Below are positions 1 to 64,000 of a stretch of DNA of 64,000 nucleotides, one piece after another. Under the pieces are notes generated by a model. The model searched no databases and was not told where the DNA came from. It was given only the letters and a program-made list of their open reading frames with translations. The stretch covers positions 6,162,501 to 6,226,500 of the forward strand of contig NZ_CP089979.1 of the NCBI RefSeq assembly GCF_021389935.1. Reading direction: 5' to 3'. How positions within the stretch are numbered: the stretch's first letter is position 1; the number at the start of each line of letters is the position of its first letter. The DNA is from Fulvivirga ligni (GTDB lineage: Bacteria > Bacteroidota > Bacteroidia > Cytophagales > Cyclobacteriaceae). Both the position numbers and the translations under genes were made by a program.

Positions 1-837
1 TTCATGCTCAATCAAAAGATTTATAATTTTCTTCATGAAAAAAGAACAGAAGCTGAAATAGCTAGAGCTGCTTCTATTTCATTTCATAGAATTATTTCTC
101 GTGGTGAGATTCCTTCAAAGCCTGTTTCCCCAAATAAAACGCTTATTATGTTTGTTACGGGGATTCTTGGTCTTGGATTTGGCGTAGCATCTATACTCAT
201 AGTGCATTCCATGAAAGCCAAAGTGAATGACACCATTACCATTGAAAAAAATTCTGATCTTCCTATAGCTATTGAAATACCTAAGTTTATCAAACCATCT
301 ACTATTGAAAGAGGATTTCAACAGCTGGGAATTAAGCTTGAGCTAAAAAGCTTCTTCAGGCCAGGCAATGTAGTATGTGTAAGCTCTTTCACTGATCCTG
401 AGGGCCGTTCCTTTTTCGTAGAGAACCTCACCAAATCACTGCAAAAGAGAGGCTTTAATGTAGCAAAAGTAGATGCTTTTGACACCAATTTTGACCGGGA
501 TGAGCAGCGTTTAGTATTTCAAAATTTGAGTGCCAGCACCATAAAAATCATTGACAACGTATCCGTTGACGAAGATAATTATTCGCTGATGCTAATGTCC
601 GCTGCAGACATCAACCTCTTCATGCTAGACAGTAGAATTACTCCTGCCAAACGCATAGATGAGTTCAACTTATTGCATGACGAATACAAACTCCCAAATA
701 CCTTTTTTGGCCTTAACAGAGCCGATTACAACCCTAGTATCATAAAATTAATTTTCAGAAAAGTCATCCGCTATGGAAGAAAATACGTGGCGCCTTTGAT
801 GAAATATATTAGGAGTAAAAAAGCGGTCCAGGCATGA
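1..837 (+). CDS. Wzz/Wzc-like polysaccharide co-polymerase, C-terminal part (5' end outside window)
   Basis: The frame is open to the window edge, so the first in-window ATG (position 4) is probably internal and the N-terminal part is missing. The visible part begins with the coiled-coil end typical of GumC/Wzz proteins (LHEKRTEAEIARAASIS), then the proline motif SKPVSPNKT and one membrane helix. About 200 cytoplasmic residues follow that resemble a tyrosine-kinase (BY-kinase) domain. The Walker A region reads SSFTDPEGRS, with arginine (codon 406-408) where active kinases have lysine, and the Walker A' region reads AKVDAFD. There is no tyrosine-rich tail. I infer a chain-length/export protein with an inactive kinase domain. 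It overlaps the flippase gene by 4 bases and leads the visible capsule operon. Confidence 0.8.
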   Translation, partial: FMLNQKIYNFLHEKRTEAEIARAASISFHRIISRGEIPSKPVSPNKTLIMFVTGILGLGFGVASILIVHSMKAKVNDTITIEKNSDLPIAIEIPKFIKPSTIERGFQQLGIKLELKSFFRPGNVVCVSSFTDPEGRSFFVENLTKSLQKRGFNVAKVDAFDTNFDRDEQRLVFQNLSASTIKIIDNVSVDEDNYSLMLMSAADINLFMLDSRITPAKRIDEFNLLHDEYKLPNTFFGLNRADYNPSIIKLIFRKVIRYGRKYVAPLMKYIRSKKAVQA

Positions 838-2078
838 TCTCTTTCAGTAAAATATTACGAAATGATAAGCTCATAGTAGTGGCTAACCAAATGACGGTAA
901 GCGGCACTACTTTTTTGACAAATATCATGATAGCCACCATTGCCGGAATCAGTGTTTTTGGAACATTCAGTGCATGGCAAATTTCTCTCCTGCTGGTTTT
1001 AGCCTTTCAAATGGCTGTAATTGGGCAGCCTATGCAAGTCTTTATCGGCAGAAAAGATAAGGAAGAACTCAAATCCTATTCTGCTTCTGTACATTGGCTT
1101 CAAATCATATTTTTAACAAGCGCAGCTTTCATTTTTATTTCATTTTCACTGATCACCCAATATTTTTCAATATCCATAACTCTTAGCTTTTTAGCATATG
1201 GTTTTTTCTATCTTTTTCAAGAGCATTTTAGAAGATACCTGATCGCTAGGGGCCAATTAGTAACCACTTTCATTAGTGATGCCATTTCCAGTGGTGGTCA
1301 ACTTTTAGTACTTGGCTTACTATGGTGGAACAATATTACCCCCACCTTGGAGATTCTGTTTTTAACCATAGGATTAACCACAGTGCCCGCGGTTCTATTT
1401 ATTATCATCAAAGAGAGAAATGTTTTTAAGCAAAAGTTTTATCTGACCAAGTATATCAAGGAGCACTGGCAAAATGCACGATGGCTGGTACCAACTGCCC
1501 TTATCCAATGGGGTGCTTCCAATTATTTGCTTGCCGCCTCTGCCGTTATTGCCGGCAGTACCGTTTTGGGGGTATTAAGATTGGCTCAAACAGCCATGGG
1601 AATATTCAACATAGCCATTCAAGGTTTGGAGAACTATTTACTTCCCTACATGAGCAAACTAATAACTGGCGGTACCGATAGTGCGCTGGACTTCACTTTC
1701 CGTATGATTAAGAAAATATCATTATTAACAGCACCAATTTTAATTTTGGCAGCCTTGATGGCCGAACCCATTCTTGAGCTGGTCAATACTGAATACACTC
1801 AGTATGCATCTCTGTTAAGGTGGTGCTGTTTGCTTTACATCATTATATTATCCTCTTTCCCTGTAAAATTATTCATTAGGGTTTTAGGCGATTCAAGACA
1901 TTATTTTATTGGTTATGCCATTAGTTTGGCCGTATCTGTACTGACTGCTCAATGGCTTATTTCCCACTGGGAGGCAGTAGGCGTGGTGATGGGTTGGTTG
2001 CTCAGTCAACTTCTTATCAATGTGTATTGGACAATTATTATCACAAAAACGAAACAATTAAGTTGGACACTAAAGTAA
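834..2078 (+). CDS. Wzx-like polysaccharide flippase (oligosaccharide exporter)
   Basis: This 414-residue protein is hydrophobic throughout, with about 12 predicted membrane helices. Its length is normal for the MATE/MOP-type polysaccharide exporters (PST/Wzx) that flip undecaprenyl-linked repeat units across the inner membrane. The start ATG overlaps the stop of the preceding co-polymerase (ATGA), indicating translational coupling. Family assignment rests on topology, length and position between a Wzz-like gene and glycosyltransferases; Wzx proteins have little sequence conservation, so the repeat-unit structure cannot be inferred. Confidence 0.82.
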   Translation: MISFSKILRNDKLIVVANQMTVSGTTFLTNIMIATIAGISVFGTFSAWQISLLLVLAFQMAVIGQPMQVFIGRKDKEELKSYSASVHWLQIIFLTSAAFIFISFSLITQYFSISITLSFLAYGFFYLFQEHFRRYLIARGQLVTTFISDAISSGGQLLVLGLLWWNNITPTLEILFLTIGLTTVPAVLFIIIKERNVFKQKFYLTKYIKEHWQNARWLVPTALIQWGASNYLLAASAVIAGSTVLGVLRLAQTAMGIFNIAIQGLENYLLPYMSKLITGGTDSALDFTFRMIKKISLLTAPILILAALMAEPILELVNTEYTQYASLLRWCCLLYIIILSSFPVKLFIRVLGDSRHYFIGYAISLAVSVLTAQWLISHWEAVGVVMGWLLSQLLINVYWTIIITKTKQLSWTLK

Positions 2079-3193
2079 TTCACATAGTATTAGGGAAAGC
2101 GAACCCCGCGAGAATGAATGGGGTGAACAAAGTTGTTCATGAGCTTGCAACCCATCAGGCCATGGCCGGCTGGAATGTAGAAGTTTGGGGTATAACCAAA
2201 GACATCAATAGTGAGACTCCAGACCGTGAGTATACGCTCAGGTTATTTCAGGCATATAGAAATCTCTATAAGGTTGATGAGAAGATTATAGAAGCTCTAA
2301 AAAAGGAAGACGCTCAACACACAACCATACATTTGCACGGAGGTTTTATTCCCACATTTTACACACTGGCAAAACATTTAGTAAGCATCTCTCTACCATA
2401 TGTGTTCACACCTCATGGTAGTTATAATCAGATAGCTTTAAGAAGAAGCTTTTACCTAAAGAAAATATACCTTAAAATTTTCGAAAAGGATTTGGCCAAT
2501 AATGCCCAGTATGTGCACTGTCTAGGAAAGAGCGAGGTGATAGGTACAAAAAAACTCTTCAAGAGAGCTAAGACATATCTTATGCCTTATGGATTTAAAT
2601 TAACTGAAGAGGCATACCGAACTCCTCCTATGAATGAAAAATTTATAGTAGGATTCTGCGGCAGAATAGATACTTACACTAAAGGTTTAGATGCTCTCAC
2701 AGAAGGCTTCCTAAAGTTTGCCAATGTAAACCCTAACTCAGAATTATGGATCATTGGAGATGGTGGTGATTTACAATCTTTAAAAAGGGAAATAGCACCA
2801 TTTAGTAATGGAAAAATAATTTTTTGGGGCAGTAAATACGGTCAGGAAAAATTAGACCTCTTAAGTAAGATTAACGTCTTTGCTCACCCATCACGAAACG
2901 AAGGTCTTCCTACTGCAGTACTAGAAGCTGCGTCTCTTGGTAAGCCTACCATAATTACAGAAGCCACAAATCTGGGAGATGCTGTTTGCTCTTATAAATG
3001 TGGCTATGTAATGCAAAAAACTAAAGGCAAAGAGCTTTATGAGGGCCTCATGTATATGAAAAACAGAATAGAGGAAGACCCTAAAGCCATGACTGAGGAA
3101 GCCATTAAAATGGTATCTGAGGCTTTCGATTGGTTTAATCTTTTGGATGGATATGCTAAAATGTATGCAATAACTCATGCAGAAGCAGCTTGA
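2063..3193 (+). CDS. Glycosyltransferase family 4 (GT-B fold)
   Basis: The N-terminus has the GT-B pattern KVIHIVLGKANPARMNGVNK. The C-terminal nucleotide-sugar half carries FVGFCGRIDTYTKGLDAL, then the EX7E-type segment PSRNEGLPTAVLEAASLGKP, typical of retaining GT4 enzymes. The reading frame is open from an ATG at 1952, but residues before position 2063 are simply the flippase C-terminus in another frame. I prefer the TTG at 2063, which keeps the first beta strand intact and overlaps the flippase stop by 16 bases. Donor and acceptor sugars cannot be read. It should act at the cytoplasmic membrane face during repeat-unit assembly. Confidence 0.85.
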   Translation: MDTKVIHIVLGKANPARMNGVNKVVHELATHQAMAGWNVEVWGITKDINSETPDREYTLRLFQAYRNLYKVDEKIIEALKKEDAQHTTIHLHGGFIPTFYTLAKHLVSISLPYVFTPHGSYNQIALRRSFYLKKIYLKIFEKDLANNAQYVHCLGKSEVIGTKKLFKRAKTYLMPYGFKLTEEAYRTPPMNEKFIVGFCGRIDTYTKGLDALTEGFLKFANVNPNSELWIIGDGGDLQSLKREIAPFSNGKIIFWGSKYGQEKLDLLSKINVFAHPSRNEGLPTAVLEAASLGKPTIITEATNLGDAVCSYKCGYVMQKTKGKELYEGLMYMKNRIEEDPKAMTEEAIKMVSEAFDWFNLLDGYAKMYAITHAEAA

Positions 3194-4460
3194 CATAGAG
3201 CAGTTCTCAAAAAAAATCTATCTCATACTGACCATAATTATGGCCATAAAGATAGCCGGTTTCTTCACTTGGAGTGAGAATGTGGCTATCACCAGGGTTT
3301 TTAAGGTCTTTAGTAGGATAGCTATGACTATAGCTGCCTATTATGTTTTCAAATACATCATTAAAAAAGGAGCCGTAGACTCATATAAGTGGGATAACGT
3401 TTTTGCTCCTCTGTTATACGGCGGATATTTATTGCTTGGTTTCACCTCATTTATGTGGTCCACCAAGCCCAGCCACAGTTCTCTACAGTGGTTCATGGAT
3501 CTTGAAAGCTTCGTTTTTTGCTATTATTTCATGAAGAGCTTTGAGCTACTTGATATATTTTTCCCAAAGGCCAATGTTAAATTCTATCATATTTTGGCCA
3601 ACGCTTCTTTCCTTATCATCCTCATTTTCATTATTGGATTGATGATAGCTCCCGATGAGTTTTACCGCATGACTCACGGAGGTGAAGAAGCAAGATTGGG
3701 AGGTTATATGATGAACCCCAACGAACTTGGAATGCTCTGCGTAGTAAGCATTTGCTGTTACATATTCAATTTATATCGAAACCACAGAAAAGTATGGACC
3801 ATCATCAAAATTTTATTGGTTCTATACGCTCTGATATTAACTGGTTCAAGATCTTCCATGATTGGCTTTCTGCTGGTAGTGTTCTTCCATATTCGCCAAT
3901 CTGATAATATCAAGTTAAAGCTTGCCATTAATGTAGGTGCCGTATTCTCCATACCAGTAATTGTCCAAACCATTTTCATTAAGCAAGGTGATGTTGAGGA
4001 GGTTCTTAGTATGACGGGTCGCTTGCCTTTCTGGACCGCTCTCTTAAACGAAGGCCTTCCTCGCGAGCCCTGGTTTGGTTTCGGCTTTATGCGTATTGCC
4101 TACAAAGATTATTTTAAAGGCGTTCATACCTATGCCGGACAAATGACTCATAACACCTTCATACAAGTAGTTATGAATTTGGGTTTTGTAGGTTTCGGGC
4201 TGGTTCTATTACAAATGATTGCCACCATTAGGGGCTTTTTAAATGTAGATGACAAGGAGAAAAAATTAATGCTTTTAGGCGTCCTCATTCCTATAATCAT
4301 TAATTCATTCACTGAGTTTGGCATATTTGGAGAAACAAATTATGGCATCCTATTCTACCAGCTACTAATATTTGGAATATCTTTTCGCTATCACCCTATT
4401 CTTTCCCGCTCTGAAAGATTATTTCTGAGGCGCCGGAGGCCTGACTTTGTTATTCCATAA
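3177..4460 (+). CDS. O-antigen polymerase/ligase-like membrane protein (Wzy/WaaL family)
   Basis: This 427-residue protein has 10 or more membrane helices and one large periplasmic loop. The segments LGGYMMNPNELGMLCVVSI, LTGSRSSMIGFLLVVFF and WFGFGFMRIAYKDY, with a histidine-containing loop (GQMTHNTFIQVVMNLGF), match the Wzy_C/O-antigen ligase pattern, including the conserved arginine of GSRSS and histidine of THN. It overlaps the preceding glycosyltransferase by 17 bases. With the Wzx and Wzz-like genes beside it, the best reading is the polymerase of a Wzy-dependent capsule/EPS pathway; a ligase role is the alternative. Confidence 0.85.
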   Translation: MQKQLDIEQFSKKIYLILTIIMAIKIAGFFTWSENVAITRVFKVFSRIAMTIAAYYVFKYIIKKGAVDSYKWDNVFAPLLYGGYLLLGFTSFMWSTKPSHSSLQWFMDLESFVFCYYFMKSFELLDIFFPKANVKFYHILANASFLIILIFIIGLMIAPDEFYRMTHGGEEARLGGYMMNPNELGMLCVVSICCYIFNLYRNHRKVWTIIKILLVLYALILTGSRSSMIGFLLVVFFHIRQSDNIKLKLAINVGAVFSIPVIVQTIFIKQGDVEEVLSMTGRLPFWTALLNEGLPREPWFGFGFMRIAYKDYFKGVHTYAGQMTHNTFIQVVMNLGFVGFGLVLLQMIATIRGFLNVDDKEKKLMLLGVLIPIIINSFTEFGIFGETNYGILFYQLLIFGISFRYHPILSRSERLFLRRRRPDFVIP

Positions 4461-4578
4461 GATGGAAACCAGTTCCTATCAAAGGAAATTTAAATACATC
4501 GGCAGGCTCACAATTATCTAAATTTCAACCACTTACAGCAAAATCAAACAATGGCATCTCATTAGATAGTCCATTGGT

Positions 4579-7044
4579 ATGAAAAACCGACGCTTAAACA
4601 TAGATGATTATAAGATTGTAGAGCAAGTATTTGCCTCTTTCGCAATCCGCTTAGCAATAGAGCCTAAGGCCAATCATAAATCAGAGTCTTTCAATGTATT
4701 CAAAAATCCTGATGGATCGGTGAGGTGGTTATGGCCATCAAATGCCAGGGAGGCTAATTTCTTACAATTTTACAGCGTCAATACCTGGAAAGCATACCTA
4801 TTTACTATGCTCGTAAAGCTGGTGTTCTTCTTCAAAATTCAAAGGTTAATATTTCAGCGCGTAGAACTATTCATTCATTCAAATGACATAGTGGATTGGG
4901 GAATGATGAAGTTTAATCAGTTTACCGTTTTCACTGGAACTCCGGGGAAATACAGAAAAGCAGTTTGCTTCCATTATGAAAAGGAGAAACCTGTATTCAG
5001 CAAAGTAGCACTTACAGGAGCTTCATTAGTAGCATTAGCAAAAGAATACAAGGGTTTGCTTACCTGGAAAAAAAGAATAGATGGAATAAATATTCCTGAA
5101 ATTCTCGATTATTCTAACCCTTCAAAGATCACTATATCATCGATAAAATCCGAGGAAACTAAAAAGATAGAAGCTTACAGTCAGGACCTTCTTAATTATC
5201 AATTGAAATTAAGTGAAACCACCGAAAAAGCGTTATATCTTAATAATTCTACCTACTATTTTGATATACAAAAACTAATTCCAGAACTCCATTATCTGGA
5301 TCAATCCAAATTCCCCCATGGCTTAAAGAATAAGCTCATTAATACATTTGAGAGACTTGATACATCTCAGAAATTTCAATTTACTTATAGCCATGGTGAC
5401 TTTACGCCTTGGAACAGCTACATCAATAATGATCAGTTTTATTTGTATGATTTTGAATTCAGCAAAACTGAAGCGCCCTTATACTATGACATCATACATT
5501 TCCACTTTCAAAAAGAAATCTTAGTTAATCATAATTTCAATGGCTTTAGTATCTGCACAAAAATTGCTGATTTTCTTAATGAGGAGCCTAGAGATGTGGT
5601 ATATAAATACATTGAGTTATACCTGCTATATCAAGTTTCTTATTCACTACTCATGTATCAGGAGCAGGAAGTATGGCACACTCAGATTACGTGGCTTTTA
5701 AAAGCCTGGGATGATGCCTTAACAGAAGTAGGACCTCAGCACCAGGACATAAGACAAGCTCTTGTCTCTGATGTATTGGACAGAATATTTTACACAAAGC
5801 ATAGCCTATTAAAATCAATAGATGAAAATCCGTATGAATTAAACATCAAGTCTGATTTAGACATTTTGATAGATAAAAAACAAGCAAATGGTATTGTTGA
5901 ATACTTCAAAACTCACCCATTTGTAGAAAGCACTAATATCAGGAAAAAGTCATTTATGACTTCTATTGATTGCTTCACCATTAATGGCGGCTTTCTATCA
6001 ATTGATCTATTATTTGAACTGAAACGCAAGGAACTGATCCTGGCAAGCAGCAAAAACATTCTGGAGAATTCCAGAAAAACATCTTACGGAATTCATGTTC
6101 CTGACATAGTTAATGATTTCAAGTATATTTTTAATTTCTATATCTTAAATGGAACAGACGTACCAGAAAAATATATAACATATTTCAAGAACCAGAGAAT
6201 GGATGATAAGAGTAAAATCATCATTGAGGTTTTGGAGAGGTATAAATTAACTACTAGTAAATTTGAGGATCTTTTCACCTATTCGGAGGAAACTAGGAAT
6301 AGTGTTCTAAAAAACCTTCATAGGATTTACTTCAACCGAAGCATTCATCGGGTTGGCAATAAAGTGACATATTTCACTGATACGATTCGTCAATTTTTCA
6401 ATAGATCAGGCATTGTTATAACCTTTAGTGGTGTAGATGGCGCTGGTAAGTCTACCGTAATTGATCATGTGAAATATAATCTTGAAAAAGTATATCGTAA
6501 AAATGTGGTGGTTTTGAGACATCGACCAAGCATTTTACCTATTCTGAGTGCCTGGAGATATGGTAAAGCCAAGGCAGAAGCCATTTCCGTAGCCAAACTA
6601 CCCCGACAAGGTGACAATAGCAATAAATTATCATCCTTTGCCCGATTCCTATATTACTACATGGATTACATTGTAGGGCAGTGGGTAATTTACTTCAAAT
6701 ATCTAAGAAGGGGCTACATAGTATTGTATGACCGCTACTACTATGACTTTATAAATGATGCCAGGAGATCAAACATTCAGCTTCCTGAATCCATTGTGAA
6801 ATCCTTGTACACATTCGTATCGAAGCCTCATTACAATTTCTTCTTATACGCTGATGCTGAAGTAATTACAAACAGAAAGAAAGAATTATCAAAACCTGTT
6901 ATCGAAGAACTCACTCATAAATATTTAAACCTATTTAACCAGCTGTCTAGTAAATATAGAAGATCAGAGTTCCGAGCGATGGAAAACATACAGCTGGAGT
7001 CTACACTAAGCGGTATTATGAACACCATTAAAACCAAATTGTGA
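4579..7044 (+). CDS. APH-like kinase / nucleotidyltransferase-like / thymidylate-kinase-like fusion protein
   Basis: This 821-residue protein combines three phosphotransfer-like folds. Residues about 100-400 resemble an aminoglycoside/choline phosphotransferase (APH): the catalytic loop has H272, D274 and N279 (SHGDFTPWN) and a metal-binding D291 (YDFEFS). Residues about 410-520 look like a nucleotidyltransferase core, with the pair D426/D428 (SDLDILID) and a third aspartate D476 (LSIDLLFE). Residues 610-821 are a P-loop kinase like thymidylate kinase: GVDGAGKST (K624) and YDRYYYDF (D718). It lies inside the polysaccharide operon after a 118-base gap. The natural substrate is unknown; I infer activation or transfer of a phosphorylated polysaccharide substituent. 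The middle-domain call is the least certain. Confidence 0.68.
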   Translation: MKNRRLNIDDYKIVEQVFASFAIRLAIEPKANHKSESFNVFKNPDGSVRWLWPSNAREANFLQFYSVNTWKAYLFTMLVKLVFFFKIQRLIFQRVELFIHSNDIVDWGMMKFNQFTVFTGTPGKYRKAVCFHYEKEKPVFSKVALTGASLVALAKEYKGLLTWKKRIDGINIPEILDYSNPSKITISSIKSEETKKIEAYSQDLLNYQLKLSETTEKALYLNNSTYYFDIQKLIPELHYLDQSKFPHGLKNKLINTFERLDTSQKFQFTYSHGDFTPWNSYINNDQFYLYDFEFSKTEAPLYYDIIHFHFQKEILVNHNFNGFSICTKIADFLNEEPRDVVYKYIELYLLYQVSYSLLMYQEQEVWHTQITWLLKAWDDALTEVGPQHQDIRQALVSDVLDRIFYTKHSLLKSIDENPYELNIKSDLDILIDKKQANGIVEYFKTHPFVESTNIRKKSFMTSIDCFTINGGFLSIDLLFELKRKELILASSKNILENSRKTSYGIHVPDIVNDFKYIFNFYILNGTDVPEKYITYFKNQRMDDKSKIIIEVLERYKLTTSKFEDLFTYSEETRNSVLKNLHRIYFNRSIHRVGNKVTYFTDTIRQFFNRSGIVITFSGVDGAGKSTVIDHVKYNLEKVYRKNVVVLRHRPSILPILSAWRYGKAKAEAISVAKLPRQGDNSNKLSSFARFLYYYMDYIVGQWVIYFKYLRRGYIVLYDRYYYDFINDARRSNIQLPESIVKSLYTFVSKPHYNFFLYADAEVITNRKKELSKPVIEELTHKYLNLFNQLSSKYRRSEFRAMENIQLESTLSGIMNTIKTKL

Positions 7045-7757
7045 TGATCAGATTAGTTGAAAAAATTATACAGCAACGCAACCCACTTTTCAAGCTTAAT
7101 GAAAGTTTAGATGGCCGAGTTTTATTGGCCTTTATATATCAAACTATCAAATCGCTAGTGAGGGGAATGAAACTATTGATATATCTAAAAGCACCTAAAG
7201 GGGCTATGCTAGGAAAAGGAGTACGCTTGAAATTTTCTAATAAGATCAAATTTGGGAAATACTTAAAATTAGGAGACCATGTTGAACTTAACGGACTATC
7301 AGTGAGAGGTTTGTGTTTAGGCAACAACGTTAGCATTGGTTCTTTTAGCCGTGTGGTTGTATCCACCACTCTGCAAAATCCTGGTAGTCACATTTCCATC
7401 TGTGATAATGTAGGCATCGGCGAATATGCCTATTTAGGTGGAGCAGGTGGGCTCACTATTGAAAATAATTGCATTGTAGGCCAATACTTCAGCTGCCACC
7501 CAGAAAATCATAATTATCAAAGTTTAGATGATCTCATTAAAAATCAGGGGGTAAGTAGAAAGGGAATTTACATCGAAAAAGACTGCTGGATCGGCAGTAA
7601 GGTAACCATTCTTGATGGTGTTGAAATTGGCTATGGTAGTGTGATTGCGGCAGGATCTGTTGTCACCAAATCATTTCCTCCGCTCTCAATAATTGGCGGA
7701 GTACCCGCTAAATTGATTAAAAAGAGAGGACCAGAAGATAAACTAAACGCAGCCTAA
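7044..7757 (+). CDS. Left-handed beta-helix acyltransferase (WcaF/CysE-like, capsule O-acetyltransferase)
   Basis: Hexapeptide repeats (for example LGNNVSIGSFSRVV, CDNVGIGEYAYLGG and IEKDCWIGSKVTILDGVEIG) form a left-handed parallel beta-helix, followed by the classical end GSVVTKSFPPLSIIGG and VPAKLIKKR. This is the xenobiotic/serine-type acetyltransferase family, which uses acetyl-CoA to O-acetylate sugars. The histidine within FSCHPENHNYQ is a candidate catalytic base. The ATG at 7044 overlaps the previous stop (TGATG); a GTG at 7041 would add one residue. It very likely decorates the capsule repeat unit. Confidence 0.88.
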   Translation: MIRLVEKIIQQRNPLFKLNESLDGRVLLAFIYQTIKSLVRGMKLLIYLKAPKGAMLGKGVRLKFSNKIKFGKYLKLGDHVELNGLSVRGLCLGNNVSIGSFSRVVVSTTLQNPGSHISICDNVGIGEYAYLGGAGGLTIENNCIVGQYFSCHPENHNYQSLDDLIKNQGVSRKGIYIEKDCWIGSKVTILDGVEIGYGSVIAAGSVVTKSFPPLSIIGGVPAKLIKKRGPEDKLNAA

Positions 7758-7758
7758 T

Positions 7759-9024
7759 ATGAAAACAATACTTGTTACCGCATATGCTGTAAACCCGTAT
7801 AAAGGATCTGAAGATGGCATGGGCTGGAATGGCATTCTACAAATAGCCAAAAATCAGGCAGTAATCGCTGTTACCAGGGAAAACAATCGCCCGGCTGTTG
7901 ACCAATACTTCAGTGAGCATCCAGAATTAGAGGAAACACATCAACCCATTACTTTTCTGTATTATGATTTACCGAAATGGACCAGATGGTGGAAAAAGGG
8001 ACCTCTCTTGTCTATGATTTACTTTTACATGTGGCAATTAGGGCTTCCATTTTTCATCAAAAAACAAGGTATGAAATTTGATGTGGCTCACAATTTTAAT
8101 TTTCATAATGACTGGACCCCATCTTTCCTGTGGCTGCTTGGCAAACCTTTAGTTTGGGGGCCAATTGGCCATCACCCACTTGTGCCTAAACAGCACCTTA
8201 TGCAACATGGAATTTCAGCTTTTTTAAAAGATAGGGCACTTTGGCTGATGAAGAACGTATTTTGGCACTTAGATCCATTCTTATGGATTACAAAAATAAA
8301 AGCTAAAAAAATCATTTGTATGAATAGCTCGGTGGCTACTAAGCTAAATTTATCCAAAGATAAATACATCATTATTCCATCAGTGGCTGTAGAACGGCCT
8401 AAAATGGACATCACTCACAAAAAAAAGGAGAAGTTTACGGTGATGATCGCCGCAAGGATGGTCCCTCTTAAAGGATTTGATATGGCTATTCATGCTTTTG
8501 CGTCCTTTCTAAATACGTTAGAAGATTCGGAGAAAAGCAAAACCGAGCTTTTACTCATAGGTAGTGGCCCTCTCAACGCAAAATTACAACAGCAGGTAAG
8601 TAATCTGGGCATAGAAGCATATTGTCAGTTTATACCATGGATTGAAAGAGTAGATTTATTAAATAAATACAATGATGCCTCAGCCTTTCTTTTCCCTTCA
8701 CACGAAGGAGCCGGTATGGTAGTCGCTGAGGCTCTATCTTATGGGGTGCCTGTAATCTGTTATGATAATTATGGACCGGGAGAACTGGTTCCTCCATTTT
8801 CTCAATTAAAGGTACCTCTCTGCAATTACAATGATGAGATAGAGATTTTTAAAAATAAGTTATTAGACTTATTTTCTTCCATATCTCTTCAGAAACACGA
8901 GAGCATTCTGGCTCAGGAGCATTTTAATCATTGGCTGCACTGGGATATAAGAGGAGAGCAATATAAAACCATCTATAACGAGTTATTCAATTATGAGCAG
9001 AATATACGCCATTCATTTGCTTAA
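7759..9024 (+). CDS. Glycosyltransferase family 4 (GT-B fold)
   Basis: The 421-residue protein starts with a typical GT-B strand (MKTILVTAYAVNPYKGSEDG). The region LVWGPIGHHPLVP is common in Bacteroidota GT4 proteins. The C-terminal half has the donor-binding signature FTVMIAARMVPLKGFDMAI and the EX7E motif PSHEGAGMVVAEALSYGVP. It is 1 base downstream of the acyltransferase gene and its 3' end overlaps the next glycosyltransferase by 32 bases, so it belongs to the same transcript. Donor and linkage cannot be predicted. Confidence 0.88.
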   Translation: MKTILVTAYAVNPYKGSEDGMGWNGILQIAKNQAVIAVTRENNRPAVDQYFSEHPELEETHQPITFLYYDLPKWTRWWKKGPLLSMIYFYMWQLGLPFFIKKQGMKFDVAHNFNFHNDWTPSFLWLLGKPLVWGPIGHHPLVPKQHLMQHGISAFLKDRALWLMKNVFWHLDPFLWITKIKAKKIICMNSSVATKLNLSKDKYIIIPSVAVERPKMDITHKKKEKFTVMIAARMVPLKGFDMAIHAFASFLNTLEDSEKSKTELLLIGSGPLNAKLQQQVSNLGIEAYCQFIPWIERVDLLNKYNDASAFLFPSHEGAGMVVAEALSYGVPVICYDNYGPGELVPPFSQLKVPLCNYNDEIEIFKNKLLDLFSSISLQKHESILAQEHFNHWLHWDIRGEQYKTIYNELFNYEQNIRHSFA

Positions 9025-10072
9025 TGACAGAAGTGGAAGTCCATTTGTGTTTCGTCAGGCAATTGAAGCGTTAGTAGAAAGTGGCAATGAAATAATTTTG
9101 TACACTTCTGAATCTAACAATGGATTTCTCTCCGATATAGAAAATATTGAATACAACTACATAAGCTACGAATGGAATAAAATAAAGATTATTACATTAT
9201 TTAATTTCCTAAAAGTTAATCTCTATATACTTCTATCACTATTCTTTAAAATACATAAATCCGACACCATATATATTAACTCTCTATTACCTTTCGGAGG
9301 AGCCATAGCTGGAAAATTAAAAGGTTGCAGAGTTATTTATCATATGCACGAGGTTTCAATTAAACCTCGTTTACTAAAACGGTATTTAATAATGGTGGCC
9401 AATAGATGCTGTAATTTATGCATCCATGTATCCCATTTTTTAAAAGAAGAACTTTCACTTAAGATCAAGCGCCAGGTCGTGATATCTAATAGCTTGCCTC
9501 AAACATTTATTGATAAGGCTTTAGATAATCAAGCACTTAATAAAAGTGATAGATTCACCATACTTATGATATGTTCTCTAAAGGATTTTAAAGGTATCCC
9601 TGAGTTTATAAGACTATCTACTGAGCTCCCAGAAATGCGCTTCATATTGGTGCTCAATGCCAGTTTAAATGATGTGGAAAAATACTTCAGCAACTACCAT
9701 ATTCCTAAAAATCTGTATGCTTACCCATCTCAAAAAGATGTACATCCATACTATCAAAGGGCTAGCGTGGTGGTGAATCTTTCACGTACCAACGAATGGC
9801 TCGAGACTTTTGGAATGACTGTATTGGAAGGAATGTACTATGGAAAACCTTGTATAGTGCCTACCAAAGGAGGTGCAAGCGAGCTGATCCATGATGATTA
9901 TAATGGATACAGAATTGACGGAAATAATATTGGAAGCCTGAAGCGATCATTAATGGCAATGGAAGAAGACCCAGGCCTTTATCAAGACCTTTCGGAAAAC
10001 AGTTTATCAAAAGCGTCCCATTATACACCTACAATTTTCAAAAATGAAATAGTTAAACTTTTTAATGGATAG
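8993..10072 (+). CDS. Glycosyltransferase family 4 (GT-B fold)
   Basis: A 359-residue GT-B enzyme. The N-terminal half has HLLNDRSGSPFVFRQAIEA and VIYHMHEVSIKPRLLKR. The C-terminal half has FTILMICSLKDFKGIPEFI and the EX7E-type segment ETFGMTVLEGMYYGKPCIVP. Its start lies 32 bases inside the preceding gene in another frame, a coupling seen throughout this operon. It should add one sugar of the capsule or EPS repeat unit at the cytoplasmic membrane. Substrate unknown. Confidence 0.87.
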   Translation: MSRIYAIHLLNDRSGSPFVFRQAIEALVESGNEIILYTSESNNGFLSDIENIEYNYISYEWNKIKIITLFNFLKVNLYILLSLFFKIHKSDTIYINSLLPFGGAIAGKLKGCRVIYHMHEVSIKPRLLKRYLIMVANRCCNLCIHVSHFLKEELSLKIKRQVVISNSLPQTFIDKALDNQALNKSDRFTILMICSLKDFKGIPEFIRLSTELPEMRFILVLNASLNDVEKYFSNYHIPKNLYAYPSQKDVHPYYQRASVVVNLSRTNEWLETFGMTVLEGMYYGKPCIVPTKGGASELIHDDYNGYRIDGNNIGSLKRSLMAMEEDPGLYQDLSENSLSKASHYTPTIFKNEIVKLFNG

Positions 10073-10198
10073 TCTAAATAATAGATGGTACTTCCATAAA
10101 ATGGAAAAGTTGAAAATTAAAACTAACAAAACCTACTGAAATTCAACCACTTAAGATTTGGCATAAATTGGGTATATCTCATACAAAACTAACTGCCC

Positions 10199-11410
10199 AT
10201 GAAAACGAAAAAAATTGCAATCATCGGAACCGTTGGTCTTCCGGCCAACTATGGCGGCTTTGAAACATTAGTAAGTTACCTAACCAAGTTTCTCAATTCA
10301 AAATATGATCTCACTGTATATTGCAGTGGCAAGAAATATCCAAAAGATAAAAGACTGAAGCAGTATAATGATGCTAAACTGATTTATCTTCCCTTAGATG
10401 CTAACGGTGCTCAAAGTATTCCTTATGACATCATTTCCATAATTCATGCTGTATTTTATGCCGATGTATTACTAATTCTTGGTGTGCCTGGTGCAATCAT
10501 TTTACCTTTTGTTAGATGGTTCACTAATAAGAAAATCATCATTTCTATTGATGGCATCGAGTGGAAGAGAGATAAATGGGGGAAGTATGTAAAGAAATAC
10601 CTTAGATTTTGTGAAAAGCTTGCGGTTAAATACTCGCATGTTGACATCTCTGATAACGAAGCTATACAGGATTATACTGCTACTGAATACAAAACGCTCA
10701 GTAACGTAATAGAATACGGTGGCAATCACACCATTAGAAAGGGGATTACTCAAGAATATATTACTAAGTATCCTTTCTTATCATCTCCTTATGCGTTCAA
10801 AGTATGTAGGATCGAACCCGAAAATAACATCAAGATGGTTCTGGAGGGTTTCTCAAAAAACACCGCATTACCATTGGTTATAGTTGGTAATTGGAACAAT
10901 AGCGAATATGGTAAATCATGCAAACAAGAGTTTAGTCAGTTTGAGCATCTTCACCTATTAGATCCTATTTATCACCAAGAAACGCTAGATGTACTAAGGG
11001 GTAATTGCAGGTTATACATCCACGGTCACAGTGCAGGAGGCACCAACCCATCGCTAGTTGAAGCCATGTATCTGGAGCGAGCTATTTTCTGTTTTGACGT
11101 TAGCTATAACAGGGCAACTACAGAAAATAAAGCCCGGTATTTCAGCAGTTCTGAACAGCTAATGGAATTAATCAGCAATATTGACGAAACTACCTTGAGT
11201 GAGCTTGAGACCCAGATGAAAAGCATTGCCGAAAGAAGATACAGTTGGGAAATCATAGCTAATAAATATGGCTACCTAATTGACAAGCTCGCCTATAAGA
11301 AAGTGAAGGGCAAAATTTCTCCATCACTATCTACGGCTGTTCAAGATTCGGATCTTCTTCAATATGAAATCTCTCATTACTCTTCTTTAGACTCAATACA
11401 TAACCAATAA
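10199..11410 (+). CDS. DUF1972-type glycosyltransferase (rhamnosyltransferase-like)
   Basis: The N-terminus KIAIIGTVGLPANYGGFETL is characteristic of DUF1972 glycosyltransferases, a GT4-related group that includes streptococcal WchF-type rhamnosyltransferases. The C-terminal half has VCRIEPENNIKMVLEGF and the acceptor/donor region YIHGHSAGGTNPSLVEAM. Its place next to the WecA/MraY-like gene suggests it adds the second sugar onto the lipid carrier; that order is an inference. It starts after a 126-base gap, so an internal promoter or processing site may lie at 10073-10198. Confidence 0.88.
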   Translation: MKTKKIAIIGTVGLPANYGGFETLVSYLTKFLNSKYDLTVYCSGKKYPKDKRLKQYNDAKLIYLPLDANGAQSIPYDIISIIHAVFYADVLLILGVPGAIILPFVRWFTNKKIIISIDGIEWKRDKWGKYVKKYLRFCEKLAVKYSHVDISDNEAIQDYTATEYKTLSNVIEYGGNHTIRKGITQEYITKYPFLSSPYAFKVCRIEPENNIKMVLEGFSKNTALPLVIVGNWNNSEYGKSCKQEFSQFEHLHLLDPIYHQETLDVLRGNCRLYIHGHSAGGTNPSLVEAMYLERAIFCFDVSYNRATTENKARYFSSSEQLMELISNIDETTLSELETQMKSIAERRYSWEIIANKYGYLIDKLAYKKVKGKISPSLSTAVQDSDLLQYEISHYSSLDSIHNQ

Positions 11411-11418
11411 AAACTAAT

Positions 11419-12483
11419 ATGGATATTATAATATATACAGTAATAGGTTTTGCCATTGGTATTATTTTACTCCCATTAATTAGATACTGGGGCATCACTT
11501 TTAAGTTTGTAGATAGGCCAAACCAAAGAAAACTACATGTTTCCCCCATACCGGCATTAGGAGGTGTAGTGGTTTTTCTAGCTATTGCGGCATTCTTTGT
11601 CTTGCAACCCAGCTTGACTGCTTTTCCACAGTGGGTATTATTCATTTTACTGCTTACAGCACTGTTTTTAACAGGTCTTCTAGATGATAAATTTGACCTG
11701 CCTTCACTGGTAAGGCTAGGAATACAACTAGGCTGTGCTACTCTCCTTGCATTAAATGGAGTAAAAATAGATTCATTATATGGTATTATAGGCATCTATG
11801 AAATTCCTGAAATGCTTCAAATACCTCTAACCGTTGTTGTCATTACAGGTGTTGTAAATGCATTTAACCTTATCGATGGCATAGATGGCTTGGCCGGGGG
11901 GCTCTCTTTTATTAATTCAACAGTCCTGGCAGTGATATTCTTTATGATCGGCCTACAGGAAATGGCTCTATTTTGTGCGTTATTAAGTGGCGTTTTATTT
12001 AGTTTCCTTGTATATAATTTCCAACCCGCTAAAATCTTTATGGGCGATTCAGGCTCTCTGATTTTGGGTTTTATCTTCAGCACTTTGGGTTTATATATTA
12101 TTAAGATTGATGTTAGTAAAGTATATCCCATTGAGGTTAACATTAACCTGGCAATAGGCTTGGTGGCTCTTCCTGTTTTTGATACTGTTAGATTATTTGC
12201 AGAAAGAATTCTGCAAGGTAAATCACCATTTGCTGCTGATAAAAATCACATTCATCACCTTATATTAAATAAGCACCAGGGGCATATGAAAGCATCCTAT
12301 GTGATCTATATTGTACACTGTGTTTTTGTCATAACGTCATTGGTGAGTTCAAGACTACCTCTATCTATTTTATTGACAATATTGATAATTGAGTACTTCT
12401 TATGTATATTTTGGTATAGAAACAAAAATTTATCACCAAAACCAGATAGTGATTATCTGCTAATTACTGAGGAGGAAGGCTAA
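11419..12483 (+). CDS. WecA/MraY-family undecaprenyl-phosphate glycosyl-1-phosphate transferase
   Basis: A polytopic 354-residue membrane enzyme. It has the family motifs: FVDRPNQRKLHVSPIPALGG at the N-terminus, the aspartate pair in LTGLLDDKFDLPS, NAFNLIDGIDGLAGG, KIFMGDSGSLILGF and the C-terminal histidine motif DKNHIHHLILNK. These enzymes move a sugar-1-phosphate from a UDP-sugar to undecaprenyl phosphate at the cytoplasmic face and start repeat-unit synthesis. The HIHH motif resembles WecA/TagO more than MraY, so a HexNAc-1-P transferase is likely. Its stop overlaps the response regulator start (TAATG). Confidence 0.92.
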   Translation: MDIIIYTVIGFAIGIILLPLIRYWGITFKFVDRPNQRKLHVSPIPALGGVVVFLAIAAFFVLQPSLTAFPQWVLFILLLTALFLTGLLDDKFDLPSLVRLGIQLGCATLLALNGVKIDSLYGIIGIYEIPEMLQIPLTVVVITGVVNAFNLIDGIDGLAGGLSFINSTVLAVIFFMIGLQEMALFCALLSGVLFSFLVYNFQPAKIFMGDSGSLILGFIFSTLGLYIIKIDVSKVYPIEVNINLAIGLVALPVFDTVRLFAERILQGKSPFAADKNHIHHLILNKHQGHMKASYVIYIVHCVFVITSLVSSRLPLSILLTILIIEYFLCIFWYRNKNLSPKPDSDYLLITEEEG

Positions 12484-13829
12484 TGCCCCAATCATATACA
12501 ATATTTATAGTAGAAGATGACCCATGGTTCGGCGAAATGCTGAAATACCACTTATCTCAAAATCCAGATCATCGAGTAGAATTATTTAAAAGTGCCAAAG
12601 AAGTGTTAGCGGCCTTATCTGAAAATCCAAATCTCATCACGTTAGATTTTTCGCTTCCGGACATGAACGGTGATGAGCTCTTTTCAAAAATTAAGGCCAA
12701 AATGCCTAATCTGCCAGTGATAGTAGTAAGTGGACAGGAACAAGTGGGCGTCGCTCTGCGGCTAATGAAAATGGGGGTCTCAGATTATTTTCTAAAAAAT
12801 GATGACACCAAGGAACTTGTTTGGAACGCCATTGGTAAGATTAAGGAAACACAAGATCTTAAAGAAGAGGTAAAACAATTAAAGGAGCAGCTAGATCAAA
12901 AATATGACTTTGACAAACTGATCAAAGGAAATAGCCCTCAGGTAATAAAACTATTTGAGGTGATGAACAAGGCTGCTAAAACTAATATTAATGTTTCCAT
13001 AACAGGAGAAACCGGTACCGGAAAAGAATTGGTAGCGCAGGCTATTCATTATAATTCACCAAGGCAGAATAAAGCCTTTGTACCTGTAAACATGGCTGCC
13101 ATTCCTTCTAACCTGTTAGAAAGTGAGTTATTTGGCTATGAGAAAGGGGCGTTTACTGGAGCGGTGGGTAGCAAGGTTGGTAAGTTTGAAGAGGCGAACC
13201 ACGGAACTATTTTTTTAGATGAAATAGGCGAAATGCCGTTGGAGTTACAGAGTAAACTCCTACGCGTGCTTCAAGAGAGAGAAGTTACCAGGTTAGGTAG
13301 TAACAAGAGCATCTCTCTAGATATTCGTGTAATTATAGCAACGCATAAAAACTTAGCCAATGAGGTACGCGAAGGTAATTTCAGAGAGGATTTATATTAT
13401 AGAATAGTAGGGCTTCCCGTAACTACTCCTCCCCTGAGAGACCGCGGAAATGACATATTCGTTCTGGCGGAATTTTTCTTAAAACAATTCAGTAAAGAAA
13501 ATAAGCTAGATAAAATCACCATTGATAAAATGGCCAAGAAAAAACTTATGGGCTATGGCTTTCCTGGAAACATAAGAGAGTTGAAGTCTATCATAGAATT
13601 GGCCGCTGTAATGTGTGAAGACAATGTAATAAGTGAAAAGGACATCTCTTTCATTCCTACAGATAGGAAGAACAACTTCATTACAGAAGAAAAATCAATG
13701 AAAGAGTATAATAAGGACATTATAAGATACTTCTTAGATAAGTATGATCATAATGTTTTGCTTATAGCCAAAAAGCTAGAAATTGGAAAATCAACCATAT
13801 ATAAAATGATTAAGGAAGGAGAGTTGTAG
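12483..13829 (+). CDS. Sigma-54-dependent response regulator (REC-AAA+-HTH)
   Basis: A 448-residue NtrC-type regulator. The receiver domain (about 1-120) has phosphoacceptor D55 in [10 protein letters not shown]. The AAA+ domain (about 145-375) has Walker A GETGTGKE from G175, the sigma-54 contact loop GAFTGA from G222, Walker [11 protein letters not shown] and the arginine-finger region. The C-terminus (about 405-448) is a Fis-like helix-turn-helix. It should remodel RNA polymerase-sigma-54 at enhancer-dependent promoters when phosphorylated. It is fused by overlapping stop/start codons to the glycan gene upstream and the hybrid kinase downstream, suggesting control of surface polysaccharide or related surface functions. 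Target promoters are unknown. Confidence 0.95.
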
Positions 13830-16633
13830 TGGAAAAGGATAGTGATAAAAACACAGCAAATATAAATGAAGTTGGCTACCTCAAGGAGAAATTACTCACT
13901 ATTAACAACAGTGAAAAACTCCATTTAAAAGAAAAGGACAACACAAGTCAACTTGAAGCAAGTATTCGCAAATACCGTGTCACTAAAGAACTTCAGGATA
14001 GTTTTTGGGAGATAAATCTACCATTACAAACTATTCATCTCTCAAAAAGCGACTCTACTTTTAATTTTGATGATAATGAGCAAACACAAAGCTTGTCCAA
14101 ATGGATTGAACTTATCCACCAGGGTGATCGAAAGAATTTCCTAGCTACAATCCAAAATCCAGACCTTAAAAAGAATGACAAACTATCACTGGAGATTAGA
14201 TTAGGGAAACCCTCTGAGAGCTACAAATGGTACATGGTTCGTGGATTAGTAACAGAAGTTAACGATGACGACAAACCCACGATAATTACAGGCATCTTTT
14301 CCGATATTTCAGGAATTAAAAGAGCTGAATTAGACATTCGCAAGTCTAATCTCCGTTTAAAAACTACTATAGCAAGACTCAACAATGGCATTTTATTAGA
14401 AGATGAAGACCGAAAAATCATCATTACTAATCAAGTGTTTTGCAATATCTTCGGTATTCCGGTAGAGCCAGAGCTACTTATTGGTAGTGACTGTTCTAAT
14501 TCTGCCGAAGAAATAAAAGGCCTATTCAAAGATCCCGCGCTTTTCGTTCAAAGAATTGATGAACTACTTAAAGACAAAGAACATGTTATTGGCGAAGTAA
14601 TCGAAATGGCTGATGGCAGAATCCTTGAAAGGGATTTCATTCCAGTAATCATGGAAAATCAATATGTTGGCCACTTATGGAAGTATAGAGACGTAACGAA
14701 CATAGAGCAATCTCAGCAGTTGCTTAGAACCAACGAAGAGAAATATAGAAGCATTATTGCTAATATGAACCTAGGTCTGCTTGAAGTGGATAATGAGGAC
14801 AATATTATCTATGCTAATCAATGCTTTTGTGATATTACCGGGTATTCTTTTGAAGAGATTAAGAGCAATAAAGCCTCTGACTATCTCCTGAAAGGTGAGA
14901 ATGCACAATTCATGCATGACATCAATGAGAAGAGGAAATTAGGCATCTCTGATATGTATGAAATACCAGTAAAAAATAAGCGAGGCGAATTGATTTGGCT
15001 TCTCATCAGTGGTGCCCCTCTCTATAATAATGTAGGTGAGCAGACCGGATCTATCGGGATTCATTTGGATATAACTGCGCAGAAAAACCTGGAAGGTGAA
15101 CTACGAGACGCTAAGTCTATGGCAGAAGAATCTGCTAAGGCCAAGGAAATTTTCCTGGCTAACATGAGCCATGAGATAAGAACTCCCATGAATGCCATAT
15201 TGGGCATGAGTAATTTACTTCAGAAGACTAATCTAAATTACGACCAAAATAATTACCTCAGAGCCATCAATACCTCTGCTGAAAACCTATTAGTAATTAT
15301 TAATGACATATTAGACCTCACCAAAATTGAATCAGGAAAGTTAAAAATAGATAGCATCACTTTTAACTTGAAAGAGTCTATAGAGCAGCTTGAAAAAATG
15401 TTTCTTTATAAAGCCCAGGAAAAAGGCCTCATTTACAATATCCGTTATGAAGCCAATTTGCCTGAGTATTTTCAAGGTGATCCTTATCGAATCAATCAGA
15501 TTCTAATTAACCTGGTTGGTAATGCCATAAAATTCACACATCAAGGTAAAGTAAGTATTTCAGTAAAAGCTAAAAAGCAAAAGAATAAACAATTTGCCGT
15601 TAGCTTCATTGTTTCTGATACGGGAATAGGTATGGATGAAGGGTTCAAAGAAAGGTTATTCGAAAATTTCAGCCAGGAAGATCCTGGTATAACCAGAAAA
15701 TATGGAGGTACCGGTTTAGGATTAGCCATTAGCCGACGACTTATTCATCTACTGAACGGTGATCTGGAAATTGAAAGTGAAAAAGGCCGTGGTACTACCA
15801 TTACACTCACTGTGCCTTTAGAATTAGGTGTGAAAGCTGAAGAAATAGAAGAGGCACCCAAGTCTGATACTGAAGAAAAAGCGCTGGAAGGCTTAAAGAT
15901 TTTGTTAGTTGAAGACAATGAGTTTAATAGGCTTTTAGCCACCACACTGCTAACGAATCATGGAGCCCAGGTTACTGAGGCATCTGAAGGTAAGGAAGCT
16001 ACTGGTCTGGTAAAAGCCCAGAGTTTTGACATCATCCTTATGGACATTCAAATGCCTGTTATGAATGGCTATGATTCTACTAAATATATTCGAGAACATA
16101 TTAGCAAAACTATTCCCATCATTGCACAGACTGCCAATGCCGTTAAAGGAGAAGATGTTAAATGTTTTGAGGCTGGCATGGATGATTACATAACTAAGCC
16201 TTTCGATGAGGAAATACTGATAGGTAAGATTCTTAAAGCTGCCCGCCCTGAAAAGCTACGCCCTATATACGAAAGTGTAAAAGAAGAGGAAATACCTACT
16301 GAGCTTTATAGCATCCAAATGCTGGAAGAAATGTCTCGTGGTGATATTAATTTCATTAAAAAAATGCTGCAAACGGTAGTAGATACTTTACCTGAAGAGC
16401 TCAAGAAGCTAAATAACGCCTATCAAAAAGGAGAAAAAGCTACCGTTAGAGCTGTAGCTCATAAAATTAAACCTGGCCTATTTAACCTAAAGATAGAGTC
16501 CGCACCAATGGTAAAGGAAATTGAAGCCTGGGAAGAAGGTCAGGATTGGGAAGAACTAGGTGAAAAAATAGACATCGTAACCGATCACATCAATATTGTA
16601 ATAGAAAAGATTATTTCAGATCACCTGGAATAA
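13829..16633 (+). CDS. Hybrid histidine kinase (PAS-PAS-PAS-HisKA-HATPase-REC-Hpt)
   Basis: A 934-residue soluble kinase starting at a GTG that shares a base with the regulator's TAG stop. Three PAS/PAC-like modules cover about 30-425 (GIFSDISGIKRAE, then EEKYRSIIANMNLGLLEVD). HisKA has H448 (NMSHEIRTPMN). HATPase has the N box LVGNAIKF, DTGIGM and GGTGLGLAIS. A receiver has D739 (DIILMDIQMP), and a C-terminal Hpt domain has H878 (AHKIKP). No membrane helix is seen, so it senses a cytoplasmic signal. The full His-Asp-His relay could phosphorylate D55 of the adjacent sigma-54 regulator; this partner assignment is inferred from co-transcription. Confidence 0.94.
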   Translation: MEKDSDKNTANINEVGYLKEKLLTINNSEKLHLKEKDNTSQLEASIRKYRVTKELQDSFWEINLPLQTIHLSKSDSTFNFDDNEQTQSLSKWIELIHQGDRKNFLATIQNPDLKKNDKLSLEIRLGKPSESYKWYMVRGLVTEVNDDDKPTIITGIFSDISGIKRAELDIRKSNLRLKTTIARLNNGILLEDEDRKIIITNQVFCNIFGIPVEPELLIGSDCSNSAEEIKGLFKDPALFVQRIDELLKDKEHVIGEVIEMADGRILERDFIPVIMENQYVGHLWKYRDVTNIEQSQQLLRTNEEKYRSIIANMNLGLLEVDNEDNIIYANQCFCDITGYSFEEIKSNKASDYLLKGENAQFMHDINEKRKLGISDMYEIPVKNKRGELIWLLISGAPLYNNVGEQTGSIGIHLDITAQKNLEGELRDAKSMAEESAKAKEIFLANMSHEIRTPMNAILGMSNLLQKTNLNYDQNNYLRAINTSAENLLVIINDILDLTKIESGKLKIDSITFNLKESIEQLEKMFLYKAQEKGLIYNIRYEANLPEYFQGDPYRINQILINLVGNAIKFTHQGKVSISVKAKKQKNKQFAVSFIVSDTGIGMDEGFKERLFENFSQEDPGITRKYGGTGLGLAISRRLIHLLNGDLEIESEKGRGTTITLTVPLELGVKAEEIEEAPKSDTEEKALEGLKILLVEDNEFNRLLATTLLTNHGAQVTEASEGKEATGLVKAQSFDIILMDIQMPVMNGYDSTKYIREHISKTIPIIAQTANAVKGEDVKCFEAGMDDYITKPFDEEILIGKILKAARPEKLRPIYESVKEEEIPTELYSIQMLEEMSRGDINFIKKMLQTVVDTLPEELKKLNNAYQKGEKATVRAVAHKIKPGLFNLKIESAPMVKEIEAWEEGQDWEELGEKIDIVTDHINIVIEKIISDHLE

Positions 16634-16660
16634 AAAAAGGACCAAATTGGTCCTTTTTTT
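16634..16660. terminator. Bidirectional intrinsic terminator
   Basis: The stem AAAGGACCAA/TTGGTCCTTT has an A-run before it and a T-run after it. It lies right after the hybrid kinase stop and 26 bases from the convergent sucD stop, so it can serve both strands. Confidence 0.85.
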
Positions 16661-16686
16661 ATATTATAATATATTCTAGTTTTATC

Positions 16687-17559
16687 TTAAGAAAGAGCTT
16701 TTTTCATAGTCTCTCCAATATCAGCAGGAGAAGCTACTACGTGTAATCCACACTCTTCCATAATCTTCATTTTAGCTTCAGCGGTATCTTCTGCTCCACC
16801 AATGATGGCTCCAGCGTGTCCCATTCTTTTACCTTTAGGAGCTGTTTGTCCTGCAATGAAACCAACTACCGGCTTAGGATTGCCTTGACTCTTAATCCAT
16901 CTTGCAGCTTCAGCTTCATAGTTACCACCAATCTCACCAATCATTACAATAGCATCAGTTTCGCTATCATTCATTAGTAACTCTACGGCTTGCTTAGTGC
17001 TGGTTCCGATAATAGGATCCCCACCAATTCCAATAGCTGTAGAAATACCTAATCCAGCCTTAACAATTTGATCAGCAGCCTCATAAGTTAAAGTTCCTGA
17101 CTTTGATACTACCCCAATACGACCTGGCTTGAAAACAAACCCTGGCATAATTCCTACTTTAGCCTCTCCTGGAGTGATTACTCCTGGGCAGTTAGGACCA
17201 ACTAGCACTACGTCTTTATCGCTGATGTATTGCTTAGCCATCATCATATCCTTAGTAGGGATACCTTCTGTGATCGCTATTATTACTTTAATACCTGCAT
17301 CTGCAGCCTCCATAATAGCATCTGCAGCAAAAGCTGGTGGTACAAAGATGATAGAAACATCTGCTCCTGTAGTTTCAACTGCCTCTTGCACAGTATTAAA
17401 TACCGGTTTTTCCAAATGGGTCTGACCACCTTTACCAGGAGTTACTCCTCCTACTACGTTAGTACCGTACTCGATCATTTGTCCCGCGTGGAAAGTGCCT
17501 TCAGAGCCTGTGAACCCCTGCACAATTATTTTGGAATCTTTATTTACTAAAACGCTCAT
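16687..17559 (-). CDS. sucD: Succinyl-CoA synthetase (ADP-forming) alpha subunit
   Basis: A 290-residue protein matching SucD along its length. The N-terminal CoA-binding domain begins [20 protein letters not shown], followed by [19 protein letters not shown] and [19 protein letters not shown]. The phosphohistidine motif is [13 protein letters not shown] near the C-terminus. With the beta subunit (SucC, not in this window) it makes succinate and ATP from succinyl-CoA in the TCA cycle. It stands alone here, as often in Bacteroidota where sucC and sucD are unlinked. It has its own promoter (17584-17614). Confidence 0.97.
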
Positions 17560-17583
17560 GTGTCACCTATTAAAATTTGACCA

Positions 17584-17614
17584 CAAAAATAGAATTTTAT
17601 CTATCTTAAACAAA
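17584..17614 (-). promoter_or_regulatory. Bacteroidota-type promoter of sucD
   Basis: Read on the minus strand there is a TTTG at 17614-17611, a 19-base spacer, then TATTTTTG at 17591-17584. This matches the -33 TTTG and -7 TAnnTTTG elements used by the Bacteroidota primary sigma factor. The sucD ATG follows about 25 bases later. Confidence 0.6.
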
Positions 17615-17754
17615 GATTTAAGCCGCAACTCCCGCCTCAATGGGAAAACAATTAACAATGATTTTATATCTCAAAAAAATGGCAACTTATTCCTGGCTTG
17701 TCCCGTAATAAGAGAATATAGATTAATTAGTTTTTTATAGTTCAGGTTATATAA

Positions 17755-17781
17755 AGAGGGCTACTTGTTTAGCCCTTTTTT
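17755..17781. terminator. Stem-loop with T-run (plus-strand orientation)
   Basis: GGGCTA/TAGCCC stem with a 6-base loop followed by six T on the plus strand. No plus-strand gene ends here; it may stop antisense transcription or act as a second barrier between sod and sucD. Confidence 0.5.
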
Positions 17782-17785
17782 AATC

Positions 17786-17818
17786 AAAAAAATCCACCCA
17801 TTTCTGAGTAGATTTTTA
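17786..17818 (-). terminator. Terminator of the superoxide dismutase gene
   Basis: On the minus strand, the stem AAAAATCTACTCA/TGGGTGGATTTTT pairs fully with G-U wobbles around a GAAA tetraloop and ends in a T-run. It begins about 20 bases after the sod stop codon. Confidence 0.75.
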
Positions 17819-17837
17819 ATGTTAAAGTTGGTTAAGA

Positions 17838-18443
17838 TTATTTCGCTGAAGAGTAATTCTTAGCTACTTCATCCCAGTTCACCACATTCCAGAAAGCTGA
17901 AATATAGTCAGGTCTTTTATTTTGATAATTAAGGTAGTAAGCGTGCTCCCATACATCTAATCCTAGAATAGGTGTACCTCCACAGCCAACACCTGGCATT
18001 AGCGGGTTATCCTGATTAGGTGTAGAACAAACTTCTACTTTACCACCATCATGCACGCATAACCAAGCCCAGCCAGAACCAAATTGAGTGGCAGCAGCAT
18101 TTGAAAATGCTTCTTTAAACTTCTCAAATGATCCATAAGCTGCATTAATAGCATCGGCTAGCTCGCCTGTAGGTTCTCCGCCACCATTAGGTGACATCAC
18201 TTTCCAGAATAGGCTGTGATTAAAGAAACCTCCACCGTTATTTCTAACAGCGTTATTATCTGTATTCTCAGCCAGAAGTTCCTTGATAGACTTATTAGCC
18301 ATATCTGATCCTTCTATAGCACTGTTAAGTTTGCTTGTATATCCTGCATGGTGCTTACCATGATGTATTTCCATTGTTCTTGCATCTATGTGCGGCTCTA
18401 GCGCATCATGTGCATAAGGTAAATCGGGCAATTCAAAAGCCAT
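17838..18443 (-). CDS. Fe/Mn-type superoxide dismutase
   Basis: A 201-residue enzyme of normal length. Metal-ligand motifs are all present: [12 protein letters not shown] (first His), [11 protein letters not shown] (second His) and [14 protein letters not shown] (Asp and His). It converts superoxide to H2O2 and O2 in the cytoplasm; no signal peptide is seen. The residues visible do not settle iron versus manganese use, so no sodA/sodB symbol is given. It is followed by its own terminator, so it is not co-transcribed with sucD. The start is the ATG before [16 protein letters not shown], the usual N-terminus. Confidence 0.95.
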
Positions 18444-18500
18444 AATTTTATTGGTTTTAATAGTTTAACATTCATTTAATATTCTCTCCAACTCAGAAAA

Positions 18501-18953
18501 CTATTTTCCTCTGAGTTTTTGAAAGAATGTAGTAACCATACTCCCTGCTTCATCTGCAAAAGGCCCTCTCTTCACTTCTGTCTTTGGATGCAGCATATTA
18601 GGATTAATGGTCATAAACCCTCTCCTATCATCAGCTGCCGCATACACCAACTTTCCCAGCTGGCTCCAATATAATGCCCCTGCACACATACCACAAGGTT
18701 CTAAAGTTACATAAAGGGAACAGTCTGAAAGGTATTTTGTTCCCAGATAATTGGTAGCAGCGGTAAGCGCCAACATCTCTGCATGCGCCGTAGGATCACC
18801 CAAACGCTCGGTTTGATTGTAGGCCCTGGCTATAATGGTTTTATTAGCTACCACCACAGCACCTACAGGTATCTCCCCTTCTTCGGCTGCAATAGCGGCT
18901 TGCTTTAAGGCTTCCTTCATAAAGTGTTCATCACTATGTATAGAAAGCTCCAT
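18501..18953 (-). CDS. tadA: tRNA-specific adenosine deaminase TadA
   Basis: A 150-residue zinc deaminase. It has HAE (TAHAEMLAL; zinc His plus proton-shuttling Glu) and PCxxC (LEPCGMCAGALYWS; two zinc Cys), with the TadA-type sequence GEIPVGAVVV and a C-terminal FFQKLRGK. TadA deaminates A34 to inosine in tRNA-Arg. A guanine/cytosine deaminase relative is possible but less likely given the N-terminal FMKEALKQA. Its ATG overlaps the stop of the upstream secreted-protein gene (TAATG), so the two are co-transcribed. Confidence 0.9.
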   Translation of the reverse strand: MELSIHSDEHFMKEALKQAAIAAEEGEIPVGAVVVANKTIIARAYNQTERLGDPTAHAEMLALTAATNYLGTKYLSDCSLYVTLEPCGMCAGALYWSQLGKLVYAAADDRRGFMTINPNMLHPKTEVKRGPFADEAGSMVTTFFQKLRGK

Positions 18954-19510
18954 TATAAACTACCCTTTATTTTTAAACTTGTCATAATCTCACCTGCAGT
19001 AGCTTGCCATTTTTGTTGTAGCTGCACAGGACAGTTAAAACTAAACACTATTGTTTTTCCCTTCTGGATAAGGTACTGGATATAAATATATTTTCTGACC
19101 GGACCAGTATTGGTTAATGAATATTTCTCTCCGTTGATTTGGGAGGTAAACTCAAACACCATATACTGCCTTCCATTGATTTCTTCAATCCCTTCTTTAA
19201 TCATATCTACTCTATCGTAAAGATTAATAAGACTGGCCTTAAAAAAATCTTTAGCAATTTCAATATCACTTGGTCTCCATTGAGTAGCAGAAATATTGAT
19301 ACTGAAGTCTACAAAGCGAGATTCATTGGTATATGCCGCCAGAGGTTTCCTCACAGATGGATATCTCTGAGCAAGATCTTCCGCTGACATAGGGTAAAAA
19401 TTAGTTGGTAATGACGCCGTGATGTTGTCATTTATTTTGGTTTTCACCATTTTTTCCTGTGCAAACAGTGTAAATGGCATCAATAACAATAAAAAAGAGA
19501 GCTTTAACAT
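18953..19510 (-). CDS. Secreted/periplasmic protein of unknown function
   Basis: The frame is open from 19579, but the ATG at 19510 gives a clean signal peptide (MLKLSFLLLLMPFTLFAQ, cut after AQ), so I place the start there (185 residues). The mature part has mixed alpha/beta character with EINGRQYMVFEFTSQ and KTIVFSFNCPVQLQQKW near the end. This pattern resembles small lipoprotein-like PsbP/DUF1795-type folds, but I do not recognise a named family with confidence. It is translationally coupled to tadA. Function unknown. Confidence 0.75.
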   Translation of the reverse strand: MLKLSFLLLLMPFTLFAQEKMVKTKINDNITASLPTNFYPMSAEDLAQRYPSVRKPLAAYTNESRFVDFSINISATQWRPSDIEIAKDFFKASLINLYDRVDMIKEGIEEINGRQYMVFEFTSQINGEKYSLTNTGPVRKYIYIQYLIQKGKTIVFSFNCPVQLQQKWQATAGEIMTSLKIKGSL

Positions 19511-19563
19511 AGTAATAAGCGAAATTAATAGTCTATCGTTTTTCCTCAGAATGAAATTACATT

Positions 19564-19571
19564 TAACTTTG
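19564..19571 (+). promoter_or_regulatory. Candidate -7 element of the aspS promoter
   Basis: TAACTTTG matches the Bacteroidota -7 consensus TAnnTTTG and lies 25 bases before the aspS ATG. No convincing -33 TTG is visible at the expected distance. Confidence 0.45.
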
Positions 19572-19596
19572 GCCTCCAAAATTAAAATATTTTAGC

Positions 19597-21342
19597 ATGC
19601 TTCGAACACATACTTGTGGTGAATTAAGAATAAACGACATAAATACAGATGTAGTATTATGCGGCTGGGTTCAGCGCGTAAGAAATAAAGGTAGTGTAAT
19701 ATGGGTTGATTTGAGAGATCGCTACGGTATTACTCAGTTGATCTTTGAAGAAGGCCACACTGAAGCTGCTATTCTTGAAATTGCCAATAAGCTAGGGCGT
19801 GAATTCGTAATTAAGGCATCTGGAAAGGTTATAGAAAGACTTTCAAAAAATGATAAGATAGACACCGGAGAGATTGAAGTGAAAGTTTCTGCTCTGGAGG
19901 TGCTTAACGAATCTAAAACACCTCCTTTCACCATAGAAAATGATACTGATGGCGGCGATGACCTAAGAATGAAGTATCGCTACCTGGACCTAAGAAGGAC
20001 TAACGTAAGAGAAAATCTTTTACTTAGACACCGCATGATGCAGGCAACACGCGCTTACTTAGATGCCCAGAAGTTTACTGAGGTTGAAACGCCTGTACTT
20101 ATAAAATCTACACCTGAGGGTGCTCGTGACTTTGTGGTTCCTTCAAGAATGAATCCGGGCGAGTTTTATGCATTACCACAGTCACCACAAACTTTTAAGC
20201 AGTTGCTAATGGTTTCTGGTTTCGATAGATATTTCCAGATTGTAAAATGCTTTAGAGATGAGGACTTAAGAGCTGATAGACAGCCTGAGTTCACTCAGAT
20301 AGACTGTGAAATGTCTTTCGTAGAGAGAGAAGACATTATCAGCACTTTCGAAGGCATGGTGAAGCACCTTTTCAAAACCGTAAAGGGTATTGATATCACC
20401 GAAATTGATAGAATGAGCTATGATGATGCCATGAAATACTATGGATCGGATAAGCCAGATACTCGTTTCGATATGAAATTTACTGAGCTGAATGATCTGG
20501 CTCAAGGCAAAGGGTTTAATGTTTTTGATAGCGCTGAGTTGGTAGTGGGTATTTGTGCTAAAGGATGCTCAGAATATACCAGAAAGCAAGTTGATGCGCT
20601 TACTGACTTTGTAAAGAGACCACAAGTAGGAGCTAAAGGGTTAGTATATGTAAAATGTAATGCTGACGGCTCATTCAAATCATCAGTAGATAAATTTTAT
20701 AGCCAGGAAGATTTAAAAGCATGGGCTGATGCTATGGGAGCAGAAGCAGGTGATCTTTTGCTAGTACTTAGTGGTGATAAAGACCACACCAGAAAAGCAC
20801 TAAACGAGCTTAGACTTCACATGGGTAGCGAACTTGGCCTTAGAGACAAGAATGTATACAAAGTGCTTTGGGTTCTTAATTTCCCTCTTTTGGAGTGGGA
20901 TGAGGACACTCAAAGATATCATGCTATGCACCACCCATTTACCTCTCCAATTCCAGAGGATTTACAAAAACTCGAATCTGATCCTGGTGTAGTTAAGGCT
21001 AATGCCTATGATATGGTAATCAATGGTGTAGAAGTAGGTGGTGGATCAATCAGAATCCATGACAAAGAAATACAGCAGCGCATGTTTAAGCAGCTAGGGT
21101 TCTCTGATGAAGAGGCAAAAGCTCAATTTGGCTTCTTAATGGACGCTTTCGAATATGGAGCACCTCCACATGGTGGTATTGCATTTGGTTTTGACAGGCT
21201 ATGCTCACTTTTCGGCGGTTCTGACAGCATCAGAGACTTTATAGCCTTCCCTAAAAATAATGCAGGTAGAGATGTGATGATAGACTCCCCCAGCCCCATT
21301 CATGCAGATCAACTGAAAGAATTAGGCATAGACTTAAAATAA
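19597..21342 (+). CDS. aspS: Aspartyl-tRNA synthetase
   Basis: A 581-residue class II synthetase of bacterial type. The N-terminal OB-fold anticodon-binding domain is [20 protein letters not shown] with [20 protein letters not shown]. Motif 2 is [19 protein letters not shown]. The GAD insertion domain follows, and motif 3 is [16 protein letters not shown] near the end. It charges tRNA-Asp. Length and domain order are normal. It stands alone with its own -7 element upstream and a strong terminator downstream. Confidence 0.98.
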
Positions 21343-21381
21343 TATAAGCCATCGACTCTTTTAAGAGAGTCATCCAAGCTA

Positions 21382-21418
21382 GAAGAGGCTGTTGAAATTT
21401 CAACAGCCTCTTTTTTTT
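21382..21418 (+). terminator. Terminator of aspS
   Basis: The long stem AAGAGGCTGTTGAAA/TTTCAACAGCCTCTT is followed by a run of T. A smaller hairpin (GACTCT/AGAGTC, 21354-21371) precedes it. Confidence 0.9.
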
Positions 21419-21684
21419 ACGGCAACATATTCAACAAAACGAGAATATTTGTTGAAAGCCTTTCCCGTGTAAACTTTCCATATCCACGTTTAAACGAATA
21501 TAGGCCTCTTCAATTTCATGGCGTGAGGCTTGCGGCCACCGCAAGTACAAGAAAATCGAAATTTTTAAAATCCACCTGGTTTAATCACTTCGTTAATACT
21601 AACCCGTGCAGCTAAGAACTGTATTGGACTTGATTACAACATGTGTTAATCAAAACCAGATTTTTAATTTAAACAACTAACACT
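21419..21684. other. Intergenic region before the four-repeat lipoprotein
   Basis: No ORF with coding character was found here on either strand. It probably holds the promoter of the downstream lipoprotein gene, but no clear TAnnTTTG with a TTG partner could be picked out. A GC-richer patch occurs around 21519-21545. Confidence 0.5.
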
Positions 21685-23217
21685 ATGAAATTGAATTTTT
21701 TAAGAATATTAACCTTCGCAAGTGCTGCCCTATTCTTAGCATCATGTGGAGATGATGATGGCGATGGCAATATGGATCCTGCCATTACAGGTAGCTTCGT
21801 AGCCACGAATCAGGAAGTAGAAAACAATACAGTAATAGTTAGCTCTGTAACTATGAGCCAGGATGGTTGGGTAGTTATTCATAGAGATAACAATGGCTCA
21901 CCTGTAGTTCCTGGTATTATTTCAGAACCAAAATGGGTAGAAGCTGGAACATCAACCGACGTAGAAGTTATGCTGAAGGAAGGTGAGACAGTGGAAGAAG
22001 ATGAAGATATCTGGATTATGCTCCACACCGATAATGGACAAGCAGAAGTCTATGAATTTGACGGAGCAAACGGTTTAGACGGTCCTGTAACTGACGCTCA
22101 AGGTAATATTGTAATGTCACCAATAACTGTATTGGGAGAGGCTACTGGTAGCTTCACTGCTGAAGATCAGGCAGTAAGAAATAATAAAGTAATGATTAAG
22201 TCTGTAACTGTAAACAGAAAAGCCTGGGTAGTAATTCATGCAGATAATGGTAGCGGTGGACCAGTGGTGCCAGGTATTATCTCTGAGCCAAAGCAAGTAG
22301 AAGCAGGTACTACGCAAGATGTAGAAGTAATGCTTAAAGACGGTGTTACAGTAGAAGATGATCAAACTATATGGATCATGCTACATACAGATGATGGAAC
22401 TATAGGAGAGTATGAATTTGATGGTAGCAACGGTCTAGATGCACCATTAATGGCTGATGGAAATATAGTAATGTCTTCAATAATGGTAGACTTAGCTGCC
22501 ACAGCAAGCTTTAGTGTTACTGACCAGACTATTATGGATAATATGATAACAGTAAGTTCTGCTACATTTAATAAAGATGGATGGATAGTAATACACGCTG
22601 ATAACGGCGAGGGTGCTCCTGTTGTGCCTGCTATAATTTCAGTACCTAAATATGTAGAAGCAGGTACCTCAGAAGATATTATGGTAGAATTTAAAGAGGA
22701 TGCTAATGTGATGGCTGGCGATAAAATATGGGTTATGCTGCACACTGACAATGGTACTATGATGGAGTATGAGTTTGATGGAGCAAACGGATTTGACGGT
22801 CCTATATTTGATGATGATGGAAACATGGTCATTACACAAATCACGGTAGATTTAGTGCCTATGGGAAGCTTAACCGTTACTAACCAGCCTATATTGGATA
22901 ACATGCTTACAGTAGGCTCAGTAACTATGAACAAGGCCGGATGGATAGTAGTACACAACGATACTGGTGAAAATGCACCTGTAGTTCCAGGTATCATTTC
23001 TACCCCTAAATATGTAGAAGCTGGCACCACTGCCAAAGTAGAGTTGATGATAAACGAGGGAGCTCAAATCAATGAAAACGGAAAAGTGTGGGTAATGCTT
23101 CACACAGATGACGGAACTATGATGGAATATGAGTTTGATGGCTCTGAAAACAGTAATGATAAGCCAATATTAGATACTGAAAGTCAAGTAGTAATGACTC
23201 AAATATCAGTAGACTAA
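21685..23217 (+). CDS. Lipoprotein with four tandem DUF7282-like repeats
   Basis: The 510-residue protein begins with a lipoprotein signal peptide ending in the lipobox LASC (Cys about residue 21) and an acidic linker GDDDGDG. Four repeats of about 120 residues follow. Each has GWVVIH-like, PVVPGIIS-like, KxVEAGT, IWVMLHTD and EYEFDG(A/S)NG segments. This pattern resembles DUF7282 domains, known mostly from haloarchaeal surface proteins; the assignment is from memory of the motif. The strong acidity and aspartate-rich EYEFDG motifs suggest metal binding. Surface-exposed location is likely. It has its own terminator and no functional partners beside it. Confidence 0.8.
   Translation: MKLNFLRILTFASAALFLASCGDDDGDGNMDPAITGSFVATNQEVENNTVIVSSVTMSQDGWVVIHRDNNGSPVVPGIISEPKWVEAGTSTDVEVMLKEGETVEEDEDIWIMLHTDNGQAEVYEFDGANGLDGPVTDAQGNIVMSPITVLGEATGSFTAEDQAVRNNKVMIKSVTVNRKAWVVIHADNGSGGPVVPGIISEPKQVEAGTTQDVEVMLKDGVTVEDDQTIWIMLHTDDGTIGEYEFDGSNGLDAPLMADGNIVMSSIMVDLAATASFSVTDQTIMDNMITVSSATFNKDGWIVIHADNGEGAPVVPAIISVPKYVEAGTSEDIMVEFKEDANVMAGDKIWVMLHTDNGTMMEYEFDGANGFDGPIFDDDGNMVITQITVDLVPMGSLTVTNQPILDNMLTVGSVTMNKAGWIVVHNDTGENAPVVPGIISTPKYVEAGTTAKVELMINEGAQINENGKVWVMLHTDDGTMMEYEFDGSENSNDKPILDTESQVVMTQISVD
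21787..23214 (+). repeat. Four in-frame tandem repeats of about 360 bp
   Basis: Repeat units run roughly 21787-22137, 22144-22500, 22501-22860 and 22861-23214. Protein identity between units is about half or higher, and units 3 and 4 share the segment GTMMEYEFDG exactly, which suggests the most recent duplication. Confidence 0.85.
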
Positions 23218-23238
23218 GATATAAATCCACAATCAATG

Positions 23239-23270
23239 AAAGGCAGATTCGAAAGAGTCTGCCTTTTTTG
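23239..23270 (+). terminator. Terminator of the repeat lipoprotein
   Basis: AAAGGCAGA/TCTGCCTTT stem followed by a T-run, 22 bases after the stop codon. Confidence 0.85.
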
Positions 23271-23417
23271 TTGTATATAAATTAATAGTGAGATCACCTT
23301 ATTAACTCATTAATAATTGCTAAATTAAATAAGAACTAACGGGCTATAATTTTATTCAAAAAGTCTAATAACATTACTTCAAATCATAGTTCTGGCTGTA
23401 TTTAATATTATTGTAAT

Positions 23418-26400
23418 ATGGTACAAACTACTGTGGATTATAAGAATTTCTTAAATAGCGTTAATGCTTTTATTTATGGTGTAGATGAAACCGGCAGTAT
23501 CATTTTTTCCAATACGGCCTTTCAAGAACTGGTGGCCATTGAAGAGGAAAAGCTGGAAGGAATGAAATTCTATGACCTCGCAGTGAATTCCAATGAAGTT
23601 AAAAACAAATTTAAAGAACAAACCCAAGCAAGTACAGCACAAGCGACTTATCAGCTTCAGTTAAAAAATGATCCTTCCCTGGTTTTCAATCAAACCGTAT
23701 CTGAAGTTAAAAATGATAAGGACTCAAAATATTGGTCCGTAATTGGTGAAAGTTCTGCAATGGCCTCTCCTCTTAATCAAGCCATGAGTTATACCAACTC
23801 CATTCTTGACTCTATGTCAGAATCAGTGATTGTATATGATAAGAACATGGACCTACTAATGATGAATGCTGCTGGCAAAAAGCTTTTAGGCATTGATCCT
23901 GAAGTGGCCCTGGAGGATATATTATTAGATGGAATCGTCTGTTATGAGGCTGACAAAAAAACCATTGTACCCACAGATAACTACCCAAGAAATAGAGTTT
24001 TAAAAGGAGAATATCTGGATGATATAGAAATGTACGTCCATAATAAAACTACCAACACAGGGGTTTTTATTAATGTAAATGGCAGGCCCATACATGATGA
24101 AAATAATGATATTACCGGTGCCATTATAGTCGCTAACAATATCACAACTCGAAAAATTTCCGAGTTTGAAACCAGAAAACAATCCGAAATATTAGACCAA
24201 TCCCAAAAAATGGCTCAAATAGGCCATTGGGAAGTGGACCTGAAGACTAATAAGATATTCTGGTCATCAGAGACTAAAAAGATACATGAAGTAGACAAAG
24301 ATTATGAGCCGGAACTTGAGACCGCCATCAATTTCTATGATCAGGACTCCAGGCCCATCATAATTGACACACTCAATAGATGCCAGAAAACAGGTGAATC
24401 ATGGGATTTAAAGCTTGGAATCATTACCGGCAAGGGCAATTACAAGTATGTAAGGACCATCGGAAAAGTAGAAATGGAAGATAATGTAGCTACCAAGCTT
24501 TACGGTGTTTTCCAGGATATTAGCCAGGATAGAAAGAGAGAAGAGCAACTCATCGCATTCGTAGACGCCGCACCTGCAGCCATTGCTATGTTTGATGATA
24601 ACATTAGATATATCGCTGCCAGTGATAAATGGTATAAAAACTATAAACTGGAAGGAAAAGAAATTATTGGCATCTCACACTATGAAGTATTTCCAGAGAT
24701 AGGTCAGGAATGGAAGGACATTCACCAGCGTGTATTGAAAGGAGAAATCTGTAAAAATGAAGAAGACCGATTTGAAAGATTGGACCATACAGTGCAATGG
24801 CTCAAATGGGAAGTGAGACCCTGGTATGAGCTCTCAGGAAATATTGGAGGCATTATTATGCTTACTGAGGATATTACTTTAGAAAAACAGGCTAAAGAAG
24901 AACTCAGAAAAGCCAAAGAGGCAGCTGAGGCGGCCGCAGATGCTAAAGAAGAGTTTCTTTCCACCATGAGCCATGAAATAAGAACTCCTATGAACGCGGT
25001 TATTGGTATGACTCATTTGCTATTGCAAGAAGAGAAATTACCGCATCAGGAAGAGAACCTGAAAACTCTGCAGTTCTCCGCTGAAAATCTACTGGTACTT
25101 ATTAATGACATTTTAGATTTTAATAAAATATCCGCTGGAAAAATTAATCTTGAAAAGGTTCCTTTCCGCCTAAGAGAGTTAGCTAACAATATCAGGAAGT
25201 CATTTCAATTTAAAACACAGGAAAAACAAATCAGATTATCATTTATTTATGATAGCGACATTCCCGAGCTATTGATAGGTGACACCACTCGTATCAACCA
25301 GATTCTGGTTAACTTAGTTGGGAATGCTGTTAAATTCACTAACGAAGGGGTAGTAAAGCTCACTATCCAGCTAAAAGCAGAAACGGAAGAGTCAGCCTTA
25401 GTCAGTTTTTCTGTTAAAGACACCGGCATTGGTATTCCAAAAGAGTATCAAGCCAATATTTTTGAAAGATTTGCGCAGGCAGGAAAAGAGACCACTCGAA
25501 AATTTGGTGGCACAGGTCTGGGCCTGGCCATTACCAAGAAATTATTGGAGCTTCATCACTCTGATATTACCCTTAAAAGTGAAAAAGGGAAAGGCTCTGA
25601 GTTTTTATTTGATATCAAATTTAAAAAAGCAGATGCTAAATATGAAAACACTCATATAGCTCCTATCGTTGATCATAAAGAACACCAACTTGATAATGTG
25701 AAAATACTGCTGGTAGAAGATAATCAGGTGAATCAACTGATTGCCTGTAAGTTCCTCGAGAACTGGAACATAGAAGTGGAAGTAGCTGATGATGGGCAAA
25801 TTGCCTTGGAAAAACTACTTTTAAACAGCTATGACCTGGTACTTATGGACCTGCAAATGCCAGTGATGGACGGCTATGAGGCCACGCGGCAGATCCGTAA
25901 AAATTCTGCTTTTGATGATCTTCCCATTATCGCACTTACTGCAGATGCCACTACCAACATTAAAGAACGGGTGCTTGAGGTGGGTATGAATGATTTCCTC
26001 ACCAAGCCAATCAACCCTGATGAGATGAAGAGTAAAATTGTTAATTATACACTTGGGAAAACCGAAGCTTCTCAACCCATCAGCAAAAAAGAGAAGGAAA
26101 ATCCTATGGAGGAAATTAGCTTTAAAATGATTACTCAAATGGCTAATAATGACTCGAATTTTATTATTAGCCTCATAGAATCTTTCCAAAGAGAGCTGGC
26201 TTCTTTTACCTCAGATTTTGAGGTGGCAGCCAAGAATCAAAAAGTTCAGGATATGAAGAACCTGATTCATAAAATGAAACCTTCATTTGAACTTTTCAGC
26301 TTGAATGAATATCACAACCAGCTAAACACGCTTACTGATAAAGTAAACAATGGACGCACTGATATTACCAGCCATCTACAGGAGATAGAATCCAGGTCTG

Positions 26401-26456
26401 AAGCCATTATGGACGCCTTAAATAACAAAGCAAATACCATTAAGCAATCCGTTTAA
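23418..26456 (+). CDS. Hybrid histidine kinase (multi-PAS-HisKA-HATPase-REC-Hpt)
   Basis: A 1012-residue soluble sensor kinase. Four PAS-like modules occupy about 1-500: VNAFIYGVDETGSIIFSN, NSILDSMSESVIVYDKNMD, MAQIGHWEVDLKTNKIFWSS and FVDAAPAAIAMFDDNIRY. HisKA has H519 (TMSHEIRTPMNAVIG). HATPase has LVGNAVKFT, DTGIGIP and GGTGLGLAI. REC has D811 (DLVLMDLQMPVMDGYE). The C-terminal Hpt-like domain has H951 (LIHKMKP). No membrane segment is seen, so the signal is cytoplasmic. Its 3' end overlaps the convergent kinase-like gene by 17 bases. No DNA-binding partner lies beside it; its output is unknown. Confidence 0.93.
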   Translation: MVQTTVDYKNFLNSVNAFIYGVDETGSIIFSNTAFQELVAIEEEKLEGMKFYDLAVNSNEVKNKFKEQTQASTAQATYQLQLKNDPSLVFNQTVSEVKNDKDSKYWSVIGESSAMASPLNQAMSYTNSILDSMSESVIVYDKNMDLLMMNAAGKKLLGIDPEVALEDILLDGIVCYEADKKTIVPTDNYPRNRVLKGEYLDDIEMYVHNKTTNTGVFINVNGRPIHDENNDITGAIIVANNITTRKISEFETRKQSEILDQSQKMAQIGHWEVDLKTNKIFWSSETKKIHEVDKDYEPELETAINFYDQDSRPIIIDTLNRCQKTGESWDLKLGIITGKGNYKYVRTIGKVEMEDNVATKLYGVFQDISQDRKREEQLIAFVDAAPAAIAMFDDNIRYIAASDKWYKNYKLEGKEIIGISHYEVFPEIGQEWKDIHQRVLKGEICKNEEDRFERLDHTVQWLKWEVRPWYELSGNIGGIIMLTEDITLEKQAKEELRKAKEAAEAAADAKEEFLSTMSHEIRTPMNAVIGMTHLLLQEEKLPHQEENLKTLQFSAENLLVLINDILDFNKISAGKINLEKVPFRLRELANNIRKSFQFKTQEKQIRLSFIYDSDIPELLIGDTTRINQILVNLVGNAVKFTNEGVVKLTIQLKAETEESALVSFSVKDTGIGIPKEYQANIFERFAQAGKETTRKFGGTGLGLAITKKLLELHHSDITLKSEKGKGSEFLFDIKFKKADAKYENTHIAPIVDHKEHQLDNVKILLVEDNQVNQLIACKFLENWNIEVEVADDGQIALEKLLLNSYDLVLMDLQMPVMDGYEATRQIRKNSAFDDLPIIALTADATTNIKERVLEVGMNDFLTKPINPDEMKSKIVNYTLGKTEASQPISKKEKENPMEEISFKMITQMANNDSNFIISLIESFQRELASFTSDFEVAAKNQKVQDMKNLIHKMKPSFELFSLNEYHNQLNTLTDKVNNGRTDITSHLQEIESRSEAIMDALNNKANTIKQSV

Positions 26457-27975
26457 CTACCCGTAAAATAGTGGATTTTAGCTCCTGAGGATTAAACGGC
26501 TTAGATATAAAACCCTCTAAACCTGCTTCAATAGATTTCCCTTTAGACAATATAGTGATAGAGGCCGTTAAGGCAATTACTGGAATAGAGCTGTACTTAC
26601 CATCTTCTAGTTGTTTTATCTTTTCCGTAGCTTCATAACCGGTCATACCAGGCATCTGCAGATCCATTAAAATGATATCATATTTCTTTTGACCAACTAG
26701 TTTTAAAGCCTCAAAACCGTCATGAGCTATATCGTATTCAATGCCCCATGAATCTAAAAATCTTCCAGCGATGTATCTGTTGGTTTCCATATCTTCCACT
26801 AGCAGCAAAGAAAGCCCACTAAGAATTTCCTCATCCTGTTCAAATTTCGAATAACTGGCTGACTGCTCTAATTGATTAAAACCAAGGCTAAAATTAATCT
26901 CAGTTCTAAACACCTGCATATCAGCATCTAGCATGTTCACCAGCTGGTCAGTAAATGTGAGGTTAAACTTATCGTTTTCATCGGTATAATGCTCTCCACC
27001 ATCTGCTCTATTGGCTGTAAACTGTATACGAAGGCTGTTTTCGTCCTCCTCTAGCAGCTCGATGTACAGAATGAGCTTATTAATCTCTCGTTTGCCAAAC
27101 CTTTTAAGGCACAATCGTATAAGCTGCTTTAGCCGTAGCGGATCACCCACTAAAAAATCTGGAATAGCCAAATCATAATTGATTTTCAAAGTTGTAGTGT
27201 CTGACCGAAACTCAGTGATAAGTTCTTCTAAAAGTGCTTTAAGATTAAATAGAATTCGAGTATCACTAGAATGATTATTATAAATCTTGCCACTATCCAG
27301 CACCTCACTAATTACGTTAAAAAGATTCTCAGCAGAAGACTTTAATAACTCCAAATCATCCTTCTGAAGGTTTTCCCCATTTTTCTGTTCTTTAAGAAGA
27401 TAATAAATACCCATGATTTCATTTAGGGGCGTTTTTATCTCATGACTCATAGATTGAAATAAATCATTCTTTATATTCAGTGCATCGACCAGCTTTTTCT
27501 GCTCACGGGTTTTATTCAAATAGCACATCACTATTTCAGATAAAGAATTCAATGCTTTTTTCTGAGAATCAGTAAGTTCCTTTGGTTTTCTGTCTATTAC
27601 GCAAAGTGTGCCCAGGGCGTGGCCTTCCGTGCTTATAAGTGGGCAGCCAGCATAAAATCTGATGTTAGGATCATTAGTTACCAGGGGATTATTTGCAAAA
27701 CGATCATCATCTAAAGCATCCTTCACCTGGAGAAATTTCTTATCACTTACAGCATATCTGCAAAAAGCCATATCTCGTGGTGTTTCAGAAACATCAAGGC
27801 CTATTTTAGATTTAAACCACTGCCTTTTATCATCTAATAGAGATATTAATGTAATAGGAACTTCACAAATATTAGAAGCTAGTGCGGTAATATTATCAAG
27901 CACTTCATCCACTTCCGTATCCATAATTTGATAAGATTTCAGGCTTTTTAACCTTTCCTTTTCTTCGTTATCCAC
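26440..27975 (-). CDS. GAF-HisKA-degenerate HATPase-REC protein
   Basis: A 511-residue protein from a GTG start. The N-terminus (ERLKSLKSYQIMDT) is the normal beginning of GAF sensor kinases, and GAF spans about 20-155. HisKA has H178 (SMSHEIKTPLNE). The following region aligns with HATPase_c (DFLVGDPLRLKQLIRLCLKR) but lacks the N-box asparagine, the DxGxG motif and the GxGLGL motif, so ATP binding is doubtful. An intact receiver ends the protein (D438 in DIILMDLQMPGMTGYE). It may be a phosphorelay or dimerisation partner that cannot autophosphorylate; that is an inference. Its last 17 bases overlap the convergent hybrid kinase. Confidence 0.88.
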   Translation of the reverse strand: MDNEEKERLKSLKSYQIMDTEVDEVLDNITALASNICEVPITLISLLDDKRQWFKSKIGLDVSETPRDMAFCRYAVSDKKFLQVKDALDDDRFANNPLVTNDPNIRFYAGCPLISTEGHALGTLCVIDRKPKELTDSQKKALNSLSEIVMCYLNKTREQKKLVDALNIKNDLFQSMSHEIKTPLNEIMGIYYLLKEQKNGENLQKDDLELLKSSAENLFNVISEVLDSGKIYNNHSSDTRILFNLKALLEELITEFRSDTTTLKINYDLAIPDFLVGDPLRLKQLIRLCLKRFGKREINKLILYIELLEEDENSLRIQFTANRADGGEHYTDENDKFNLTFTDQLVNMLDADMQVFRTEINFSLGFNQLEQSASYSKFEQDEEILSGLSLLLVEDMETNRYIAGRFLDSWGIEYDIAHDGFEALKLVGQKKYDIILMDLQMPGMTGYEATEKIKQLEDGKYSSIPVIALTASITILSKGKSIEAGLEGFISKPFNPQELKSTILRVVKRIA

Positions 27976-28106
27976 AAGTCACAATTTAGGATGAGTAATA
28001 TTAAATTATAGCTATACTAAATATAAGCTTTCCTTTCCATAAAAAGAAGGGCTTACCGGGTCTCCCTTTTGTGAAATGGACTAATTTAGCGGTCTAAATT
28101 TTGAGT

Positions 28107-28607
28107 ATGAATTCTGTTACTTTAACTGACATCCAAATCAGGACCACCCTTTTACCAGGAGATTTAGGCTATGTGGCTCATTTACATGGTAAGCTTTATG
28201 AAGAAGAGTGTAAGTATGGCCTTAACTTCGAAAAATACGTAATGAAAGGTCTATATGAATTTATTGATACCTATAACCCTGATAACGAGCGTGTTTGGAT
28301 CTGTGAGCATAATGAAAAAATTATTGGATTTCTATTAGGCTGCAAAAAGGAAGAAAGTTTACAGCTCAGATACTTTATAATTCTTCCGGAGTACAGAGGC
28401 ATAGGACTTGCCAGCAAGCTGATGGAACACTTCGTATTTTTTATGAGGGCAAAAGGCTACAGTCACTCCTATTTATGGACCACCGAAGAACAAAAGGCGG
28501 CCATTCATCTTTATAAGAAATTTAACTTTCAACTTACTCAGGAGAAGGTTTCCAAAGACACTTTTAGTAAAGAAATAACTGAGCAGCGGTTCGATCTTCA
28601 TCTGTAG
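28107..28607 (+). CDS. GNAT-family N-acetyltransferase
   Basis: A 166-residue GNAT protein. The acetyl-CoA binding motif A reads LRYFIILPEYRGIGLASKLM (R/Q-x-x-G-x-G/A form), followed by SYLWTTEEQKAAIHLYKKFN, typical of the C-terminal half of the family. The ATG at 28107 is preferred over an in-frame TTG at 28101. Similar domains are fused to MarR regulators in other bacteria, but here it stands alone. Substrate unknown. It is transcribed divergently from the kinase-like gene. Confidence 0.88.
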   Translation: MNSVTLTDIQIRTTLLPGDLGYVAHLHGKLYEEECKYGLNFEKYVMKGLYEFIDTYNPDNERVWICEHNEKIIGFLLGCKKEESLQLRYFIILPEYRGIGLASKLMEHFVFFMRAKGYSHSYLWTTEEQKAAIHLYKKFNFQLTQEKVSKDTFSKEITEQRFDLHL

Positions 28608-28854
28608 GATGTAAGATTTATCTCCGAAACAAGCAAACGGAAGCGTGTTTGAGCATGTTTTTGGCTTCATCCGTCTGTTATTAAATGTATATTATACACT
28701 TAAAAGTTATCTGTAATTAATTTACATTAAAATTTAGTTCAAGTTCACTTTACTACTTTCTTAGGTATTATAGCTATCAATTCTTATCAGGTGTAGCTAA
28801 GATTTTATTAGAAGCTTTGCTGAACAATTAAACGTTCAACTTAAACCTTATAAA

Positions 28855-29775
28855 ATGAAAACGCTACACTACTACCTGGCCTCAGCCATAGCTTTGGCCA
28901 CTATTTCCTCATGCTCACAAGAGGCCGTTCAACCTGAGACAATTTCCTATGAAAGTCAGCTTACTTTAACCAATCAGGAGAATTTAGAATTGCTTAAATC
29001 CGATGTTAGCCAATCAGCTTCCATTACTGTTAGCAATGAATCTCAACTTAGAAGCGCCATTGGAAGTGCCTCTCCCGGAGACGTTATTCGTGTGAATGGA
29101 ACCATAAGACTAACGCGGACATTGGAGCTAGCCAGAAGCGGTAACTCCGGCAGCAAGATCAACTTCACTGGTGGCACCTTAGACTGTTCCGGCCTATCCT
29201 CTGGCTGGGGCGTAAAGGTCAATGGCAGCTACTGGAACATCAGTTATATGACCATCAAAAATGCTCCTGACTGTGGACTGGTATTTCAACATGGTGGATA
29301 TAACTGGGTTTATCAGGTAATAACCCATGGAAATGGAGATTCCGGGCTGCAAATTTATAATGGCTCTCACCACAATAGCATTAATTATTGCACTTCATAT
29401 AATAACTATGATGTGGCCAATGGCGGTGAAAATGCCGATGGTTTTGCCTGTAAACTTTCTGCTGGTGCCGGCAATCAGTTTGATAATTGCTGGGCAGAAA
29501 ACAATTCTGACGATGGCTGGGATTTATACGGACAGCCTTACACAGTTAAAATCACCAATTGCACAGCCAAAAATAATGGCTACGGCACCAACGGTGATGG
29601 TAACGGATTTAAGCTAGGCAGCGCCGGCCAGAATGTACCACACACAGTGACTAATTGTACCTCTGGTAATAACCTGGGGGCCGGTTATGATGGTAACGGT
29701 AATACAGGGCACATCACAACTACCGGAAGCGGCGGATACGGCAATGGAAAAGGTCTCTGGTTAAGAATTTATTGA
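28855..29775 (+). CDS. PL9-like right-handed beta-helix lipoprotein (putative pectate lyase)
   Basis: The signal peptide ends in the lipobox ISSC (Cys about residue 20), so the protein is a lipoprotein. The mature part is a parallel beta-helix: an N-terminal cap (ESQLRSAIGSASPGDVIRV), a lyase-like core with NGGENADGFACKLSAGAGN, and ENNSDDGWDLYGQPYTVKI. The ENADGFA and NSDDGWDLY motifs are those of family 9 polysaccharide lyases, which use calcium and a catalytic lysine; a lysine (FACK) is present. At 306 residues it is shorter than most PL9 catalytic domains. The substrate may be pectin or another uronate polymer. A terminator follows. Confidence 0.8.
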   Translation: MKTLHYYLASAIALATISSCSQEAVQPETISYESQLTLTNQENLELLKSDVSQSASITVSNESQLRSAIGSASPGDVIRVNGTIRLTRTLELARSGNSGSKINFTGGTLDCSGLSSGWGVKVNGSYWNISYMTIKNAPDCGLVFQHGGYNWVYQVITHGNGDSGLQIYNGSHHNSINYCTSYNNYDVANGGENADGFACKLSAGAGNQFDNCWAENNSDDGWDLYGQPYTVKITNCTAKNNGYGTNGDGNGFKLGSAGQNVPHTVTNCTSGNNLGAGYDGNGNTGHITTTGSGGYGNGKGLWLRIY

Positions 29776-29810
29776 AAGTTCAACTAAGTTTCATATTCAA
29801 GTTTTAGTTT

Positions 29811-29845
29811 AAAAAGCAGGTCAACTCCAGTTGATCTGCTTTTTA
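29811..29845 (+). terminator. Terminator of the PL9-like gene
   Basis: AAAAGCAGGTCAACT/AGTTGATCTGCTTTT stem with a short loop and a following T-rich run. Confidence 0.85.
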
Positions 29846-29993
29846 TTTTTGATACATTTTTGAGGCAGGAGGGCTAACAATCTAATTTTCAAGTGATTAT
29901 CCAAATTAGTTTTGTATTATTTTTTATTTGAATAGTTTAATTAATTGATTAACTTCTATTAAGAAAAACATTTTAATTACACCTACACCTATC

Positions 29994-31358
29994 ATGAAAA
30001 AAATGCCATACCTCCATTACCTGCTCTGGGTATGCGTGGGAGTCTACACCTTATGGATATACTCCTGCAATCCTAAGCCTGGTAATAATGAAACCACCAC
30101 AAATGACAGTACTGAAAGTTTAACCAGCCACGCGATGGTTCAGACTGCCTCATTCCCCAACGGAAATGATACTAGTTGTGTAGCTCCAGACGAATGGTTT
30201 AGCGGCCCTGTTCCCGAACCAGATCCTACCATTTTCCCAGAAGATCCGTCTAATTGCGATTTCCACATTATCTCCTGGCAATACTTCCTTTGGCTCACAG
30301 AGAAAGTCAATGGCAAGCTCCGCTTTGAGACCATGTTTACCGATAAATCTATTACACCTGAAACCAAAAATGACACTAATCAGGAGTTGGATATTGTAGA
30401 ACAAGCCTTATCCAAAGGAATACTAATAGATTTAAATGGAAGAGCAGTGTATAGTAACATCATTATTAATGACATCTATAGAGACTGGATCATTGACAAC
30501 CATCTGTACAATGCTGACAGCCTGGCCAATTTTGATCCCAAGGCCGACTTCCCTGTAGGATCGCTATCAATAAAAACTAGCTGGAAGATCGTACAACCAG
30601 GGGAGGACACCTCGAATTTGTACACTACCAAAAAGAAAATTCAACTTCTTACCATGGTAGGTGGCGAACCAAGAATACCAGATAACCCTAAAACTGACAG
30701 TGCAGAGGTTGCCCTCATTGGCCTGCATATAGCTGTGGTAGTTAAAGGGCACCCTGAATTTGTATGGGCTACTTTTGAATTTGATGACAATGCCCCTAAT
30801 TTCCAACCTCATCAGGCTATGGATAGTCCTGTGTCTGATAAAGACTGGCTTCTTTACACTGCTAAAACAGTGGCACAAAAAACTAATGCCAACAATGCTC
30901 AAATTCTAAAATTTAAGGATGAAAGCAAGCAACTATTAACACCGGTTACCCAGGTAGCCCGCCAGTATGTAAATGGAGGGGGAGACAGTACTAACCAAAA
31001 TAATATTGAACACCTTAACACTAACATAAAAGATCAACTAGCCAATACCACAAACTCTCTGTGGAGTAACTACTTCGAGGTAGGAGCTATTTGGTTCAAT
31101 ACCACCAAAGGTACACTTGCGCCTGATTGGTCTCCTAACGTTGACAGTGTGATGGTAACAGGGTCATTAAGACTATCCAACTCTACCATCGAAACCTTTA
31201 CTCAAAAGGTGATCAGCCAGAATGAATGCTTTAGCTGTCATAATACCATGACCTTCTTTGCTGATGACAAGCAACCACTTCCTGGTAAAAATCTGAGTAC
31301 CAGTCATATTCTTTTAAAAAGATATCAAGGCGGTGGCCAGGTAAAACGTGGCCAATAA
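29994..31358 (+). CDS. Lipoprotein with a single CXXCH haem-c motif, partner of the CTQ oxidase
   Basis: A 454-residue protein with an N-terminal hydrophobic segment ending in a lipobox-like IYSC. Most of the sequence matches no family I recognise. Near the C-terminus is C412-F-S-C415-H416 (QNECFSCHNTMTFF), the form of a covalent haem c site, with methionine M419 and a later histidine (STSHILL) as possible ligands. The segment WATFEFDDNAPNFQPH is also distinctive. Only 27 bases separate it from the LodA-like gene, so it is almost certainly co-transcribed. I infer an outer- or inner-membrane anchored electron carrier or maturation partner. A CXXCH can also occur by chance, so haem binding is a hypothesis. 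Confidence 0.65.
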   Translation: MKKMPYLHYLLWVCVGVYTLWIYSCNPKPGNNETTTNDSTESLTSHAMVQTASFPNGNDTSCVAPDEWFSGPVPEPDPTIFPEDPSNCDFHIISWQYFLWLTEKVNGKLRFETMFTDKSITPETKNDTNQELDIVEQALSKGILIDLNGRAVYSNIIINDIYRDWIIDNHLYNADSLANFDPKADFPVGSLSIKTSWKIVQPGEDTSNLYTTKKKIQLLTMVGGEPRIPDNPKTDSAEVALIGLHIAVVVKGHPEFVWATFEFDDNAPNFQPHQAMDSPVSDKDWLLYTAKTVAQKTNANNAQILKFKDESKQLLTPVTQVARQYVNGGGDSTNQNNIEHLNTNIKDQLANTTNSLWSNYFEVGAIWFNTTKGTLAPDWSPNVDSVMVTGSLRLSNSTIETFTQKVISQNECFSCHNTMTFFADDKQPLPGKNLSTSHILLKRYQGGGQVKRGQ

Positions 31359-31385
31359 TTTACAATTCCTAAACATCATATTATC

Positions 31386-33497
31386 ATGTCAGAAACCTCT
31401 TTAAGAATACACCCTGCTATTGGCATGGCCAGAGTAGGCAACAGTACTGAATATTATCTGGGGCCCGAAACGATGGCCGCTCACCCTCAGGAAGGCTCAG
31501 ATACCACCGGGGGCTTACCCATAAAACCCAACACTGAAAGCACCACCATTACCAGCGGCGACCTGAGAGATGGCCAGGGTAGACTGAAACGCCAGGCCGC
31601 AAGATTTAAGATTTATCAATATGCTAACTCCCCCAGCACTCTAAGCTACCCTTCTACACCGGGTGAAGAAGTTAAAATTGGCTCAGTGGTAGATGGAAAA
31701 AAGGTAAGTAATATCATCTGGACCGCTCATTTGGCCAACAAAAAAGCTAATTGTTGGATGATAGATGAAACTGCCAATAAAGGTATTCTACTATATGAAA
31801 ATGGTAAAACGCCACCCTTGAGAAATCCATCATTTGGATCTGACCCCGGCAGCACCAATAGGCTTCAGAAGCTCATCATTGATGCTGGCCCCCGGGCTAT
31901 CAACAGTGCCAATGGCTCTTCACCAGTGAAATTTGATAATAAAACCACAGCATCCTACCTGAACACTTCATCGGGGAAGATTACAGAGGTTCCTAATTAT
32001 CCTATTCAATTTCCTGCGTCTAGCGGTTCTGAAAGTGATGGGAGCACCCCAATTGACTATTTAGGTGAGCTATTGACCGATGAGCAAGGTAGGCTTCTAG
32101 TGCTCGGCGGTCATGGACTGGCCTGTGGTTTTAACAATGAAGGGCAATTTGACGCCAGCCAGTCATTATGTGCTGATGTAGACAACAATAACTGGCTGGA
32201 CGACACCTCTGACGGACCAGTTACTGCCACATTGGTTTTTGAAGATGGTACTCAACATGTAATTCCCGGTAGTGCCTGGGTAGTTGTTACTGACCCCGCG
32301 TATGCTCCACAGACCCTCAACGTTGTGAGTCTTTGGGATGATGTATATAACACCTGGTTAGAAAATTTCAATTTACAACCCGAAGTATATAGCGGTTCTT
32401 ATAATCAGAACTATCAACCTGATTTTAAGGAAGATGTGTTTCCCGTACTCAATGCAGCCCACATGCAGCGATGGAATACGAATCTTCCGGATCAGGCCGT
32501 GACGGCTCACAAAAGCATGATGAATTTCACGGAACAACCGCCGAAGATGAACATCATGTCTTTCATTAGAAAAGTGGATGGGAGTCAAAATGAAAAAGGG
32601 TCACCTTTAATGCCGCTCTCTCTTGGTGATGCTGACCAATCTTTTCTCACCATATCCCATCAGCAGTACTTTTTTATGGAACAATGGACCAAAGGAAAAT
32701 GTGTTGGCGCTACGCCTGTGAAACTCGGTGCCGGTGAGCAACTGGACAAGACCATTCTGGTGAATTGTCTTGGGGGAAGATTTAGTCCGGGCATAGATAT
32801 GACCTTCATTGTAAGAGACACCCATTTGTACAACAGTAACTGGCACGATCCAAACATTGGCCCTTTTAGGATAAACGCAGAACCACTGGATTATGCTAGT
32901 GCCACAAAAGATCAGCCTTTTCTTGGTGTAGGTTACACTCCTTTAAGGCCAGATCCTGTACAGCCGGGTGATATATGCAAGTTTATGGCTATACCCTGGC
33001 ATACTGATTATAACAGCTGCGCCACCCATACACCTGATCCTAATCCCGGGGGTAAGCTTACAAAAGAGAATGTTTATAGTGGGGAAGTAAATACCACGCT
33101 TTACTGGTCATGGCCTGCCCAGCGACCCGTGGCAGTCTACACTTTCAAGGACCTTTCAGCCAATGAAGGTAACTTAAAAAACACGATCCAACGATTTTCC
33201 GTCAGAGGGGAAGGCACCGCTGCCACTTCTCCCATGAATAATCCGGGCTGCCCTGTCTCCACAGATTTTGATACCGCAGCCATGAACGTTGGCCGCTATC
33301 AAAACAGGAAGAACATACTTACAGGATGGAGTAAAATTGGCACTGTAATTCAAGGTACCGCCATAGATGGCTACCCTGATAGCTATGATAAAGATTACTA
33401 TCTGGAAGTGCAGAGTGAATTTGAAAAGGATTATAGCAACCTGGTAATCCAGTGGCCTAATAATGTGGATGATAGTGTTCAACCCCCTGAAAATTAA
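31386..33497 (+). CDS. LodA/GoxA-family cysteine tryptophylquinone (CTQ) amino-acid oxidase
   Basis: A 703-residue enzyme without a signal peptide, as in known LodA-type proteins. It begins IHPAIGMARVGNSTEYYLGP, typical of the family. Conserved segments include YFFMEQWTKGKC, NCLGGRFSPGIDMTF, IPWHTDYNSC and YWSWPAQRP. By analogy to LodA, where D512, C516 and a downstream Trp form and support the cofactor, the candidates here are D541, C545 and W574 or W576. Such enzymes oxidatively deaminate lysine or glycine, releasing H2O2 and ammonia; the substrate here is not readable. The flavoprotein gene needed for CTQ formation follows 5 bases downstream. Confidence 0.9.
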   Translation: MSETSLRIHPAIGMARVGNSTEYYLGPETMAAHPQEGSDTTGGLPIKPNTESTTITSGDLRDGQGRLKRQAARFKIYQYANSPSTLSYPSTPGEEVKIGSVVDGKKVSNIIWTAHLANKKANCWMIDETANKGILLYENGKTPPLRNPSFGSDPGSTNRLQKLIIDAGPRAINSANGSSPVKFDNKTTASYLNTSSGKITEVPNYPIQFPASSGSESDGSTPIDYLGELLTDEQGRLLVLGGHGLACGFNNEGQFDASQSLCADVDNNNWLDDTSDGPVTATLVFEDGTQHVIPGSAWVVVTDPAYAPQTLNVVSLWDDVYNTWLENFNLQPEVYSGSYNQNYQPDFKEDVFPVLNAAHMQRWNTNLPDQAVTAHKSMMNFTEQPPKMNIMSFIRKVDGSQNEKGSPLMPLSLGDADQSFLTISHQQYFFMEQWTKGKCVGATPVKLGAGEQLDKTILVNCLGGRFSPGIDMTFIVRDTHLYNSNWHDPNIGPFRINAEPLDYASATKDQPFLGVGYTPLRPDPVQPGDICKFMAIPWHTDYNSCATHTPDPNPGGKLTKENVYSGEVNTTLYWSWPAQRPVAVYTFKDLSANEGNLKNTIQRFSVRGEGTAATSPMNNPGCPVSTDFDTAAMNVGRYQNRKNILTGWSKIGTVIQGTAIDGYPDSYDKDYYLEVQSEFEKDYSNLVIQWPNNVDDSVQPPEN

Positions 33498-33502
33498 TTA
33501 CA

Positions 33503-34636
33503 ATGACATTAAAGAAGATTGCAATCATTGGCGCAGGCCCCGCTGGGTGTGCCTGCGCCATTAGGTTATCTCAGATAACAAACTATAAAATCACTTTAAT
33601 AAGTGCCCCAGAGAAAGACTTCTATATTGGCGAATGTGTCCCTCCGGAAATAAAAAAGCCTCTGCTTACACTTAATATTTATAAGGCCTTTTTAAAAGAC
33701 AAACATATTCCCTCTTTCGGATCTTGCTCCTACTGGGGCAGTCAATATCCTGGCTACAATGATTCTATTATGAATCCTCATGGTCATGGCTGGCACTTGA
33801 ATAGAAAAAAGTTTAATCAACTTCTGATTCAAACCGCTGACAGTAAGAAAAATATTCAGTTAATTAAAAATTCTACTTTCAGAAAAACACTGGACAGCAG
33901 CACGCTCATTTACAAGGATCCTGACGGAGCTAACCGAACACTGTCTTATGACTTTATTATTGATGCCTCCGGTCCTAAAAGCATAGTTGCCAAGTATTTT
34001 GGCGAGACTCAGATTCATGACACACCACTAATATGTGTAGGCATGAAGTTTAAGCAGGAAAAACCAGCCTTACTATCACACCTCACACAAATAGAAGCTG
34101 TAAAACATGGCTGGTGGTACGCCACATCCCTTCCCAATCAAGAAGCGTTAGTGACCTTATTCACACATGCCAGTATCATAAAAAAATTACAACTGAACTC
34201 ATTCTTACCATGGCATAACCTACTTGAGGGCACTAGCACAGAGCATTGGTTAAAAGAATACCATTATTCTCCTTCGCAACATCATTTATTCATGTTTGCT
34301 GCCCATTCCTTCTGCCTCTCCTCCATACACGGACGCAATTGGTTGGCGGTTGGAGATGCTGCATCATGTTATGACCCCATTACTTCGAACGGTATTATCA
34401 AATCCATTACAGAAGGCATACGATCAGCAGAAATGCTTAGAAATGGAGATAGATACATGAAAAACCTTTACATACATGATCAAAATGTAAAAGCACGATA
34501 TGAACATTATCGGAACATGAGGTCATTATATTATAATCTGGAAAGACGGTGGCCAAATAGTGCTTTCTGGAAGATTATTCAAAACCCTGAAGAAGGTAAC
34601 TCAATCCAGGACTTTGCCATGAGCCATCAGCACTGA
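33503..34636 (+). CDS. LodB-like FAD-dependent flavoprotein (CTQ maturation)
   Basis: A 377-residue flavoprotein of the halogenase/monooxygenase type. The N-terminal FAD-binding motif is KIAIIGAGPAGCACAIRLS, and the second FAD motif is WLAVGDAASCYDPITSNGI. In the Marinomonas LodA system, LodB is needed to form the tryptophylquinone cofactor, most likely by hydroxylating tryptophan. Its position 5 bases after the LodA-like gene supports that role here. The C-terminal part (RNMRSLYYNLERRWPNSAFW) resembles LodB homologues as I recall them. It ends one base before the convergent regulator's stop codon. Confidence 0.88.
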   Translation: MTLKKIAIIGAGPAGCACAIRLSQITNYKITLISAPEKDFYIGECVPPEIKKPLLTLNIYKAFLKDKHIPSFGSCSYWGSQYPGYNDSIMNPHGHGWHLNRKKFNQLLIQTADSKKNIQLIKNSTFRKTLDSSTLIYKDPDGANRTLSYDFIIDASGPKSIVAKYFGETQIHDTPLICVGMKFKQEKPALLSHLTQIEAVKHGWWYATSLPNQEALVTLFTHASIIKKLQLNSFLPWHNLLEGTSTEHWLKEYHYSPSQHHLFMFAAHSFCLSSIHGRNWLAVGDAASCYDPITSNGIIKSITEGIRSAEMLRNGDRYMKNLYIHDQNVKARYEHYRNMRSLYYNLERRWPNSAFWKIIQNPEEGNSIQDFAMSHQH

Positions 34637-35242
34637 TTACCTACCTAAAAATGGAATGCCTGGAATATAACGGACTCTCATTTGCTGGTTAGATTTAACA
34701 ATGTTGATGATAATCAGCGTTAAATTATAAAGATACATTACCGCGAAGAATACGACCATAAAGAGCATACGCGGTCGGATTATGGATGAACTAATGTTTT
34801 GCTCTGACTCAAAGGCGTAAGCTATACTTGCCACAATAGCTGAATACCCAACAAAGAGCACCATTACCCAGGTGATCTGGAAGTTAAGAATCGATTTTGC
34901 AGTAGAATTAATACCTTTTATCTTGTCCTTCTTGGAGATCCACATAATAAGGGGCACCAGAATACCGAGAATCGGAAAAATAATAAAGGTAAGCGCCGCC
35001 AGATTAAGACTGGTAAGAAAGCCATTATTCTCTTCTACGGTCCAGTCCATGATTTCATCTGGTGCTACATCAAAAGCAGCTGCCAGCCTTTTTAAGGAAT
35101 CCCCTCGAGGTTCCGTCTCACCGTTTTCAATTCTCTGAATGGTTCGTAGACTCAACCCTGTTTTATCAGCCAATTCCTCCTGAGAAAACCCTTTTCTACT
35201 TCTTAAATTTTTAATTCTGAGAGCAAGTTCTTTATTCTTCAT
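34637..35242 (-). CDS. XRE-family regulator with C-terminal DUF4870-like membrane domain
   Basis: Residues 1-65 are a Cro/C1-type helix-turn-helix (LRSRKGFSQEELADKTGLSL, TIQRIENGETEPRGDSLKRL). After a short linker come four hydrophobic segments at about 75-195 (LTFIIFPILGILVPLIMWIS, ILNFQITWVMVLFVG and so on) that match DUF4870. This makes a membrane-tethered transcription factor, a type common in Bacteroidota. It converges on the CTQ-oxidase operon with a gap of zero bases; whether it controls that operon cannot be judged. Its target is unknown. Confidence 0.9.
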   Translation of the reverse strand: MKNKELALRIKNLRSRKGFSQEELADKTGLSLRTIQRIENGETEPRGDSLKRLAAAFDVAPDEIMDWTVEENNGFLTSLNLAALTFIIFPILGILVPLIMWISKKDKIKGINSTAKSILNFQITWVMVLFVGYSAIVASIAYAFESEQNISSSIIRPRMLFMVVFFAVMYLYNLTLIIINIVKSNQQMRVRYIPGIPFLGR

Positions 35243-35414
35243 TTTTAGGTCGTTAAAATTCAGGGAGCAAGGTATAACTTACTGCACATTTTGGCTGCGT
35301 CATGTTTATGACATATTTACGACATTGGTGTCAATAAGCTGATTTTAGGCTTTAAATTAAAATCTTACTCAACCTTTTGTCAATACTAATAAGACACTTT
35401 ACATATCCATTCTC

Positions 35415-35963
35415 CTATTTAATCGAAATCAAAAAAGCCTTCACCTGCCTTTTAAATAAATGATTATCACTCTCCTTTTCTGAAGAACTGATCTCCGACC
35501 CCAACTTACCATAGAAAGAAAAAGATTTTGGGTGACTGCTACCTAGCTGGATATATTCAAATCCCAAATCAGCATAGTAAGGAATCAAAACATGGTTCAA
35601 CCAATAACCACCATAGCCTTTTCCTTTGTCGGCGATGTGAAAATATTTTAGCAGAACCGTCTTTTGCTCTTCCTGTGGCAAATGCTTTTCTATTTCCTTG
35701 ATTTTTCCTCCCACTACGCTGAGTACGCCAATGATTTCACCCTCTCTTTTAATAGTATGAATATGAAACCAAATGCCAAGCTTCTCCTTTATGCTTTCAA
35801 TGAAACGGATAGCATGATACAATTCATTATAATCATCCCAGTCATTCTTCAGCTTCCATTCCACATACTTAGCTATTGGCTGGAAAAGTGAAGCTTGAAA
35901 TTCCTCGTGTAAGGCATAAGTTTCGGTGCCATTCTGGTGAATTATATTCATGTTGGTTGTCAA
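35415..35963 (-). CDS. GNAT-family acetyltransferase-like protein
   Basis: A 182-residue protein. A GNAT-like core is visible: GEIIGVLSVVGGKIKEIE, then YFHIADKGKGYGGYWLNHVL (acetyl-CoA binding loop, K-G-K-G-Y-G), then YADLGFEYIQLGSSHPKSFS and a C-terminal FYGKLGSEI. Sequence conservation to typical GNATs is moderate. It is monocistronic. Substrate unknown. Confidence 0.78.
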   Translation of the reverse strand: MTTNMNIIHQNGTETYALHEEFQASLFQPIAKYVEWKLKNDWDDYNELYHAIRFIESIKEKLGIWFHIHTIKREGEIIGVLSVVGGKIKEIEKHLPQEEQKTVLLKYFHIADKGKGYGGYWLNHVLIPYYADLGFEYIQLGSSHPKSFSFYGKLGSEISSSEKESDNHLFKRQVKAFLISIK

Positions 35964-36097
35964 TTAATTATGACTTGATTCTGAAAATGATTAACCAACT
36001 TAATCAAGATATTTCTACAAAATAAACAGATTCTGCTCCCTGTTTATTTTCATTCAATTAAAGATTTTATACTATCTTATATGAAAATCACTGCATT

Positions 36098-36805
36098 ATG
36101 TTAAGAGATCCATTTTTTAATATATATTATGTTATTTCAGAAAAACTAGATAATATAAGCCATTATTCTGAATTCTTAAATTCTAGTCTATATCAAGAGC
36201 ACGGAAGATTAGATAAATTAGAAAAAGACTCAAGGTTCAATCAACAAGAAATATACGAAGATGATTATGAAGATAAGGTCGCAGCTCACCTGATGGAAAA
36301 ATATAATATCAATGATGTCTTCCCTCAACAAATATTTATTTCGACTATACTTTTATCTTATGGAGCATTTGAATATTTACTAATCTACTTATGCAGCTAT
36401 TACGATAAAAACGTTGATATAGAAATAAAATATGAACTGAATACCTTTAAGAAGGGGCAATTTCTGAAAATTTCCGAGTGTGTACAATTTCTCGATAAGA
36501 ATTTTACTACTGACTTAACTAATAATCCATCATTGGAATTTCTCTCTCAAATTAGAGAATTAAGAAATACTTACGCCCACGACAATGGCAAGTTAAAGAA
36601 AAACTCTAAGCGATATAAAGAAATAGATTCTCTCGCACAAAAACACCCCAACGTAATACGCTTAGTTCCCTTAATTGATTTATTTGATCATAATAATAAT
36701 GAGAAAACTCATTATCAAGTTCAGATTCTGAATAGTGACATCAACTATATCACCATTCAGAATTTTAAACGATTTTTTGAAGATTTAGAAAAAGAGCTTC
36801 CCTGA
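36098..36805 (+). CDS. HEPN-like protein of unknown function
   Basis: A 235-residue, helical, AT-rich gene with no signal peptide. The segment QIRELRNTYAHDNG contains R156-N157-x3-H161, the Rx4-6H motif of HEPN domains, many of which are metal-independent RNases in toxin-antitoxin and defence systems. The upstream helix FISTILLSYGAFEYLLIYL fits the first helix of such domains. No antitoxin-like gene lies beside it; neighbours are a GNAT gene and the copper lipoprotein. A non-catalytic HEPN or unrelated helical protein is possible. Low GC relative to neighbours hints at recent acquisition. Confidence 0.6.
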   Translation: MLRDPFFNIYYVISEKLDNISHYSEFLNSSLYQEHGRLDKLEKDSRFNQQEIYEDDYEDKVAAHLMEKYNINDVFPQQIFISTILLSYGAFEYLLIYLCSYYDKNVDIEIKYELNTFKKGQFLKISECVQFLDKNFTTDLTNNPSLEFLSQIRELRNTYAHDNGKLKKNSKRYKEIDSLAQKHPNVIRLVPLIDLFDHNNNEKTHYQVQILNSDINYITIQNFKRFFEDLEKELP

Positions 36806-36816
36806 AAACTTAAAAG

Positions 36817-37380
36817 TTACTCAATAGTCTCGTCTACCTTACCACAGTGAAGCATTTTATCTCCGAAGTAAGGATTGTTCACTTCTTCTTCCATGCTTAA
36901 CCAATAAGCACCTTCGTTATTAAAAGCCATTGGGCAAAACTGTCTGTAAACGGTAGCATCATTAGCTTTAGTAGATTTCACCAAGGTGTACATATGCTCA
37001 GAAAGCTCGTTGAAATATTTACGTTGTGTTTCTACATCTTTTACGTTGGCAATATTCTGAGCATCAGCGTATAGTGTTTCTGCTGAGCTGGCATCATTAG
37101 CCTTTAGCGTATTGGCAATTTCAGCAGCGGCACTGCTCGCCTCTTCTGCATTGGTTTTTACTAATGCATTCTTTACTTTAAGATATGAGACAAGCACCGC
37201 TTTGGCATCTTCTTGAGACATTACACCTGCTTCGCTTTCTTCGGCAGGGGCTTCTGTGGCTTCGGCTACTACTTCTGTTTCTTCTGTGTTTTCTTCTTTT
37301 TTAGTGTCGCCACAAGCTGTTATTGATAGAGCGATGGCGGCAGCCACAAATAGTGATGGGATTAATTTCATAGTTTTCAT
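36817..37380 (-). CDS. DUF3347 lipoprotein of the copper-efflux locus
   Basis: A 187-residue lipoprotein: signal peptide with lipobox ITAC (Cys about residue 23), an acidic low-complexity linker rich in Glu and Ala (about 28-52), then a DUF3347 domain. The domain ends with FCPMAFNNEGAYWLS and NNPYFGDKMLHCGKV. The C-P-M and M-L-H-C-G motifs could bind Cu(I), though this is an inference. It is paralogous to the last 150 residues of the adjacent CusB-like protein. It lies 277 bases downstream of that gene on the same strand, with repeated palindromes between. Confidence 0.85.
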   Translation of the reverse strand: MKTMKLIPSLFVAAAIALSITACGDTKKEENTEETEVVAEATEAPAEESEAGVMSQEDAKAVLVSYLKVKNALVKTNAEEASSAAAEIANTLKANDASSAETLYADAQNIANVKDVETQRKYFNELSEHMYTLVKSTKANDATVYRQFCPMAFNNEGAYWLSMEEEVNNPYFGDKMLHCGKVDETIE

Positions 37381-37498
37381 ATTGTTGTTTTGTTTTAATT
37401 CAATTGTTTACAAATAGTATTCTTCTTTAAAGCCACTGTTTGTGTCTTCACAAACAGTATTCTCTACATCATTTGCATGTCCTATGGCCGGACGGGCC

Positions 37499-37582
37499 CA
37501 TACTTTTTTCATTCGATAAAAAAGTATGCAAAAAATCTTAAAAGTTTGAAACTCGCTGCGCTCAGACAGCAAACTTTTATTT
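37499..37582. repeat. Two consecutive stem-loops (REP-like) between the CusB-like and DUF3347 genes
   Basis: The first is CATACTTTTTT/AAAAAAGTATG (37499-37528), the second AAAAGTTTG/CAAACTTTT around a GC-rich loop (37540-37582). A close relative of the first lies at 45377-45406. They may terminate or attenuate transcription, or be remnants of mobile palindromic elements. Confidence 0.6.
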
Positions 37583-37656
37583 TTTTGCTTACCGTTTATG
37601 CAAGCATAAACAGTATCGCTGATTAAATAGCCTCGGTTCGTTCTAACGAATCGCAA

Positions 37657-39369
37657 CTACTCAATCACCTTTGTTACTTCTCCGCAGGTGAGCATGGATG
37701 CACCGAAGTATGGATTTTTTACTTCTTTCTCACTGCTCAGCCAATCGGCCCCTTTATTATTATCTGCCATGGGGCAGTGTTGTACATAAAGTGTTGAGGC
37801 TGACGGGTTCATTCCCTGGATCAAGGCTATCATTTTTTCTGAAAGCGATATAAAACTTGCCCTTGCTGCCCCAATATCTTTGCTGTCAGCAATTAGTGCT
37901 GCGGCCTCTTTGAGGGGTTTAGCCTGCTTCATCCACAGCATATGAGCATCTCCAGTAAACACTTCCATATTAACGGCCTTTAAACCCGCCAATAATTCAC
38001 TAGCCTGTGATTTCCCTTCATTGAAATTGTCACTTACCAGAGCATCTTTCAATAAGAGGTATTTATTGATAACTGGTTTTAGAGCACTCTTTGCATCATT
38101 AGAAATATCCATTTGCTTACTAGCTTCCTTTGGATTCATCATGCTGGGTTTACCTGCTAACTGAGCTGCGGCATCTATGCTGAAAGTACCGTTTACCACT
38201 ACCCTTTCTCCAGCTTTCAATCCACTTTCAATCACATAATGATCTCCTTTTTCTGCTCCTAATATCACCTCTCGATATTCAAAAGTGGGCTGATCGTAGT
38301 TATCCAGCTTCACATATACCAAAGAGCGTTTTCCTGTCCAGAGAACAGCTGATTGAGGAACGGTAATCACCTCGCCACCATTTGATTGATTATCATTTTT
38401 AATAGCTGCCCTAACGAACATTTCTGGTTTTAACTTTCCTTTGTCGTTAATCACTTCAGCCCTAATACCTGCCACGCGATTCGATGGATCAATAAAGGGA
38501 TCAATGAATGTCACCTTCGCTTTAAAGTTTTGTCCAGGTAATGAAGGAACAGTGAACGTTACTAAATCACCTTCTGAAATATGGTTCAAATCCTTTTCAT
38601 AAGCATCTAAAACTACCCAAAGCTTGCTGAGATCAACAATTCCGAACAATGACTCTCCTTTATTTACATTATCTCCCGCTGAAACATGGAGCTCGCGCAC
38701 CACACCCGCATAGCTTGAACGAACAGGTACTGCAATACTAACTTCTCCGGTCGATTCAATCTTATTGATCTCAGCATCGGCCACCTGCAGGTTTTTCAGT
38801 TTATTTCTGACCGCCTGATAGATAGCTGGGCTAGAATCCTTGTATTTGGCAGCTTCTAATAATTCCTGCTGTGCGGTAATCAATTCAGGTGAATATATGG
38901 TAGCCAATACCTGACCTCTTTTTACTTTTTCGCCAGTAAAATTCACATACAGCTTTTCTATTCTGCCTTTAAATTGAGCCGAGACTTGAGAAATATTCCT
39001 TTCATCGGCCTCAATTTTTCCGCTGAGCTGCAGGTTTTTAGAAGCCGCTGCTCCCTCCCCCACCACTATGGTCTGAACATCTGCCAAAGCTGCTGCTGAC
39101 TCACTCATTTGAAGGGCCTCATTGGAAACCAGCTTTCCTTTGCTATCGCTTAACGGAATCAATTCCATACCACAGATTGGGCACTTACCAGGCTTTTCTT
39201 GTCGAATTTGAGGGTGCATGGAGCAAGTCCATACTGTAGACTCTTCAGAAGCCTCATTTTCTGCATGCTGGTGTTCATCATCCTTTCCTCCGAAGAAGAG
39301 GCTTCCGAGCAACACCCCTACTGTCAGGGCGGCCAGCATCAATAGTATTGTTGATTTATTTAGTTTCAT
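37657..39369 (-). CDS. cusB: CusB-type periplasmic adaptor with metal-binding N-terminus and DUF3347 C-terminus
   Basis: A 570-residue HlyD-family adaptor. After one membrane anchor (LLMLAALTVGVLLGSLFFGG) comes a heavy-metal-binding domain WTCSMHPQIRQEKPGKCPIC with GMELIPL, in CusB-like fashion. Barrel-sandwich and beta-barrel domains follow (GRIEKLYVNFTGEKVKRGQV, ERVVVNGTFSIDA). The last about 150 residues are DUF3347, ending in HCPMADNNKGADWLS and MLTCGEV. The ATG at 39369 gives the signal/anchor; the frame is open to 39405. It overlaps the TolC-type gene by 14 bases. It joins the RND pump to the outer-membrane channel for Cu(I)/Ag(I) export. Confidence 0.92.
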   Translation of the reverse strand: MKLNKSTILLMLAALTVGVLLGSLFFGGKDDEHQHAENEASEESTVWTCSMHPQIRQEKPGKCPICGMELIPLSDSKGKLVSNEALQMSESAAALADVQTIVVGEGAAASKNLQLSGKIEADERNISQVSAQFKGRIEKLYVNFTGEKVKRGQVLATIYSPELITAQQELLEAAKYKDSSPAIYQAVRNKLKNLQVADAEINKIESTGEVSIAVPVRSSYAGVVRELHVSAGDNVNKGESLFGIVDLSKLWVVLDAYEKDLNHISEGDLVTFTVPSLPGQNFKAKVTFIDPFIDPSNRVAGIRAEVINDKGKLKPEMFVRAAIKNDNQSNGGEVITVPQSAVLWTGKRSLVYVKLDNYDQPTFEYREVILGAEKGDHYVIESGLKAGERVVVNGTFSIDAAAQLAGKPSMMNPKEASKQMDISNDAKSALKPVINKYLLLKDALVSDNFNEGKSQASELLAGLKAVNMEVFTGDAHMLWMKQAKPLKEAAALIADSKDIGAARASFISLSEKMIALIQGMNPSASTLYVQHCPMADNNKGADWLSSEKEVKNPYFGASMLTCGEVTKVIE

Positions 39370-40627
39370 GATCAATATCAATGTTTTTAGCCCATAATTT
39401 TTCAAGTAATGCTATCGCAATGTGAACGTTAGCCTTGGCCTGCTCTGAAGCCAGCTCATAGCGCAGCATCTGCTGTTCTATATCCAGCACTTTTTCATAA
39501 CTACCATCTCCTCCTGCATAAGCCTGAGTAATAATATTAGATGCTTGTCGCGATTGGATCAACAGCTCATCATAAAGTTTGCGCTTACGCTCGGCATCTT
39601 TGTATTGGTTAATAGCCTGGATCAGCTGAGCTTCCAATGAATTTTTCTTTTGCTCAATCTGCTGCTGCAAACTTTGCTGCATATAATCCACCTCACTAAT
39701 CTTCGCTTTATATTTTTTACGATACAAAGGAATACTCACCGTAGCCATTGGCATGAGAATATCCTGACCGTTTTGTGGCACATCCATATCAGTACGTGGC
39801 GTTACCAAACCATAATTCACACCTACTCCAAAAGAAGGCTGACCTTCCTTTATAGCAATATTCTTCTGGCTTTCCAAGGCTGTATTCTGCTGATATAGAG
39901 CGTTTAACTCAGGATTTTTCAATAGCACGCTATCCAGCATCATCTGATCATCCACAGGCAGAGATAAGATTTGCAGGCTGTCTTGCATATGCACCTCTTC
40001 ACGAATAGGTCTACTTAGCAAAGCATTGAACTGAGCCGTTTGCGTTTGCAGCTGATCTTTTAAAGCCTCGAGTTGAGCCACTCGCTCCTTATTTTCCATC
40101 TGCACCTGCAGCACATCCACCATAGAGCCTTCTCCTCCTTCAATTCTCCCAAGACTTACCTGTTCATCCCTATCCAGAATTTCCAGGTACTTCTCAGTAG
40201 TAGCTATGCTTTTTTGGGTGATATATATCTGATAATAAGCCGATTTAACCTGATAAAAGAGCTCATTTTTCGTCTTCAAAAATTCCTGATAGCTCACTTC
40301 TGCCTGCTGAGAAGCGGCATCTCTTTTCGCTGCCAGTGTACCAAACCAAGGGAACGACTGCGACAGTTCAAGCCCTAAAACCCGCTCTCCCACTCTGGTT
40401 TCGGTGGGTAAAATGGCATAACTAAGACTAGCCTTTGGGTCTGGCAATGCTCCAACCTGAGGAACCTTCTGCAAGTCAGCATAATACCGATGAAACTGTG
40501 CCTGGAGCATGGGGTTATGATCGGCGGCTTCTTTTAGGTATTGATTTAGCTGAGCATGGCTATGGAAGCTTAGTGCCAGCAACATCATTATTATCAATGC
40601 TTTCATTCTATTAATTTTGAAAATCAT
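39356..40627 (-). CDS. TolC-family outer-membrane efflux channel (CusC-like)
   Basis: The ATG at 40627 overlaps the CusA-like stop (ATGA) and precedes a signal peptide (MKALIIMMLLALSFHSHAQ). The 423-residue protein is mainly long amphipathic helices with two repeats (AADHNPMLQAQFHRYYADLQ and VLLKNPELNALYQQNTALES), as in OEP/TolC proteins. It is shorter than CusC of enterobacteria, which is normal for Bacteroidota. It should form the outer-membrane exit duct of the copper/silver pump. It lacks a lipobox. Confidence 0.92.
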   Translation of the reverse strand: MIFKINRMKALIIMMLLALSFHSHAQLNQYLKEAADHNPMLQAQFHRYYADLQKVPQVGALPDPKASLSYAILPTETRVGERVLGLELSQSFPWFGTLAAKRDAASQQAEVSYQEFLKTKNELFYQVKSAYYQIYITQKSIATTEKYLEILDRDEQVSLGRIEGGEGSMVDVLQVQMENKERVAQLEALKDQLQTQTAQFNALLSRPIREEVHMQDSLQILSLPVDDQMMLDSVLLKNPELNALYQQNTALESQKNIAIKEGQPSFGVGVNYGLVTPRTDMDVPQNGQDILMPMATVSIPLYRKKYKAKISEVDYMQQSLQQQIEQKKNSLEAQLIQAINQYKDAERKRKLYDELLIQSRQASNIITQAYAGGDGSYEKVLDIEQQMLRYELASEQAKANVHIAIALLEKLWAKNIDIDHETK

Positions 40628-43600
40628 TTCTCTACCCTCCTTTCTTGCCACATGCTGTAAAGCACTGGCACTACAAACATGGTCATCACCTGAAGGAGCA
40701 TGCCTCCAAAAGCGGGGATGGCCATGGGCACCATAATATCCGAACCCTTTCCTGTGGATGAAAGCACTGGGAGAAGAGCGATAATGGCCGTAGCCGCGGT
40801 CATCATGGCTGGTCTCACACGCATCATTCCTGCGTGCAATACAGCTTTTCGAACCTCCTTTTTAGTAGTTGGCTTTTCCTTTTCAAAAGTCTGTGTGAGG
40901 TAAGTTCCCATGATCACACCATCATCGGTAGCAATACCAAACAAGGCAATAAATCCTACCCAAACCGCAACACTGAGGTTAATAGTATGCATCTGAAAAA
41001 GATCACGCAGGTTGGTTTCCGCAACCGAAAAATTCAGGAACCAATCTTGTCCATAAAGCCAAATCATTAAAAACCCACCAGAAAAGGCCACGAATATTCC
41101 TGAGAACACCATGGCCGACATGGTTACAGATTTGAACTGAAAATACAGGATCAGAAAAATGATGATAAGCGATAAAGGCACTACAATCAGTAGCCTTTTA
41201 GTGGCTCGCACTTGGTTTTCATAATTACCGGTAAACTGGTAGCTAACGCCTGCAGGTATACTTAAGCTTCCATCATCTATTTTTTGTTGAATGGCGGCCT
41301 GGGCTGCCTCCACCACATCTACTTCAGCAAAACCTTCCTTCATATCAAAAATCACATAGCTCACCAGAAAGGTATTCTCGCTTTTTACATTTTGTGGTCC
41401 TTGTGTGTATTCAATAGTGGCGAGCTGGCCCAAAGGAATCTGAGCTCCGGACGAAGTAGGAATTAAAATATCCTTCACTGCCTGCGGACTATCACGATAC
41501 TCCCTTGCGTACCTCACACGGACAGCAAATCGTTCTCTGCCCTCCACGGTTGACGTTTGCTCCATACCGCCAACAGTGCCACTGATATAGCTCTGAACAT
41601 CCTGAATGGTAAGTCCATATCTGGCAATAGCCTCTCGGTCAATATCAATATTTAGATATGGTTTGCCTACTACCCGATCAGCGAAAACTGTAGGGCCATC
41701 GATGCTGGGTACTTCTTTTAGAATTTTCTCCAATTCAAAACCAACTTTCTCAATAGTTTTTAAATCCGGCCCATACACTTTTATGCCCATTGGAGCACGC
41801 ATGCCGGTTTGCAACATCACCAGTCTGGTTTGAATGGGCTGCAACTTAGGAGCCGAAGTAAGCCCTGGATAGTCCGACTGAGCGACTATCTGCTGCCAAA
41901 TATCATCAGGCGATTGAATTTCCGGCCGCCACTGGCGAAAGTATTCACCATTGGGATCATCCACCAGAGATTGGGAGTCAAACTCACTCAGATTCCCAGT
42001 CTTAGGATCGAAATAACTACCATCACTCAGTTCAAACTGATCATCTGCATTGACTTTAAAGCGCTTTCTATGGCCTTCTTCATCCAGTATATATTCTGGT
42101 TTATAGTTAATGATGTTTTCAAACATGGAAACCGGTGCCGGGTCTAAAGCGCTATTGGTTCGACCCCATTTACCCACCACGGACTTCACCTCTGGAATAG
42201 CATTTACTCGCATATCCAGCTGCTTGATGACCGCCACATTTTGTTCTACACCTGTATGAGGCATAGTGCTAGGCATTAAAAGAAAAGAACCTTCATCTAA
42301 CGTGGGCATAAACTCCTTCCCTACTCCTGGAAAAGCATCTGTCATGGATTGCCAGGCTTCACTATCTCTAACCTCCCAGCCGATTTTTTGTGCACCATCG
42401 GCTGCAAAGCCAAACACCTTATTAAAGCCTTGCCAAACGAGTATCCCAAACAAGATACTAATGATGGGTATGGTTAAGAATGTCCATTTATTATCAAGAC
42501 ACCAGGGTAAAATTCTAGGGTAGAAATGTACAACCGATAAAAGAAAACCGAGAATTCCGCCGACCAGGATTACCACAAAAAGGAAGTTAATGATCAAGCT
42601 ATTCTGCGGTCCTAGAGGCATCCATTCCTGGGTAAGGAAGAACACCACAATGAGTACAGAAAGGCCGATATTAATCCGGCCAGGTATGTGCGGATTTCGC
42701 TGTGCCCAATACTCATGAGTAAGCGCAACTACTCCAAATAATGACAGTAGCAAAGCCATCCACTCACCAAATACCATAGAAAGCACTACGCCAGCAATAA
42801 TTAAAAGCACTCCCCAGATCTTACGTGATCTATTTTTATCGATCCGAATGGAAAATACTAATTGTGCCAATGCCGGAATGACAATAAGACCCAAAGCCAA
42901 AGAAGAAAGAATAGCAAAGGTTTTGGTAAAGGCCAACGGTCTAAAGAGCTTGCCTTCAGCAGCTTCCATAGCAAAAACAGGGATGAAGCTCACTACAGTA
43001 GTAGCCAAGGCCGTCATAATAGCAGGTGCTACTTCCTTTGCCCCTTCATACACAACTTTTTGCAACTGACTTCCTTTTACTCCTTCATTTTCAGGCAGTT
43101 CCAGATGTCTTACAATGTTTTCAACAAACACAATCCCGACATCCACCATAACCCCGATGGCTATGGCAATACCTGATAGCGCCACCACATTGGCATCTAT
43201 GCCGAAGTACCGCATGCTTATGAAAGTGATCAGTACTCCAATGGGTAGTAAGCTGGAAATAAGGATGGAAGCCCGTAAGTTCATCACCAAAACAATTACC
43301 ACCAAAATACTGATGAGAATTTCATGAGATAAAGCAGATTCCAATGTTCCTAATGTCTCATGAATCAACCCTGAACGGTCGTAGAACGGCACGATGGTCA
43401 CTTTGGAAATAGTACCATCCTCGAGAGTTTTTTGAGGCAAACCGGAGCTGATCTCATCAATTTTGGTTTTCACGTTATTGATGACCTCCATCGGATTAGC
43501 GCCATATCTGGCCACTACCACGCCTCCCACAGCCTCAGCGCCACCTTTATCCAGTCCGCCACGCCTTGGGGCAGGACCAAAAGACACATGAGCGACATCC

Positions 43601-44430
43601 TGTATTCTGATCGGCACATTATCACGAACTGTGACAACGCTCTCCTTGAGGTCATCCAGATTTTTGATATAGCCTAAACCGCGAACCAGGTATTCGGCTT
43701 TGTTAAATTCAATGGTCCGAGCACCTATGTCGAGGTTGCTCTTTTTTACCGCCTGCATAATCTGGGCTACGCTCACCTTGCTGGCCTTCATAGCATCAGG
43801 ATCGATATCTACCTGATACTCTTTCACATAGCCACCAACAGAAGCTACCTCTGCCACTCCACTAGCCGAGGTAAGACCGTACTTCACAAAGAAGTCTTGC
43901 AGCGTTCTCAGCTCTTGCGGATCCCAGCCCCCCGTTGGCTTACCCGTTTTCGGATCACGACCTTCAAGCGTGTACCAGTAGATCTGACCAAGAGCTGTAG
44001 CATCTGGCCCTAAAGCAGGTGTAGCCGCTTCAGGTAGCGTTCCGGCCGGCAGTGAATTCAGTTTTTCCAGTATTCTTGTTCGGCTCCAATAAAACTCAAG
44101 GTCTTCATCAAAAATGATGTAAATGCTGGAGAAGCCAAAAACAGAGTTGCTACGAATGGTCTTCACCCCGGGAATACCCAGAAGGGCGGTGGTGAGCGGA
44201 TAGGTGATCTGATCTTCAATATCCTGAGGAGAGCGACCTTTCCATTCTGTATAAACTATTTGCTGGTTTTCACCTAAATCTGGGATGGCATCTACCGGAA
44301 CAGGATCGCGGGGCAAGCCAATATCCCAACCAAAAGGAGCTGTAACGATACCCCAGACAATCAGCGCCAGAAGCAGCAGAAAAGTGACCAGCTTATTTTC
44401 TAAGAAGTATTTAATGATTTTATTCAACAT
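40624..44430 (-). CDS. cusA: CusA/CzcA-family heavy-metal RND transporter
   Basis: A 1268-residue pump. It has the HME-RND signatures: N-terminal VPVDAIPDLGENQQIVYTEW, periplasmic SNSVFGFSSIYIIFDED, and proton-path motif IGVMVDVGIVFVENIVRH. Methionines in APVSMFENII and VMLQTGMRAPMGIKV sit where E. coli CusA has Cu(I)-binding Met623 and Met672, as I recall. It is about 200 residues longer than E. coli CusA: after the first transmembrane block (about residues 530-690) lies an extra segment with several membrane helices (VLLIIAGVVLSMVFGEW, SLIINFLFVVILVGGILGF). Such insertions occur in Bacteroidota CusA. The metal is likely Cu(I)/Ag(I), from the CusB and DUF3347 partners. Confidence 0.95.
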   Translation of the reverse strand: MLNKIIKYFLENKLVTFLLLLALIVWGIVTAPFGWDIGLPRDPVPVDAIPDLGENQQIVYTEWKGRSPQDIEDQITYPLTTALLGIPGVKTIRSNSVFGFSSIYIIFDEDLEFYWSRTRILEKLNSLPAGTLPEAATPALGPDATALGQIYWYTLEGRDPKTGKPTGGWDPQELRTLQDFFVKYGLTSASGVAEVASVGGYVKEYQVDIDPDAMKASKVSVAQIMQAVKKSNLDIGARTIEFNKAEYLVRGLGYIKNLDDLKESVVTVRDNVPIRIQDVAHVSFGPAPRRGGLDKGGAEAVGGVVVARYGANPMEVINNVKTKIDEISSGLPQKTLEDGTISKVTIVPFYDRSGLIHETLGTLESALSHEILISILVVIVLVMNLRASILISSLLPIGVLITFISMRYFGIDANVVALSGIAIAIGVMVDVGIVFVENIVRHLELPENEGVKGSQLQKVVYEGAKEVAPAIMTALATTVVSFIPVFAMEAAEGKLFRPLAFTKTFAILSSLALGLIVIPALAQLVFSIRIDKNRSRKIWGVLLIIAGVVLSMVFGEWMALLLSLFGVVALTHEYWAQRNPHIPGRINIGLSVLIVVFFLTQEWMPLGPQNSLIINFLFVVILVGGILGFLLSVVHFYPRILPWCLDNKWTFLTIPIISILFGILVWQGFNKVFGFAADGAQKIGWEVRDSEAWQSMTDAFPGVGKEFMPTLDEGSFLLMPSTMPHTGVEQNVAVIKQLDMRVNAIPEVKSVVGKWGRTNSALDPAPVSMFENIINYKPEYILDEEGHRKRFKVNADDQFELSDGSYFDPKTGNLSEFDSQSLVDDPNGEYFRQWRPEIQSPDDIWQQIVAQSDYPGLTSAPKLQPIQTRLVMLQTGMRAPMGIKVYGPDLKTIEKVGFELEKILKEVPSIDGPTVFADRVVGKPYLNIDIDREAIARYGLTIQDVQSYISGTVGGMEQTSTVEGRERFAVRVRYAREYRDSPQAVKDILIPTSSGAQIPLGQLATIEYTQGPQNVKSENTFLVSYVIFDMKEGFAEVDVVEAAQAAIQQKIDDGSLSIPAGVSYQFTGNYENQVRATKRLLIVVPLSLIIIFLILYFQFKSVTMSAMVFSGIFVAFSGGFLMIWLYGQDWFLNFSVAETNLRDLFQMHTINLSVAVWVGFIALFGIATDDGVIMGTYLTQTFEKEKPTTKKEVRKAVLHAGMMRVRPAMMTAATAIIALLPVLSSTGKGSDIMVPMAIPAFGGMLLQVMTMFVVPVLYSMWQERRVEK

Positions 44431-44556
44431 GATATAGTGTCATATAAGACAAGAATGAGATCAAAGAGATCTATCAACTAATTTGCTGGATGGGCAGCGT
44501 TGATTAACGCGCAGACCATTCCTGCAGGCTTTTGCAAGCCTCTCTATATCATGTAT

Positions 44557-44976
44557 TTATAAAAGAAACGACTGATTCAGGATATGTAAATCCTGATCCA
44601 GCAACGGAGGGGGATCAATGGTTTGAGGATACTCTACATCGGCATTTACCGGCTGTAGATTAAAATGGGTATAAGAAAAAGCAACCAGAAACTGTAGGTT
44701 AATACCATCAAAGGCCACTTTTGATATAACAGAATCATCAGCACTCACGGTCTGATATTCATTATCGCAGCATTTTTTGATAGGCTTACCAATGGTTTCT
44801 AAAGGGGACGAAGCTGAGCATTTCATATCCATTTGCATACCACAGCCCAGTTCGTGCTGCCCAAGCATCACCTCTGAGCTCATCGCATGCCCACCACAGT
44901 AGTGAGTAGCCAGAGTGACCCCAGTGCTAGCCATCAGCATCAAAGACGCCAGGAATATGGATAATAGTTTTCTCAT
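44557..44976 (-). CDS. HYC_CC_PP-family protein
   Basis: A 139-residue secreted protein with the three motifs that name this family: THYCGGHAM after the signal peptide, KKCCDNEY in the middle and DPPPLL near the end. The family is found beside copper or silver efflux genes in Bacteroidota; the cysteines and methionine-rich patch (GCGMQMDMKC) suggest periplasmic metal binding, but function is not established to my knowledge. It is the first gene of the efflux unit, 126 bases before cusA. Confidence 0.88.
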   Translation of the reverse strand: MRKLLSIFLASLMLMASTGVTLATHYCGGHAMSSEVMLGQHELGCGMQMDMKCSASSPLETIGKPIKKCCDNEYQTVSADDSVISKVAFDGINLQFLVAFSYTHFNLQPVNADVEYPQTIDPPPLLDQDLHILNQSFLL

Positions 44977-45112
44977 GCTTTCATTCTCCCTTACGTGAAA
45001 GACCTTGAAAAAGGTTCATTTGGCAAGGGTTAATGTAAAGGTAGTGAATTTTTGGGAATGGTGGAGGGAGTGATAAATGCTAGCCTTCGTTAGAAAAAAA
45101 ATTGGGAAGACA

Positions 45113-45320
45113 GCAAGTAGTTTCGTAGGTGAAGACACCTACGAAGGCGAAGTATAATCAGGTCAGCAAATTTTAAGGTGTCACACGGGAAATAGGGATG
45201 CAATCCTGATCGTCTACCCTTCGACGGGGCTCAGGGTGACTCGGTAATGCAGTAAAGCTTGCTGCCCAGTCGGGCGGTGAAAGAATATTAAAAAACAGGC
45301 TCATCTCAAGTCCTTAGTGG
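45113..45320. repeat. Long intergenic direct repeat, copy 1
   Basis: This element begins with a palindrome TCGTAGGTG/CACCTACGA and carries the stem CCCTTCGACGGGGCTCAGGG and a tail ATTAAAAAACAGGCTCATC. It recurs at 45503-45705 with most bases identical. No coding frame. Confidence 0.85.
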
Positions 45321-45376
45321 CAGGCCATATCTATGAAATACTCTCGGAAGACCTTGCAGCAAAAAAGACTTTTTTG

Positions 45377-45406
45377 TTACTTTTTTGGTCGATTGCAAAA
45401 AAGTAA
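45377..45406. repeat. REP-like stem-loop between the direct repeats
   Basis: TTACTTTTTT/AAAAAAGTAA inverted repeat with a TCGAT-containing loop; same arm design as the stem-loop at 37499-37528. Confidence 0.6.
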
Positions 45407-45502
45407 GGGAAGCTTAGCTATGAAATGAAACCTCAGCAATAATCGCATTACAAATGCTCGATTCTACAAATCCTCGTTGGAAACAAGGATTAGGTTGGAT
45501 CG

Positions 45503-45705
45503 GCAGGCAGTTTCGTAGGTGGAGACACCTAGGAAGGCGAAGTATAGATAGTTCGGCAAAACTTGAGATACCGGGAATAAGGATGCAATCCTGATCGTCT
45601 ACCCTTCGACGGGGCTCAGGGTGACTCGGTTATGCAGTAAATCTTGCTGCTCAGTCGGGCGGTGAAAGAATATTAAAAAACAGGCTCATCTCAAGTCCTT
45701 AGTGG
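45503..45705. repeat. Long intergenic direct repeat, copy 2
   Basis: Second copy, 390 bases after the first and in the same orientation. The initial palindrome is slightly decayed (CACCTAGGA instead of CACCTACGA), and one internal stretch is about 5 bases shorter. Confidence 0.85.
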
Positions 45706-45765
45706 GTGAGAGAACCTTAATTCCAAACTATCTTCCTAACATAGAATGGAATTGATTTGGCGATA

Positions 45766-46419
45766 CTAATCCATTGACCTATCAAACTCCTGGAGCATGT
45801 TAAAAAGCTGATATACTTTTAGGCTTTGATTATAATCTAGAAACAACCCTCTATCATCTTCTATTTGATTTTCACCGAATCTGAAATAGGCTATGCTTTG
45901 GCCATGAAATATTATGATATTATGCCATGTTTGATGTGAAACTAGAGATTCTGTAAAGGAGATTCTTTCATCTTTCCTAAAAGCCTTAATAATAACTGGC
46001 ATAAAGAATTCTGATTGGATTTCAACGTAATTGCTTTCAGCATAAGTCAGTATCCTATCTTCTATTTCAACTTCATTTCCTTTGCATTCGCCATTAAGGT
46101 TTTGAGCATAATACTTCCCTTTTTCACCCCACAGAAACCAATAATTTGACATTGATTCCCTTAGACAAGGACCAATAGAGCCATAACCAGGATAACTCAC
46201 AGAATAAACAATGAAAAAATCCGGCCTTTTCCCCGCTATTTTGTCTAATAATTTAAGAGCCTCATCATTCAGGAAGACATCGAACAAAGAGTCATTCTGT
46301 TCAAGCCCATTAAAATTAGGGTAAGCTGCTAATGCTTCTTGCATTGATAATTCCTGGCAATGGCTTCGATTCACCATTGACACCATTACTAATAGGATAA
46401 GTGTTAATTTCACTCTCAT
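45766..46419 (-). CDS. Secreted protein of unknown function
   Basis: A 217-residue protein with a signal peptide (MRVKLTLILLVMVSMVNRSHC, cut near CQ). The mature part is mixed, with DFFIVYSVSYPGYGSIGPC and a C-terminal IAYFRFGENQIEDDRGLFLD. I do not recognise a family. It lies 12 bases downstream of the ABC ATPase gene on the same strand, so it may be co-transcribed with it. Confidence 0.72.
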   Translation of the reverse strand: MRVKLTLILLVMVSMVNRSHCQELSMQEALAAYPNFNGLEQNDSLFDVFLNDEALKLLDKIAGKRPDFFIVYSVSYPGYGSIGPCLRESMSNYWFLWGEKGKYYAQNLNGECKGNEVEIEDRILTYAESNYVEIQSEFFMPVIIKAFRKDERISFTESLVSHQTWHNIIIFHGQSIAYFRFGENQIEDDRGLFLDYNQSLKVYQLFNMLQEFDRSMD

Positions 46420-46431
46420 ATCTCATCCAAT

Positions 46432-47088
46432 TTACCCCTTCACATACCCAAACCTCACCAAATCCTCCTCATGCTCAATGGCGTGGAGTACGCAGGAAGA
46501 TAGCACGTATAGGTGGGTACTCACCTTAAAGACAGTTTCGTAGAGGTGGTCAGATAATATAATTCCTTTTGCTCTTGATTGCGCCTGGATATGCGGGATG
46601 ATGTGTTCTATCATCACCGGAGATAGATGACTGAAAGGTTCGTCGAGAATAGCAAATTTGCCTGGTGTGTAAAGTACAGTGAGAATTTGCATCACTTTGC
46701 GCATGCCATAGGAAAGGTCTTTAAGCTTCTGGCCTTTGTTTTTCTGGATTTCTGGTATTGTGTAAATTTCATGCAGATAAGGATGTAGTTCAAAAATAGA
46801 GATCAGATCCTGGAATGTATGCCTACCAAAAACAAAACCATCTTGCGGCATAAAATGAATAGTATTGGGTACGGTAAAGGCCTGAGTATGATATTCTCCG
46901 CTGATCCTTACTGATTGATGCTCCCCTTTCATGCTTCCGAAGATCATTTTCATTAGGCATGATTTTCCTGTTCCATTCCGACCTAAAATGCCTACTATTT
47001 CTGTGGTTTTGCATTGCAGATATATGTCATTCAGAATAGTTCGGCCCGAGAACATCAGGGTAACACCGTCAATTTCTAGCTTATCCAT
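46432..47088 (-). CDS. Small ABC transporter ATP-binding protein
   Basis: A 218-residue ABC ATPase. Walker A is GRNGTGKS, Walker B FAILDEPFSHLSP and the switch histidine is in ILSDHLYETV. The signature motif is LKDLSYGMRK instead of LSGGxxR, a divergence seen in some exporter ATPases of the CcmA/DrrA type. It overlaps the small membrane protein upstream by 8 bases. Substrate unknown. Confidence 0.88.
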   Translation of the reverse strand: MDKLEIDGVTLMFSGRTILNDIYLQCKTTEIVGILGRNGTGKSCLMKMIFGSMKGEHQSVRISGEYHTQAFTVPNTIHFMPQDGFVFGRHTFQDLISIFELHPYLHEIYTIPEIQKNKGQKLKDLSYGMRKVMQILTVLYTPGKFAILDEPFSHLSPVMIEHIIPHIQAQSRAKGIILSDHLYETVFKVSTHLYVLSSCVLHAIEHEEDLVRFGYVKG

Positions 47089-47398
47089 AAATAAAATAAT
47101 GTGCGGTGGTAAGGATTAAACAGAGTGATAAAACATCAATTATTAAGGCAGGGATGAACAGCCTTCTTCGATTGACGCCGAGGTTGTAAAAAAAGTAAAA
47201 TCGATCTTTTCTATTGATAAGATAATAAGCGGTGGTACAGAAATACCCCAGCACTTTAAGCCAAAAAATATATTTGATACTTTGCAGCGGCGAGAGATAC
47301 AATAAGTATACAGAAATGAAGCAAAATAAGAGGTTATAAATGGTGTATTCCCAATAAAACACTCTGGTGCAATAAAGCCAGTTTTTGAAGTTAATCAT
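47081..47398 (-). CDS. Small membrane protein, probable partner of the ABC ATPase
   Basis: A 105-residue protein with three or four hydrophobic helices (YTIYNLLFCFISVYLLYLS, LKVLGYFCTTAYYLI, FIPALIIDVLSLCLILTTAH). The cytoplasmic loop NLGVNRRRLFI resembles a coupling-helix region. It overlaps the ATPase gene by 8 bases. It is too small for a standard permease; it may oligomerise or be a regulatory subunit. Confidence 0.75.
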   Translation of the reverse strand: MINFKNWLYCTRVFYWEYTIYNLLFCFISVYLLYLSPLQSIKYIFWLKVLGYFCTTAYYLINRKDRFYFFYNLGVNRRRLFIPALIIDVLSLCLILTTAHYFIYG

Positions 47399-47533
47399 AC
47401 TTGAAAAGGAGGTTTAGACATATGCTTTTAATCAAATATGATACCATAGCTCCAGACCTTCTTTTTTAGCGATTTTTTTCGCATTTTTATACTGCTAAAA
47501 AGATTTAGCAAACCTTAAACTTATTCTACTACT

Positions 47534-50122
47534 ATGAAATATTGTTATTATCTGCTTGCCATGCTCATATGCTTTGGCTGCCAGACCTTTAATCAGGAAC
47601 AAGCCCTGGAAAATACTCGTATTATGAGAGAGATTAGCCAGAACTGGTCATATGCACAGGTTAATGGAGAACTAAAAGGTAAAGCCACTGTGCCTGGCAC
47701 TATTCACACGGATCTGTTAGCTGAAGGGAAAATTAAAGATCCCTTTTATCGCACCAATGAAAAAGACCTTCAATGGATAGATAAGGAAGACTGGGTGTAT
47801 ACCACATCTTTTGAGCTAAAGGCAAATGAACTTAAAAAATCACATTTGATACTGGACTTCAAAGGCCTGGATACCTATGCTGATGTTTACCTGAATGATT
47901 CGCTTCTTTTGAAGGCTGATAATATGTTTCGTGAGTGGGAGGTGAATATTCTTCCAGTAGCTAAGGAAGGTGTTAATCAGCTAAAAGTGTATTTACATTC
48001 TCCAATTAACAAAGGTTTAGCTATGCTTGAAGCTTCACCCTATGCTTACCCTGCTGGCAATGATCAATCAGAAAATGGTGGCCTTGGCGATAAGCGCGTT
48101 TCTATTTTCACCAGGAAAGCGGGCTATCACTACGGCTGGGACTGGGGTCCTCGCTTCGTTACCTCTGGCATTTGGAGACCTGTAATTTTAAAAGGTTGGG
48201 ATGATATGCGCATTAGAGATGTGTTCATTAAGCAACCTTCTGTAACCAAAGAAAAGGCCTCACTTGAAGCTCAAGTAACCGTGCAGGTGGATAAGGCAGG
48301 AACTTATAACATAGCTGTTTCTCATGAAAATGGAGAGCTTACCTCAAAAGAGTTAAAACTTACAGAAGGTGAGAACGTGGTATCACTTCCATTTACCATG
48401 GATAACCCCAAATTATGGTGGTCTCACGGTCTGGGTGATGCGCACATGTATAATTTCAAAACATCCGTATCAGGGAATGATATGCATGACAGCTACGAGG
48501 TGGCTACCGGCCTGAGAAGTTTGAAATTAGTGAGAGAAAAGGATGAGGACGGAGAGTCATTCCTTTTTGAACTTAATGGAGTAAGAGTATTCATGAAGGG
48601 CGCTAACTACATTCCTAATGATAATTTTCTTCCTCGTGTTGATAAAGCTGAATATGATAAGGTGATAGCAGATGCGGTTAATGCTAACATGAATATGCTT
48701 CGTGTTTGGGGTGGTGGAATTTATGAGAATGACTACTTCTATAAACTATGCGATAAAAATGGACTTCTGGTTTGGGAGGATTTCATGTTCGCCTGCTCGT
48801 TATACCCAGACGATAGTGCTTTTTTAAATAGCGTAAAACAAGAGGCCATTGATAATGTAGTCCGTTTGAGAAATCATCCGTCTATAGCTCTTTGGTGTGG
48901 GAATAATGAAATTAACACTGGCTGGCACTATGGTTCTGAAGGTGGCTGGGGTTGGAAAAAGGAATATACCACAGAACAACAGGAAGCATTACAAAAAGGC
49001 TACTTAGATGTGTTCCATAAAATTTTACCTGAAGTGGTGGATCAATATACAGATGGAGATGACTATTGGCCTTCATCACCTCAGGCAGGTTATGAGTGGG
49101 ACCAGCATGCCGGCTATACTTCTACCTCAGGAGATATGCACTATTGGGGTGTGTGGCATGGCCTTCATCCATTTGAAGATTTTGAAAAGTATAAAGCCCG
49201 TTTCATGAGTGAGTATGGCTTTCAGTCATTTCCTGATTTTGAAACCGTAAAAAAATATGCGGAGCCAAAAGATTATGACATTGAATCTGAAGTAATGGCC
49301 GCTCACCAGCGCAGTGGTATTGGCAACTTGAGAATAAGAGAGTACATGAGTTGGGAATATAACGTACCGAAAGACTTTAAACAGTTTTTGTATATGAGCC
49401 ACGTGTTGCAGGCCAGGGGAACAAAAATGGCCATTGAAGCACACCGAAGAGCCATGCCTTACTGTATGGGAACATTGTATTGGCAGATTAATGACTGCTG
49501 GCCTGTAGCCAGCTGGAGTAGCACCGACTATACCCATAAATGGAAAGCCATGCACTACACAGTGAAAAAGCTATATAAACCAGTAATGCTCAGCGCTTTC
49601 CATAATGAAGGAAGATTAGAAGTTTACGGAGTATCAGATTTCCTAGAAGATAAAGAAGGAACGCTTTCTCTTGAAATAATTGACTTCGACGGTAAAAGCA
49701 TCTGGAAACAGGATGAAGACATTGCTCTAGCTGCCAACACCAGTTCCAAGCTCTTTGAATGGAATTACACTCACTTATTGAACAGCCTCGATTCAACTCA
49801 ATCTGTGCTAAAAATGACCTTCAAAGCAGGTGACGAAGAGCTGGCAAATAACCTTTATTATTTTGCTAAACCTAAAGACCAGAAACTACCAACACCAGAA
49901 CTAAAAATAGAACTGGTAGAAAATGACGGAAAACCTGCACTGGAAATCTCAACAGATAAGCTAGCCAGAGATATATATTTCAACTTCCCAGACAAAGAAG
50001 CTCATTTCTCTGATAACTATTTTGATCTCTTACCAGGAGAAAAACGAGTAATATCCATAGATGGTGCTAGTGGACTATCTAAAGATGACTTGGAAATTAT
50101 GCATTTGGGTGAAATTAAGTGA
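47534..50122 (+). CDS. GH2 beta-mannosidase (lipoprotein)
   Basis: An 862-residue glycoside hydrolase family 2 enzyme. A lipoprotein signal ends at CFGC (Cys about residue 16). The N-terminal sugar-binding domain has GTIHTDLLAEGKIKDPFYRT and LDFKGLDTYADVYLND. The catalytic acid/base is E459 (WCGNNEINTG), and the nucleophile is E560 (FMSEYGFQSFP). Beta-mannosidase hallmarks are WGPRFVTSGIWRPVIL and GGGIYENDYFYKLCD. It removes terminal beta-mannose residues, for example from mannan or from the Man-beta-1,4-GlcNAc core of N-glycans. Location is periplasmic or surface. It is monocistronic and convergent with a serine hydrolase. Confidence 0.95.
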   Translation: MKYCYYLLAMLICFGCQTFNQEQALENTRIMREISQNWSYAQVNGELKGKATVPGTIHTDLLAEGKIKDPFYRTNEKDLQWIDKEDWVYTTSFELKANELKKSHLILDFKGLDTYADVYLNDSLLLKADNMFREWEVNILPVAKEGVNQLKVYLHSPINKGLAMLEASPYAYPAGNDQSENGGLGDKRVSIFTRKAGYHYGWDWGPRFVTSGIWRPVILKGWDDMRIRDVFIKQPSVTKEKASLEAQVTVQVDKAGTYNIAVSHENGELTSKELKLTEGENVVSLPFTMDNPKLWWSHGLGDAHMYNFKTSVSGNDMHDSYEVATGLRSLKLVREKDEDGESFLFELNGVRVFMKGANYIPNDNFLPRVDKAEYDKVIADAVNANMNMLRVWGGGIYENDYFYKLCDKNGLLVWEDFMFACSLYPDDSAFLNSVKQEAIDNVVRLRNHPSIALWCGNNEINTGWHYGSEGGWGWKKEYTTEQQEALQKGYLDVFHKILPEVVDQYTDGDDYWPSSPQAGYEWDQHAGYTSTSGDMHYWGVWHGLHPFEDFEKYKARFMSEYGFQSFPDFETVKKYAEPKDYDIESEVMAAHQRSGIGNLRIREYMSWEYNVPKDFKQFLYMSHVLQARGTKMAIEAHRRAMPYCMGTLYWQINDCWPVASWSSTDYTHKWKAMHYTVKKLYKPVMLSAFHNEGRLEVYGVSDFLEDKEGTLSLEIIDFDGKSIWKQDEDIALAANTSSKLFEWNYTHLLNSLDSTQSVLKMTFKAGDEELANNLYYFAKPKDQKLPTPELKIELVENDGKPALEISTDKLARDIYFNFPDKEAHFSDNYFDLLPGEKRVISIDGASGLSKDDLEIMHLGEIK

Positions 50123-50142
50123 TGATATTTTTCACCACATCT

Positions 50143-50168
50143 AAGTCCTCTCCTTGAGGAGAGGACTT
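50143..50168. terminator. Stem-loop between the convergent GH2 and serine hydrolase genes
   Basis: AAGTCCTCTCC/GGAGAGGACTT inverted repeat ending at the serine hydrolase stop codon. No long T-run follows, so the termination role is uncertain. Confidence 0.45.
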
Positions 50169-51252
50169 ACTCAACTGCAGCCAAGACTCTACTCATAATA
50201 TTATACGCTCTTTTATGAGCATACACCTGACCATAAGCGCTCGAGGTGAGCGCTATTATCATATTTTCACTTGGTATAACTATTAGGTGGTTGCCTCCGT
50301 TTCCTGAAGCAAATAGATAGTCTATTTTTTTATGCCCAAATGTTCGATGTGATTTATACCATAGCATTCCATAGGCATCAGCATAAGGGTTGTTTTCCGA
50401 GATATTAAAAAATTCAGAGGTTATTAGGTTTTGCATGTACTTGAAATCGATAAGCTGCTCATTATTCCAACTACCTTCATTGGCTACTAACATTCCAAGT
50501 TTGGCGAAATCTAATGTTGAGATATAAAGGTTGCCAGCTGCACCAGTTTGATTAGAGCGATTTGTGTACCAATAGAATTGCTCTATTCCTAGTGGCGCGA
50601 AAAGCTTTTCATTTGCATAATCTCTAAGACTCATCCCTGATTTCTCTTCAATAACAGCAGCAATTAGCAATGGATTAATATCTGCATAAACCCATTTGGA
50701 TCCTGGCTTAGCCGTTAGAGGAATACTCAGAATATAGTCCTTCCAGTTGTCTTTGGCAATCCAGTTAGATGCATTGCCTTTGGTGTGCGAGTCGTCTGAG
50801 TCAGCATCCAACCCTGATGACATATTGAGGAGATGTCTTAAGTTAATGTTTTTATAATCTTCAGTTATGGTAGGATATTTATTCTTGGGAAAAAAGGAAT
50901 ATAAATCCTGATCAAGGCTTTTCACCAAACCATCCTTAATAGCCACACCTAACAAAAGTGCCGTTACACTCTTACCTGCAGAACGAATATCCAGGATAGA
51001 ATTCCTCCAAAAGGTATTATAATATTCCTCTATAACTATCTTATTATCCTTGATCACCACCAATCCTCTGAAATCATGCTGTGCGATGTTGGATATATCA
51101 TCTAAAAGATGAGCAATCGAATCCTTATTTATTCCCGCTTCTTCTAAGGAACCTTTACTCATCATTAAAGCTGTGCTGTTATCCTGAGCACCTGAGTTGA
51201 TTATAGGTAATAGAATTAATAAATATACTAGAGAGAAGGTTAGTGGTTTCAT
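50167..51252 (-). CDS. Serine hydrolase, beta-lactamase/D-Ala-D-Ala carboxypeptidase-like
   Basis: A 361-residue protein with a signal peptide (FSLVYLLILLPIINSGAQ). The catalytic SxxK motif is in DIRSAGKSVTALLLG. The second motif region is KWVYADINPLLIAAVIEEKS (YAD in place of YxN), and the region FASGNGGNHLIVIPSE fits the third (HxG-like) motif. These are PF00144-type enzymes: carboxypeptidases, esterases or beta-lactamase relatives. The substrate cannot be assigned. It is on the strand opposite to the GH2 gene. Confidence 0.9.
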   Translation of the reverse strand: MKPLTFSLVYLLILLPIINSGAQDNSTALMMSKGSLEEAGINKDSIAHLLDDISNIAQHDFRGLVVIKDNKIVIEEYYNTFWRNSILDIRSAGKSVTALLLGVAIKDGLVKSLDQDLYSFFPKNKYPTITEDYKNINLRHLLNMSSGLDADSDDSHTKGNASNWIAKDNWKDYILSIPLTAKPGSKWVYADINPLLIAAVIEEKSGMSLRDYANEKLFAPLGIEQFYWYTNRSNQTGAAGNLYISTLDFAKLGMLVANEGSWNNEQLIDFKYMQNLITSEFFNISENNPYADAYGMLWYKSHRTFGHKKIDYLFASGNGGNHLIVIPSENMIIALTSSAYGQVYAHKRAYNIMSRVLAAVE

Positions 51253-51423
51253 GGCTGGCTGAACGATAATGAGGCGATAATTATAATTTAAATTTAATTA
51301 TTTATAAAGACATTGAAATTTGTTAATAGTTGCATCATCTTCGTTTTTCACCGCACTAAACCCCATCCTCAAAGTAAAAAACTTCACCTTCTGTCTCATA
51401 CCAAAGGCTGGAGATGAGGTCAT

Positions 51424-51452
51424 AAAAAAAGGAGCCTTAGCGGCTCCTTTTT
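51424..51452. terminator. Terminator after the GH18 gene (bidirectional)
   Basis: AAAGGAGCC/GGCTCCTTT stem flanked by an A-run and a T-run, 22 bases from the GH18 stop codon. Confidence 0.85.
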
Positions 51453-51474
51453 CATTTCAGGATTATCAAATTAA

Positions 51475-53433
51475 TTAATTCGCGCCTTTCATCAGTTTAC
51501 CTGAAGTACTGCCGCTTTGGGTGGTGAGGTTATAGAAATAAATACCGTTAGAAACTGTATTTCCACGGCTATCAGTTCCACTCCAGATCACTTCTTGGCT
51601 TCCCTCCTGCAGGTCTTTATTATCAAAAGCCCGGATTAGCTTGCCAGATATATTATAAATCTGAAGTTGGAATGGCGCTCCGTCTTTGGCATTAACAGGA
51701 ATGGCCACCTCCCTTTCAAATGGGTTAGGATACGGCTTGGATAATGCCATATTTTCGTTAACTAACTCGTCATTACTAACTCTGGCTGCGCTGCCTCCAG
51801 CTGGAGTAATAGAGAACCAGTTGATATTCCAACCGCCAGCAAGTGCCTTAATTCCAAAGCCTTGTGATCCTGCATTGAGATAAACATTCATATAAATCGT
51901 AGTCCAGGTCTGCCAGCCGCCTGTAGAAGGCACGCCTATTGATCCATAAACTGTTCCACCTCCAGCTTGCTCAAACTGCAGTGTACCGCCACCACTTTGA
52001 CTAGCCACGCGGAAGCCAATGGTATAATTACCACTTGAAGCAATATTCACCCCAGTGTAAGACATCCAGTCATTGGCATCTATATAGCCTACATTTTGGC
52101 CTCCACTGGCATCAGTAGTGGCTTCCACTTGCACTCCGCTCATGTAGGCATAATCTTCAGCCTGCACGTAAGTGGTGCCACCGCCTGTATTTGTCGAAAA
52201 TTCAATGTAATTTAAATTAAATCCGCCGGAAGGCACCGCTACACCTATCTGCTGCTGACCTGCTGATAGTTGTATCTGCTGAGAAATGGTGGTCCAGGTC
52301 TGCCATCCACCTGTTGAAGGCACATTGATATTACCATACACCGCTCCACCACCTGCTTGCTCAAGCCTGATACTACCACCACCGCTTTGGCTAGCCACGC
52401 GATATCTTACAGTATACGTTCCGCTGCTGGCAACATTTACATTGAAAGTCATCCAGTCGCCAGTATCAATGTAGCCTACACTTTGACCACAATTACCGTC
52501 TGAAGTAGACTCTTTTTGAACACCACTCATATTACTATAGTTAGCAGCACAAACGGTACCCGGAACAGGATAATAAGTAGATGGGTTCGGGTTATTGTCA
52601 CCACTACATACATTACCAAGGGTATTATAAATGGCCGTTATATCTCCGTAAGTGGATATTTCCCAGATCATGATACCACCAGCACTTGACTTGGCCAGAT
52701 TTGCTTTTTGCACATGCAGACTAGTGTTATTATCGCTGCTGTAAAACGGCACGCCCAGCATTCTTTTGTTTTGAGGCACACCTCTGCCTGTCCAATAATT
52801 CAGTGCATCAACTGCCTGACTATAAGGAGAGTTAGTAGGACAATTACAATCATAAGCCATAATATTTACCAGATCTAGCATGGAAAGATCACCATAGCCA
52901 TTACCAAAATAAGAGCCAGCAGATACGGCCGCAGTCAGCATTTTTCCCATGCCGTGAATTCTGGTTCCTAATGGTCTCATCAAAGCATTCCAGCGGCTTT
53001 GTGCCGTAGGATACTCCCAGTCAATATCAATACCATCCAGGTTATATTGATTAACTAAATTTTCACAAGCATTAACGAACTGATTAATAGCAGATTGATT
53101 AGTTGCAATGGACTCAAAAGGTGTGCTACTCGGCGACGAACTCAACCACCCTCCTATGGCTAGTAAAACTTTGGTGTTATTCGCATGAGCCTGGTTTACC
53201 AGATCCACAAGCTTGCCGGAATTTTCAACTGCAGGAATAGTTCCGTTAGAGTTAGGTATGGCAAAGCTGTAATTAATATGTGTGTACTTGCTATAATCCA
53301 GGTTAGACGGTGACCCTTGCCAGGATGGGAAATATCCCACAATTTGATAACAGTCTACTTGTGCGAATGATGATATGCTGATCAGCAAAGCGCAAATAGC
53401 ACTTAACAGTAGTTTAGTTTTAAAGTGTTTCAT
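51475..53433 (-). CDS. GH18 glycosidase with two CBM6 modules and T9SS sorting domain
   Basis: A 652-residue secreted enzyme. Signal peptide ends at SFAQ (about residue 25). The GH18 domain (about 27-290) has DGIDIDWEYP with catalytic E140, and ends with YDCNCPTNS. Two CBM6-type beta-sandwich modules follow at about 298-415 and 420-545, with SGVQxExTxD, VGYID and GGWQTWTT. The last 90 residues form a type A T9SS sorting domain (KPYPNPFEREVAIPV, GNTVSNGIYFYNL). It probably hydrolyses chitin or N-glycan core GlcNAc bonds; endo-beta-N-acetylglucosaminidase activity is a real alternative. Confidence 0.93.
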   Translation of the reverse strand: MKHFKTKLLLSAICALLISISSFAQVDCYQIVGYFPSWQGSPSNLDYSKYTHINYSFAIPNSNGTIPAVENSGKLVDLVNQAHANNTKVLLAIGGWLSSSPSSTPFESIATNQSAINQFVNACENLVNQYNLDGIDIDWEYPTAQSRWNALMRPLGTRIHGMGKMLTAAVSAGSYFGNGYGDLSMLDLVNIMAYDCNCPTNSPYSQAVDALNYWTGRGVPQNKRMLGVPFYSSDNNTSLHVQKANLAKSSAGGIMIWEISTYGDITAIYNTLGNVCSGDNNPNPSTYYPVPGTVCAANYSNMSGVQKESTSDGNCGQSVGYIDTGDWMTFNVNVASSGTYTVRYRVASQSGGGSIRLEQAGGGAVYGNINVPSTGGWQTWTTISQQIQLSAGQQQIGVAVPSGGFNLNYIEFSTNTGGGTTYVQAEDYAYMSGVQVEATTDASGGQNVGYIDANDWMSYTGVNIASSGNYTIGFRVASQSGGGTLQFEQAGGGTVYGSIGVPSTGGWQTWTTIYMNVYLNAGSQGFGIKALAGGWNINWFSITPAGGSAARVSNDELVNENMALSKPYPNPFEREVAIPVNAKDGAPFQLQIYNISGKLIRAFDNKDLQEGSQEVIWSGTDSRGNTVSNGIYFYNLTTQSGSTSGKLMKGAN

Positions 53434-53845
53434 ATGTATTTGGATTTAGGTTTAGTTACAGGTTCATATATCAGTCAAGCCCGTATCCATCAAAAGGGCA
53501 TGACCTAGCAATAGCTCCTAAATTGTTGAGCTTGAAAATGATTGATTACGATTTAAAGATTTGGGAAATAGAGGTTACGGCATGACGGAGTACATGCATT
53601 ACATTCTAAAATGTGCATAAGTAATAGGTTTAGGTGTTGAACATAAAATTATAAACTATTCCCTGTAGTTATAATTTCATAAAATGCAAGACTACATTCT
53701 TTTACTCTAAACTGTGTACAAAGTACATATAATATGCGGCTCTAAAAATTCAAACTTGCCTGAAAAATCACATCCAATTGAATGTATATTTTAACCGCCT
53801 GAAACGTTTTAGAACAACCAAATATGAGTATAAAAGTAACAAAAT
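53434..53845. other. AT-rich intergenic region between the two T9SS enzymes
   Basis: About 410 bases with no ORF of coding character on either strand. It must contain the promoter of the GH18 gene, but no clear -7/-33 pair was picked out. Confidence 0.5.
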
Positions 53846-53870
53846 GGCCTGCAATAGTTACATGCAGGCC
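53846..53870 (-). terminator. Stem-loop after the clan GH-A enzyme gene
   Basis: GGCCTGCA/TGCAGGCC inverted repeat with a 9-base loop, beginning 10 bases after the stop codon on the minus strand, followed by a T-rich stretch. Confidence 0.7.
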
Positions 53871-53880
53871 AGTAATCTAT

Positions 53881-56418
53881 TTAATCCAATTTAACCAATT
53901 TCCCGGTTGAAACATTGCCATCACAGTTTAATTGATAGAAATAAACACCACCAGGTACCCAATGATTATCATCGTTTACTCCTTTCCAAATTACCCTGTC
54001 TTTTCCTGGTTTATCAAAACCATCCTGCCAAATTAGGCTTCCTGAGAGGGTATAAATTTTCAACTCATACTGATTCTGATAATTCACAGGAATGATCACC
54101 TGATCACTAAATGGGTTAGAATAGGGCTTTGAAGCTTCCGACAAATTCTCAACATATCCAGATTTTCTGGCTCCTGATGCACCTGATGGCGTAACTGACC
54201 ACCAGTTAATATTCCAACCACCGGATAATGCTTTTATACCAAAACCCTGATTACCGGCATTGAGATTGACATTCATATAAACAGTAGTCCAGGTCTGCCA
54301 TCCGCCAGTGGAGGGTATATTCACAGAACCGAAAACCTGAGTTCCTCCTGCTTGCTCAAACTGTAAAGAGCCTCCACCATTCAAACTCGCTACTCTAAAA
54401 GCTACGGAATAATTTCCACTTTGAGGAACTTCAAAATACGGGTAAGACATCCAGTCATTGGCATCAATCCACCCCACGTAACTTCCACCTCCTACATCAG
54501 TAGTGCTACCGGTTTGAATACCACTCATGTTATTGTAATCCTCTGCCTCTATTTGTATACTACTGGCAATGCTGCTCACCACAATTGAGCTGGTTTCATC
54601 ATTAAAACCATTGGCAACCAAACAGCTATTAGAGTTAGTCAGCACTAAAGACTGATCAGTAGAGTTATTTCCCATGTATAATGTTACCTGATAACCGCTG
54701 CTAATTTCTACTGAAGAAATATCATCATTGGCCACTCCCAAAGCCTGCAGATCTGCAAGATTATATGTACCAGTTTGTAATTGTGCACTGTATCCACCGT
54801 AGGCACAATCCTGGAAAACTCTGGCAGCGTAGCCTCCACCCTGGCCAGTGGTAAAAGTAACTGCATTACTAGCCGCCGAATAATTCCCTGCCGCATCAAA
54901 AGCCTTCACCACCACAGTATAATTGGTTGGAGCACTTAGGTTATTTAAAGTAATGCTGGTAGATGATGTGGAACCTAGAAAGACATCCGCATCAGTATAA
55001 ATATCATATCCCACCACGCCTACATTGTCTGAAGACGCTGACCAACTCAAGCTGGCCGAGGTAGTGCCAGAGCTGGTCAAAGCAAAATTAGCGGGTGCAG
55101 TTGGTGACTGTTGATCAGTGCCTCCGCTGCCTAAATCTGCTATAAAGGTATTGAAACTATTGGCCTGAAGATTAACACTTAAAGTACTACCATTGGCTGA
55201 AAAATTTCCTTTATCTGAAAGCCTGTCACCGGCTTCACTGGTTCTGATCAGCTGGAATTGTGCATTAGATGGCACGCCATAAAAGTTAACATTTCTAGCA
55301 TAATTAGACATGTTCAGGACCTGAAGCACCACTTTATTATCGCCCACATTCTTATAAGCCAGCGTAAGTAATTCACCACTGGGCTGAGATGCCCCTACTA
55401 TGGCTCCTCCTGGCTTAAAATATCTCATATAGGCCTTGTTTACGTTTAAAGATGCCCAGTCACTTCTCCAAAACCATCCTGCTGCAGTGGATGCCCGTGC
55501 CTGATAAAAGGTTCTCCAAAAGTTCTTTGCTTCGTTCTCAACTCCCTGCCAGGTATATCTATCTGGATTTTCCCAATAGTACGCATCGAAGCCCGTTTCT
55601 GTGCACCATAGGTTACGATCTATACGTTGCCTGAAAGCACCCCAATCTTTGAAGGTCTGGTCCTCATCTGAAAGATCACCACCCCGGTAAGAATGAAAGG
55701 CAGGATAACCTGCCACCTCTCTTACACCGGGAGTATTATAAATCTGCTCCAGATACCAATCTTGCCACTTCAGTACGCTACCAATGTTCATCTTAGTTTG
55801 AATACCATGCTGCTGGAACAATGCCGAGGTTTTAATGATGAGTGAAGCATATTCGGTTGCTGACAGGGCAATGTTAATTCCATGATATGAAGTCTCATTG
55901 ATATCTATATAATCGATGGTAAGACCGTAGGCGTTCTTAGCATGCAGGCAGTAAGCGGCAATAAATTCCGCAAACTCATCCAGGTTATTGATGTGCCTGG
56001 CGCTGCCAGAACCAGGGTTGGTAACCATCCAGTTGGGAACATCCCAGATGCCCAGAATAGTAGTGATTCCTCGATTTTGCATCTCCTTCAATCGTAGAAA
56101 GCTGTTTTTCACCCGATCATCACCGGTGTTGAAGGCATTCATGTTAATATTATAAGGATTGCCGTCATCGTTGTAGCTTTCCCATAGTTTATTAGGAAGC
56201 ATATCTCTAAACAACGTCATTCCGTTATTGATCATATCCTGAATGCCTCCGCCATTGAGCACATAATAATTCCCATATTGACGATCCCCTTCATGACAAA
56301 AGCCAACGGCATCTACCGGCTGACGTACGTTGTTCAGATCTATGTAAACATCTTGAGCTGACGATGGAAAATAAATTAAAGCTATAAAGACAAGTAGTAG
56401 TAATGAGGTTTTATTCAT
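53881..56418 (-). CDS. Clan GH-A (GH30-like) glycoside hydrolase with FN3, beta/gamma-crystallin, CBM6 and T9SS domains
   Basis: An 845-residue secreted enzyme with signal peptide to FPSSAQ. The catalytic barrel (about 22-360) has acid/base E175 (YIDINETSYHG) and nucleophile E274 (WCTETGFD), 99 residues apart, as in clan GH-A. A beta-domain (about 365-430) completes a GH30-like layout. FN3 (about 440-525) follows, then a beta/gamma-crystallin-like domain (about 530-615) with two calcium motifs NDDISS and NDETSS, CBM6 (about 620-747) and a T9SS sorting domain (KPYSNPFSDQVIIPV). Substrate unknown; GH30 members cut xylan, beta-1,6-glucan or galactan. It neighbours the GH18 enzyme with the same CBM6/T9SS type. 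Confidence 0.9.
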   Translation of the reverse strand: MNKTSLLLLVFIALIYFPSSAQDVYIDLNNVRQPVDAVGFCHEGDRQYGNYYVLNGGGIQDMINNGMTLFRDMLPNKLWESYNDDGNPYNINMNAFNTGDDRVKNSFLRLKEMQNRGITTILGIWDVPNWMVTNPGSGSARHINNLDEFAEFIAAYCLHAKNAYGLTIDYIDINETSYHGINIALSATEYASLIIKTSALFQQHGIQTKMNIGSVLKWQDWYLEQIYNTPGVREVAGYPAFHSYRGGDLSDEDQTFKDWGAFRQRIDRNLWCTETGFDAYYWENPDRYTWQGVENEAKNFWRTFYQARASTAAGWFWRSDWASLNVNKAYMRYFKPGGAIVGASQPSGELLTLAYKNVGDNKVVLQVLNMSNYARNVNFYGVPSNAQFQLIRTSEAGDRLSDKGNFSANGSTLSVNLQANSFNTFIADLGSGGTDQQSPTAPANFALTSSGTTSASLSWSASSDNVGVVGYDIYTDADVFLGSTSSTSITLNNLSAPTNYTVVVKAFDAAGNYSAASNAVTFTTGQGGGYAARVFQDCAYGGYSAQLQTGTYNLADLQALGVANDDISSVEISSGYQVTLYMGNNSTDQSLVLTNSNSCLVANGFNDETSSIVVSSIASSIQIEAEDYNNMSGIQTGSTTDVGGGSYVGWIDANDWMSYPYFEVPQSGNYSVAFRVASLNGGGSLQFEQAGGTQVFGSVNIPSTGGWQTWTTVYMNVNLNAGNQGFGIKALSGGWNINWWSVTPSGASGARKSGYVENLSEASKPYSNPFSDQVIIPVNYQNQYELKIYTLSGSLIWQDGFDKPGKDRVIWKGVNDDNHWVPGGVYFYQLNCDGNVSTGKLVKLD

Positions 56419-56740
56419 ATTCTAAAGGTTAGGTTTGGTATTTCTTGACATAAAAAAGCCGTTCGCAGATTGAAATATCCGCTAGCTATAAGACAAAGAA
56501 GAATTGTGACTAATCTTTAAGGAAAGAAAGTGTTGAAAAAGAAGATGATCATGATTAGGTGGTTTAGGTTTAAAATTGATAAAAGGAGTTAATCCCACTT
56601 TAAAACAAAGCACATCATTTATTGAGAAAATCCTTTTGTAAATTCAGCTTATAAGTGGTAGAATTTTGAATTAAAATCAATTTACACCACAAATACTTTA
56701 TTTATATTCCTTAAATTTCGGTTGCTAAATCAGTTTACTA
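56419..56740. other. Divergent promoter region between the GH30-like gene and cutC
   Basis: About 320 bases without a gene. Before cutC the sequence TAAATTTC (56713-56720) is one base off the TAnnTTTG element. No clear element was found for the minus-strand gene. Confidence 0.4.
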
Positions 56741-57475
56741 ATGTCAAAATTAATTATTGAAGTTGTTACAGATTCCGTAGCCTCATGTGTAAATGCAGAG
56801 GCAGGTGGAGCGGATAGAGTGGAGTTATGCGATAACCTATTTGAAGGTGGAACTACTCCCAGTGCAGGCATGATAAAACTTGTGCGCGAAAAGGTAAGCA
56901 TTGGTCTTATGGTAATGATCAGGCCACGTGGTGGAGACTTCTTATATTCTGATGAGGAATTTGAGGTGATGAAAGAAGATATTCGAGTAGCCAAGTCATT
57001 AGGTGTTGACGGTGTAGTGTTTGGATTATTGACTCCCAAAGGGAAAATTGATAAGGTAAAAACAAAAGAATTAATTGATATAGCTCGCCCCCTTTCAGTG
57101 ACCTTTCACAGGGCGTTTGATATGGTGGCAGATCCATTTCAAGCTTTAGAAGATTTAATAGATCTTGGGGTAGATAGAATCTTAACTGCTGGCCAGGAAC
57201 GTACAGCTCCTGAAGGTATTGATCTTTTAAAAGATCTTATGGAAAAAGCAGGAGACAGGATTATCATTTTAGCAGGAGGAGGCATTAGGCCTTATAATAT
57301 TGAGAAGATAGTGAGTAAGACTGGGGTCAAAGAATGTCACGTTTCGGGCAAGCAGCTCGTGGAGAGCAAGATGGAGTTCAGAAATGAAAGGGTGGCCCTT
57401 GGAGGTTCATTACAACAACCTGAATACGGCATTTCTATGGTGCAAAGTGATACCATAGCATCTTTCAGAAAATAG
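56741..57475 (+). CDS. cutC: CutC-family TIM-barrel protein
   Basis: A 244-residue protein with the CutC sequence: IEVVTDSVASCVNAEAGGAD, VELCDNLFEGGTTPSAGMIK, VMIRPRGGDFLYSDEEFEVM, VDGVVFGLLTPKG, VTFHRAFDM and RILTAGQERTAPEG. CutC proteins were tied to copper homeostasis, but that role is disputed and the biochemical activity is not settled. Its linkage here is to a GH92 gene 15 bases downstream, not to the copper efflux genes, so a sugar-metabolic role is as likely. Confidence 0.95.
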   Translation: MSKLIIEVVTDSVASCVNAEAGGADRVELCDNLFEGGTTPSAGMIKLVREKVSIGLMVMIRPRGGDFLYSDEEFEVMKEDIRVAKSLGVDGVVFGLLTPKGKIDKVKTKELIDIARPLSVTFHRAFDMVADPFQALEDLIDLGVDRILTAGQERTAPEGIDLLKDLMEKAGDRIIILAGGGIRPYNIEKIVSKTGVKECHVSGKQLVESKMEFRNERVALGGSLQQPEYGISMVQSDTIASFRK

Positions 57476-57490
57476 AAATCAAAATTACCT

Positions 57491-59761
57491 ATGTATAAAT
57501 TATCAGCTTTCGTTTTATTGATATTCCTTTTTGCTCAGTGCAGTGATGTGCAGCCAGAGCAAACAGCAGAAATCAAGACCGCCAATTTTACACAGTATGT
57601 GGACCCATACATTGGCACCGGTTATCATGGTCACGTATTCCTGGGTGCTAATGTGCCTTTTGGAGCCGTGCAGCTCGGGCCTACCAACATCACCCAAGGT
57701 TGGGACTGGTGTTCTGGCTATCATTATAGCGATTCTACACTCATCGGCTTTGCCCATACGCACCTTTCCGGAACAGGAATAGGCGATTTAGGAGACATTA
57801 TAGTTCTTCCCACCACAGGAGAAGTTAACTGGACCCGCTATGATGAAAAAGCTCCTGAAAAGGGTTATATGGCTTACTATTCACATGATGATGAAAAAGT
57901 GCAACCTGGCTATTATAGCGTTTGGATAGATAAATATCAGGTGCAAGCCGAGCTTACTTCTACTAAAAGAGTAGGCTTTCATAAATATAATTTCAAGGAT
58001 AAATCAACCCCTGCTCATGTCTTAATTGACCTTGATAGAGGTATTGGCTGGGATGGACCAGTAAAAACTCATATAGAGCAAGTAAATGATTCATTAGTAA
58101 CAGGTTATCGTTATTCCGCGGGCTGGGCCAAAGACCAGAAAATCTATTTCGCGCTAGTGACATCAAGCCCAATCACAGGAATATCGTTCGCAGAAAATGG
58201 CAATCTTATTAATGCTAAAGATGCAAACGGAAAGCAACTGAAGGGTACATTAAACTTCGGAAAGTTAGAAGATAAGGAGCTATTAATGAAAGTGGCTATC
58301 TCACCTGTAAGCACTCAAAATGCATTAGAAAATATGCAAGCAGAGCTTTCTCACTGGAATTTCGATGCGGTAAAAGAAGCGGCTAATGATGCCTGGAATG
58401 AAGAATTGGCGAAGATAGACGTTAGCATTGCTGACGATGAGAAAATGAAAGTGTTCTACACGTCATTATATCACACTATGATAGCTCCATCTGTATTTCA
58501 GGATGTTAACGGAGATTACAGAGGTGCAGATGGAAATAACTACACAGATAAAAACTTCACTAACTACACTACCTACTCACTTTGGGATACTTACCGTGCA
58601 GCACACCCATTGCTCACGCTTACCCAGAGAGATAGAGTGAAGGATATGGTGAACAGCTTTCTGAAAATATATCAGCAGCAGGGCAAGCTTCCTATCTGGC
58701 ACCTGATGGGCAACGAAACAGACTGTATGGTAGGCTATTCTGCGGTTCCGGTGATAGCGGATGCATATTTCAAAGGCATTGAGTTTGATACAGAGCTGGC
58801 CATGGAAGCTATGCAGGCATCAACCACCAGAGATGATTACGGTGTTAAATTCCTAAAAGCTGATGGTTATATTCCGGCAGATAAAGAAAATGAATCTGTA
58901 GCTAAGGCTTTAGAATACTGTGTGTCAGATGCTGCAATAGCCAGAATGGCCAAAGCACTGGGTAAGAATGATGTTTATGAAAAATATAAAGAAAGATCAG
59001 AGTCATATAAGAAGTATTTCGATAAGGAAACGCAGTTTATGCGTGGTGTAATGGCCGATGGAGGCTTCAGAACTCCATTCAGTCCGTTTAGATCTAACCA
59101 CCGAAGTGATGACTACACCGAAGGAAATGCCTGGCAGTATACCTGGTTAGTACCAGCAGATGTAGAAGGGCTAATAGAACTTTTTGGTAGTGAAGCTGCT
59201 TTCGAAACAAAACTAGACAGCCTTTTCATGGTAGAGGGAGATATGGGCGAGCATGCCTCAGCAGATATCTCTGGACTTATTGGCCAGTATGCTCATGGCA
59301 ATGAGCCTAGTCACCACATCGCCTATCTTTATCCATACATAGGTAAGCCATGGAAAACGGCAGAAAAGGTAAGATACATTATGGACAGCCTTTATTTAGC
59401 AAAACCTGAAGGATTATGCGGTAATGAAGATGTTGGTCAGATGTCTGCCTGGAATGTTCTTTCTTCGCTTGGCTTCTATGAAGTGAATCCGTTTAATGGC
59501 CAATATGTACTTGGAAGCCCCATCGTAAATGAAGCACATATAGCTTTGAATAATGGAAAAACTTTCAACATAAAAGCCACTAATAACAGCTCTGACAACA
59601 TTTATATTCAAAAAGTAAGCTTAAATGGAAAAGAGCATCCACAATCTTTCATCACTTATGATGAGATTCAAAAAGGTGGTGATCTGGAAATAGAAATGGG
59701 TCCTAAACCTTCTGAAACCTGGGGCGTAAAAGCTGAGGATAGACCAAAGAGTGGAGAATAA
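57491..59761 (+). CDS. GH92 alpha-mannosidase (lipoprotein)
   Basis: A 756-residue enzyme with a lipoprotein signal (FLFAQC, Cys about residue 17). It has the GH92 signature: DPYIGTGYHGHVFLGANVPF, GWDWCSGYHYSDSTLIGFAH, HLSGTGIGDLGDI, SLWDTYRAAHPLLTLTQ, LMGNETDCMVGYSAVPVIAD and NEPSHHIAYLYPYIGKPWKT. GH92 enzymes are calcium-dependent exo-alpha-mannosidases acting on N-glycans and mannans by inversion. Length is normal. It is co-transcribed with cutC (15-base gap) and followed by a terminator. With the GH2 beta-mannosidase it suggests digestion of high-mannose glycans. Confidence 0.96.
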   Translation: MYKLSAFVLLIFLFAQCSDVQPEQTAEIKTANFTQYVDPYIGTGYHGHVFLGANVPFGAVQLGPTNITQGWDWCSGYHYSDSTLIGFAHTHLSGTGIGDLGDIIVLPTTGEVNWTRYDEKAPEKGYMAYYSHDDEKVQPGYYSVWIDKYQVQAELTSTKRVGFHKYNFKDKSTPAHVLIDLDRGIGWDGPVKTHIEQVNDSLVTGYRYSAGWAKDQKIYFALVTSSPITGISFAENGNLINAKDANGKQLKGTLNFGKLEDKELLMKVAISPVSTQNALENMQAELSHWNFDAVKEAANDAWNEELAKIDVSIADDEKMKVFYTSLYHTMIAPSVFQDVNGDYRGADGNNYTDKNFTNYTTYSLWDTYRAAHPLLTLTQRDRVKDMVNSFLKIYQQQGKLPIWHLMGNETDCMVGYSAVPVIADAYFKGIEFDTELAMEAMQASTTRDDYGVKFLKADGYIPADKENESVAKALEYCVSDAAIARMAKALGKNDVYEKYKERSESYKKYFDKETQFMRGVMADGGFRTPFSPFRSNHRSDDYTEGNAWQYTWLVPADVEGLIELFGSEAAFETKLDSLFMVEGDMGEHASADISGLIGQYAHGNEPSHHIAYLYPYIGKPWKTAEKVRYIMDSLYLAKPEGLCGNEDVGQMSAWNVLSSLGFYEVNPFNGQYVLGSPIVNEAHIALNNGKTFNIKATNNSSDNIYIQKVSLNGKEHPQSFITYDEIQKGGDLEIEMGPKPSETWGVKAEDRPKSGE

Positions 59762-59779
59762 TTAAATTGATATATAGTG

Positions 59780-59809
59780 AAAAGAGCTCCTCTTTGAGGG
59801 GCTTTTTTT
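59780..59809 (+). terminator. Terminator of cutC-GH92
   Basis: AAAGAGCTCCTC/GAGGGGCTTTTT stem with a 3-base loop and a long T-run. Confidence 0.85.
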
Positions 59810-59842
59810 ATGACCAATTTCAATAAACTAATAATTTAGTTG

Positions 59843-59864
59843 TATAACTGAAAAATCAGTTATA
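59843..59864. promoter_or_regulatory. Palindromic operator candidate before the BlaI-like gene
   Basis: TATAACTG/CAGTTATA perfect inverted repeat with a 6-base spacer (22 bases in total), ending 9 bases before the start codon. BlaI/MecI/CopY repressors bind such palindromes near their own promoters. Confidence 0.6.
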
Positions 59865-59873
59865 TATTGAAAT

Positions 59874-60239
59874 ATGGAAAAATTAACCAGAACGGAAGAA
59901 CCAGTGATGCAAATTATCTGGAAGCTGGAAAAGGTCTTTGTTAAAGACATCATTGATAAGCTGCTAGAACCAAAACCGCCTTACAATACTATATCTTCTA
60001 TAGTGAGAGGATTAGAGTCAAAGGGTATGGTAGGTCATGAATCATTTGGAAGAACACATCGGTATTTTCCATTAGTTACCAAATCATCATACAAGAGGCT
60101 CATTTTTAAGTCATTACTGACAGACTATTTCGAAGGCTCGTACGCCAACCTCATGTCTTTCATGATTAAATCCAATGACTTAAAAGAAGACGAGGAAAAA
60201 GAATTAAGAAAACTAATAGATAAGCACTATGGAGAATAA
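59874..60239 (+). CDS. BlaI/MecI/CopY-family transcriptional repressor
   Basis: A 121-residue winged-helix protein. The helix-turn-helix covers LTRTEEPVMQIIWKLEKVFV to PPYNTISSIVRGLESKGMVG, followed by GRTHRYFPLVTKSSYKR, the family's linker to the dimerisation helices. These repressors leave DNA when cleaved in response to a BlaR1-type protease or on ligand binding. The gene downstream encodes such a membrane protease and overlaps by 11 bases. A palindrome lies just upstream and could be its operator. Confidence 0.94.
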   Translation: MEKLTRTEEPVMQIIWKLEKVFVKDIIDKLLEPKPPYNTISSIVRGLESKGMVGHESFGRTHRYFPLVTKSSYKRLIFKSLLTDYFEGSYANLMSFMIKSNDLKEDEEKELRKLIDKHYGE

Positions 60240-61971
60240 TTACGTCACCTATCTGCTAGAGGCTTCATTGACCAGCTCCATTCTATACCTGGGCTACCTG
60301 GCCATTAAAAGGCATTCAAGCCCAACCCTCCTCAGAAAGTATTTGCTAGCTGTAATCTGCTTAAGCGTACTCTTCCCTTTATTGTCTTTCCACTTAAATG
60401 GTCCTGATTTAGCCACTAATCTACAGCTCACCAATGCGTATGACTCTCCCATGGATCTAGAAATAACATCTAGGGAGCCTGTGGAGATGCATGAAACTCT
60501 TCCGGCAATTCATACTGATTCACCCCCTGTATCTGAGCCAAATAAAGAACACACACGATCTCTGACAGATTGGTTAGCAATAGGCTACTGTATAATTGCG
60601 TTCATTTTCGTTTTAAGGATAATCATAGCTTTCCTTTCTTTATGGAGACTTCGCTTAAGAGCAAAACCTGCACAATATCAAGGCTTTACTTATTTTATAG
60701 TAAATGTTGAAAGTTTCGCGGGAGCCAATTTTTTCAAAGCTATTTTCATAGGCAGTAATTATTTGCAAAATGATTGTCTTCAAGCCATTATAACTCATGA
60801 AAAAATTCATGCTGATAAATGGCATACCGTTGACATTCTTCTATCAGAGTTTTACAAAGCTATTTTCTGGTTCAACCCTATAAGTTGGATGCTCTCCCGC
60901 TCCATCAGGCTCAATACTGAATATGAGGTGGATCAGACAATGACCTCTCTTTTCGGCAGAAAATCATATGCCAATACTCTTATCCATCTTTCATCACAAA
61001 AGTCATCTCTTATGCTCTATAATTCATTCAGTGCTTTCTACATTAAAAGCAGAATTAAAAATATGTATTCTCAAAAGCCAACCAGGTGGTATGTATCCTT
61101 TCCCACCATGATACTGACTTTGGGGCTTTCATTTTGGCTGGTTTCATGTAATAATGAAATTGAAAATGATGCTCCCTACACAGATCAGGCATATGAAAAT
61201 GTAAAAAAAATAACTACCACATTTACAAGCCACCAGGCAGATACACAGGATAAAAACAGTAAAGTAGTGGCCATAGCTGAGTATGCTCCAGATCATACCA
61301 TCAACCGCTTTGAACAGTATACTTCTTACCCCTACACAAGAGAATATGCTACGCCCAGAACCTTTTGGATTAACCCTAAACGTATAGAAGTAATTATGGA
61401 TGGCCTTGATTTAGGTGATGCGGAAAGAAACTTTCTTTATGGTAATGACTGGCCTGTAATTTACGCTCAACTAGCTGAATTGGGCAAGCATCCTAAATTT
61501 GGTAATTGGGAACATGTAGAATTAACTACCAAGACAGAATATGCACAGAGTAACTTTCCCGAAAAGATAATTACCGAAAGTAGATATGATTTTTTAAGGT
61601 CAGGCCGTAAAAGTCTGTATGTGGAAGAATTTGAATATGAGGATGATAAAGTGGTTAAATTTCTGGAAACAGCAGATATATTTCAGACATCAGAGGAGCA
61701 GGAAGTAGACTTTGCGTATGAGAACGATCTTCTAACAGAGGTTTCAAAGGGCAATAAAAAAATGAAATTCATTTACGATGATGGCCTTTTGGTTCGCTCT
61801 GAATATTATATAGGGGCTAATATGTACAACTACAGGAAGTACATCTACAACAATATAAATCTAAAAATAAGAACAGAGATTTATAACAGATATAATCAGC
61901 CAGAGTATACTATTAATTATGATTATGAATTTTACGAACCACTCATTTCAGAGAATTCTCATAATTATTAA
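60229..61971 (+). CDS. BlaR1-like M56 membrane metallopeptidase with unknown C-terminal domain
   Basis: A 580-residue protein. N-terminal membrane helices (TSSILYLGYLAIKRHSS, LLAVICLSVLFPLLSFHL, IAFIFVLRIIIAFLSLWRL) precede the M56 zinc peptidase core with HEKIH in AIITHEKIHADKWHTVD, followed by FYKAIFWFNPISWML and NTEYEVDQTM. After the last helix (TMILTLGLSFWLVSC) a periplasmic domain of about 270 residues replaces the penicillin-binding domain of BlaR1. Its C-terminus (KGNKKMKFIYDDGLLVRSEY) has YD/RHS-like repeats. The signal is unknown. Target genes are not adjacent, apart from the pair itself. Confidence 0.9.
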   Translation: MENNYVTYLLEASLTSSILYLGYLAIKRHSSPTLLRKYLLAVICLSVLFPLLSFHLNGPDLATNLQLTNAYDSPMDLEITSREPVEMHETLPAIHTDSPPVSEPNKEHTRSLTDWLAIGYCIIAFIFVLRIIIAFLSLWRLRLRAKPAQYQGFTYFIVNVESFAGANFFKAIFIGSNYLQNDCLQAIITHEKIHADKWHTVDILLSEFYKAIFWFNPISWMLSRSIRLNTEYEVDQTMTSLFGRKSYANTLIHLSSQKSSLMLYNSFSAFYIKSRIKNMYSQKPTRWYVSFPTMILTLGLSFWLVSCNNEIENDAPYTDQAYENVKKITTTFTSHQADTQDKNSKVVAIAEYAPDHTINRFEQYTSYPYTREYATPRTFWINPKRIEVIMDGLDLGDAERNFLYGNDWPVIYAQLAELGKHPKFGNWEHVELTTKTEYAQSNFPEKIITESRYDFLRSGRKSLYVEEFEYEDDKVVKFLETADIFQTSEEQEVDFAYENDLLTEVSKGNKKMKFIYDDGLLVRSEYYIGANMYNYRKYIYNNINLKIRTEIYNRYNQPEYTINYDYEFYEPLISENSHNY

Positions 61972-62395
61972 TCCACTGCTCCACAGTCATTTTCCTGGCC
62001 AACTCACCAATGAGTTCAAAAGGAATTTTATCTGGTTTTTTAAATCGAATACAGCTCTTGCCCATGTCTAATTTGGTAGAACAATGCTTAGGGTACTCCT
62101 CCTGAAACCAGCTCAGAAGCTTTTCATCAGCATATAATCCCATATGATATAAAGCAATGAAGTTTTTCTGAGAAGCTATATTAATAAACGGCAAAGGCAA
62201 TTTGGTATCACAGTGATAACCAGCCGGATAAATACCATGAGGCACCACATAACCAATCATATTATAAGACATGGTCTCCTCAAATCCATCCGGTAGATTT
62301 TGACTCAAAACCTCTCGCAATTTCTGCATGGCTTGTTGGCGATCTTCAGGTAGTTTTGATATGTATTCGTCGGGACTTGCGGCTTCTATTTTCAT
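61943..62395 (-). CDS. DUF1801 domain protein (YdhG-like)
   Basis: A 150-residue protein with the DUF1801 sequence: LPEDRQQAMQKLREVLSQNL, EETMSYNMIGYVVPHG, KNFIALYHMGLYADEKLL and GKSCIRFKKPDKIPFELIGE. The fold resembles iron-chaperone frataxin-like YdhG proteins; function is unresolved. Its last 29 bases overlap the convergent M56 gene. Confidence 0.92.
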   Translation of the reverse strand: MKIEAASPDEYISKLPEDRQQAMQKLREVLSQNLPDGFEETMSYNMIGYVVPHGIYPAGYHCDTKLPLPFINIASQKNFIALYHMGLYADEKLLSWFQEEYPKHCSTKLDMGKSCIRFKKPDKIPFELIGELARKMTVEQWINNYENSLK

Positions 62396-62484
62396 TTTTA
62401 GCAGTGGTTTATACCCAATAATATAATTAACTTATATAAACTCCAAAGGAATCAGCCCAGACCAGCTATGTCTACACATCAATT

Positions 62485-62502
62485 AACCCCGAAGGGGTGA
62501 CA
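62485..62502. repeat. CCCCGAAGGGG palindrome, copy 1
   Basis: AACCCCGAAGGGGTGACA; a short stem-loop that recurs at 62531-62547 in the same orientation and at 63016-63031 inverted, around the transposase remnant. Confidence 0.85.
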
Positions 62503-62530
62503 TTTATATAAGCAAAAAGCAACTTTAAAA

Positions 62531-62547
62531 AACCCCGAAGGGGTGAC
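62531..62547. repeat. CCCCGAAGGGG palindrome, copy 2
   Basis: AACCCCGAAGGGGTGAC lies 5 bases before the transposase remnant's start codon and is identical to copy 1 over 17 bases. Confidence 0.85.
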
Positions 62548-62552
62548 ACAAC

Positions 62553-62995
62553 ATGCCAGGAACCTTCTCACAACTATACATACAATGTGTTTTCGCCGTA
62601 AAGGGTAGAGAAAATCTACTCAAAAAAGAGTGGAGATCTGAGCTGTTTAAATACATGGCAGGCATCATCACTAACAAAGGACACAAATGCATGCAGATCA
62701 TGTCCATTTATTTATAGGACTACGCCCAGTTATGGCCTTAAGTGATTTAGTTAGAGATATTAAAAACAATTCGACCAACTTCATAAAATCAAATGGTTGG
62801 GTAAAAGGAAAGTTTTCCTGGCAAGAGGGCTATGGCGCTTTTTCATACTCTCATTCACAAATAGGAAGAGTTTATGAATATATATCGAACCAAGAAGAGC
62901 ATCATATGCGCAAGACTTTCAAAGATGAGTATATTGAATTTCTTGAGAAATATCAGATATCTTATGAAGAGCGCTTCCTCTTTGATTGGTTGTAA
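62553..62995 (+). pseudogene. Frameshifted IS200-like / REP-associated transposase
   Basis: The 5' part reads from ATG 62553 (MPGTFSQLYIQCVFAVKGRE, then SELFKYMAGIITNKGHK) and runs into a stop at 62715-62717. The rest of the family sequence continues in another frame from about 62687: ADHVHLFIGLRPVMALSDLV, then GKFSWQEGYGAFSYSHSQIG and EYISNQEEHHMRKTF, ending FDWL. The HUH metal-binding motif DHVH and the likely catalytic Tyr region (VYEYIS) are on the second frame. Compared with intact members, a few residues are missing between GHK and DHVH, which explains the frame change. I call it an inactivated single-strand transposase; programmed frameshifting is unlikely. Confidence 0.85.
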
Positions 62996-63015
62996 TTTGG
63001 ACGGTGGTTATAATA

Positions 63016-63031
63016 TCACCCCTTCGGGGTT
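63016..63031. repeat. CCCCGAAGGGG palindrome, inverted copy 3
   Basis: TCACCCCTTCGGGGTT, the reverse complement of copies 1 and 2, lies 20 bases after the transposase remnant. Confidence 0.85.
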
Positions 63032-63086
63032 CAAGTTTTAACGCAAATAAATGATCAGTTAAAAAAATTATAATCTTGATTTTAAC

Positions 63087-63163
63087 GAGGATTAGTCGTG
63101 AACAGTATTTGTATGCGACTTAACTCGAACAGTCATATCGACGCCATGAGATATTTATTTAGA
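63087..63163. repeat. 77-bp direct repeat, copy A
   Basis: Starts GAGGATTAGTCGTGAAC and ends near ATATTTATTTAGA. About 90% identical to copy B at 63725-63802. The rest of 62996-63299 holds only the palindrome above and AT-rich sequence. Confidence 0.85.
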
Positions 63164-63299
63164 TTGTAAATACAACCCCAAATCCTTGGCTCAAAATCAT
63201 AGATTTCTCATCACTATCTAAAAAAACGATATTAATAAAGGAATTAACCACTACTATTAAAAGTAAAAATTAGTACATTACAAGATCAAAAATTAATAC

Positions 63300-63686
63300 A
63301 TGAGTGTAACTCCATATTTAAGATTTTGCGTAGTAGCTTATATTGTCTACGCCATAGGTGTAAGCATGTATGACACGAGCCTAAATTCTTCATTGGACTT
63401 GTTTACAGCAGGGTCTGCTCTTTTCTTCAACATTTGTTTTATTCTATACCTGATAGACCAGGCTACAAAAGAGTTGCGCGGTGAAAATTCTAATGCCTGG
63501 ATGCTTAGAATCTACGCGGTAATATTTGAATCCTTCTGCCTAATTAAAGTCACCGTAGAGATGTACACTTATAACTATTTCACGATCAACAACATCCTTA
63601 TTTGGAGTGTATCTAGCCTCATTTCCGGGTTCTTACTAGTCCAAGATGCAAGGGCTATTTTCACCATTAAAAGAGTGAAAAACTAA
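63300..63686 (+). CDS. Small four-helix membrane protein of unknown function
   Basis: A 128-residue protein with four hydrophobic segments: YLRFCVVAYIVYAIGVSMYD, FTAGSALFFNICFILYLID, IYAVIFESFCLIKVTVEMY and ILIWSVSSLISGFLLVQ. No family was recognised. It is bracketed by direct repeats on both sides, which raises the chance that it moved as a unit. Confidence 0.72.
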   Translation: MSVTPYLRFCVVAYIVYAIGVSMYDTSLNSSLDLFTAGSALFFNICFILYLIDQATKELRGENSNAWMLRIYAVIFESFCLIKVTVEMYTYNYFTINNILIWSVSSLISGFLLVQDARAIFTIKRVKN

Positions 63687-63724
63687 TATAAAACCTTCTT
63701 TTCTGACAAATCCACCTTTTTAAA

Positions 63725-63802
63725 GAGGATTAGTCTTGAACCGTATTTGTAATACGACTTAACTCGAACGGTCATATCGACGCCAGGAGATATCTATTTA
63801 GA
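63725..63802. repeat. 77-bp direct repeat, copy B
   Basis: Starts GAGGATTAGTCTTGAACC and contains a small hairpin CGTATT/AATACG that is broken in copy A. Same orientation as copy A, 638 bases downstream. Confidence 0.85.
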
Positions 63803-63861
63803 ATTTCGCACTGCCTTTCGAAAAGAGAAGTTAAACAATCCATATTCCAACTGACATCCCT

Positions 63862-63869
63862 TAACTTTG
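63862..63869 (+). promoter_or_regulatory. Candidate -7 element of the truncated haemoglobin promoter
   Basis: TAACTTTG matches TAnnTTTG and lies 20 bases before the ATG. It is the same octamer as before aspS. Confidence 0.5.
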
Positions 63870-63889
63870 GTGACCTAAAGCAAGTCAGT

Positions 63890-64000
63890 ATGGAAAAAGC
63901 GACTGAAAAGCATGATATCCTTAACCTGGATGATGTAAAATTACTCGTCAATACTTTTTACGATAAGATAAAGGTAGACCCAATGCTGGGGGGTATTTTC
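63890..64000 (+). CDS. Group 3 truncated haemoglobin, N-terminal fragment (cut by window end)
   Basis: Only 37 codons are visible. The segment LDDVKLLVNTFYDKIKVDPM followed by LGGIF is the start of group III truncated haemoglobins (helices A to B/E, with the family's LVxxFYxK and DPxLGxIF pattern). These small haem proteins occur in Bacteroidota, often with nitrosative or redox genes. The 3' part lies outside the window, so the haem ligand and length cannot be checked. Confidence 0.8.
   Translation, partial: MEKATEKHDILNLDDVKLLVNTFYDKIKVDPMLGGIF

Follow-up and report, generated by a model that had tools for sequence, protein, structure and literature searches.

Described CTQ enzymes and their haem partners

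The usual description of LodA-type enzymes is that of oxidases which simply make H2O2 and have LodB as their maturation protein. In LodA, the L-lysine 6-oxidase of Marinomonas mediterranea, the CTQ residues are C516 and W581 (PMC4417212). Operons of the family include the tyrosinase/multicopper oxidase/small gene type of group ID, the catalase fusions of group III and fungal operons with PF12902 genes, and iron or haem partners of LodA relatives occur as catalase-domain and pfam14518 fusions and, in fungi, as ferritin-like neighbours (PMC4417212). CTQ is combined with haem c in the quinohaemoprotein amine dehydrogenase QHNDH, which in the account of PMC7876137 has two haems, carried by a di-haem alpha subunit, a beta subunit and a CTQ subunit of only about 9 kDa. 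Its qhp operon provides a flavoprotein maturase, the radical-SAM protein QhpD, the protease QhpE and the ABC transporter QhpF.

The locus described here shares with the group ID, group III and fungal operons a LodA-like gene, a LodB-like gene and an additional metal or haem redox protein. It differs from them in that this partner is a CXXCH protein. The upstream haem gene has no counterpart in the family survey, the main text of which uses neither "cytochrome" nor "lipoprotein" (PMC4417212), and our literature searches listed no report of a CXXCH protein as a LodA partner. The first-pass annotation had likewise known of no established haem-c lipoprotein partner. With QHNDH, the locus has in common that CTQ and a c-type haem motif are encoded together, and that a flavoprotein maturase is present (PMC7876137). 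However, family scans detected no QHNDH subunit, QhpD, QhpE or QhpF among its three genes, its haem-motif protein has one CXXCH in 454 aa, and its CTQ enzyme is a 703-aa protein of LodA fold. The closeness to quinohaemoprotein amine dehydrogenases that had been proposed earlier thus extends to CTQ and haem c in one operon, but not to the rest of the architecture.

The three-gene locus

The window, a stretch of 64,000 nucleotides from Fulvivirga ligni, contains the trio as open reading frames at 29994-31358, 31386-33497 and 33503-34636, all on the + strand and all where the first-pass annotation had placed them. The genes are separated by 27 nt (genes 1 and 2) and 5 nt (genes 2 and 3), and the next gene (34637-35242) lies on the opposite strand. 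Terminator-like consensus sites, such as the hairpin listed below, are no commoner in the region than in shuffled sequence (4 found, 4.8 expected). The features are as follows.

29810..29845, + strand: terminator-like hairpin in the interval that separates the trio from the beta-helix gene upstream (consensus match only)
29994..31358, + strand: exported haem-motif lipoprotein, 454 aa, with a probable P460/c'-beta-like core (sequence, alignments, predicted structure)
30066..30068, + strand: C25, probable lipid-anchored Cys, IYSC/N (sequence inspection)
30573..30575, + strand: K194 in FPVGSLSIK, invariant, at the position of the cytochrome P460 cross-link Lys (alignments; PMC11928373, Table 2)
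31077..31079, + strand: E362 (alignment of LodA-linked with other cytochromes)
31227..31241, + strand: CFSCH (C412-H416), haem c attachment motif (sequence, alignments)
31386..33497, + strand: LodA/GoxA-family CTQ enzyme, 703 aa (Pfam, profile alignment, Foldseek)
33000..33020, + strand: HTDYNSC, with H539, D541 (supporting Asp) and C545 (CTQ Cys) (alignments)
33111..33113, + strand: W576, CTQ Trp, paired with LodA W581 (profile alignment)
33503..34636, + strand: LodB-like flavoprotein, probable CTQ maturase (family scans)

The CTQ enzyme and its probable maturase

The product of gene 2 scores 187.7 bits against Pfam LodA_N (cut-off 26.3) and 130.4 bits against LodA_C (cut-off 25). It has the fold of LodA (Foldseek E 3.6e-35) at about 23% identity, and as in the LodA/LodB pair the LodB-like gene follows directly on the 3' side. 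A profile alignment with solved LodA (3weu/2ymw; E 1e-65) equates C516, D512 and W581 of LodA, with the D512 numbering taken from the aligned chain, with C545, D541 and W576, all of which are invariant across 40 aligned LodA rows. C545 and D541 had been named as cofactor cysteine and supporting residue, and the alignment bears this out. The tryptophan had been left between W574 and W576. As the alignment pairs W576 with LodA W581, W576 is the CTQ Trp and W574 can be dropped. The surrounding motifs differ, with PWHTDYNSC...YWSWP in place of PWQADFFNC...YWWP in LodA. Scores for the lysine 6-oxidase equivalog NF038172 (238.6 bits, cut-off 600) and for the glycine oxidase equivalog NF038173, GoxA (139.4 bits, cut-off 750), stay below threshold, and inspection of the enzyme revealed no signal peptide.

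Gene 3 had been annotated as a LodB-like flavoprotein. LodB is indeed the best of the three maturase families compared (NCBIfam LodB 231.6 bits, GoxB 177.1, QhpG 119.3), at a score below the LodB cut-off of 400.

The haem-motif lipoprotein

The CXXCH motif reported at C412/C415/H416 is present there as CFSCH. Its conservation among homologues, proposed earlier as a check, holds: it is kept in 79 of the 80 relatives retained by our scan, and the 80th is cut by its contig end. The motif is invariant in 65/65 aligned relatives and in 19/19 of a second, partly overlapping set. Because the mean column identities are only 25% and 22%, respectively, this invariance rules out a chance motif. Conservation of CXXCH, export as judged by eye and two matches to the cytochrome c assembly family PF01578 in the host genome are what is expected of a c-type haem protein, and the lipoprotein probably binds haem. 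Several proteobacterial relatives resemble, by eye, Sec-signal proteins instead of lipoproteins.

The lipoprotein had been said to have no recognised family. This is correct insofar as no Pfam or NCBIfam model exceeds its cut-off, but the core bears a likeness to cytochrome P460/c'-beta. A sequence search against solved structures found no homologue, and a profile search gave a single chance match (E 0.71). Pfam showed no match to MauG or bacterial cytochrome c peroxidase at E up to 1, and the protein has one CXXCH, against the two that MauG and cytochrome c peroxidase need. The Cytochrome_P460 model PF16694 scores 16.1 bits (cut-off 27). Among sub-threshold Pfam matches in the family it ranks first, with 15/65 members at E up to 0.1 (best E 0.0018); the next-commonest model is matched by 4 members. 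In the smaller set, just 2/19 members matched P460 at an E of 1 or less.

The predicted structure (pLDDT 87.1) was compared by Foldseek with 350,542 PDB chains. Cytochromes P460 or c'-beta, whose superfamily is marked by a five-stranded antiparallel beta fold, account for 5 of the top 8 matches (4 entries), the best being c'-beta 7s5o (E 0.075, probability 0.47). No match falls below E 0.05, and the P460-type matches have low TM-scores, with a maximum of 0.35 when normalised to target length. Whole-length alignment by hhalign to P460 was misplaced (probability 28). Trimmed profiles that include CXXCH did align the motifs, with 1/60 shuffles beating the observed score (32.2 vs 27.3). A profile alignment without CXXCH spans 16 columns and outscores all of 150 shuffles. 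In it, K194 falls at the cross-link site, which is occupied by Lys70 in NeP460 and by Phe61 in McCP-beta (PMC11928373, Table 2, and PDB alignments). The weak Pfam matches, the short profile alignment and the weak Foldseek matches together point to a P460/c'-beta-like core.

The haem protein thus resembles these cytochromes in having CXXCH near the C-terminus and an FPxGSxxxK strand with Lys at the cross-link position, which makes K194 a candidate for a haem cross-link. It differs from them in its length (454 aa, compared with 135-196 aa for solved P460 chains) and in sharing an operon with a CTQ enzyme. The P460 carboxylate position (NeP460 Glu96, McP460 Asp102) is apparently occupied by glycine: G243 faces McCP-beta Gly82 in an alignment by eye, as the hhalign alignment stops short of it. 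Oxidation of hydroxylamine is therefore not expected.

Distribution and specificity of the pairing

The haem-motif protein is here called the cytochrome. Among its 80 retained relatives, 44 are encoded directly 5' of LodA, with gaps of -4 to 106 nt; these come from Bacteroidota, Pseudomonadota and Verrucomicrobiota. LodB follows LodA in all 39 clade loci where the contig continues. When LodA genes were collected independently of the cytochrome, it accompanied 3/4 clade-type loci but only 2/33 other LodA loci, and 0/32 other LodA plasmid records. The pairing marks one LodA clade, that of the window. The proposal that the CXXCH lipoprotein is an operon partner accordingly stands for this branch. 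On the cytochrome tree, presence of LodA needs 3 changes, compared with 19.1 in shuffles, and LodA is present in all 39 rows of the window's cytochrome clade. A single cytochrome lineage does not account for all pairs, as two loci with clade-type LodA (L080 and L084) have cytochromes outside the 39-row set. In the one clade-type locus seen without the cytochrome, a ferritin-like PF12902 gene stands in its place. Comparison of the loci shows the trio to be a conserved unit of one LodA-type CTQ branch and a predicted exported CXXCH protein.

The lipoprotein is not a partner of LodA only. In a class draw of cytochrome loci, LodA was nearby in 3/17 and absent from the neighbourhood in 14/17, and in the wide family 33/78 assessable loci are apart from LodA. 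The earlier concern that the lipoprotein might occur mostly away from LodA thus applies to the wide family, whereas the clade of the window protein is free of it. Stand-alone cytochrome loci recur in Flavobacterium and Pseudoalteromonas. One constant alternative partner of stand-alone loci was not found, and neighbours vary. Minor recurring neighbours at stand-alone loci are an unnamed family of 586-712 aa (L028, L029, L031); others are proteins that start with a PRLHFSG-like stretch (L025, and L083 by eye), ferritin-like PF12902 proteins (L083, L097) and tyrosinase-LodA operons (L033, L035). Distant relatives of the cytochrome are found in the tyrosinase-LodA loci L033, L035 and L183, and are absent from L176 and L196.

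E362 is present in 36/40 LodA-linked cytochromes and in 0/23 others (L080 and L104 left out). H539 of LodA, close to the cofactor residues, is found in 42/43 rows of the LodA clade and in 1/28 other LodA rows, with Gln at this position in most other LodA groups. The association of H539 with the cytochrome is suggestive only. The clade member that lacks the cytochrome (L193) has Gln, but a strict rule is broken by L181, where His occurs in a cytochrome-less locus outside the clade, and by the tyrosinase-type rows with cytochrome (L033, L035, L183), which have Gln.

Discussion

Recurrence of the trio in three phyla suggests a working partnership between the haem protein and one LodA branch. We prefer, tentatively and at somewhat less than an even chance, a model in which H2O2 made by LodA is used by the haem protein. 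LodB would mature the CTQ of the LodA-like enzyme, as we infer from the family relationships, and the mature enzyme would oxidise an amine or amino acid and, by analogy with LodA and GoxA, release H2O2 in the envelope or extracellularly. H2O2 production by the window's LodA clade is an assumption. The envelope-held haem protein would react with the H2O2, as a peroxidase or a peroxide-removing partner; alternatively, the peroxide could drive haem-lysine cross-linking at K194. The conserved operon, its clade specificity and the invariant CXXCH count in favour of this model, as do the P460-like signals of the core in combination with the reactions of this fold with peroxide: according to PMC11928373, NeCP-beta behaves like a peroxidase, and formation of the P460 cross-link depends on peroxide. 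The other iron or haem partners of LodA relatives, and the PF12902 gene that replaces the cytochrome, also speak for it. The weak Pfam and Foldseek scores, the 16-column alignment and the 454-aa size count against it, and so do the many cytochrome relatives without a LodA neighbour. Moreover, with an exported cytochrome and a LodA that lacks a recognisable signal peptide, the two proteins may not meet.

The haem protein could instead, as the first-pass annotation had suggested, take the CTQ electrons and pass them to a respiratory carrier, so that the pair would amount to a quinohaemoprotein amine dehydrogenase built on the LodA fold. The conserved operon with its haem c motif, the QHNDH precedent of CTQ with haem c (PMC7876137) and the LodA clade's own near-cofactor motif with H539 agree with this possibility, which the present data nevertheless do not support and which we consider unlikely. 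The wild-type members of the P460/c'-beta fold that are listed in PMC11928373 have low potentials (-205 to -424 mV) and bind ligands at an open site. Such a haem therefore looks like a poor acceptor from the quinone, an argument that concerns the haem side only, as a literature search yielded no CTQ potential. If the core is P460/c'-beta-like, its haem would more probably react with ligands or peroxide than simply accept electrons. There is also only a single haem motif, LodA and cytochrome appear to begin in different compartments, and no carrier is evident, since beyond the trio no gene family occurs in more than 9 of 97 clustered loci (crude ORF calls).

A function in maturation, in which the haem protein would act like MauG and, besides LodB, complete the CTQ of the exported enzyme, would have parallels in di-haem MauG, which takes part in TTQ formation, and in the QHNDH alpha-subunit haems, which have been proposed for the last CTQ oxidation (both PMC7876137). 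It appears improbable in view of the one CXXCH, compared with two haems in MauG, and because the cytochrome is absent from one clade member and from 31/33 LodA loci outside the clade, while LodB is present in 30/32 of those outside loci that were tested. Finally, the link may be loose, the protein being a sensor, a scavenger or a structural envelope protein of many systems that is paired with LodA by co-regulation, for example in oxidative or nitrosative stress, with no shared reaction. The frequent separation of the wide family from LodA, the recurrent stand-alone loci and the gas binding proposed for c'-beta (PMC11928373) fit such a role. Yet gene order is constant and spacing near zero across three phyla, and the LodA label changes far less often on the cytochrome tree than in shuffles, so that a loose link is quite unlikely.

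LodA-type enzymes are usually portrayed as peroxide producers, and a conserved haem-motif partner over three phyla suggests that the window's LodA branch works differently. Strains and residues for testing are now defined: culturable carriers include Fulvivirga sediminis, Roseivirga ehrenbergii and Marinimicrobium agarilyticum, and the residues are K194, E362 and CFSCH in the haem protein and H539 in LodA. If the haem protein is P460-like, the P460/c'-beta fold, known from solved chains of modest size, would also occur in a family of large envelope proteins, and the locus would be a possible case of a haem of the peroxide-matured type beside a likely peroxide source. In a more far-reaching version, which we regard as a long shot, the pair would be self-supplying: peroxide from LodA would both build the K194 haem cross-link of the partner and drive its reaction, and the partner would represent a large unnamed P460/c'-beta branch. 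If true, CTQ would be joined within one enzyme pair by a second protein-derived redox cofactor, a cross-linked P460 haem.

The gene trio

The Fulvivirga ligni genome is a single contig of 6.52 Mb that contains the window. The trio and its surroundings are arranged as follows.

28855-29775: beta-helix protein (right-handed, PF13229), next to the trio on its upstream side with the hairpin in between; matched by PelX/PelN pectate-lyase models far under their cut-offs
29810-29845: terminator-like hairpin before the trio (consensus match only)
29994-31358, + strand: gene 1, CXXCH lipoprotein of 454 residues (the haem protein)
31386-33497, + strand: gene 2, LodA/GoxA-family CTQ enzyme (LodA)
33503-34636, + strand: gene 3, LodB-like flavoprotein
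34637-35242, - strand: predicted regulator (HTH_3 domain, then DUF4870), convergent to the LodB gene, with no gap between it and the LodB stop codon

Open reading frames spaced by 27 nt (genes 1 and 2) and 5 nt (genes 2 and 3) bear out the gene positions of the first-pass annotation, and the CXXCH motif that it claimed is present as C412-F-S-C415-H416. The nearest named relative at the locus is Fulvivirga sediminis (81% identity for the cytochrome, 88% for LodA). Gene 2 had been called LodA/GoxA-type, in agreement with LodA_N and LodA_C matches above the Pfam cut-offs; among solved structures, its AlphaFold2 model (pLDDT 84.6) matches LodA first and GoxA second. In a profile alignment, C516, D512 and W581 of solved LodA pair with C545, D541 and W576, which upholds the proposed cysteine and aspartate and settles the choice between W574 and W576 for the latter. 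For gene 3, also annotated as LodB-like, the closest NCBIfam model is the LodB maturase. No relevant NCBIfam model matches gene 1, and genes 2 and 3 fall short of the equivalog cut-offs. Because of these cut-offs, the gene 2 enzyme is, judged from its sequence, a LodA/GoxA family member, but neither LodA nor GoxA proper.

Association of the haem gene with LodA

The haem protein occurs in 16 of 295 genomes of the class, the window's own included. At further loci from this draw, CXXCH is present in 17/17 and LodA is nearby in only 3/17. A scan of GTDB genome contigs found 479 stretches encoding relatives, of which the best 80 were kept without regard to LodA (the two sets overlap, L095/L112 being taken, from their lengths, as the same contigs as L022/L023). 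The motif is conserved in 79 of the best 80, the remaining locus, L097, ending at a contig edge. LodA is present at 45 of the 80, a fraction valid for near relatives only, since these are the best-scoring of the 479; 2 of the 35 loci without LodA (L046, L097) run into a contig end and cannot be judged. In 44 of the 45, LodA starts -4 to 106 nt after the end of the haem gene on the same strand, followed by LodB in all 39 loci whose contig continues. The other, L104, has a LodA of a different kind (26% identical) after an 807-nt gap.

In a quick tree of 65 haem proteins, the window falls within a 39-row set (SH-aLRT 95) with LodA in every row, which covers Bacteroidota, alpha-, beta- and gammaproteobacteria, and Verrucomicrobiota. 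The LodA label requires 3 changes on this tree, versus 19.1 in shuffles. The LodA-linked haem proteins of L080 and L084 lie outside the set. A lipoprotein found mostly away from LodA, which the first-pass annotation had held to speak against a partnership, is thus what the class draw gives (3/17), whereas the window's own set (39/39) contradicts it.

Among 71 LodA-like proteins, a quick tree puts the partnered enzymes in one 43-row set (SH-aLRT 100), with the haem gene at 42 of the 43; the haem-linked enzymes of L033, L035 and L183 belong to the tyrosinase-type set. The clade has a cofactor motif of its own: WSWP is found in all 43 clade rows and PWHTDYNSC in 41, the exceptions being L049 (Met for Thr) and L193 (Gln for His). 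His539 is present in 42/43 clade rows versus 1/28 others, where Gln is usual, and the clade member without the haem gene (L193) carries Gln at this position, a single case. A strict rule linking His539 to the haem gene fails at L181, which has His, lacks the haem gene and lies outside the clade.

For the reverse comparison, LodA genes were drawn from 395 genomes of the phylum, 369 Gammaproteobacteria, 385 Alphaproteobacteria and 72,556 plasmids; neither the window nor the LodA used to pick the two centre genomes is counted. Four genes of the window's clade were obtained, three with the haem gene. It lies directly upstream in genome G793 and in the Pseudoalteromonas xiamenensis and Xanthomonas sacchari plasmid records, where it is labelled 'hypothetical protein'. 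In G1142 (locus L193), no haem gene adjoins LodA, and no family member was found in the genome as available. Its place directly upstream is taken by a PF12902 ferritin-like gene (3233-4192, - strand, E 3.1e-33); in fungi, PF12902 genes close to LodA have been reported by the LodA family survey (PMC4417212). At LodA loci of other groups, a distant haem-protein relative occurs in 2/33 (L183 and L033, with near-identical LodA genes, both in tyrosinase operons). To make up the 33, L033 was added to the 32 loci that remain once L174, L193 and L208 (weak) are set aside; among them are L207, which is the second LodA in a centre genome, and some loci on short contigs. In the other LodA plasmid records, 0/32 have a haem-gene match beside LodA; in two of them a match lies at a distance, about 176 and 208 kb from it. 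At the level of gene neighbourhoods, these comparisons show the pairing of haem gene and LodA and its specificity for the clade.

Relatives of the haem protein also stand in other settings. In the tyrosinase-LodA operons, the distant relative follows LodB in L033 (8134-15772) and L183 (2909-10604), which have a small gene (147-158 residues) between LodA and LodB, and lies between LodA and LodB in L035 (3489-10615). In three genomes, a family of 586-712 residues without Pfam match, sharing the stretches DEYCE and FTCENPEY, is encoded directly upstream of relatives (L028:9645-11780, L029:9519-11276, L031:4833-6911) and is possibly another enzyme partner. Proteins of 616-679 residues with PRLHFSG-like starts (the two loci judged alike by eye only), also without Pfam match, adjoin relatives in L025 (9726-13704) and L083 (5933-12518), the latter with a PF12902 ferritin-like gene. 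L024 (8486-11479) has a tandem pair of family lipoprotein genes (CFSCH, CMSCH), with no LodA nearby.

Family and fold of the haem protein

The window protein has no Pfam match above cut-off, and none of 65 family members has an NCBIfam match (E up to 0.01). Three of the 65 probably carry an added carbohydrate-binding domain, with a match to PF12151 (mannan-binding protein MVL; E 9.7e-14 at best). The commonest sub-threshold Pfam match is Cytochrome_P460 (15/65, best E 0.0018; next family 4), seen in only 2/19 of the first haem-protein set. The AlphaFold2 model (pLDDT 87.1, pTM 0.84) has no Foldseek match with E < 0.001 among 350,542 chains; the best is the Nitrosomonas europaea cytochrome c'-beta (E 0.075, probability 0.47), and P460 or c'-beta accounts for 5 of the top 8 (4 entries), with low TM-scores. 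When the family was compared with 20 P460 proteins by profile, the CXXCH region being cut from both, FPVGSLSIK194 aligned on the P460 strand FPxGSxxVK (16 columns, score 26.7; best of 150 column shuffles 20.8). As these three weak lines agree, the haem protein is probably a much enlarged member of the P460/c'-beta superfamily; haem binding and a P460-like fold are what we infer.

By this alignment, K194, invariant like the haem motif (65/65 and 19/19 aligned rows), is at the position of the haem-cross-linking lysine of P460, and may itself be cross-linked. Equivalent positions, according to the review, are NeP460 Lys70, McP460 Lys78, NsP460 Lys106 and McCP-beta Phe61 (PMC11928373, Table 2), and F61V entries change exactly the K194-aligned column in PDB alignments. 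By eye, and outside the profile alignment span, G243 occupies the place of the catalytic carboxylate (McCP-beta Gly82), a resemblance to fold members that do not oxidise hydroxylamine. Export signals, also judged by eye, are a lipobox in the window protein and several relatives, and Sec-type signals in several proteobacterial relatives. The host genome has 2 matches to PF01578 (cytochrome c assembly).

What the pair may do

A search of literature mostly outside the subscription journals found no paper on a LodA partner of the haem c or P460-like kind. Two papers there contain 'P460' together with 'tryptophylquinone', the second term solely in titles of references on TTQ. The main text of the family survey (PMC4417212) contains 'cytochrome' and 'lipoprotein' 0 times each; its associations are tyrosinase, multicopper oxidase, small-gene, catalase, pfam14518, vWA and ferritin-like.

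The first-pass annotation proposed that the haem protein, if haem is bound, could take electrons from LodA for a respiratory carrier. We consider this unlikely. A plain carrier fits less well than peroxide use with what the review says of the fold (PMC11928373): in the wild-type members that it lists, potentials run from -205 to -424 mV and the ligand site is open; NeCP-beta is described as peroxidase-like; and P460 cross-link formation uses peroxide, with similar signs in the McCP-beta Phe61Lys mutant. Any model of direct contact, with either role, is weighed down by the compartments, which by eye appear to differ: LodA lacks a visible signal peptide and the haem protein has an export signal. 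LodA and GoxA are described as releasing H2O2, and some family enzymes as extracellular (PMC4699246, PMC3948610); in other branches the enzyme is fused to a domain of catalase type or an iron redox domain, or has ferritin-like neighbours (PMC4417212). Because of this H2O2 production, such partners elsewhere and the ferritin-like gene at L193, together with the properties of the fold, we prefer peroxide use over a plain carrier. Tentatively, and on circumstantial evidence, the haem protein would deal with, or use, peroxide presumably made by LodA.
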